Shown here: one piece after another, positions 1-32,472 of the stretch
How positions within the stretch are numbered: the stretch's first letter is position 1
Layout: each line of letters begins with the position of its first letter
NCBI GenBank assembly: GCA_015489765.1
Contig: WFZC01000040.1
Coordinates: 1-32,472, forward strand
Direction: 5' to 3'
DNA length: 32,472 nucleotides
Source: Desulfobulbaceae bacterium
GTDB taxonomy: Bacteria; Desulfobacterota; Desulfobulbia; Desulfobulbales; Desulfobulbaceae
The notes under the pieces: model-generated
Database searches by the model: none
The model's input: the letters and a program-made list of their open reading frames with translations, nothing else
Told to the model about the DNA's origin: nothing
Translations under genes and position numbers: made by a program

Positions 1-14
1 ACAAACAAACAGCC

Positions 15-383
15 ATGAAAACAACCACAAGTGTCGGACGACATGGCGAAGACATAGCCGCTGCCTGGCTGAACGAGCATGGATATGTTATAGTGGAGAG
101 AAACTATCGCCGTCGGTTCGGTGAGGTTGATATTATTGCCAAACAGGGTGAATATCTGGTGTTCATCGAGGTGAAGACCAGGAGCTCCTCCCTGTTTGGC
201 GCCCCTTTTGAGGCAATAACAATGAAAAAACAGCAGCAGATAGCACGGATTGCCGATGATTACCTGCTCCATCATGGCCTGGCGGACAAACTCTGCCGGT
301 TCGATTGCGTGGCCGTGACCCTTGAACCCGGGAAACCTCCCAGGGTGGATATTATCGTCAATGCCTTTGACTCCTTTGAATAA
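15..383 (+). CDS. yraN: YraN/UPF0102 family nuclease-like protein
   Basis: A 122-residue protein of the UPF0102 (YraN) family, whose fold belongs to the PD-(D/E)XK restriction-endonuclease superfamily. The exact role is not settled; the family is often tied to DNA processing or competence. The superfamily signature is visible: a GEVD motif with E37 and D39, then IEVKTR with E52 and K54 on the next strand. Length is normal for the family and the protein looks complete. The ATG lies 14 bases from the window edge, so the upstream context is unknown. It is the first gene of a tight plus-strand run, with pdxA starting 24 bases after its stop. Family assignment is secure; biochemical activity is unproven. 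Confidence 0.93.
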   Translation: MKTTTSVGRHGEDIAAAWLNEHGYVIVERNYRRRFGEVDIIAKQGEYLVFIEVKTRSSSLFGAPFEAITMKKQQQIARIADDYLLHHGLADKLCRFDCVAVTLEPGKPPRVDIIVNAFDSFE

Positions 384-407
384 GAAAAAATTGCGGATAT
401 ACGTTCA

Positions 408-1430
408 ATGAGCATTGATACGCCACCCCTGGCAATAACCATGGGCTGCCCGGCCGGAATCGGCCCGGAAATTATCGTGAAATTTTTTCACGACTCTCTT
501 GTTGAGCTGAAAAACCAGCCCGCCCGACCGGTGGTTGTTATCGGCAACCTGGCTGTTCTTCGGAAAACAGCCAGGGAACTGGGATTTTTTCGGCTTACCA
601 TTCAGTCCTGGCATCCGGGAGATCCGGTCAGGCCGGATGTTGTACCGGTTTTTGACTGTGATGATCGGCCATTGAATAACCTGGTCCCGGGAAAGCCCGA
701 CCTGGCAACAGCCAGGGCAATGATTGGATATATTGAGCAGGCGGTGCGGTATATTCAGCAGGGCGTTGTTTCGGGCATGGTGACCTGTCCCATCAGCAAG
801 ATCAGCCTTAAGCAGGCAGGCTCCCCATTTCCCGGTCACACGGAAATGCTTGCCTCCCTTACCAGCACTACTCGTTATCGGATGATGATGGCCGGCCAAC
901 ATCTGAAAGTGGTGCTGGCCACCATCCATGAACCCCTTGCCCGGGTACCGGATATTCTCAGTGTTGACGATATCCGGGATTGCATATCCATGACTGTTGA
1001 TTCCCTGCGCCATGATTTCGGGTATGCTAATCCCAGGGTCGCGGTTGCCGGCCTTAATCCCCATTGTGGAGAAAATGGGATGTTCGGCTCCGAAGAGCAA
1101 GACTGCATAACCCCTGCGATCTCCGGATATGATGGTCCTGGCGTGGTCAGCGGGCCCTGGCCGCCGGACACGGTTTTTTATCAGGCTGCTGCCGGCCGGT
1201 ATGACGCTGTTGTGGCCATGTACCATGACCAGGGACTTATCCCCTTTAAATTGCTCCACTTTAAAGACGGGGTCAATGTGACCCTTGGCCTGCCCATTGT
1301 CCGCACCTCTGTCGACCATGGCACGGCATATGATATTGCCGGTCAAGGCCTTGCCGATCCGGCCAGCCTTGCGGCGGCAGTTCATATGGCAGCGGATATC
1401 TGCTCTCACAGGGAAGGAGAAGATCGATGA
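408..1430 (+). CDS. pdxA: 4-hydroxythreonine-4-phosphate dehydrogenase
   Basis: A 340-residue PdxA, which performs the NAD-dependent oxidation of 4-hydroxythreonine 4-phosphate in DXP-dependent pyridoxal 5'-phosphate biosynthesis. Family landmarks are the N-terminal TMGCPAGIGPEI loop, the central GHTEMLA segment with a metal/substrate-binding histidine, the NPHCGENG motif, and MYHDQGLIPFK, which carries a second metal-ligand histidine. The family forms cytoplasmic homodimers with a divalent metal. Length is typical. The ATG at 408 has only a weak ribosome binding site, so translation may depend on the upstream yraN. Its stop codon overlaps the tmk start (ATGA at 1427-1430), which implies translational coupling. 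Confidence 0.96.
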   Translation: MSIDTPPLAITMGCPAGIGPEIIVKFFHDSLVELKNQPARPVVVIGNLAVLRKTARELGFFRLTIQSWHPGDPVRPDVVPVFDCDDRPLNNLVPGKPDLATARAMIGYIEQAVRYIQQGVVSGMVTCPISKISLKQAGSPFPGHTEMLASLTSTTRYRMMMAGQHLKVVLATIHEPLARVPDILSVDDIRDCISMTVDSLRHDFGYANPRVAVAGLNPHCGENGMFGSEEQDCITPAISGYDGPGVVSGPWPPDTVFYQAAAGRYDAVVAMYHDQGLIPFKLLHFKDGVNVTLGLPIVRTSVDHGTAYDIAGQGLADPASLAAAVHMAADICSHREGEDR

Positions 1431-2032
1431 ACAGGGGACTGCTTATAGCCTTTGAGGGTATTGACGGAACCGGCAAGTCGACCCAGATACGTCTACTTGC
1501 CGATTACCTGCGAAGGCAGGGATGCGAGGTCATTGAAACAAGAGAACCAACCGATGGCCCCTACGGCCTGAAAATCCGCCAGTTGTATATGAACAGGAAA
1601 AACTGCACTCCTGAAGAGGAGCTGGAACTCTTTATTCAGGACCGCAGGCAGCATGTTGATGAGGTGATTGGGCCGGCCCTGGCCCAGGGAAAAATCGTGC
1701 TCACCGACCGTTATTATTTTTCCACAGCCGCCTATCAGGGCGCGGCAGGTATGGATCCGGATTTGATTTTTAGGGCCCATGATTTTGCTCCCAGGCCGGA
1801 CCTGGTTGTTCTTCTGGTGATGGAACCGGAGAAAAGTGTGCAGCGCATCGAGCAGCTGCGCGGCGAACAACTCAATGATTTTGAGCAGGTTGAACAGTTG
1901 CGCAAGGTTGCGGGTCTGTTTGCCTCTTTTACCGATGACTGTATACTGAGGGTAAACGGAGCCGCACCCATTGAGCAGGTGCAGCGGGAAATACAAAAAG
2001 GTGTTCAAGCACTTGTAGCCAATGGGTGCTGA
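1427..2032 (+). CDS. tmk: thymidylate kinase
   Basis: A 201-residue dTMP kinase that phosphorylates dTMP to dTDP for dTTP synthesis. The P-loop FEGIDGTGKSTQ lies near the N terminus, followed by the TREPT segment that contacts dTMP and the conserved DRY motif in LTDRYYFSTAAYQG. The C-terminal half contains a short arginine-bearing lid region. Size and motif order match bacterial Tmk. The start overlaps the pdxA stop by four bases. A gap of about 108 bases separates it from the lipoprotein gene downstream, probably still within the same transcription unit because no terminator is seen. Confidence 0.96.
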   Translation: MNRGLLIAFEGIDGTGKSTQIRLLADYLRRQGCEVIETREPTDGPYGLKIRQLYMNRKNCTPEEELELFIQDRRQHVDEVIGPALAQGKIVLTDRYYFSTAAYQGAAGMDPDLIFRAHDFAPRPDLVVLLVMEPEKSVQRIEQLRGEQLNDFEQVEQLRKVAGLFASFTDDCILRVNGAAPIEQVQREIQKGVQALVANGC

Positions 2033-2140
2033 TGGTCTGCTGAATTTTTATCATGGGCCACCATTGCTGGCTGGAATTGTTTTTCCTGTTTGTCCGGCCG
2101 GGGCCTGTCCGGCTGGTTCGATTGTGTCGGTGAACATGAT

Positions 2141-3928
2141 ATGGAGCGATTGTTGAAAGCTGTTTTTACCTCTCTATACCGATTGTTGTCGGCAACGGTT
2201 GTCATCACCATGCTGCTGAGTGGATGCGCCAGAACCGGGGGGGTATCCTCTCCTGCCATCACTCCACCTTTGGCATCGCCTGTTCCGGTAGCCGGAGCCG
2301 CATCGGGGCCGGCAGATGAGGCTGATACTGAATGCAGCTATTTTTATTTTCTCTGGGGCCGGTATGCCGAGCTGACTTCCCGTTTTGACGAGGCGCTCGA
2401 GGCCTATGAAAAGGCGATCATTTGCGACCAACAGGCCGATTATATCAAACGAAAACTGCCGGTTATTTATCTCCGCCTCCATCGCACCAAAGAGGCGGTG
2501 GCCCAGCTGCAGCGCTATCTTGATCTGCATCCCGAAGAAAGAGGGGCCCGGATGCTGCTTGCCAGGATTTTTATTCATCAGCATGCCTTTGACAAGGCCA
2601 TTGTCCAGCTCAAGTCCATCCACCGGCATAATCCTGAAGAAATCCAGTCCCTGCTCCTGCTGAGTGAGCTGTATATTACCAGGAAACAGCCTGACAAGGC
2701 CGTTGCTATTCTCCGGCAGCTTCTCACGAAAAAGGATGATAGTTATCCGGCCCATGTGCTGCTGGCCCGTCTTTACAGTAGCCGGAGTGAGACCAACAAG
2801 GCGGTTCAGGAGTATAAACAGGCACTGTCTTTGAATCCATCAACAGAGCTGGAGATGGAGCTGGCTGACTTTTATCTGCAACAAAAGAGTTACGGAAAGG
2901 CGGCCCGGATTTACAGGAAAATCATTTCCCGTGACCCTGATAACGAAGAAGCAGGCATGGCCCTTGTTCATGTCTACCTGCTGGGGAAAAAGGAAAAGAA
3001 GGCCTTGGCCGAGCTGGAGCGGTTGAAAAGTATCTCCTATAACTCCGGCAGGATCGAGATGGCCATTGCCAGGATCTATGCCCGGCAGGGCCAGTATGAA
3101 AAGGCGGCGCAGGTCCTGGAGCGGCTGGTTAAACGGGACAATTCGCCCAAGGCCCGTTATATGCTCGGTATCCTTTTGTTCCATCTGAAAAGATATGAAA
3201 AGGCCCTTGACCAGTTGCAACGGATACCCATTGACGCAAAAGATTATGAAGACGCCCTTTTCCTGCGGGTGCGTCTGCTCAGGGTACTGCAGCGGCCGGA
3301 CGAGGCGGTTGCTGTCTTGGAAAAGGCCCTGATGCAGAACAGGGAGACCCGTAACACGGATCTGTATGCCCTGTTGGCCAGATTATACCAGGCCCAGGGA
3401 AAGACCGATCTTGGAGAAAAAACCTTTGATCGTATCCTGCCCCTATATCCAGATAATGAACGTCTGCTCTATGAGTATGGTCTGTTTCTTGATCAGGCAG
3501 GTAACCGGAAAAAGGCCATGACGATCATGCAGAAAGTCATTTCCCTGCAGCCGGAACATGCAGCTGCCTTAAACTATGTGGGGTATACTTGGGCCGAACA
3601 TCGCCAGCATCTCGACAAGGCCCTGGACTATATTCGGAGGGCGGTCAAGTTAAAACCGAAAAACGGGTATATCAGGGACAGTCTTGGCTGGGTCTATTTT
3701 CGCCTTGGCCGTCTGCGGGAGGCCAAGAGGGAACTCTTGAAAGCAGCAGAACTGGCCGCTGATGATCCGGCGATTCTTGATCACCTTGGTGATGTGTATC
3801 TTGAGTCAGGAGAGCCGAAAAAGGCCTTGCAGGCCTATCGCAGGGCCCTGGAAAAATATACAAAGGATCATGACAAGGCAGTTATCAGGAAAAAAATACG
3901 CCTTCTTGAAGAACAGGAAAAAAAATAG
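2141..3928 (+). CDS. TPR-repeat outer-membrane lipoprotein
   Basis: A tetratricopeptide-repeat protein of about 595 residues with a lipoprotein signal. The ATG at 2141 is preferred over an upstream in-frame TTG at 2090 because it gives a compact signal peptide: a basic N-region, a hydrophobic stretch, and the lipobox LLSGC at about residue 30. Most of the rest is helical TPR, with many units of the type A-x-x-x-Y-x-x-A-I and A-x-x-x-L-G-x-x-Y, from about residue 70 to the C terminus. The protein probably sits in the periplasm anchored to the outer membrane and acts as a protein-interaction scaffold. The adjoining LolB-like gene overlaps its end, a pairing that suggests envelope or lipoprotein assembly. 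No catalytic domain is visible and the specific partner is unknown. Confidence 0.85.
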   Translation: MERLLKAVFTSLYRLLSATVVITMLLSGCARTGGVSSPAITPPLASPVPVAGAASGPADEADTECSYFYFLWGRYAELTSRFDEALEAYEKAIICDQQADYIKRKLPVIYLRLHRTKEAVAQLQRYLDLHPEERGARMLLARIFIHQHAFDKAIVQLKSIHRHNPEEIQSLLLLSELYITRKQPDKAVAILRQLLTKKDDSYPAHVLLARLYSSRSETNKAVQEYKQALSLNPSTELEMELADFYLQQKSYGKAARIYRKIISRDPDNEEAGMALVHVYLLGKKEKKALAELERLKSISYNSGRIEMAIARIYARQGQYEKAAQVLERLVKRDNSPKARYMLGILLFHLKRYEKALDQLQRIPIDAKDYEDALFLRVRLLRVLQRPDEAVAVLEKALMQNRETRNTDLYALLARLYQAQGKTDLGEKTFDRILPLYPDNERLLYEYGLFLDQAGNRKKAMTIMQKVISLQPEHAAALNYVGYTWAEHRQHLDKALDYIRRAVKLKPKNGYIRDSLGWVYFRLGRLREAKRELLKAAELAADDPAILDHLGDVYLESGEPKKALQAYRRALEKYTKDHDKAVIRKKIRLLEEQEKK

Positions 3929-4733
3929 TCAATATACGGTTTTCCTGGTTCTTACCTGTGTCCTGCTGGCGGGATGTGCCCACCGGATCCCTCTGCGTCG
4001 GCCCCTGGGAAGGGAAGGAGAGAACAAGGCCAGAGAACTGCTCACCGCCATTCAACAACGACAAAAGGTTGATGCCCTTGATGCCGATGTGACGGTCACC
4101 TGGTCCGGATATGGACGAAAAATTCATTTCAGCGGTGGATTACAGGCTGTTGCAAGTGGGCGATTTCGCCTGAGTGCCCTTGATCCCCTGGGGCGGCCGC
4201 TGTTTTTACTGGTTGTTCAGGAATCGACATTTACCTTTTTAGATACCAGGCAGGGCAGCGGCTATACCGGTCCTGTTGATTCGGATTTTCTGCATCGATA
4301 TATTCCAGCCTCAGTGACCCCGGCAATACTTTTTTCCCTTGTCACGGCCAGGCTGCCTGATATGGGACTGGATAAAGTCAGTGTCGGCCGGGGTGACCGC
4401 AAGGGAAGTCTCTGGTTCACCTTTCCATCCAGGAACAACTGCAGACGTCTGGCCGAGGTTGATGCCGGCAGGGGACAGGTTCTCCGGCAGATGCTTGTTG
4501 ATGGTTCCGAAAACACGGTTGTTGATTTTCATTATGACGGCTACCCGGCCGTAAAGACATCCTCCGGCAAGGAAGAATCCGTTATGCTGCCCACTATTGT
4601 GCGTATTGAGGGTGGTTTGCTTCCTGGCTCCACCGTGGTCAGGTTTGACAGGGTCTATCCGGATCATGATGTCCCAGACTCCCTGTTTACTCTTGCTGTT
4701 CCGAGATATTTTACCATTCTTCAAGTCAAGTAA
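3906..4733 (+). CDS. LolB-like / DUF4292-type outer-membrane lipoprotein
   Basis: A probable lipoprotein of about 275 residues. Reading from the TTG at 3906 gives a textbook signal: basic KNRKKN, a hydrophobic core, and the lipobox LLAGC. An ATG at 3870 is an alternative start adding 12 residues. Neither has a well-spaced ribosome binding site, and both overlap the end of the TPR gene, so coupled translation is likely. The mature part resembles the LolB/DUF4292 half-barrel: an early segment of the form ADVTVTWSGYGRKIHFSG, then FRLSALDPLGRPLFLLVVQ, a layout known from outer-membrane lipoprotein insertases and related proteins. Sequence similarity to true LolB is low, so the function is inferred from fold pattern and neighbourhood only. 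Confidence 0.72.
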   Translation: MKNRKKNSQYTVFLVLTCVLLAGCAHRIPLRRPLGREGENKARELLTAIQQRQKVDALDADVTVTWSGYGRKIHFSGGLQAVASGRFRLSALDPLGRPLFLLVVQESTFTFLDTRQGSGYTGPVDSDFLHRYIPASVTPAILFSLVTARLPDMGLDKVSVGRGDRKGSLWFTFPSRNNCRRLAEVDAGRGQVLRQMLVDGSENTVVDFHYDGYPAVKTSSGKEESVMLPTIVRIEGGLLPGSTVVRFDRVYPDHDVPDSLFTLAVPRYFTILQVK

Positions 4734-4760
4734 TTGCTCAACTTTTGTGAAAATTTAGCC

Positions 4761-4789
4761 TTGGCATTGCCGCAAGATAGAAGTATATA
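4761..4789 (+). promoter_or_regulatory. sigma70-type promoter candidate for the octaheme cytochrome
   Basis: TTGGCA at 4761-4766 and TATATA at 4784-4789 are separated by 17 bases, a reasonable match to the -35/-10 consensus (five and four of six positions). It lies at the start of the 260-base gap before the cytochrome gene and would give a leader of roughly 200 bases. No clear sigma54 element was found in the gap. Prediction by eye only. Confidence 0.4.
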
Positions 4790-4993
4790 TTATTTGGTTA
4801 TTCTGATTGGCAATACCCTGTCCAGAAACCATTTACTGATGGATGAGGGGAAACTGTGCCTGATTCGGTAACACTGCTTTTCAGTCAGTGGTTGTTGAGA
4901 CGGCAATGTTGCGATAGACGGATTGGTATTACTACGAATTTGGGGAAGATAGTTGGTCAAGGAACATATTTGTTAACAAAGGAGGAACGTAGC

Positions 4994-6241
4994 ATGAAGT
5001 CAAAGAAGTTGTTGCTGGTTATGGCGACAGTACCCATTTTCATGTTGGGGCTGTCTTTTTCATCCGCATGGGCAAAACCTTCCAAATGTGAGGAATGTCA
5101 TGTCAAACTCAATCCCGGCCTGGTAAAGGACTTTAATCGTGGCAAGATGTCGAAAAAGCTTACCTGCAAGTCATGCCACGGCAAGGATCACATGAGCGCC
5201 GATGATGTTGACAAGGTCAAATTGCCGACCATCAGTACCTGTAAAAAATGCCATAAAAAACAGGCCAAGCAGTATATGAGCGGCAAGCATGCCCTGGGTC
5301 TGCTGCCGATCAGCGCCTTTCCCGGCTTTGCCCATCAGCAGCCCAAGGCGTTTATTGACGGCCAGAAGGGCTGCAATGGTTGTCACAACCTTGGCATCAC
5401 CGACGAAAAAGTCCGGGAAACAGCTTCATTTCGCAAGTATTACAAGTACGGCATGGACTGTCAGAACTGCCATACCCGCCACGCCTTTTCCAAGGCCGAG
5501 GCCAAGCGGCCCGAGGCCTGCAACAGCTGTCATACCGGTTTTGATCATGCCCAGTGGGAGATGTGGCAGCATTCCAAACATGGCGCTGCCTTTCAGACCG
5601 ATCCCAAGGCCCATCGCGGTCCCACCTGCCAGGACTGTCACATGGAAGACGGCAACCACCGCGTCATGACCGCCTGGGGCTTTCTTGCCCTGCGTCTGCC
5701 CGAATCCGACAAGGAGTGGATGGGGTATCGCGCCACTATCCTGCAGGGACTTGGGGTCCTGGACAAGGATGGCAAGCCAACGGCACGGCTTGAAGTGGTC
5801 AAGGCCGCCAATCTTGCCAGACTTGACAAGAAAAGCTGGGACGATGAACGGGCCCGCATGCAGAAGATCTGCGAGAAGTGCCATTCCGCCAACTTTGCCA
5901 AAGAGAACCTGAAAAATGCGGACCAGATGATCAAGGCATCGGACAAGCTGCTGGCCGAGGGGATCAATATCGTCAAGGATCTCTATGTGGATGGTATTAT
6001 CAAGAAGGACACCAATGCGGCCACCTTCCCGTATCCCGATCTGCTGACCTTCTATGAGGTAAAGACCCCGATTGAAGAGAAACTCTATGAAATGTTTATG
6101 GATTTCCGCATGAAGACCTATCAGGCCGCCTTCCATATCATGCCCGATTATACGACTTGGTACGGACTGGCCAAGATGAAGGAATCTCTTGTCGAGATGA
6201 AAGAAATGGCACACCAGATGCGTCTGAACGCAAAGAAATAG
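4994..6241 (+). CDS. octaheme c-type cytochrome, hydroxylamine oxidoreductase superfamily
   Basis: A 415-residue exported multiheme cytochrome. The start at 4994 is fixed by a strong AAAGGAGG site at 4978-4985 and a Sec signal peptide (residues 1-27, ending AWA); the frame extends upstream without support. There are eight CxxCH haem sites, with first cysteines at residues 32, 58, 83, 127, 156, 176, 212 and 293. The spacing and the linking motifs (RHAFSKAEA, RPEACNSCH, DHAQWEMW, SKHG, CHMEDGNH) match the HAO/octaheme family, in which the fourth haem is catalytic. Members oxidise hydroxylamine or hydrazine, or reduce nitrite/hydroxylamine. A C-terminal PDYTTWYG segment (Tyr386 or Tyr390) is where an HAO-type crosslinking tyrosine might lie, but this needs alignment. 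No quinol-oxidising NapC/NrfH-type partner is adjacent. The substrate is unknown. Confidence 0.9.
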   Translation: MKSKKLLLVMATVPIFMLGLSFSSAWAKPSKCEECHVKLNPGLVKDFNRGKMSKKLTCKSCHGKDHMSADDVDKVKLPTISTCKKCHKKQAKQYMSGKHALGLLPISAFPGFAHQQPKAFIDGQKGCNGCHNLGITDEKVRETASFRKYYKYGMDCQNCHTRHAFSKAEAKRPEACNSCHTGFDHAQWEMWQHSKHGAAFQTDPKAHRGPTCQDCHMEDGNHRVMTAWGFLALRLPESDKEWMGYRATILQGLGVLDKDGKPTARLEVVKAANLARLDKKSWDDERARMQKICEKCHSANFAKENLKNADQMIKASDKLLAEGINIVKDLYVDGIIKKDTNAATFPYPDLLTFYEVKTPIEEKLYEMFMDFRMKTYQAAFHIMPDYTTWYGLAKMKESLVEMKEMAHQMRLNAKK

Positions 6242-6298
6242 TGTAGAGCTATATGTAAGTAAGAGAGCGTTGTCTGATACACGCTTTTTGCTGATTGC

Positions 6299-6338
6299 GG
6301 CGCAGATCATGGTAACTCATGGTCTGCGCCGTTTTTTT
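6299..6338 (+). terminator. intrinsic terminator after the cytochrome gene
   Basis: A 13-base stem (6299-6311 with 6318-6330, one G-T wobble) has a 6-base loop and is followed directly by a run of seven T at 6332-6338. It lies about 60 bases after the cytochrome stop, so that gene is probably a single-gene transcript. Confidence 0.9.
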
Positions 6339-6379
6339 ATCAGTTTTTTTGTTACCATCATTGGGCTCGCTGCTGAAAT

Positions 6380-7261
6380 ATGAAGAACACCCTGTTCATT
6401 ATTCGGGGAAAACAATGGTATGGCTATCTGCTCCTCTGTCTCATGGTTGCCGGCTGCACGCAGGCGCACAATATTAGAACACCAGGAAAGGACAGAGTGC
6501 GGGTACGACCCGTTACGGTCATGACCTATAACATCAGGATTGGCGCCGGATTAAGAAAATACGGCCGTAATCCCTATCTTCTCAAAGATGAAATTCAACC
6601 TCGGCTGGGGCCAATTATTGCTGCCATCGGCTCGGTTGATCCGGATATTGTCGGTCTGCAGGAGGTGTTGGGCGAGAAGCAGGCAGCCGCCATAGCCAGG
6701 GCGTTGAACATGAACTACGCATATGTTCCGCATGGGCTGGAAAGATATGGGGCCTGGTGGGGCGTTGCCCTTTTATCGAAATTTCCCATCCTTCATGTTA
6801 CCCGACAGGAGATCAGTTCAGGCCGGGGCAATACACGGGCAAATTGTATTGCAGAGCTTGATGTGTTCGACACCCTCTGGACGGTAGTGATTCTACATAA
6901 GGACAAGGATCAGCGGGACGGAGCGGCCCTGTACAGAACCATGGAGATGATAGAGAAGCAACAGGGGCCGGCGCTGCTATTGGGGGATTTTAACATCAGA
7001 CCAGGGGACAAGCGGTGGGCAATCACCGCCACCCGTTTCCAGGACAGCCTCTACCGCACCAGGACAGAAAATGCCCGCCAGGTGGAAAAAAGAGGGACCT
7101 GGCCGGGAAAGCCAGGCAAGTACCAGGGAAAGCGTATTGATTATATCCTGGTTGACAAGGGACGATTTGACGTATTGGATGCTGGCCTGGTTGATAAAAA
7201 GTACCGGTCCGCTTCGGATCATCTCGGCTACTATGCCGTTGTCCGTTTAAGAGGAAGATAA
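6380..7261 (+). CDS. endonuclease/exonuclease/phosphatase-fold lipoprotein
   Basis: A 293-residue protein of the EEP superfamily (DNase I / AP endonuclease / sphingomyelinase fold). The order of active-site motifs is complete: MTYNIRIG, then DIVGLQEV with the metal-binding glutamate, GDFNIRPG with the catalytic Asp-Asn pair, RIDYILV, and the terminal SDHLGY with the catalytic histidine. The N terminus carries a signal with a VAGC lipobox (Cys26), so the enzyme is probably lipid-anchored in the envelope. That argues for an extracytoplasmic phosphodiester substrate (extracellular nucleic acid or a phospholipid headgroup) over DNA repair. It follows the terminator of the cytochrome gene and stands alone. 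The precise substrate cannot be read from the sequence. Confidence 0.88.
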   Translation: MKNTLFIIRGKQWYGYLLLCLMVAGCTQAHNIRTPGKDRVRVRPVTVMTYNIRIGAGLRKYGRNPYLLKDEIQPRLGPIIAAIGSVDPDIVGLQEVLGEKQAAAIARALNMNYAYVPHGLERYGAWWGVALLSKFPILHVTRQEISSGRGNTRANCIAELDVFDTLWTVVILHKDKDQRDGAALYRTMEMIEKQQGPALLLGDFNIRPGDKRWAITATRFQDSLYRTRTENARQVEKRGTWPGKPGKYQGKRIDYILVDKGRFDVLDAGLVDKKYRSASDHLGYYAVVRLRGR

Positions 7262-7413
7262 AACGGTTAACCAAAATGTCCTTCTCGATGAATCACGGGC
7301 CAGGGACCTGGCTTGAGATCACCCTCTGTTGCAGATAACCAGGCTTTTTAATCGCCGCTGTTTTCGAGGATGCGTCTTCACGACCCGAAAAGAAGAATGG
7401 ACACATAAGGGTG

Positions 7414-7544
7414 CCTTGAAAAATTAGAATTTTCGTTCGAGGTCAAGAAACAGAAAAATTAAAAAGCGCAGCATATTAGGCATATGTGTGCCTTGTTAAT
7501 TTTTCTGTGACGTAGAGATCGGGCGAAAAGGCAATTTTCCAAGG
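7414..7544. repeat. 131-bp imperfect palindrome, MITE-like or structured-RNA element
   Basis: This lies in the 328-base gap between the EEP lipoprotein and the ferredoxin gene. The outer arms CCTTGAAAAATT (7414-7425) and AATTTTCCAAGG (7533-7544) are inverted with one mismatch. The inner arms CAGAAAAATTAA (7451-7462) and TTAATTTTTCTG (7496-7507) are perfect 12-base complements. Between them, segments around 7430-7440 and 7516-7529 also partly pair. The centre has a short CATAT/ATATG dyad. No open frame of note crosses it. It could be a non-autonomous mobile repeat or a long hairpin. Nothing else was recognised in this gap. Confidence 0.6.
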
Positions 7545-7589
7545 TGGCCATAAAAGACCTGGTTGCAAGGCCATTAGGTAAGGGATCGT

Positions 7590-7991
7590 CTAGCTGATGA
7601 TGCCGTCAATGATTTTGAGCCGTCCACGCTTGCAGGCACTGACGCAATAGGGCTTCTTTCCCTGGAGTTGCCGATCAACGCACATATCACATTTTACAGC
7701 CTTGCCATTGATAAGTTTCGGCACATGATTTCTGCAGGCATCAACACATTTGCCGCAACCGATGCATGCCTCCTCGTCAACAATGGGCACACCGAGAAAA
7801 TGCATCTCCATGGCGCCGGTGGGACAGACACGAATACAGGAAAGGTCCTTGCAGGCGGTACAGTTGATAAATTCATTCAACCCTCTGCGAAAGGTACTCA
7901 TGGCGACGCCGTTGTGTTTTTTCCTGCAGGCCGCAACACAGACTGCACATCCTCGACACGCTTCTCGGTCCTGCTCTATATGCATTGTCAT
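7590..7991 (-). CDS. four-cluster [4Fe-4S] ferredoxin-type electron carrier
   Basis: A 133-residue cytoplasmic iron-sulfur protein without a signal peptide. Sixteen cysteines form four cluster-binding sets: C12-C15-C18-C22, C44-C47-C52-C56 (followed by Pro), C76-C79-C82-C86, and C101-C104-C116-C120. This architecture matches the electron-transfer subunits of the CooF/HycB/DmsB type, which shuttle electrons between a redox enzyme and a partner. The ATG at 7991 is supported by an AGGTGAG ribosome binding site six bases upstream. The gene is isolated, with no adjacent dehydrogenase, hydrogenase or reductase subunit, so its partner cannot be inferred. Confidence 0.9.
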   Translation of the reverse strand: MTMHIEQDREACRGCAVCVAACRKKHNGVAMSTFRRGLNEFINCTACKDLSCIRVCPTGAMEMHFLGVPIVDEEACIGCGKCVDACRNHVPKLINGKAVKCDMCVDRQLQGKKPYCVSACKRGRLKIIDGIIS

Positions 7992-8645
7992 TGGATACTC
8001 ACCTATTTATTGGCTGTCTTTGGTTAACCCGGCATCTTCCGGGCCTGTTAATTGGAATACAGAACATCCCGTTTTTTTCCGGTCACGCTTAAAAAAATGA
8101 TTATCACGCTTGATGGCGTCGTAAAACTTCGATCTACTGTTTCGTGAGTCCTGGGGCGATTCGTAGGAATACTACCTGTACAATCAAGACCCGCACCGAA
8201 ACACCATTCCTCGGCGTTTCCGCTACGCTCACCTGGTATGTATATCAGCGTATTTATGAGTTCATCACGCTTTAACAGGCATCTTGCGCGCCGGTTAAGG
8301 CAGGCTTATGAACTAAATCATTTGTGCTTATATATCTTTTTTTCGCCAGGTACAAGGGGAAAGTCTATTTTTATTGATACTGGATTACAGTTAAAATGAT
8401 AAAAGCCTGAATTAGGGAAATTTCAAGCGATAAACAAAGGTATTTTTTTATAAAGTCCTATTCTGTGGCACATGATATAATATAATAGTACACAATGTGG
8501 TCTGTAAGGGCAAGAAACATTCTCGGACGGTGACTAAAAACAGAAATAATTTGGCGAGATGGAACAAGTAAACAAGTTGCGCTATCCTGAATAAATTGTC
8601 CGGATTTTTTTTACGAGTTCGTCATGAACGACAAAGCATTGGGAG
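7992..8645. other. gene-free AT-rich intergenic region
   Basis: About 650 bases lie between two minus-strand genes. No convincing coding frame was found on either strand. The left third (8101-8235) contains ATCACGCTT and GATGGCGTCGTAAAA segments that look like decayed intergenic repeat sequence. A stem-loop lies at 8259-8314. The right half (8320-8580) is AT-rich with overlapping TATAAT-like words near 8478-8489 but no matching -35, so no promoter is called. Confidence 0.6.
8259..8314. repeat. two-tier stem-loop, probable intergenic repeat remnant
   Basis: The outer arms AGTTCAT (8259-8265) and ATGAACT (8308-8314) enclose an inner hairpin in which 8269-8279 pairs with 8291-8301 (eleven positions, one mismatch and one G-T) around an 11-base loop. 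There is no T-run, so it is not a terminator. An ATCACGCTT word at 8263-8271 recurs near 8103-8110, suggesting fragments of one repeat family. Confidence 0.4.
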
Positions 8646-9812
8646 CTATTTTCCGGGCCGGGAGTTTGCTTTTTCGGTTTCCCCGGTCGGGGCGGAGTGC
8701 ATTGTGTTGACGATGATGACAAATAGATCATCCTCCTTGAAAAAAACCTGCTGCAGATCGTAATTGTTGTTTGCCTCAAGATCGATGACCACGCGAATCT
8801 TGTCCGGGTTCTTGTGGTGGCCTATGCGAATGGTTTTCACATAGCGGCCATTGGCCTTGATGATATTTTTAAGAGAGGGACCTGCCTTGGTATTTTTAAA
8901 GTCGCAGACCACCCGTGGGACTCCTTCCTCAATACCAAAGACCGTGGGCGGGTGGAAATCGGTCAGTTTAAACTGGATCATCTCGCCCCGGTTTGTCGTG
9001 TTGTCAAAGGTAACGGACTGAAGGAGCGGTGTTTCCTGTTTTTTCACCACCGGCTGATCAGTGGATTTGGCAACAACCGGTTTGGTTTCAGCGGGTTGCG
9101 GCTTTTTCGTGGTTGTATCTTGTTCAGGAACCGCCTCTGCCTCTGTTTTTTCTGACCCAGCCTTATTACCGTTGTCTTGCTCCTTTATGTCGCTTAGGGT
9201 ATTGGTTGCGGCTGATTTTGGTGCGGTCCTTGCTGAAGTTTTGGCGTGTTGGTCGGAGGCAGAAGACGCGGCAGGCAGTAGTCCGGCAGAGGTGCCGGCC
9301 TTGGCCGACTCCTTCTTCTTCTTTTCCGCCTCCTGTTTGCCCACCGCCTGTTTCGGTTTTTTCCCGCCGTCAATTTCGCCTGTTGCCGGCGGCTTTGAGA
9401 GGGGGAAAATAAGGATAGTCAAAGTATTGGCGGCCTGATCAAAATGTTGTTGAAAGTCGATTTTCTGCTCATCAGTAAGATCCAAAACGACTCTGGTCTT
9501 CGGATGGTCTCCGGTATGCAGACCGATACGGATTTTTTTGACATAGGCGCCATCGGTTTGTAGGGAGTTGGGCATTGTCCGCGCTATGGTCGTCTTTGGA
9601 AAATCAAACACCACCCGTGGATTTTTTCCTTTAATGGCAAAGGTTTTTGGAATATAGCTGCCGTTGAGCGTAAATGTTACCTGTTCCCTGTCTGCATCAA
9701 GTTTCTTGAAGGAAATACTCTCCAGGGTCGGCCTTTCCGCAGCCAGAACAGGGGCAAGAAGAAAGATCAGGAAACAGCAGGAGTAAAAAACAAAGCCGGA
9801 TAGTTTCTTCAT
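8646..9812 (-). CDS. exported protein with two AMIN domains
   Basis: A 388-residue protein with an N-terminal Sec signal (residues 1-24, ending VLA). Two AMIN-type beta domains are visible. The first, at about 28-135, includes PRVVFDFP, VKKIRIG and TRVVLDL. The second, at about 265-375, includes PRVVCDFK, VKTIRIG and IRVVIDL. Between them lies a linker of about 130 residues rich in Lys, Glu, Ala, Thr and Pro and probably disordered. AMIN domains target periplasmic amidases and secretins to the cell wall. Here there is no amidase or secretin domain, so the protein is probably a peptidoglycan-binding adaptor. It is transcribed divergently from the radical SAM gene across a 129-base gap. The specific role is unknown. 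Confidence 0.82.
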   Translation of the reverse strand: MKKLSGFVFYSCCFLIFLLAPVLAAERPTLESISFKKLDADREQVTFTLNGSYIPKTFAIKGKNPRVVFDFPKTTIARTMPNSLQTDGAYVKKIRIGLHTGDHPKTRVVLDLTDEQKIDFQQHFDQAANTLTILIFPLSKPPATGEIDGGKKPKQAVGKQEAEKKKKESAKAGTSAGLLPAASSASDQHAKTSARTAPKSAATNTLSDIKEQDNGNKAGSEKTEAEAVPEQDTTTKKPQPAETKPVVAKSTDQPVVKKQETPLLQSVTFDNTTNRGEMIQFKLTDFHPPTVFGIEEGVPRVVCDFKNTKAGPSLKNIIKANGRYVKTIRIGHHKNPDKIRVVIDLEANNNYDLQQVFFKEDDLFVIIVNTMHSAPTGETEKANSRPGK

Positions 9813-9867
9813 AGCTTGACTCTTTCCATGAGGGACAACGGTTTTGGTAAACGGAAGGATTGTTTTA

Positions 9868-9896
9868 TCAGGGAATATTCATTAAGTATTCCCTGA
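9868..9896. promoter_or_regulatory. perfect dyad between divergent genes, operator candidate
   Basis: TCAGGGAATA (9868-9877) and TATTCCCTGA (9887-9896) are perfect 10-base inverted repeats around a 9-base AT-rich spacer, in the gap between the AMIN protein gene and the radical SAM gene. Neither side is followed by a T-run, so a terminator is unlikely. The symmetry and spacing fit a dimeric repressor or activator site. The regulator is unknown. Confidence 0.4.
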
Positions 9897-9941
9897 ACAT
9901 TATTTCTAAAAAAAGTTTACGCAAGAAAAGTAATAAAGTCA

Positions 9942-12557
9942 ATGAAACATCAGAATTCTTCCGATGGCGACCAGGAGCGTTCAACCACCGGTTGCCGGGG
10001 AAACCGGGGCGTAACAAAACCCGGCCTGGACGCCACACCCTTTGCAGCCATTGAGGCAATTCTGCCCCTGGTGAAAAAACCCGGTCGATATATCGGCGGC
10101 GAACTCAATTCCATCAATAAATCCTGGTCCAAAGCGGCTGTTCGTTTTTGTCTTGTTTTCCCGGATCTCTATGAAATAGGGATGTCCCACCAGGGGTTGC
10201 AGATTCTCTATCATATCCTTAACCGGGATGATCGTTTTCTGGCCCAGCGCTGCTATGCCCCGGATGTTGATTTCGAGGGCCTGTTACGTGAAAAAGACTT
10301 GCCCATTTTTGCCCTGGAATCACGCCGGCCATTGGCTGATTTTGATGTGCTCGGCTTCACCCTGCCCTATGAACTATGCTATACCAACATCCTCACCATC
10401 CTTGACCTGGCGGGATTGCCCCTGCGGGCCGCTGATCGCGACCAACGGAATCCGCTGGTTATCGGCGGCGGCTCCTGCTGCCTGAATCCGGAACCGGTTG
10501 CTGATTTTTTTGATGCGGTTGTCCTTGGTGACGGTGAAGAGGTCATTATCGAGCTGGGTGAATGTCTGCTGGCGGCAAAAGAGCAGTGCATGGCAAAAGA
10601 TGAAGTCCTGCGTGCCCTGGCTGCCCTAGACGGGGTCTACGTCCCATCCCTGTTCCAGCCCCTGTATGACGACAAAAAAAGATTTCTTGGGATACAACCC
10701 CTGGTAAAGGGATATGAAACGGTACGCCGCCGGGTAATACCGAAACTGCCCGATCCCGCGGTGTTGTCAAAGCCACTGGTGCCGATCGTCAAACCTGTTC
10801 ACGATCGCCTGGGAATCGAGATTGCCCGCGGATGTACCAGGGGGTGCCGTTTCTGCCAGGCAGGCATGATCTACCGTCCTGTCCGGGAACGGAGCGTGGA
10901 GGACATTCTTGAACTGGCCGAAGAGGGGATAAACAACAGCGGTTTTGATGAACTGGCCATGCTGTCGTTGTCCACCGGCGATTATTCCTGTCTGCCCGAG
11001 GCGTTGACCAGTCTGATGAACCGGTTTGCCGATGAATACGTCTCTGTCTCCATGCCGTCCATGCGGGTTGGCACCCTGACCCCGGAGATCATCGCCCAGA
11101 TCAAGCGGGTGCGGAAGACCGGCTTTACAGTGGCGCCCGAGGCCGGCACCGATCGCCTGCGCGAGGTGATCAACAAGGGTATTACCGAAGAGGATCTGCT
11201 GGCTACCTGCCGTGATGCCTTTGGAGCCGGTTGGAACCTGATAAAATTTTATTTTATGATCGGTCTGCCCACCGAGACAGAAGAGGATGTGGAGGCCATA
11301 GTTGAGCTTGCCAAAAAGGCCAGGGCCCAGGGGATAGGCAGGGTGCAGATAAATGTCAGCGTTGCCTGCTTTGTGCCCAAGCCGCATACCCCCTTTCAGT
11401 GGCATGGTCAGCTTGAACTGGAAGAGGCAAGGGCGCGTCTTAACCGGCTGAAAAAGATCCTGCCGAAAAAGGGGTTTAAGCTGAAATGGCACGACGCCGA
11501 CATTTCCCTGGTCGAAGGTGTTTTTTCCCGGGGTGACCGCAAACTCTGCCGGCTTGTTGAAACGGCCTGGCGCTCGGGCGTGCGTCTTGACGGCTGGTCG
11601 GAACATTTTCGCCTGGAAAACTGGCAAAATGCGGCCGACCAATGCGGCCTGGACCTGAACTCCTATCTCCGTGCCAGGGACCAGGACGAACCCCTGCCCT
11701 GGGATCATCTTGATTGCGGGGTGGACCGGTCATTTCTTGAGCAGGAATGGCAGCGGGCCATGGCACGCAGCTATACCCCGGACTGCCGGAACCATGGATG
11801 TCAGAAATGCGGTCTCTGTGATTTTGCCACCATCTATCCGCAGACGATCAAGAGCTGTCCCCGTCCCTCTGCCATGCCCGCAACCAGGCCGCCGGCAAGG
11901 GAAGAACTCTCATTTCGCTACACGGTCCACTATTCCAGGCTGGGTGACAGTCGTTTTTACGGGCACCTGGAACTGTTGCAGCTGGTTTTCCGGGTCCTGC
12001 GCCGGGCCGGTCTGCCGGTCCTCTTTTCCAGGGGCTATAATCCTTCGCCCAGGGTATCATTCAGCCAGGCCCTGCCGGTCGGCATGGAGAGCCTGGTTGA
12101 ACATTTTCTGGTAGATCTTGCCCGGCCAATTGCCGATCCCACCGCCACTGTCGAGATCTTGAATCGGGAATTTCCGCAAACCATTCGCGTGCACCGGATT
12201 GAACCGGCCCCCAACCGGAAGCAGTCGGATATGGAAGCCACCTATCGGATAGAGAGGTCATCCTTTCCAGCCAGATCAGTCCTTTCCGAGCAGGAACTTC
12301 AACAGCGGATTCAGGAATTTCTTACTGCCGACCAGTGGATCATCGAACGTTTTCGCAAGCGGAAACGAAAGACCCTGGATATCAGGCCGCTGGTCACTTC
12401 CATCAGTCTCTATGAGAGCGCCATTGAACTTGTCCTGGTCCATCCCCATGGGCGGGCAGGGATCAGTCCCTTTGAATTGCTGGAAAAAATACTCGGCCTG
12501 ACAAAGGACCAGGCCCGAATGCTTCGGATTATGAAAACAGCCGTTCAGGCCGTCTGA
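9942..12557 (+). CDS. TIGR03960-type radical SAM protein fused to DUF2344
   Basis: An 871-residue fusion. The N-terminal part (about 40-270) resembles the B12-binding-like region of the TIGR03960 family (PDLYEIGMSHQGLQILY; VIGGGSCCLNPEPVADFFD). The radical SAM core follows with the C298-x3-C302-x2-C305 cluster motif in ARGCTRGCRFCQAG. A second cysteine cluster (C615, C620, C623, C626) may hold an auxiliary metal site. The C-terminal part (about 655-871) is the DUF2344/TIGR03936 domain, recognisable by FRYTVHYSRLGDSRFYGHLE. The fusion is common in deltaproteobacteria, often near RNase E/G, suggesting an RNA- or ribosome-related modification, but no such neighbour is present here. The ATG at 9942 has a weak ribosome binding site. 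The reaction is not known. Confidence 0.92.
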   Translation: MKHQNSSDGDQERSTTGCRGNRGVTKPGLDATPFAAIEAILPLVKKPGRYIGGELNSINKSWSKAAVRFCLVFPDLYEIGMSHQGLQILYHILNRDDRFLAQRCYAPDVDFEGLLREKDLPIFALESRRPLADFDVLGFTLPYELCYTNILTILDLAGLPLRAADRDQRNPLVIGGGSCCLNPEPVADFFDAVVLGDGEEVIIELGECLLAAKEQCMAKDEVLRALAALDGVYVPSLFQPLYDDKKRFLGIQPLVKGYETVRRRVIPKLPDPAVLSKPLVPIVKPVHDRLGIEIARGCTRGCRFCQAGMIYRPVRERSVEDILELAEEGINNSGFDELAMLSLSTGDYSCLPEALTSLMNRFADEYVSVSMPSMRVGTLTPEIIAQIKRVRKTGFTVAPEAGTDRLREVINKGITEEDLLATCRDAFGAGWNLIKFYFMIGLPTETEEDVEAIVELAKKARAQGIGRVQINVSVACFVPKPHTPFQWHGQLELEEARARLNRLKKILPKKGFKLKWHDADISLVEGVFSRGDRKLCRLVETAWRSGVRLDGWSEHFRLENWQNAADQCGLDLNSYLRARDQDEPLPWDHLDCGVDRSFLEQEWQRAMARSYTPDCRNHGCQKCGLCDFATIYPQTIKSCPRPSAMPATRPPAREELSFRYTVHYSRLGDSRFYGHLELLQLVFRVLRRAGLPVLFSRGYNPSPRVSFSQALPVGMESLVEHFLVDLARPIADPTATVEILNREFPQTIRVHRIEPAPNRKQSDMEATYRIERSSFPARSVLSEQELQQRIQEFLTADQWIIERFRKRKRKTLDIRPLVTSISLYESAIELVLVHPHGRAGISPFELLEKILGLTKDQARMLRIMKTAVQAV

Positions 12558-12730
12558 CCGGAAGTATGAGAAACAGGGCGCCTGGCTGCAAAATATTTTG
12601 CGCTCAACGCATTTTTGCGCTACAAAACTCTCTCGACGATAATTTTTTTAAGAAGGAAAATACAGTTGAAACAGGCTGAAATGGTATTTACACAATTTCT
12701 GCCGGGATTATTTATTGCCAAGGAGAGAAA

Positions 12731-14074
12731 ATGAAGAAAATTGTTCTGCGTGAAGATGAAATGCCGACCAGCTGGTATAATGTGGTTCCCGATATTCCGG
12801 GCGGGATGCAGCCTCCGCTTGACCCCGAAACCCTGGAGCCGATGGCGCCGGAAAAACTGGCCGCGGTTTTTCCCATGGGCCTCCTGGAACAGGAGATGAG
12901 CCCGGAGAGTTTTATAGATATCCCGGAAGAGGTCCTGGAGATTTACAAGATCTGGCGTCCCTCTCCCCTGGTCCGGGCCTATAAACTTGAAGAGGCCATC
13001 GGCACCAAGGCAAAGATATTTTTCAAGAACGAGGGCGTTTCTCCGGTTGGCAGCCACAAGCCCAATTCCGCAGTTGCCCAGGCCTACTACAATAAACGCG
13101 AAGGCGTAAAACGTCTGTCCACGGAAACAGGCGCCGGCCAGTGGGGATCGGCCCTTTCCATGGCCACGTCCAAGTTCGGTCTGGACTGCAAGGTGTACAT
13201 GGTGCGGGTTTCCTATGATCAGAAACCCTATCGTAAATCGATCATGCAGACATTTGGCGCTGATATCGTGGCCAGCCCCAGTCCGGACACCAACACCGGC
13301 CGGGCCATCCTGGAAAAATACCCGGACACTCCCGGCTCCCTTGGTATCGCCATCTCCGAGGCCCTCGAAGATGCCGCCACCAGTGAAAACACCAACTATG
13401 CCCTGGGCTCGGTGCTGAACCATGTTGTTCTTCATCAGACGATTATCGGCCTGGAGGCCAAAAAGCAGATGGAAATCGCCGGTGAATATCCGGACGTTAT
13501 TGTTGGCTGCTGCGGTGGCGGCTCAAACTTTGCCGGTCTGATGGCTCCTTTTGTCCCCGATTACCTGGAAGGGAAAAAGATTGACTTTGTCGGCTATGAA
13601 CCGGCCTCCTGTCCATCGATGACCGCCGGCAAACTCGCCTATGATTCAGGGGATGTCAACATGATGACCCCGCTGCTCTACATGTACACATTGGGCCATG
13701 ATTTCATGCCGCCGGGCATCCATGCCGGCGGTCTGCGCTATCATGGAATGGCGCCGATTATTTCGGCCCTGATCCGGGACAAGGTCATAACCCCGAAAAG
13801 CGTGCATCAGCTTGAATGTTTCGAGGCCGGAGTCCTCTTTGCCAGGACCGAGGGTATTATTCCGGCGCCGGAAACAACCCATGCCATTCGTGGGGCGATC
13901 ATCGAGGCCATGAAAGAGCCTGATAACCCCAAGACCATCCTGTTCAACTTTTCCGGCCATGGCCTGATCGATATGACGGCCTATGACAATTACCTGGCCG
14001 GTAAACTGCATGATTATTCCTATCCCAAAGAGCAGATCGAGGAGTCACTTGCCCATCTTCCCAAGATTGGATGA
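12731..14074 (+). CDS. trpB: TrpB2-type tryptophan synthase beta chain
   Basis: A 447-residue PLP enzyme of the TrpB2 (TrpB-like) branch, longer than classical TrpB of about 400 residues. The PLP lysine is K110 in GSHKPNSA, the TETGAGQWG active-site loop follows, and the phosphate-binding glycine loop is [10 protein letters not shown]. TrpB2 proteins condense indole with serine, usually with little or no dependence on TrpA, and are thought to salvage indole. No trpA or other trp gene is adjacent, which fits a stand-alone role. The ATG is preceded by AAGGAGAG. The upstream 173-base gap shows no obvious trp leader peptide or T-box. The next gene begins 20 bases after the stop. Confidence 0.94.
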
Positions 14075-14093
14075 TTACGGCAAAATATTGAAG

Positions 14094-15311
14094 ATGGGGA
14101 CGGCAATCGCTCGTTCCTTCCTGTTTGTCCTGATTGTTTTTTCTTTCGGGCAGTCGGCCTTTGCCGGCTGCCCAAAGTTTTCCGATGTTATCCATAACGG
14201 CGGCTGGGCGGTAGAAGATAAGCGCGGCAATCTTGTCGGCGGCTGTAATATCGACACACCCTTTATTCCCGCCTCTATCCTGAAAATTCCCACCGCCCTG
14301 GCGGCCCTGCGCGTTCTGGGGCTCAAGTATCGTTTCAGAACCGAGTTCTATCTCGATTTCGGGGATAATCTGTATATCCGCGGCTATGGCGATCCCCTGC
14401 TTATCAGCGAGGAGGTTCTTGTCATTCTGCGGAATCTGTACAGCCAGGGAGTGCGGACAATCAACTCCATTTATATCGATGATTCCGCCTTTGCCCTGGA
14501 ACATCAGCCGCCTGGCCGGGAGCCGAGCTCCAATCCCTATGACGCGCCAATCGGGGCGACGGTGGTCAATTTTAATTCCGTTGCCTTCCGGGTTGCGCAT
14601 AATAATATCGCTTCCGCCGAACCCCAGACCCCGACCCTGCCGCTCATGCGGGAACTCGGGCGTAAGCTGGCCAGGGGCCGTTACCTGATCAATATCTGTC
14701 CGGATGGCTGCAGGACAAAAAGGAGAATGGCCCGGCTGACAGCGGAACTTTTTCGCGGCCTGCAGCAAAAGGCAGGGATCAGCGGCAGGGGCGTTTTGGG
14801 CATCAGAAAGGCCCCGGCCCATGCCCGCCTGGTCTATTTTCATAAAAATTCACGAAGCCTGGACGAGGTGCTGGCATCAATGCTCAAGTATTCCTCCAAT
14901 TTTATCGCCAATCTCCTCTACCTGACCATAGGTGCGGAAAAATACGGCTATCCAGCAACCTGGGCCAAGGCAAACCGGGCGGTCCACAATGCCCTTGTCA
15001 GTGAACTGGGAAAGAAAACAGCAGCCCTTATCGTCCAGGAAGAGGGGGCTGGCCTGTCGCGCAATAACCGGGTAACAGCCAGGGCAATGCTGGCGGTACT
15101 GAAAAAATTCCGGCCCCATCGGGAATTGCTACGCAGGCGCAGCCATGTGTTGGTCAAAAGTGGAACCATGAAGGGTATTTTTAATTATGCCGGGTACCTG
15201 CCGGATGGGAATGCATTTGTTATTCTGCTCAACCAGCAGCGTAATACACGGCGGACTGTTCTGGCCAGAATCCGACAGGGAAGATATCCCCGTTATGCGA
15301 GCAGGCGATAG
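14094..15311 (+). CDS. dacB: PBP4-type D-alanyl-D-alanine carboxypeptidase (S13 family)
   Basis: A 405-residue periplasmic penicillin-binding protein. The ATG at 14094 gives a clean signal peptide ending SAFA; an in-frame extension back to 13983 would overlap trpB and is disfavoured. The three active-site motifs are present in order: S-x-x-K as SILK in PASILKIPTALAAL, S-x-N as SSN in YSSNFIANLL, and K-S/T-G as KSG in VLVKSGTMKG. Peptidase family S13 enzymes trim pentapeptide stems or cleave crosslinks in peptidoglycan. It is shorter than E. coli DacB (477 residues), mainly in the insert domains. It lies 20 bases after trpB, probably cotranscribed. The stop codon sits at the first base of a tandem repeat. 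Confidence 0.9.
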   Translation: MGTAIARSFLFVLIVFSFGQSAFAGCPKFSDVIHNGGWAVEDKRGNLVGGCNIDTPFIPASILKIPTALAALRVLGLKYRFRTEFYLDFGDNLYIRGYGDPLLISEEVLVILRNLYSQGVRTINSIYIDDSAFALEHQPPGREPSSNPYDAPIGATVVNFNSVAFRVAHNNIASAEPQTPTLPLMRELGRKLARGRYLINICPDGCRTKRRMARLTAELFRGLQQKAGISGRGVLGIRKAPAHARLVYFHKNSRSLDEVLASMLKYSSNFIANLLYLTIGAEKYGYPATWAKANRAVHNALVSELGKKTAALIVQEEGAGLSRNNRVTARAMLAVLKKFRPHRELLRRRSHVLVKSGTMKGIFNYAGYLPDGNAFVILLNQQRNTRRTVLARIRQGRYPRYASRR

Positions 15312-15516
15312 TTTATCCAAAAATCGCCCACGGAAGATATGGCTGCCCATGCCGGAGCCGGAGATTTTCATTGTTCGTTGTGGCTGGCCAATATGATCCA
15401 GCCATGCTGGTTTATCCGAAAATCGCCCACGGAGGACATGGCTGCCCACGCCGGAGCCGGAGATTTTCATTGTTCGTTGCGGCCGGCCAATATGGTCCAG
15501 CCATGCTGGTTTATCG
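15311..15516. repeat. 99-bp tandem repeat, two full copies plus a partial third
   Basis: Copy 1 is 15311-15409 and copy 2 is 15410-15508; the array ends with a short partial copy (GTTTATC from 15509). The full copies differ at seven positions, all transitions, and copy 1 always carries A or T where copy 2 carries G or C. The array fills the space between the stop of the carboxypeptidase gene (plus strand) and the stop of the GH114 gene (minus strand). The unit is 33 codons long and stays open in a minus-strand frame and partly in a plus-strand one, but no start or ribosome binding site supports a gene. Confidence 0.9.
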
Positions 15517-16365
15517 ACAGGGAATACGCCAGCTGTCGAGATTGATCTTTTTCTTGAGCCAGTCAAAATTTTTCGCATTGGCCCTTGGGCAGAAATCAGC
15601 CGGATCGCCTGTGTATTCCACCCCGAAAACCGGTTTGCCGGCATGGACAAAGGGTAGCAGGGCATCACACTCATTATATTGAAAACACTGTTCATTAAGG
15701 GCCCAGTCAAAGTCGTTCACCAGCTGCTGGACCTGGTCTAGATCATTTTTCAGACCGATGGAAAGTCCGCGCCTGTGGGCCTGGGTGGCAAGCCAGCGGT
15801 TGAAGACAAGCTGGTCTGCTGCGGTCAGCGGGAAACCGGTGCTATTGGTGTAGCCGTCAATGTTGTCCGGCTCAATGCCGTCACATTGTTTTGTCACCGC
15901 CAGGTCAAAACGGGCGCTCAGGATGGGTCCTAACGTATCCAACCGGCGGATATCAACCCATTTTTCTCCGGACCAGCCGTCAAGATTTTGGCCTAAAATT
16001 TCTTGAGGATAACTGTCCCTGTCTGGACGCCAGTTTTCATAACTGCCGGTGCTGACATAACAGATAACCTTTTTACCGTTCTGGTGGAGCTGGTCAATAA
16101 CGGACTTTGGCGTGTCAAAAAGATCGATGTCGTACATGTCGACATCAATTGAGGTATCTATGGTGCCGCTGAGCTGCCACTGCCAGCTTGTGCCAGGTCC
16201 TGGCCGCCACCAGGAAGGTGACGGTTGATGGTGGCCGTGGGCGGCCAGGATAGGCGGCAGGGCATGGAGCAGCATTGACTGGTCACCGTGGCCGATTCCG
16301 GGTACCAGGAGCAGGCAAAGGCAGAGCAGGGTCCTGGAACCGTGGGCCCATGATAACAGGCGCAT
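15511..16365 (-). CDS. exported GH114-type (polygalactosaminidase-like) glycoside hydrolase
   Basis: A protein of about 284 residues with an N-terminal signal peptide (hydrophobic LLCLCLLLVPGIG, cleavage near residue 27). The mature part resembles glycoside hydrolase family 114 / TM1410-like TIM barrels: WQWQLSG near 61-67, MYDIDLFDT, KKVICYVSTGSYENWRPD (strand plus substrate loop), WVDIRR, and CDGIEPDNIDGY with acidic candidates E165, D167 and D170. Characterised GH114 enzymes cut alpha-1,4-polygalactosamine or related exopolysaccharides. The ATG at 16365 is preferred; an ATG at 16377 adding four residues overlaps the upstream stop. It starts four bases after the selenoprotein-like gene ends, so the two are probably translated together. 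The substrate here is inferred from the family only. Confidence 0.85.
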   Translation of the reverse strand: MRLLSWAHGSRTLLCLCLLLVPGIGHGDQSMLLHALPPILAAHGHHQPSPSWWRPGPGTSWQWQLSGTIDTSIDVDMYDIDLFDTPKSVIDQLHQNGKKVICYVSTGSYENWRPDRDSYPQEILGQNLDGWSGEKWVDIRRLDTLGPILSARFDLAVTKQCDGIEPDNIDGYTNSTGFPLTAADQLVFNRWLATQAHRRGLSIGLKNDLDQVQQLVNDFDWALNEQCFQYNECDALLPFVHAGKPVFGVEYTGDPADFCPRANAKNFDWLKKKINLDSWRIPCR

Positions 16366-16369
16366 GGCC

Positions 16370-16633
16370 TCAACCATCCCCGGTATGCAGAAAATCGCGA
16401 ATCTGTTGTTCATTAAGAAAAATACCCGAAAGCCGTTTTCCGTCAAGCTCCAGGGTAGGGATCATTGTTATTCCCTCTTTCACAGCGGTCAGGGGATGGG
16501 CAAGTACATCCACCTCCTTGATTTGAAAGTCATTCATCTCCTGCTGTATCTTGCGCAGCGCCCGGCCGGCCATCATGCAGCGCGGTCAGAGAGCTGATTT
16601 GTAGAAGAGTATTGTTCTGTTTTTCTGGGTCAT
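16370..16633 (-). CDS. predicted thioredoxin-fold selenoprotein with a U-x-x-C motif
   Basis: Read with the UGA at 16586-16588 as selenocysteine, this gives an 87-residue protein: 15 residues ending FYKSAL, then Sec-Pro-Arg-Cys (Sec16, Cys19), then MMAGRALRKIQ and a thioredoxin/glutaredoxin-like tail containing the cis-Pro-type motif MIPTLEL and a DGKRLSG turn. The ATG at 16633 has an excellent AGGGAGG ribosome binding site (16640-16646), whereas the ATG codons just after the UGA have none. The residue before the helix in this fold is normally the reactive cysteine of CxxC, exactly where the UGA falls. A hairpin with bacterial SECIS geometry follows. It is probably a thiol/selenol oxidoreductase or reductase partner. 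The alternative is a nonsense-mutated pseudogene; the intact flanks and redox-motif placement argue against that. Confidence 0.8.
16553..16583 (-). promoter_or_regulatory. candidate bacterial SECIS hairpin
   Basis: In the minus-strand mRNA, GCGCUGC (16583-16577) pairs with GCUGCGC (16559-16553), six pairs plus a U-U mismatch. A six-base bulge (AUGAUG) is followed by an upper GCC/GGC stem and a five-base apical loop GGCCG (16567-16563). The loop starts with GG and begins 18 bases after the UGA, within the 16-37 base range known for SelB-recognised bSECIS elements. Folded by eye. Confidence 0.6.
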
Positions 16634-16670
16634 TGTGTGCCTCCCTGGAAGTGGTGTGGAGTATTGTGCA

Positions 16671-16676
16671 ATTATA
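16671..16676 (-). promoter_or_regulatory. -10 hexamer for the selenoprotein-GH114 pair
   Basis: An exact TATAAT on the minus strand lies about 38 bases upstream of the selenoprotein start. The -35 position (16694-16699) reads TTTTTA, a weak match. The surrounding DNA is strongly AT-rich. Confidence 0.4.
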
Positions 16677-16688
16677 ACATATTGATTT

Positions 16689-16694
16689 TATAAT
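16689..16694 (+). promoter_or_regulatory. -10 hexamer candidate for the acu-like operon
   Basis: An exact TATAAT on the plus strand lies about 114 bases upstream of the deacetylase start, with no good -35. It sits only 12 bases from the oppositely oriented TATAAT, so the two divergent units may compete for polymerase. Confidence 0.3.
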
Positions 16695-16807
16695 AAAAAG
16701 TATTTTTGCAAAAACGCAGGAAAGTCGTTGACTTGGAAGGGGAAAGCAACTACACCAGATACGGACAACATCTTTCTTTTTTTCCAGGCCAAAGCTGCCC
16801 AACAGAC

Positions 16808-17788
16808 ATGAGAGATCGAAAACGGATTACGGTTATTACCGATCCCGGGTATCAGCTCCATGATACCGGTGGTGGCGAGCATCCCGAAGTGCCGGAACGA
16901 TTGCAGGTCATCACCGACAGGTTGTCCACCGGCAGACTGGCCCCCATGGTGGAAACTGCCGCTCCCAGGCCTGCAACCAGGGATGAACTGATGGCCTTTC
17001 ATCCTGAATCATGGCTCTTTCGTTTTGAAGAGGCTGTGCTGTCCGGCCGCACCTATATTGATCATCCCGACAATCAGATTGGTTATGAGTCATATAATAT
17101 TGCCATGCTTTCTGTCGGGGCCGGGCTTTGCGGCATTGACCTGATTGAACAGGACCACGGCAATGAACATAGGAAGAAAAAGATTGTATTTTGCGCCACC
17201 CGGCCGCCCGGGCACCATGCCGAACCGACCCGTCCCTTTGGTTTCTGTTTTTTCAACAACTGTGTCCTGGCCGCCCGCTACTGGCAAAAACGTTATGGCC
17301 GCCGGCGCGTCTGTGTGCTGGATTTTGATGCCCACCACGGCAACGGTATCCAGACCGCCTTTGAAGAGGATGGCGAGGTCCTGTACATCTCCATCCATGA
17401 GCATCCCAGTTTCAGCTATCCGGGAACGGGTTGGGCGGAAGAACACGGTCTGGGAGCGGGCAGGGGGAAAATTTTAAATATCCCTCTGGCTCCGGGCAGT
17501 GGCGATGTCAGGGTGCTGGCGGCTTTGGACGGCCCGGTGGCAGCCCTGCTTGCAGAGTATCAGCCCGAGGCCTTTGTCATTGCCGCCGGATTTGACGCAC
17601 ACCGGCTTGATGACATGTCCGGACTTGCCTATTCCAGTGCACTGTACTCAAAAATCGGCAATCGCCTGGCTCTCTGGAGTCGGGAATTCTGTAAAGGCCG
17701 TCTGGTGTCCATCCTGGAGGGCGGTTATCATTTGCCGGTGCTGGCCGACTGTGTTGAAAATTATCTGTCGGGCCTGCTCAACCCTTAA
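16808..17788 (+). CDS. AcuC-like class II histone-deacetylase family protein
   Basis: A 326-residue zinc-dependent deacetylase of the HDAC/AcuC/APAH superfamily. Landmarks are HPEVPERL near the N terminus, the tandem catalytic histidines H136-H137 in RPPGHHAEP, FGFCFFNN, the zinc ligands D174 and H176 in DFDAHHGNG, and the third ligand D263 in AAGFDAH. A GGYH segment near the C terminus completes the pocket. AcuC removes acetyl groups from lysines of acetyl-CoA synthetase in Bacillus; other family members act on acetylpolyamines. The ATG at 16808 matches the usual family start; an open frame extends back to 16706 without support. It is followed after 20 bases by an AcuB-like gene, which strengthens the AcuC reading. 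Confidence 0.9.
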   Translation: MRDRKRITVITDPGYQLHDTGGGEHPEVPERLQVITDRLSTGRLAPMVETAAPRPATRDELMAFHPESWLFRFEEAVLSGRTYIDHPDNQIGYESYNIAMLSVGAGLCGIDLIEQDHGNEHRKKKIVFCATRPPGHHAEPTRPFGFCFFNNCVLAARYWQKRYGRRRVCVLDFDAHHGNGIQTAFEEDGEVLYISIHEHPSFSYPGTGWAEEHGLGAGRGKILNIPLAPGSGDVRVLAALDGPVAALLAEYQPEAFVIAAGFDAHRLDDMSGLAYSSALYSKIGNRLALWSREFCKGRLVSILEGGYHLPVLADCVENYLSGLLNP

Positions 17789-17808
17789 TCCTGAACCACA
17801 AGAATATC

Positions 17809-18465
17809 ATGTTTATTCAATACTCCATGACCCCTGATCCCGTTACCATCGGCCCTGATCTTCCGGTCACCGAGGCGGCGGCAATGCTCAGCCGGGAAAA
17901 CTTTCGTCACCTGCCGGTGGTGGATGAAAAGGGCCGGCTGCTGGCCATGGTGACCGACAGGGACCTGCGCTCGGCCTGTCCCTCTTCGGTGCTCAGTGAA
18001 GATGACCGGGCACAGGTGCTGGCAAAGGTGCAGGAGACCCGGGTGCGTGAGATCATGTCCACCGATTATGTCACCCTGCATCCGACCTCGACCCTGGATG
18101 ATGCCCTGCTCCTCTTTAAAACCCGAAGTATCGGCGCTTTGCCCGTTGTTGACGACCAAAACCGGGTGGTTGGTATCTTTTCTCTCAATGACATGATGGC
18201 CGCTTACCGGCGGCTGTTCGGGCTTGGTGAAAAGGGTTCGGTACTGGTGGCCATTGAAGATGCCGAAGATCGGCCGCCACTTGGGGATCTGGTCGCGGCC
18301 CTGGAGCGGGAAAATGTGGTGTTTACCCGCTTGATCAGGGCCACGGGCGAGGGGCGGGAGCCGGATATGCTGTATCTGCGGGTCAATACCATGAATATTC
18401 GCGCTGTGCACCGGATTATCGAACAGGCCGGGTTTACAGTGCATTTACCTGTCGTTGAGCCATAA
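17809..18465 (+). CDS. AcuB-like CBS-CBS-ACT sensor protein
   Basis: A 218-residue protein with two CBS motifs (about 7-60, including FRHLPVVDEKGRLLAMVTDRD; about 80-135, including IGALPVVDDQNRVVGIFS) followed by an ACT-like ligand-binding domain (about 142-215, starting SVLVAIEDAEDRPP). CBS pairs bind adenosine nucleotides such as AMP/ATP, and ACT domains bind small metabolites, so it is probably an energy- or metabolite-responsive regulator. The CBS-ACT order matches AcuB of the Bacillus acuABC operon, and it lies between an AcuC-like deacetylase and an acyl-CoA synthetase (13 bases to the next gene). No enzymatic domain is present. The ligand cannot be determined from sequence. Confidence 0.88.
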   Translation: MFIQYSMTPDPVTIGPDLPVTEAAAMLSRENFRHLPVVDEKGRLLAMVTDRDLRSACPSSVLSEDDRAQVLAKVQETRVREIMSTDYVTLHPTSTLDDALLLFKTRSIGALPVVDDQNRVVGIFSLNDMMAAYRRLFGLGEKGSVLVAIEDAEDRPPLGDLVAALERENVVFTRLIRATGEGREPDMLYLRVNTMNIRAVHRIIEQAGFTVHLPVVEP

Positions 18466-18478
18466 ACGAGGAAAACAC

Positions 18479-20587
18479 ATGCTGGAAAAATTGTTTCTAC
18501 CGCAATCGGTTGCCGTTATCGGGGCCTCAAAAAAATCAGGTAAGGTCGGGCATGATATTCTTAAGAACCTGGTCACCTGCGGGTTTGAGGGGAAAATTAT
18601 TCCGGTCAATCCGTCCGGGGGTGAATTGCTGGGGCTTAAGGTGTACCCCTCATTACGTGATTACGAGTCCACGGTTGATCAGGTGATCATCGTGGTGCCT
18701 GGAAAATATGTGTGTGATGCGGCCCGCGACGCTGTTGCCAAAAAGGCGGGCTCCGTCATCGTTATCAGTGCCGGTTTCAAGGAAACCGGGGAAGAGGGCC
18801 GGCAGCGGGAAGAGGAACTCGCTGATATATGCCGAAGCGGGGGGGCCAGACTGCTTGGCCCCAACTGCCTGGGCCTGATCAATACGGAAAATAACCTCAA
18901 CGCCTCTTTTGCCGGGGGCGGGATGCCGGAATCAGGCGGCATTGCGGTTTTCTCCCAGTCCGGCGCCCTCTGTACCGCCATGCTCGATATGGCAAAGGGC
19001 CGGCATCTCGGCCTTTCCAAGCTCATTTCCATCGGCAACAAGGCCGATATATCCGAGGTCGATCTGCTGCAATCCCTGGCAGGTGATGAAGCAACAAAGG
19101 TCATTGTCGGCTACCTTGAAGATATCAGCTCCGGGGACAGGTTCATCAAGGCGGCGGAAGAGGCAAGCAACGTCAAGCCGGTGGTCATTCTGAAATCCGG
19201 AACCACGGCCGCCGGTCAAAAGGCGGCAGCCAGCCATACCGGAGTGCTGGCCGGGGCTGAAACAGCCTACGGCGCAGCCTTCAAGCGTTCCGGTGTTTGC
19301 CGGGCCGATACCTTTGACGCCCTGTTCGATTATGCTACCGCTCTGTCCATGCAGCCGCCGCCCAAGGGTGACCGTATTCTTATTATCACCAATGCCGGTG
19401 GTCCCGGAACCATGGCTGCGGATGCGGTTGAAAAGGCGGGCATGCGGGTGGCGGAACTGGACCGAAATATCACCACGGCCCTGCGCGCCAAACTGCCTGC
19501 CGCCGCCTCGGTGGGTAATCCCATCGATGTGCTTGGCGATGCTGATCCGGAACGCTATGTCGAGGCCTTGAAAGCCGCCCAGCAGGATACGGAAGTAGAT
19601 GGCATCCTGGTCCTGTTGACGCCCCAGGCCATGACCAGACCAGCGGAAACAGCCCGCGCCATTGCCGCCAACCTGGACCACTCCAAACCTGTGCTGGCCT
19701 CGTTCATGGGGGGAGCGGATGTGCTGCCCGGCAGGCGGGAACTTGCCGCCGCCGGTCTGCCCGACTATGAGTCACCCGAGCGGGCCGTGGCCGCGCTCCG
19801 GGCCATGCACCAGTATGGCGTCTGGAAACGGCGGCCGCCCCGCCTGGTCACCAGGTTTCCCGTCAACAGGCGCCGGGTGGAGCGGATTATCACCCGCCGC
19901 AGGCGCACGGGTCGGCTCCAGATCGGCGAGGTCAAGGCCAAGGACATCCTCAAGGCCTATGGTTTTCATATCCTGCCCGGCCATCTTGCCATTGATGCGC
20001 AGGAGGCGGCTGAGGTGGCCCGTTTCATTGGTTTTCCGGTGGCCATGAAAATTGTTTCCCCAAATATCATCCACAAGACCGACCTTGGCGGGGTGCGGTT
20101 GAACCTGGGCTCAAGCCAGGAGGTGGAAGACGCCTTTGAGCTGATGACTCTTCGCATCCGCCAGCACGCGCCGGATGCGATAATCGAGGGCATTTACGTG
20201 GAAAAGATGGCCGAAAGCGGCCTTGAGATCATCCTCGGTATGACCAGGGACCCGCAATTCGGCCCCATGCTCATGTTCGGCCTTGGCGGTATTTTTGTTG
20301 AGGTGATGAAGGATGTGACCTTTTACCTGGCGCCGATAACGGAAGATGAGGCCATTCAGATGCTGAAATCCACTCGCTCCTATGAAATGCTGAAGGGAAA
20401 ACGCGGCAGCAAGGAGGTGGATATCCATGCCATTGCCGGCGCCCTGCAGCGAATCAGTCAGTTGACCACGGATTTCCCGCAGATTGTGGAGTTGGATATC
20501 AACCCGCTTATTGTCGGCGAGATCGGTACTGACCCGGTGGTTGCCGATGCCAGAATGACCTTTGCCCCACAATCCAAAGCAGAGTAA
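18479..20587 (+). CDS. ADP-forming acetate/acyl-CoA synthetase (fused alpha-beta)
   Basis: A 702-residue NDP-forming acyl-CoA synthetase converting acyl-CoA, ADP and Pi to acid, CoA and ATP (reversible). Domains in order are a CoA-binding Rossmann domain from residue 1 (SVAVIGASKKSGKVG), a succinyl-CoA-ligase-like domain (FSQSGALC; the phospho-histidine candidate H253 in SHTGVLAG), and an ATP-grasp domain in the last 230 residues (KIVSPNIIHKTDLGGV with the second histidine H532). The alpha and beta parts are fused, as in many bacterial and archaeal Acd proteins. The ATG at 18479 has an ACGAGG site; an upstream TTG at 18455 is disfavoured. Acetate is the likeliest substrate given the acu-like neighbours, but other acyl groups are possible. 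Confidence 0.92.
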   Translation: MLEKLFLPQSVAVIGASKKSGKVGHDILKNLVTCGFEGKIIPVNPSGGELLGLKVYPSLRDYESTVDQVIIVVPGKYVCDAARDAVAKKAGSVIVISAGFKETGEEGRQREEELADICRSGGARLLGPNCLGLINTENNLNASFAGGGMPESGGIAVFSQSGALCTAMLDMAKGRHLGLSKLISIGNKADISEVDLLQSLAGDEATKVIVGYLEDISSGDRFIKAAEEASNVKPVVILKSGTTAAGQKAAASHTGVLAGAETAYGAAFKRSGVCRADTFDALFDYATALSMQPPPKGDRILIITNAGGPGTMAADAVEKAGMRVAELDRNITTALRAKLPAAASVGNPIDVLGDADPERYVEALKAAQQDTEVDGILVLLTPQAMTRPAETARAIAANLDHSKPVLASFMGGADVLPGRRELAAAGLPDYESPERAVAALRAMHQYGVWKRRPPRLVTRFPVNRRRVERIITRRRRTGRLQIGEVKAKDILKAYGFHILPGHLAIDAQEAAEVARFIGFPVAMKIVSPNIIHKTDLGGVRLNLGSSQEVEDAFELMTLRIRQHAPDAIIEGIYVEKMAESGLEIILGMTRDPQFGPMLMFGLGGIFVEVMKDVTFYLAPITEDEAIQMLKSTRSYEMLKGKRGSKEVDIHAIAGALQRISQLTTDFPQIVELDINPLIVGEIGTDPVVADARMTFAPQSKAE

Positions 20588-20636
20588 GATACTTTTTCAG
20601 ACCCTTGGCCGGTCAACTCAACAGGATGATATAGCG

Positions 20637-22517
20637 ATGAAATATGATCAGGATTGGCAACAGAAATATAAAGACATGATCAATACCCCAAGCCAGGCCC
20701 TTGCCAATGTGCAGCCGGGACAACGGGTATTTATCGGCACCGGCTGCGGTGAGCCGGTGCAGCTGGTCAGCGCCATGACCAAAAGGGCGGGATCACTGGC
20801 CAATGTCGAGCTGGTCCAGCTTATCACCAAGGGCAAGGCACCCTATGCGGAAAAGCGGTATGCGGAATGTTTTACCATAAATTCGTTTTACATAGGGTCC
20901 AATGTCAGGGGCATGATTCAGGAAGGCATGGGCGACTACACCCCCATCCTGATGTCCGATGTGCCGGGCCTGCTCAACTCAGGCGTCCTGCCGCTGGACG
21001 TTGCCCTGATCCAGATAACGCCGCCCGATGAGCGCGGTAAGGTCAGCCTGGGCATTTCCGTTGATATTGTCCGCTCGGCAGCGGAAAACGCCTCCCTGGT
21101 TATTGCCGAAGTCAATCCCAACATGCCCTGGACCCACGGCGATTCCCTGATGGATATCTATGATCTCGATATCCTGGTGCCGGTGGACGAGCCGATTATT
21201 GAACGGGAATCCCACGCCCTGCACCCGGTGAGTGAAAAAATTGCCCGCGAGGTTGCCACCCTTATTCCCAACGGCGCCACCCTGGAATTCGGCCTGGGGC
21301 GGATACCCGGCGTCGGTCGTGTCCCCCAGGCGGTGATGAAATGTCTGCACGGGAAAAAACATCTCGGCATTCATACGGAAATGATTTCCGATTCCATCAT
21401 CGAGCTGATTGAATCCGGGGCGGTTGACGGCAGTCGCAAGACCGTTGACCGGGGCCGGGTGACAGCCAGTTTCTGCATGGGCAGTAAAAAACTCTACGAT
21501 TATATCGACGATAATCCATTGTTCTGTTTTCGTCCGACCGAGTATGTCAACAATTCCAGCGTCATCGGTAAACAGAAGCGGATGGTTTCTATCAACATGG
21601 CCCTGGAGATAGACCTGACCGGCCAGGTCTGTTCCGATTCGGTTGGCGGCCGCTTTTATTCCGGTATCGGCGGCCAGGTGGATTTTAATCGCGGCGCGTC
21701 ATTTTCCGAGCACGGCCGCTCCATCATTGTCATGCCGTCCACCAATGAGGACGGCAGCCGTTCCCGTATTGTCACCACCCTGCAGCCGGGGTCCGGGGTT
21801 GTCATTACACGCGGGACGGTCCATTATATCGTCACCGAATACGGGGTGGCCTACCTGCACGGAAAATCCATTCAGGAGCGGGTCATGGCCCTAATATCCA
21901 TAGCCCATCCTGATTTTCGCGAGCAGCTTTTCCAGGAGGCTATCGATCACAAGTACCTGCGGCCCAACCTCTCCGGCCTGGGAGACCGGTTCATTGTCCC
22001 CGGCGAGGAGTTCATGCGCACCAGTTTCCTGATGAAAAACGGGACCCAGGTCAATTTCCGCTCCATTCGGCCCACAGATGAGCCGCACATGCGGGACCTG
22101 CTCTATGACCTCTCCCAGGAAACTGTTTACTACCGGTTCATGAGCAGGCAGCAGCGTTTTACCCATCGGCAGATCCAGGATTTTGTCTATATTGATCATC
22201 GCCGGGATGTGGCCATTGTCGGCACCGTGCCCGAGGCCCATGGTGAGGAGATCATTGCCGTGGGCAGGTATTATCTCAACGAGCAGACAAACAAGGCAGA
22301 GGTCGCCTTTGTCATCCGTGACGGCTGGCAGAACCAGGGCCTTGGCAGTTTCATGTTCCGCCACCTGATTGCCATTGCCAAGCGCAACGGTATTTCCGGG
22401 TTTACCGCCGAAGTCCTGCGCGAAAACCGGCGCATGCAGGCGATTTTCAACCATTCCGGCTACAAGGTCAAGTCAAGCCTTGAAGAAGGGGTGTATCATT
22501 TTGAAATAGAATTTTAA
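20637..22517 (+). CDS. acetyl-CoA hydrolase/CoA-transferase fused to a GNAT acetyltransferase
   Basis: A 626-residue two-domain protein. Residues 1 to about 455 form an acetyl-CoA hydrolase / 4-hydroxybutyrate-type CoA-transferase; the candidate catalytic glutamate is E248 in GIHTEMISD, the position that forms the glutamyl-CoA intermediate in this family. TEYGVAYLHGKS lies near 400-411. From about 470 the protein continues into a GNAT domain (MRDLLYDLSQ; acetyl-CoA-binding motif A in RDGWQNQGLGSFM; AEVLRENRRMQ). The ATG at 20637 follows AGGA with ten bases of spacing; an upstream in-frame extension is unsupported. It closes the operon with the acyl-CoA synthetase. The GNAT half may acetylate the neighbouring enzymes, as the fused GNAT of Salmonella Pat does; that is inference. 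Confidence 0.92.
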   Translation: MKYDQDWQQKYKDMINTPSQALANVQPGQRVFIGTGCGEPVQLVSAMTKRAGSLANVELVQLITKGKAPYAEKRYAECFTINSFYIGSNVRGMIQEGMGDYTPILMSDVPGLLNSGVLPLDVALIQITPPDERGKVSLGISVDIVRSAAENASLVIAEVNPNMPWTHGDSLMDIYDLDILVPVDEPIIERESHALHPVSEKIAREVATLIPNGATLEFGLGRIPGVGRVPQAVMKCLHGKKHLGIHTEMISDSIIELIESGAVDGSRKTVDRGRVTASFCMGSKKLYDYIDDNPLFCFRPTEYVNNSSVIGKQKRMVSINMALEIDLTGQVCSDSVGGRFYSGIGGQVDFNRGASFSEHGRSIIVMPSTNEDGSRSRIVTTLQPGSGVVITRGTVHYIVTEYGVAYLHGKSIQERVMALISIAHPDFREQLFQEAIDHKYLRPNLSGLGDRFIVPGEEFMRTSFLMKNGTQVNFRSIRPTDEPHMRDLLYDLSQETVYYRFMSRQQRFTHRQIQDFVYIDHRRDVAIVGTVPEAHGEEIIAVGRYYLNEQTNKAEVAFVIRDGWQNQGLGSFMFRHLIAIAKRNGISGFTAEVLRENRRMQAIFNHSGYKVKSSLEEGVYHFEIEF

Positions 22518-22520
22518 CAA

Positions 22521-22555
22521 GGGGGATGTGGCTGAGGCCCGACCACACAGCCCCC
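22521..22555 (+). terminator. stem-loop after the acu-like operon
   Basis: GGGGGATGTG (22521-22530) pairs with CACAGCCCCC (22546-22555) with one mismatch, four bases after the stop of the fusion gene. There is no downstream T-run, so it may be a weak or Rho-assisted terminator or an mRNA-end protector. Confidence 0.4.
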
Positions 22556-22637
22556 TCTTGACAGATTCATTTCCCATGATTAAAAAAGAAAGTGGAGTTC
22601 GTCATTTTTCAGGTAACTTTTAACCTTTCAGCAGAAA

Positions 22638-23840
22638 ATGACACCACAACATGCCGCCAAAATCCTCAGGAATCTCTTCCCGGAAAACACCGAGACAACG
22701 GGCAGTATAACCCTCTGGAACGGTGACCAGCTCATCTTCGGCAAAGGCCGGCCTAAATTCGATATCCATATCAAGGACAGCACAACCTTTGAAAATATCC
22801 TCAGTGAACCATCCCTTGGTTTTGGTGAGGGATACGTCGATGGCGCCATAGAAATTACCGGTCATCTTGGCGACGCCCTTGAGTGGCTCTATCGCCATGA
22901 GGCCGGTGATAAGCTGACACCGATTCAAAAGGCCCGCATCTGCTGGCTGCAGCTCAAGAAAAAGGCAACACTTTCTCAGAGCAGGGCGGATGTCCAGTTC
23001 CACTATGACAAGGGCAATGATTTTTATAAGATTTGGCTGGATAAGGGGATGAATTATTCCTGCGCCTTTTTTACCCGCGAGGATGAAGGGCTGGAAGAGG
23101 CACAGGTCAACAAGATTCATCGCTCCCTGAAAAAGCTGCGTCTGCGGCCGGGCCAGAAATTTCTGGACATCGGCTGCGGCTGGGGCAGTCCTCTGATCGA
23201 GGCGGTCAAGACATTCGGCGCCGGGCGGGCCGTTGGCCTCACCCTGTCACAAAATCAGTATGAGCTCGGCAATCAGCGGATCAGGGAGGCCGGCCTTGCC
23301 GACAAGGCTGAAATTAGACTGCAGGATTACCGGGAAATACCCAAAGAGGAATTCGGCAGTTTTGACCGGATCCTGTCCATCGGCATGTTTGAACATGTTG
23401 GTGAGGAAAACATGGAGACCTTTTTCAAGACCGCGGCCCGGCTCCTAAAAGACAGGGGTATTTTTCTGCTGCATACCATCGGCCGCACCAGAAAGGTGGC
23501 AATGGACCCCTGGATTGTTAAATATATCTTTCCCGGAACCTATCTGCCCTCGCTGGGTGAACTGGCAAGCAAGGCCCAGAAGAAGGGTTTTGACCTGGTC
23601 GATGTGGAAAACCTGCGCCAACATTATGATCGGACACTGGGCCATTGGGCGGCCCGGTTTGAGAAAAATATCGACCGGGTGGCAAAATACATGGATGAGC
23701 GGGAGCAGCGGATGTGGTTGTTTTATCTCTATGGCTGTCAAATGGGATTTCGCTACAATCCCATGCATGTCTTCCAGATGCTCTATTCCAAGGGAAGAAG
23801 ACACGACTGGCCCCTTGTCCGGGAAGAGCTGTACCTTTAA
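22638..23840 (+). CDS. cfa: cyclopropane-fatty-acyl-phospholipid synthase
   Basis: A 400-residue SAM-dependent enzyme that adds a methylene bridge across double bonds of unsaturated acyl chains in membrane phospholipids. An N-terminal phospholipid-binding region (about 1-110) precedes the methyltransferase fold: FHYDKGNDFYKIWLD, the NYSCAFF loop, and SAM motif I LDIGCGWGS from residue 176 (D177). GMFEHVG and the C-terminal YLYGCQMGFRYN with the active-site-type Cys367 follow. Length is close to E. coli Cfa (about 380). It is preceded by a 120-base gap with a stem-loop, so it probably has its own promoter, although none is clear. It converges on the SNF2 gene with 44 bases between stops. Confidence 0.93.
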   Translation: MTPQHAAKILRNLFPENTETTGSITLWNGDQLIFGKGRPKFDIHIKDSTTFENILSEPSLGFGEGYVDGAIEITGHLGDALEWLYRHEAGDKLTPIQKARICWLQLKKKATLSQSRADVQFHYDKGNDFYKIWLDKGMNYSCAFFTREDEGLEEAQVNKIHRSLKKLRLRPGQKFLDIGCGWGSPLIEAVKTFGAGRAVGLTLSQNQYELGNQRIREAGLADKAEIRLQDYREIPKEEFGSFDRILSIGMFEHVGEENMETFFKTAARLLKDRGIFLLHTIGRTRKVAMDPWIVKYIFPGTYLPSLGELASKAQKKGFDLVDVENLRQHYDRTLGHWAARFEKNIDRVAKYMDEREQRMWLFYLYGCQMGFRYNPMHVFQMLYSKGRRHDWPLVREELYL

Positions 23841-23884
23841 GGCCGGCCTTTGCCCGCCATGCCTCAGGAAGGCAACCTCTCTTG

Positions 23885-26800
23885 TCAACCGCTGAACTGA
23901 AATAATCCGGCCAGCTCCTCCCTGCTGATATTTTTCAGCAGCGACCCCTCATCTTCCGCAATCATTTCCCTGGCCAGGTTTTTTTTCTTTTCTATCAGAT
24001 GGTGGATCTTTTCTTCCAGGGTGCCGACGGTCACCAGCTTATAGACCTGGACCGGATGGCGCTGGCCCATGCGGTGCACCCTGGCCGTGGCCTGTTCTTC
24101 CTTGGCCGGGTTCCACCAGCGGTCATAATGGATGACAACCTGGGCGCCGGTGAGGTCAATGCCCGTGCCGCCGGCCAGCAGGCTGGCACTGCAGACCCGG
24201 CAGCCTGTTTCGGTATTGAACCGTTTGATCCTTGCGGCCCGTTCCCCGGCCGCCACCTTCCCGCGTATGCTTACATGATCAATTGATCTGCTGGCCAGCC
24301 AGTGTTCGATGATATCAAGCATGGTGGTAAACTGGCTGAACACCACAACCTTCAGTTTTGACTCCATGCACTGGTCAAGCAGGCTGGTGAACTCCGTCCA
24401 CTTGCCGCTTCCGTATCTCTCCCAGTCCCTGCAATCCTCGAGCAGGCAGACATGATCACAGATCTGTTTCAGGCGAGTGATGGCTGTCAGGATATGGGTA
24501 AAGTTATTTACAGACGGGTCTGCCGCAGCTTCCTGCAGGATACCCTGGGCAAGCTGCCCAACCTGGCGATAGGGCGCAACCTGGTCCGGATGAAGTGTAC
24601 AAAACCGGATGTCCTCGCTCCGGTCAGGCAGCTCTGCCAGCACCTGCTCTCTGGTGCGGCGGAGGATAAACGGATTGATGATTTTTTTGATCCGGAGCCG
24701 TTGCTGTTTGGTTTTATGGCGCTTGAATATTGTCCGGGCCGGCGCAGAGGAAAACAGGGCGGGCAGGCAAATGGTGAGCAGCGTCTGCACCTCTTCAATG
24801 CTGTTTTCTATCGGGGTGCCGCTTAATCCGAAGATGGATTCTGCCTGTAACTGCCTGGCCGCGTTATGGACGCCGGTTTTCCTGTTTTTCAGGTAGTGCA
24901 TCTCATCAAAGAAGATAATTTTGAAGCGATGGGTTGCAAATTGCTCAATATCACGGAGTAGAACACCGTAGGTGGTGACAATGATATTCTTCTGCAGACT
25001 GTCGCTGAAGCTCCGTTTCTGTCCATAGTGAACGGCAAGGGAAAGTTCGGGAAAAAATTTCTGCTGTTTTTCCGGCCAGTGATAGAGAACCGCGGCCGGG
25101 CAGACAATCAGGATCTTGTCGGCAGCGTCTGTGACCTGTTCGATAAGTCCGAAGGCCTGATGGGTTTTGCCCAGCCCCATGTCATCGGCAAGGATGCCGC
25201 CCAGGCCGTAATGATACAAACCATGGAGCCAGTTGACCCCGTCTGCCTGATAACGCCGCAGGTGGTTGTTGACTGTCCGCGGCAGGGATGGCAGGGCGTT
25301 ATCATTGTTGGCAAGTAAAAAGGTGAGGGCTGAGTCCGGCTCCACTTTGACCGACTTTTCCGCCCTGGTCCGGAGCCGGCATCCAAGCAGGAGCAATTCT
25401 TCCCTGGTAAGTTTGATTCGTCCGTCCCTGAGCAGTCGTTCCCTGCCGAGACAGTGGAACCAGGACAGGGATTTTTCCTGCAGATTTAACCACTTGCGGC
25501 CAGGAATGTATTGTTTTTTATCGGCCGCGGCTGCCAGGAGTTCATAAAGACTGATCTGCTGGTTTTCTATCAGGTAATAACCGGCCAGGTAGCACCAGTC
25601 ACGATCTTCGGAATAATCCGTCAGCTCGAGCAGGTCCGGCTCACTGACAATGACGAGTTGCCGAATTTCAGGGGCTACCTCGTGGATATCCGCACGCAGG
25701 GCGTCCCGGTTTGTTTCCAGAAAGCCGGGGATTTCATCCCGTTCAACAGTAAAGGAGTTCTCCTTTTCCTTTGTTGCGGCGGCGGCAAAGGAGAAAAGGG
25801 ACAGTGGCTTTTTCTCTTTCTTTTTTGTCAGCCGGTGAGCAGCAGGCAGCGGCGCCAGGGAAAATGATGTGGCATCAACAAGATAGCGGTTGCCGTAGCG
25901 GTATTTTTCCAGGTCGGCCAGGGACAGTTCCCGGCCATCATGCAGGCGGCACCAGTGCTCAACGCACAGGGTATCATCCTGCCTGCCGATAAACAACCTG
26001 CTGAATGGCCGGGCCTGGTCAACCGTGCGGATGCCGAACTGTTCCGGGCCAAGGGCTTTGAGCAGTTCCCAGGTATGGTGCCGGGGCAGGGTGAGGCGAA
26101 AAAGCGGTTTTTCCCCGTTGTCTGGTTCTCCTTCTCCTGTCTGCAATCGGTATAAACCCTGTTTGTCCACTGTCAGGGTAAATTTCGGCTCACAGTGCAA
26201 AAACAACAGTCTCGCCAGCCACATCAGGCCGGAAGTATCCTGATGCAGTTTTTTACCGGTGCTTCCCCTGGCCAGCAGGTGCTGTTCCGTCTCTGTTGCG
26301 GCTGTTTCAACCAGCCGGGATTGGAGAAGGGTATACCCGGCGCCGGCAGCGGCAGCAGATGGGTGGTCAATGCCCAGGGCCTGCATTAGTACTGTTGCCG
26401 GGCCGGAAAGACGCACCTGCAGCTCCAGGCCATCTGATTTTGTCATCTGCAGGAGAGTGGTTTCATCATCCGGACGCCAGGATATTTCCGGCCGGCCGTT
26501 GTCTGTCTGTCCGCAGAGATAGGCGCCGATCTTCTGCCAGGGGCTGTCGGCAAACAACAGGGGCAGGGGAGAGATTTTTTTGTCTGTTTCGCGCAGGCAG
26601 AGCAGGGCAAGGGCGGCCACGTGTTTGCAGCGATGCCCGTGCCTGGCGGCAACACAGGAACTGCACCAGCCGTCACGAAAGACAAAGGGGTGGCGCCGGG
26701 TTGTTCCAGGCATGCAGTTAATGGTTGCGGTTATATCATCAGAGGTAATTAATCCGGCGGAATTTCTGAAAAAGAGAAAAGAATTGACCTGCCGGCGCCT

Positions 26801-26935
26801 GATCAGGGCATGGGCGGCGTCAAGAACGGCAGGGGAAAACCAGGTCTTCAGAATAATGCGAAATTGGCCGGGCAGGGCCGCCATATCCTGGAGCCGGGAA
26901 ACTGAAAATGAGGGCAGGTTATCGGGTTGATTCAT
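23885..26935 (-). CDS. SWIM-zinc-finger SNF2-family helicase
   Basis: A protein of about 1016 residues of the bacterial SNF2/RapA-like superfamily 2 ATPases. Near the N terminus is a SWIM-like zinc motif, C91-x2-C94 then C103-K-H105, a slight variant of the usual CxC...CxH. The middle third is a poorly conserved accessory region. The ATPase core occupies the C-terminal 470 residues: motif I DDMGLGKTHQ at about 583, DEMH box at about 675, SGTPIENS (motif III), and motif VI HRMGQRHPVQ at about 960. Such proteins translocate on double-stranded DNA or remodel protein-DNA complexes. The ATG at 26935 is preferred over a non-ATG extension to 26968. It is divergent from uvrB, compatible with a DNA-repair link. 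Confidence 0.9.
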   Translation of the reverse strand: MNQPDNLPSFSVSRLQDMAALPGQFRIILKTWFSPAVLDAAHALIRRRQVNSFLFFRNSAGLITSDDITATINCMPGTTRRHPFVFRDGWCSSCVAARHGHRCKHVAALALLCLRETDKKISPLPLLFADSPWQKIGAYLCGQTDNGRPEISWRPDDETTLLQMTKSDGLELQVRLSGPATVLMQALGIDHPSAAAAGAGYTLLQSRLVETAATETEQHLLARGSTGKKLHQDTSGLMWLARLLFLHCEPKFTLTVDKQGLYRLQTGEGEPDNGEKPLFRLTLPRHHTWELLKALGPEQFGIRTVDQARPFSRLFIGRQDDTLCVEHWCRLHDGRELSLADLEKYRYGNRYLVDATSFSLAPLPAAHRLTKKKEKKPLSLFSFAAAATKEKENSFTVERDEIPGFLETNRDALRADIHEVAPEIRQLVIVSEPDLLELTDYSEDRDWCYLAGYYLIENQQISLYELLAAAADKKQYIPGRKWLNLQEKSLSWFHCLGRERLLRDGRIKLTREELLLLGCRLRTRAEKSVKVEPDSALTFLLANNDNALPSLPRTVNNHLRRYQADGVNWLHGLYHYGLGGILADDMGLGKTHQAFGLIEQVTDAADKILIVCPAAVLYHWPEKQQKFFPELSLAVHYGQKRSFSDSLQKNIIVTTYGVLLRDIEQFATHRFKIIFFDEMHYLKNRKTGVHNAARQLQAESIFGLSGTPIENSIEEVQTLLTICLPALFSSAPARTIFKRHKTKQQRLRIKKIINPFILRRTREQVLAELPDRSEDIRFCTLHPDQVAPYRQVGQLAQGILQEAAADPSVNNFTHILTAITRLKQICDHVCLLEDCRDWERYGSGKWTEFTSLLDQCMESKLKVVVFSQFTTMLDIIEHWLASRSIDHVSIRGKVAAGERAARIKRFNTETGCRVCSASLLAGGTGIDLTGAQVVIHYDRWWNPAKEEQATARVHRMGQRHPVQVYKLVTVGTLEEKIHHLIEKKKNLAREMIAEDEGSLLKNISREELAGLFQFSG

Positions 26936-27074
26936 GATTTCACAAGGGATGAGAATAAAATTTATCAAATATATTACGAAGGTAAGCCAAAAACAAGGAT
27001 TGTTTTGTCGTTATGTTCCCACAGGTTTTCTCCGGGATCATGAAACCTCACCCCGGTTGCATTTCATAATTATT

Positions 27075-27091
27075 CCGGGTAACTTTACCGG
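27075..27091 (+). promoter_or_regulatory. hairpin overlapping the uvrB ribosome-binding region
   Basis: CCGGGTAA (27075-27082) can pair with TTACCGG (27085-27091) with one bulged G, ending two bases before the uvrB ATG. No ordinary Shine-Dalgarno sequence is visible. The two-base loop is tight, so the structure may not form as drawn. Confidence 0.25.
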
Positions 27092-27093
27092 CC

Positions 27094-29127
27094 ATGGACA
27101 TCCCCTTTCAACTCGTCAGTGAATTCACCCCTTCCGGGGACCAGCCCCGGGCCATCGAAGAGCTGAGCCGCGGCATCGAGCAGGGCATCCGTGACCAGGT
27201 CCTGCTTGGCGTCACCGGCAGCGGCAAGACCTTTACCATGGCCCAGGTCATCGCCCGGGTGCAGCGACCGGCCCTGGTGCTGGCGCCCAACAAGACCCTG
27301 GCCGCGCAGTTGTTTGCCGAGTTCAGGGAACTTTTCCCCCATAATGCGGTCGAATATTTTGTCTCCTACTATGATTATTACCAGCCCGAGGCCTATATCC
27401 CGGCATCTGACACCTATATTGAGAAGGATTCATCCATCAACGATGCCATTGATAAGATGCGCCATTCCGCGACCCGTTCCCTGCTCACCCGCGAAGATGT
27501 GTTGATTGTCGCCTCGGTCTCCTGTATTTACGGCCTCGGTTCTCCCGATGAATACAAAAACATGCACCTCTTTCTGCGGGTGGGCGAGGACTATGCCATG
27601 GAAGAGGTCCTGCGGCGGCTGGCCTTCATGCTCTATGAGCGCAACGAGTTTTCTTTCCATCGGGGCACCTTTCGGGTGCGCGGCGATGTGCTTGAAATCT
27701 TTCCGGTCCATGAGGAAGACCATGCCCTGCGGGTGGAGTTTTTCGGCGATACGGTGGAGGCGATCACCGTGGTTGATCCCCTGCGTGGGGTGGTGATCAG
27801 TGACCTGGAGGAGTACACGGTCTTTCCGGGCAGCCATTTTGTCACCAGCCGGGAAAACCTGCAGCGGGCCATGCGTACCATCAAGGAAGAGCTTGCCCTG
27901 CGGCTGGAGGAACTCAAGGCGGAAAACCGCCTGGTCGAGGCCCAGCGGTTGGAGCAGCGGACCATGTTTGATTTGGAAATGATCAGCGAGCTTGGCTACT
28001 GTAACGGCATTGAAAATTACAGCCGCCACCTGACCGGCAAGCCGCCGGGCGTGGCCCCGCCCAACCTGCTTGATTATTTTCCCGACAATTACCTGATGTT
28101 CATTGATGAATCGCACATTGCCGTCTCCCAGGTGGGCGGCATGTACAACGGTGACCGGTCCCGGAAACAGACCCTGGTCGACTATGGGTTCCGGTTGCCG
28201 TCGGCCCTGGACAACAGGCCCCTGCGTTTTGATGAATTTGAGCAGCGCATTCACCAGGTAATCTATGTTTCCGCCACACCAGGCCCCTATGAATTGAAAA
28301 AAACCGAAGGCCGGGTGGTGGAGCAGCTTATTCGGCCCACCGGTCTGCTTGATCCGAAAATCGAGGTGCGGCCGGCCACCACCCAGGTGGATGACCTGCT
28401 GGAGGAGATTCGGCTTTGCGGCGAGCGGGGCGAGGCCGTGCTGGTCACCACCCTGACCAAGCGGATGGCGGAAGATCTGACCGAGTATTATGAAAATGTC
28501 GGGGTGCGGGTCAGGTATCTCCATTCAGACATCAAGACCCTGGAACGGGTGGAACTGATCCGGGAACTGCGCAACGGCGAATACAACGTCCTGATCGGCA
28601 TCAACCTGTTGCGGGAAGGGCTTGATATCCCGGAGGTCTCGCTGGTGGCCATCCTTGATGCCGACAAGGAGGGGTTCCTGCGCTCGGAGCGCTCCCTGGT
28701 GCAGACCTGCGGCCGGGCGGCCCGTAATGCCGAGGGCAGGGTTATCCTCTATGCGGACAAGATCACAAAATCCATGCGGTTTACCATTGATGAAACCAAC
28801 AGAAGGCGGGCGATTCAGGACCGGTATAATAAAGAGCATGGCATCGTGCCCCGGACTATTAAATCAGAGGTCAAGGATTCCATGGCCCTGCACCTGAAGG
28901 CCTCGGGCTGGGAGGGGACGGTCTATGGCGAAACCGTTGCCGATGATGGCCTTGCCAGGGCGGCAGAACCGGTGATAGTGTATCAAAATCTTGGTGATTT
29001 GCGGGCGGAAATACAAGAACTTGAGAAAAAGATGCGGGCCGCGGCTGAAAAACTGGCCTTTGAAGAGGCGGCCGCCTACCGTGACCGGATGAATGAACTG
29101 AAAATGCTGGAGCTGGAAGTTGGCTGA
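27094..29127 (+). CDS. uvrB: UvrABC excinuclease subunit B
   Basis: A complete 677-residue UvrB, the damage-verifying helicase-like subunit of nucleotide excision repair. Motifs include [14 protein letters not shown] at the N terminus, the Walker A GVTGSGKT, the beta-hairpin region [12 protein letters not shown] that inserts between DNA strands, the DESH box in [12 protein letters not shown], and motif VI around QTCGRAARN. The C-terminal UVR coiled-coil that contacts UvrC ([20 protein letters not shown]) is intact. The start matches the family. Its stop overlaps the TTG start of the acyltransferase gene by eight bases. No clear SOS box was identified upstream. Confidence 0.97.
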
Positions 29128-29797
29128 TTTCTGGTACAGGGTTGCCGTTATTGTCGTGCCCCGGCTGTATGTGGCCCTGTCCCGGGTCTGGTTCGCCACC
29201 TGCCGGGTGCGGATTGAGGGCAGGGAACACCTGCAGGCCGGGCTTGAGAGGGGAACGATTATTGCCGCCTTCTGGCATTATTCCATGCTTTATATCTTTT
29301 ATAATTTGCGGGCCCTGTCCGCGGCAATTATGGTCAGCGCTTCAAAGGACGGTGAGTATATTGCCCGGGTCGCCCGGTTGCTGGGGCATGTACCGGTGCG
29401 TGGCTCATCCAACCAGAAGGGCGTGAGCGGGTTAAAAAAAATGTTGCGTGAGGTGCGAAACGGTAACAATGCGGGTATTGTTGCCGACGGCTCCCAGGGA
29501 CCAGCGCGCAAGGCCCAGGCCGGCGCCATCCTGGTCGCGTCCAGGACCGGGAGCGCCATCCTGCCCATGGCCTGGGCGGCCGACCGCTATATTGCCTTTC
29601 ATTCCTGGGACCGGACCGCAGTGCCGCTGCCCTTTTGCCGGATGAATTTTCAGTATGGCGAACCCCTGCTGGTGCCAAAGGGAATCAAGGGAGAGGAAAT
29701 CGAGGAATATCGCAAGCAGCTGGAAGACAGGCTTAATCTCCTCTATGAAACCGCCTGGCAACGGGTTGGACGCAGACCGCATGATGTAAACGCTTAA
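29120..29797 (+). CDS. DUF374 lysophospholipid acyltransferase family protein
   Basis: A 225-residue membrane-associated protein of the DUF374 branch of the LPLAT acyltransferases. The N terminus is a hydrophobic segment ([19 protein letters not shown]). The HX4D-like box is replaced by FWHYSMLY, as is usual in DUF374. [26 protein letters not shown] and the [13 protein letters not shown] loop are typical. Members are thought to acylate lipid or lipid A-like acceptors at the inner membrane. The start is a TTG overlapping the uvrB stop by eight bases, because no earlier ATG exists in frame. The last two codons and the stop lie inside an 8-bp tandem repeat. Confidence 0.88.
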
Positions 29798-29847
29798 ACG
29801 CTTGAACGTTTGAACGCTCAAACGCTTAAACGCTTAAACACTTAAAC
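29788..29847. repeat. 8-bp tandem repeat (AAACGCTT), 7.5 copies
   Basis: Consecutive 8-base units run from 29788 to 29843 plus half a unit. Four are exact AAACGCTT and three carry one to three changes (GAACGTTT, GAACGCTC, AAACACTT). The first junction supplies the TAA stop of the acyltransferase gene, and the array ends about two bases before the cobB ribosome binding site, so copy number would change only the intergenic spacing. Confidence 0.9.
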
Positions 29848-29861
29848 CAAGGGAATACCAG

Positions 29862-31277
29862 GTGACCAGAAATACTGATACAAAAAATCCTTGTGCCGTG
29901 ATCATCGGCGGTCTGTCGGGCGGTTCCGGCAAGTCAGTGGCCACGGTCGGCCTGATTGCGGCCCTGCAGGAAGAGGGCCTGGTCATTCCTTTCAAAAAGG
30001 GGCCGGACTATATCGATGCCGGCTGGATGGGCAAGGCTGCCGGTCATCCCTGCTATAACCTTGATCCCTACCTGATGTCGCCCGATGTCCTGAAGGCATC
30101 CTTCCTCTCCCACGCCGCCGGGGCCGATTTTGCCGTCATCGAGGGCAATCGCGGCCTTTTTGACGGCGTTGACCCGGACGGCTCCTTTTCCACGGCTGAA
30201 CTGGCCCTTGCCCTTGACCTGCCGGTCCTGCTGGTGGTGAACTGTTCCAAAACCACCCGCACCGTTGCCGCCATGGTCCTTGGCTGTCGTGGCCTGGAAC
30301 CACGCCTGCGCCTGGCCGGAGTCATTTTGAACCAGATCGCCACACCCCGCCATGAAACCGTTATCCGGCAGGCTGTGGAAAAGTATACCGGCGTGCCGGT
30401 TTTGGGCATCGTCCCCCGCCTGAAGACCGACATCTTTCCCATGCGCCACCTTGGTGTTACCCCGCACCAGGAATCAACAACAGCCGATGAAGCTGTTGCC
30501 CAACTTGCTGACCTTGCCAGGCAAAACTTTGATCTGGAAAAAATTATCACCAAAATGCAACCGGTAACCGGTAACCCGGAACACTCAACCTTGAATCTTG
30601 AACCCGGAACCCAAAACCCAGAACCCGAAATCCATATAGGTGTCTTGCGTGACGCTGCCTTTCAGTTCTATTACCAGGAAAACCTGGAGGCCCTGGAAGG
30701 GCAGGGCGCAAGACTTGTCATGATCGATGCCCTGCGGGCGGAAAAATTGCCGGATAATCTGGATGCTCTGTACATCGGCGGCGGTTTTCCTGAAACCAGC
30801 GCCCGGCAGTTAGCGGCAAACAGCTCCTTTCGTGCCTCGGTCCGCCAGGCGGCTGAACAGGGTCTACCCATCTATGCGGAATGCGGTGGCCTGATCTTCC
30901 TGGGCAGCTCCATAGTCCTTGATGGAGAAGACTTTCCCATGGCCGGTGTTTTTCCGGTTACATTCGGCATGGGGAGCAGACCCCAGGCCCACGGCTATTC
31001 CATCTGCACCGTGGAACGGGAGAATGGTTTTTATCCAATCGGCACCAGGATCAAGGGACATGAGTTTCGTTATTCCACCGTGGACCACTGGGACGGGGAG
31101 CCGGACCGACTTGCCCTGCGGATGGAGCGGGGGACAGGCTTTGTCAGTCGGCGGGACGGCCTGGTGAAAAACAATGTCCTGGCCCTGTACACCCATGTGC
31201 TTGCGCCCGGAACTCCGGAATGGGCAACCGGCCTGGTCCGGGCCGCCCGCCAATATGCTGCCGGTAAAAAGGGGTGA
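29862..31277 (+). CDS. cobB: cobyrinate a,c-diamide synthase
   Basis: A 471-residue CobB/CbiA enzyme, which amidates the a and c side chains of cobyrinic acid (or its hydrogenobyrinic analogue) using glutamine and ATP in cobalamin synthesis. The ATP-binding domain starts with GGLSGGSGKSVATVGL, followed by KKGPDYIDAGWM and EGNRGLFDGVD. The C-terminal class I glutamine amidotransferase has the nucleophile C341 in YAECGGLIFLG and the downstream histidine in YTHVLAPG. The GTG start has an AAGGGA site seven bases upstream. An unusual Asn/Pro/Glu-rich linker (about residues 233-257) joins the domains. No other cobalamin genes are adjacent, though a B12-binding-type radical SAM protein lies elsewhere in the window. 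Confidence 0.94.
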   Translation: MTRNTDTKNPCAVIIGGLSGGSGKSVATVGLIAALQEEGLVIPFKKGPDYIDAGWMGKAAGHPCYNLDPYLMSPDVLKASFLSHAAGADFAVIEGNRGLFDGVDPDGSFSTAELALALDLPVLLVVNCSKTTRTVAAMVLGCRGLEPRLRLAGVILNQIATPRHETVIRQAVEKYTGVPVLGIVPRLKTDIFPMRHLGVTPHQESTTADEAVAQLADLARQNFDLEKIITKMQPVTGNPEHSTLNLEPGTQNPEPEIHIGVLRDAAFQFYYQENLEALEGQGARLVMIDALRAEKLPDNLDALYIGGGFPETSARQLAANSSFRASVRQAAEQGLPIYAECGGLIFLGSSIVLDGEDFPMAGVFPVTFGMGSRPQAHGYSICTVERENGFYPIGTRIKGHEFRYSTVDHWDGEPDRLALRMERGTGFVSRRDGLVKNNVLALYTHVLAPGTPEWATGLVRAARQYAAGKKG

Positions 31278-31280
31278 ACC

Positions 31281-32472
31281 ATGAGCAGCCGGGAGCCCAT
31301 CCATACCCTCAAACAGGTCTTTGGTTTTGATGCCTTTCTTCCCGGCCAGCGGCAGGTCATTGATATCGTCCTGGCCGGACGTTCCGCCCTTGCCGTCTTT
31401 CCCACCGGCCAGGGCAAGAGTCTCTGCTACCAGTTACCTGCCCTGCATCTCTCCGGCCTGACCCTGGTTATCTCGCCGCTCATGGCCCTGATGAAGGACC
31501 AGGTTGATTTTCTCCGCGCAAAGGATATTGCTGCGGCCCGTCTTGATTCCTCGCTTGATTTCAGCGAGATAAACGAAATATATAATCAACTGGATAAGGG
31601 TGAAATACAATTGCTCTATGTGGCGCCCGAGCGTTTTGCCAATGAACGTTTTGTCGGCCTTGTGTCCAGGCTGACCATCTCCCTGATGGTGATCGACGAG
31701 GCGCACTGTATTTCCGAGTGGGGCCATAATTTTCGTCCCGATTACCTGAAGCTGGCCGAGCTCATCCCCCTGTTCAACGACCCTGCGGTCCTGGCCTTGA
31801 CCGCCACGGCAACCCCCAAGGTGTCGGCTGACATCAGCAAAGCCTTTGCCATCCAGCCCCGGGATGTTGTCCAGACCGGGTTTTACCGTCCCAACCTGAC
31901 CCTGCTGTTTGAACCTTCGCCGGATGCGGACCAACTGCTCCTTGACCATATCGGCAGGCGCACGCCCGGGGCCACCATTGTTTACGTGACCCTGCAGAAA
32001 ACAGCGGAAAAAGTTGCCGACCTGCTCACCGAAGCAGGCCATGAGGCCAGGGCCTACCATGCCGGACTCAAGGATGAGCTGCGCCGGGAGGTCCAGGACT
32101 GGTTCATGGCTTCGGACACCGCCATTGTCGTGGCCACTATTGCCTTTGGCATGGGTATTGACAAGGCGGATATCCGTAACGTCTACCACTATAATCTTGC
32201 CAAGAGCCTGGAAAATTACGCCCAGGAGATCGGCCGGGCCGGTCGGGACTCCAACCCTTCCACCTGCACTGTGCTGGGCGGCGGAGGCGACCTTGTCACC
32301 CTGGAAAATTTTGTCCATGGCGACACCCCGGATGAGGACATGGTGCGGGCCTGCATCGACCATCTCCTTGCCGGGGAAAAATTTTTCTCCTGTTCGATCT
32401 ATGAGCTTGGCGGCCTGTTTGATATGCGGCCCCTGGTTGTCAAAACCCTGCTCACCTATCTCGAGCTTGAGA
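31281..32472 (+). CDS. recQ: RecQ-family ATP-dependent DNA helicase (3' end cut by window)
   Basis: An open frame of 397 codons runs off the right edge. It is a superfamily 2 RecQ helicase, unwinding DNA 3' to 5' in repair and recombination. Visible motifs are the RecQ N-terminal FGFDAFLPGQRQVI (motif 0), Walker A FPTGQGKSLCYQLP, the DEAH box with aromatic-rich loop in DEAHCISEWGHNFRPDY, LTATATPKV (motif III), VYVTLQKTAEKVA (motif IV), TIAFGMGIDKADIR (motif V) and QEIGRAGRD (motif VI). The RQC and HRDC parts would lie beyond the window. The ATG at 31281 is three bases after the cobB stop, so the two genes are probably coupled. Confidence 0.93.
   Translation, partial: MSSREPIHTLKQVFGFDAFLPGQRQVIDIVLAGRSALAVFPTGQGKSLCYQLPALHLSGLTLVISPLMALMKDQVDFLRAKDIAAARLDSSLDFSEINEIYNQLDKGEIQLLYVAPERFANERFVGLVSRLTISLMVIDEAHCISEWGHNFRPDYLKLAELIPLFNDPAVLALTATATPKVSADISKAFAIQPRDVVQTGFYRPNLTLLFEPSPDADQLLLDHIGRRTPGATIVYVTLQKTAEKVADLLTEAGHEARAYHAGLKDELRREVQDWFMASDTAIVVATIAFGMGIDKADIRNVYHYNLAKSLENYAQEIGRAGRDSNPSTCTVLGGGGDLVTLENFVHGDTPDEDMVRACIDHLLAGEKFFSCSIYELGGLFDMRPLVVKTLLTYLELE

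Follow-up and report, generated by a model that had tools for sequence, protein, structure and literature searches.

The window analysed here (32,472 nucleotides of the Desulfobulbaceae bacterium assembly GCA_015489765.1, contig WFZC01000040.1) carries on its minus strand, at positions 16633-16370, what is almost certainly a selenoprotein gene, in which the UGA at codon 16 is decoded as selenocysteine (Sec) and the predicted product is a thioredoxin-fold thiol-disulfide oxidoreductase with a U-P-R-C active site. Gene callers can miss or truncate this conserved redox gene wherever its UGA form is carried. We describe below the reading frame and its conservation, the hairpin that follows the UGA, the fold, and the exchange of Sec and Cys among relatives.

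Reading frame and conservation on both sides of the UGA

Direct reading of the sequence finds a Shine-Dalgarno AGGGAGG (16640..16646, minus strand) 6 nt 5' of an ATG at 16633-16631, which opens a frame of 87 codons with a terminal TGA (16370..16633, minus strand). The frame is interrupted once, by a UGA at codon 16 (16586..16588, minus strand), where Cys is aligned in 20 orthologues. The ribosome binding site, the start codon and the single UGA are all as the initial annotation gave them; it counted 70 codons after the UGA, and the actual number is 71 sense codons, followed by the TGA at 16372-16370. The predicted 87-residue product is MTQKNRTILFYKSALUPRCMMAGRALRKIQQEMNDFQIKEVDVLAHPLTAVKEGITMIPTLELDGKRLSGIFLNEQQIRDFLHTGDG, which contains FYKSAL-U-PRC and MIPTL. 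The TGC at 16577..16579 (minus strand) encodes Cys19, the predicted resolving cysteine of U-P-R-C, and the CCT at 16457..16459 (minus strand) encodes Pro59, the cis-Pro of the thioredoxin fold, which lies in the IPTL motif previously noticed 3' of the UGA; both residues are invariant in our alignment. The true stop (16370..16372, minus strand) is also a UGA and ends the same frame, and decoding of UGA is therefore context dependent here.

A search with the family gave matches in 48 of 96 related genomes. Forty-seven loci, the window's included, could be read in frame as family members, and at the codon corresponding to UGA-16 every one has either TGA (27 loci) or TGC/TGT (20 loci); a further set of 39 read members, from which L145 was left out, adds 38 with UGA and one with Cys at residue 16. 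In a 30-sequence alignment [U/C]-P-R-C, L26, P59 and F81 are invariant. Close copies are present in three Desulfobulbaceae MAG contigs (JALVAI010000173.1, WGCP01000270.1 and JANTGH010000042.1), and the recurrence of the UGA in independent assemblies excludes a sequencing error. Upstream of the UGA the window gene and its nearest relative differ by dN 0.00 and dS 0.25, and downstream by dN 0.03 and dS 0.31; for the next relative the values are dN 0.09 and dS 0.64 upstream, and 0.04 and 0.60 downstream. On each flank of the UGA dN/dS is well below 1, a mark of purifying selection on these codons, and neither a stop with reinitiation nor a pseudogene nor a sequencing error can account for this. 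In one same-genus UGA copy (L109, G006:C38:3655-3771) some 44 residues between the active site and the C-terminal helix are missing with the frame kept, through either a deletion or an assembly artefact.

These data bear directly on the other ways in which the frame might be read. UGA-16 might be an ordinary stop, with the upstream part acting as a leader peptide or with a separate protein beginning at M20, which would have exactly the 68 residues that the initial annotation gave for the fragment after the UGA. M20 and M21 do come directly after the motif, and Met is found there in many UGA orthologues too; however, the Cys orthologues read through codon 16 with the same upstream sequence, the upstream codons are under purifying selection, a start at M20 would delete strand 1 together with both active-site residues, and Met20 is missing in several UGA orthologues (L036 and L037, for example), and we judge an ordinary stop very improbable. 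Less credible again is corruption of a TGC or TGT to TGA, whether in a pseudogene or by sequencing error: the gene is short, its frame has a lone internal stop and the assembly is a draft (387 contigs), which might suggest it, but UGA occupies this codon in 27 fully read genes and another 38 loci, and selection has continued to act downstream of it. Genome-wide reassignment of UGA (to Trp, for example), as opposed to local recoding, has the open frame as the one point in its favour and is the least probable of the three; it is removed by the UGA that terminates the same frame (the gene in L010 and L011 ends likewise), the aligned residue is Cys and never Trp, and the Sec machinery described below is present.

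A hairpin downstream of the UGA and the selenocysteine machinery

A SECIS-like hairpin follows the UGA at 16555..16569 (minus strand), with a core stem CGGC/GCUG (16568-16565 with 16559-16556) and an apical loop CGGGC (16564-16560) that lies 21 nt past the UGA; the outermost pair (16569/16555) is C-C in the window copy and unpaired, so that four core pairs only are formed. Published rules for bacterial SECIS elements call for a loop of 3-9 nt with a G in its first two positions (G[G/U]), a stem of at least 4 bp, and a loop 16-37 nt past the UGA (PMC13188914), and the window hairpin agrees with them in loop size, stem, loop G and spacing (21 nt). Its free energy depends on the boundaries chosen, about -6.6 kcal/mol for the isolated hairpin and -14.4 for the 54-nt region, where the rule is -7.5 or lower. 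The window's post-UGA region is no more stable than shuffled sequences (z +1.85), and we dropped the thermodynamic stability of this region as an argument for a SECIS. Since the window hairpin is unremarkable by thermodynamics alone, the evidence for a SECIS is comparative.

When a five-pair stem with a five-base loop and 21 nt spacing is applied to 21 UGA genes, 95 of 105 cells are paired, as against 64.8 +/- 4.1 (never more than 76 over 200 runs) when synonymous codons are shuffled so that the encoded proteins do not change; nine Cys genes have 24 of 45 cells paired, against 20.2 +/- 2.1 in their own shuffles. The covariation score of the stem is 0.376, compared with 0.203 +/- 0.024 in column shuffles, none of which reached it in 500 trials, and a slide of the partner strand by 1 to 3 columns makes the pairing collapse. 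The hairpin position was picked on the same sequences on which it was tested, a bias that is lessened, and not abolished, by a second gene set and by scanning hairpin positions between -42 and +130. Over 26 UGA genes that scan puts the 21-nt hairpin at the top, with 116 of 130 cells paired (the runner-up has 100), and the same position in 20 Cys genes has 46 of 100 cells paired; most Cys orthologues have a degraded hairpin. Nearly all loops of the 21-nt form read CGKGN.

Four of the 26 UGA genes scanned (L071, L078, L095 and L102) lack a hairpin that obeys every rule. L090 and L093 are without the 21-nt hairpin and have an alternative one 28 nt past the UGA. This 28-nt position was first spotted in these two genes, before the further set was read; in that set all 38 UGA genes have at least four of the five stem pairs at a spacing of 21 or 28, and 28 of 28 further family f12 genes have all five pairs in the 28-nt form, making 30 with L090 and L093. 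Paired changes occur in this form as well (GC/AT at one pair and CG/TA at another), and its loops are UGGAN or UGUAY. Among the genes read, the 28-nt position is limited to family f12 (L090, L093, L110-L121, L132-L144 and L146-L148).

The source genome (a draft of 3.89 Mb in 387 contigs, 97% complete) has all four of the genes whose presence the initial annotation had proposed to check: tRNA-Sec (selC) on C150 with 72.3 bits against a cut-off of 47, selA on C193 (633.9 bits), selB on C369 (372.9 bits, full model length) and selD on C31 (367 bits). The selD gene (G000:C31:21204-22136) has one internal in-frame TGA of its own. Sec-containing selenophosphate synthetases are known, which this gene resembles, and the window's gene is thus apparently not the only selenoprotein gene of this genome. 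We also considered co-occurrence of the UGA form with selA and dropped it as uninformative, because 86 of the 96 related genomes have a selA match. One complete genome in two contigs (G095) has the UGA form and a tRNA-Sec and gave no selA match; either its selA escaped the search or this genome makes Sec-tRNA in another way.

With the machinery in the genome, relatives that have Cys or UGA at residue 16 and a UGA that recurs between assemblies, the reading of this UGA as the first position of a thioredoxin-fold CxxC in a selenoprotein has come through each of the ways in which the initial annotation held that it might fail. In the mechanism that we propose, the hairpin just 3' of UGA-16 would recruit SelB with GTP and Sec-tRNA-Sec, and the SelB complex would insert Sec in place of termination; the second UGA, at codon 88, would lie beyond the hairpin's reach, and translation would end there. 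The product, in whose sequence no signal peptide is evident, would be a short cytosolic thioredoxin-fold thiol-disulfide oxidoreductase; Sec16 would be the nucleophile that attacks substrate disulfides (or an oxidised thiol), and Cys19 would resolve the resulting selenenylsulfide.

Fold, family membership and novelty

An AlphaFold2 model of the product (pLDDT 84, pTM 0.74) has a thioredoxin fold; its elements run beta-alpha-beta-alpha-beta-beta-alpha, with the cis-Pro opposite the CxxC, as in the thioredoxin superfamily, and the best PDB matches by Foldseek are thioredoxins (TM on the query 0.76-0.82). The thioredoxin model PF00085 is just reached, at 25.9 bits against a gathering score of 23.5. 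More specific models do not take the protein in: the classical thioredoxin model TIGR01068 (TrxA) gives 21 against 96.8 bits, and the motif here is UPRC or CPRC and not CGPC; the glutaredoxin model PF00462 gives 16.4 bits against a gathering score of 22.9, and the alignment is without the GG motif of the glutathione site; and the model for the MJ0307 family (TIGR00411) gives 29.2 bits against a cut-off of 92.75. The window protein is absent among the matches listed for the UXX-star NCBIfam models (NF041212, NF041211 and NF047338), and no NCBIfam model, those of selenoprotein families included, is above its cut-off for it.

Among solved structures the profile matches best a short thioredoxin of the MJ0307 type (PDB 1fo5, E 2e-12). 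It too has about 85 residues, a short N terminus, CPxC and a cis-Pro, whereas its solved chain has CPHC where the family here has UPRC or CPRC; TIGR00411 is weakly matched by 30 of 30 aligned members. Known Sec-thioredoxins are of ordinary thioredoxin length, in contrast to the 87 residues of the window protein. Sec-thioredoxins (UxxC, PF00085) share with it the thioredoxin fold, Sec at the N-terminal attacking position and a SECIS directly downstream. With Sec-glutaredoxin (UxxC, PF00462) it has in common its size and the N-terminal U/C-P-x-C motif; however, the family here is without the GG glutathione-site motif after the cis-Pro region, and the fold search gives thioredoxins first. UXX-star (seleno)proteins are small glutaredoxin-like folds with Sec in an N-terminal motif, and some family members match them weakly (best E 2e-4), but the U-x-x-C motif of the window protein includes a resolving Cys, where UXX-star family 1 is listed with U-x-x-T.

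Thioredoxin-like selenoproteins with a UxxC motif are well established (PMC13188914, PMC9312934, PMC1088965), and a Sec-containing thioredoxin with UxxC is listed as experimentally verified (PMC13188914). Selenoprotein genes are numerous in Desulfobulbia (PMC12013277), and for Desulfolithobacter dissulfuricans GF1, which appears to be one of the relatives that carry the UGA form, the report is of 22 selenoprotein genes that were already known and none that is new (PMC12013277). We found no description of a UPRC motif or subfamily in the papers searched. The initial annotation's word "unrecognised" thus holds in that no NCBIfam selenoprotein model reaches its cut-off and no UPRC protein was found in those papers; the part in doubt is that the UPRC gene may have been counted in PMC12013277 under the general name of thioredoxin or glutaredoxin.

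It is a tenable, if somewhat less probable, view that this is a Sec-thioredoxin or Sec-glutaredoxin already catalogued and not a distinct subfamily, a naming matter that is compatible with the selenoprotein reading. In its favour are the PF00085 score above the gathering score (25.9 vs 23.5 bits), the reviews that list UxxC thioredoxin and glutaredoxin selenoproteins (PMC13188914) and the absence of new families from the published account of what appears to be the GF1 relative (PMC12013277), whereas the NCBIfam thioredoxin, glutaredoxin and UXX-star models are all far below cut-off, the motif is CPRC or UPRC as against CGPC or CPYC, and in the phylum sample the family is confined to one order. 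We take the UPRC subfamily to be a new, lineage-restricted addition to the UxxC thioredoxin-like selenoproteins, one that may already be listed under a general name. We hold as evenly poised the fuller proposal of an undescribed, order-restricted subfamily (a UPRC mini-thioredoxin) in most Desulfobulbales, with several Sec/Cys switches, two genera in which almost no other nucleotide near the codon has changed, and SECIS elements at 21 and 28 nt. If it is true, the UPRC mini-thioredoxin would be a natural system in which to watch Sec/Cys exchange and SECIS turnover, a gain that consists of a subfamily and a clean evolutionary test case and not of a new principle.

Sec/Cys exchange, distribution and genomic neighbourhood

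By profile search 158 of the 258 genomes sampled from Desulfobulbales, an order of sulfur-cycling bacteria, have the gene. About 67 among the matches listed report an internal TGA; these have been read individually in part, and in at least one case, G078, the TGA is the gene's terminal stop. Across the phylum, 395 sampled genomes gave matches at 1e-8 only within Desulfobulbales; coverage beyond the phylum is that of a single close-relative scan, and the plasmid and phage records searched gave no family copy.

Parsimony places at least eight U/C changes on the tree, which is short (92 columns), and its strongly supported branches force only two of them. Particular genera allow the exchange to be seen more closely. 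In genus g33, which has Cys genes (L089 and L094) beside Sec genes (L112-L114), a stretch of 48 nt that starts at the active-site codon is the same in L113 (Sec) and L089 (Cys) but for TGA versus TGC. The g33 Cys genes have an intact 28-nt SECIS-like hairpin (five of five pairs in L089). The switches appear to be recent changes of a single nucleotide, and the hairpin in the Cys genes may be a fossil SECIS; the retained hairpin favours a recent loss of Sec to Cys, and constraint on the protein could also preserve it. A second pair, L131 (Sec) and L104 (Cys) of genus g36, has two differences in 48 nt and points to an independent switch. The Sec/Cys pairs that differ by one nucleotide in 48, whose Cys copies retain the hairpin, offer a natural comparison, both for the benefit of selenium to a thiol oxidoreductase and for the loss or movement of a SECIS.

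A block of neighbours divergent from the gene (a histone-deacetylase family protein, a CBS-domain protein, a CoA-ligase type and an acetyl-CoA hydrolase/GNAT) is kept at about 22 loci; this block adjoins both the Sec and the Cys forms, which are therefore orthologues that share a locus. Other families have the gene near an FtsH-like/FolP-like block (named from sequence by eye). Because neighbourhoods differ between families, we read synteny as a sign of orthology and rejected the neighbours as a guide to function. In the window a frame for a GH114 family glycoside hydrolase (15511-16365, minus strand) has its ATG four bases past the selenoprotein stop; no GH114 cluster was seen in the list of neighbours that the relatives have in common, and for this reason we claim no conserved operon. 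Finally, both forms of the gene occur in a single bin (G013), with Cys and Sec copies at G013:C345 and G013:C193 (L092 and L106).
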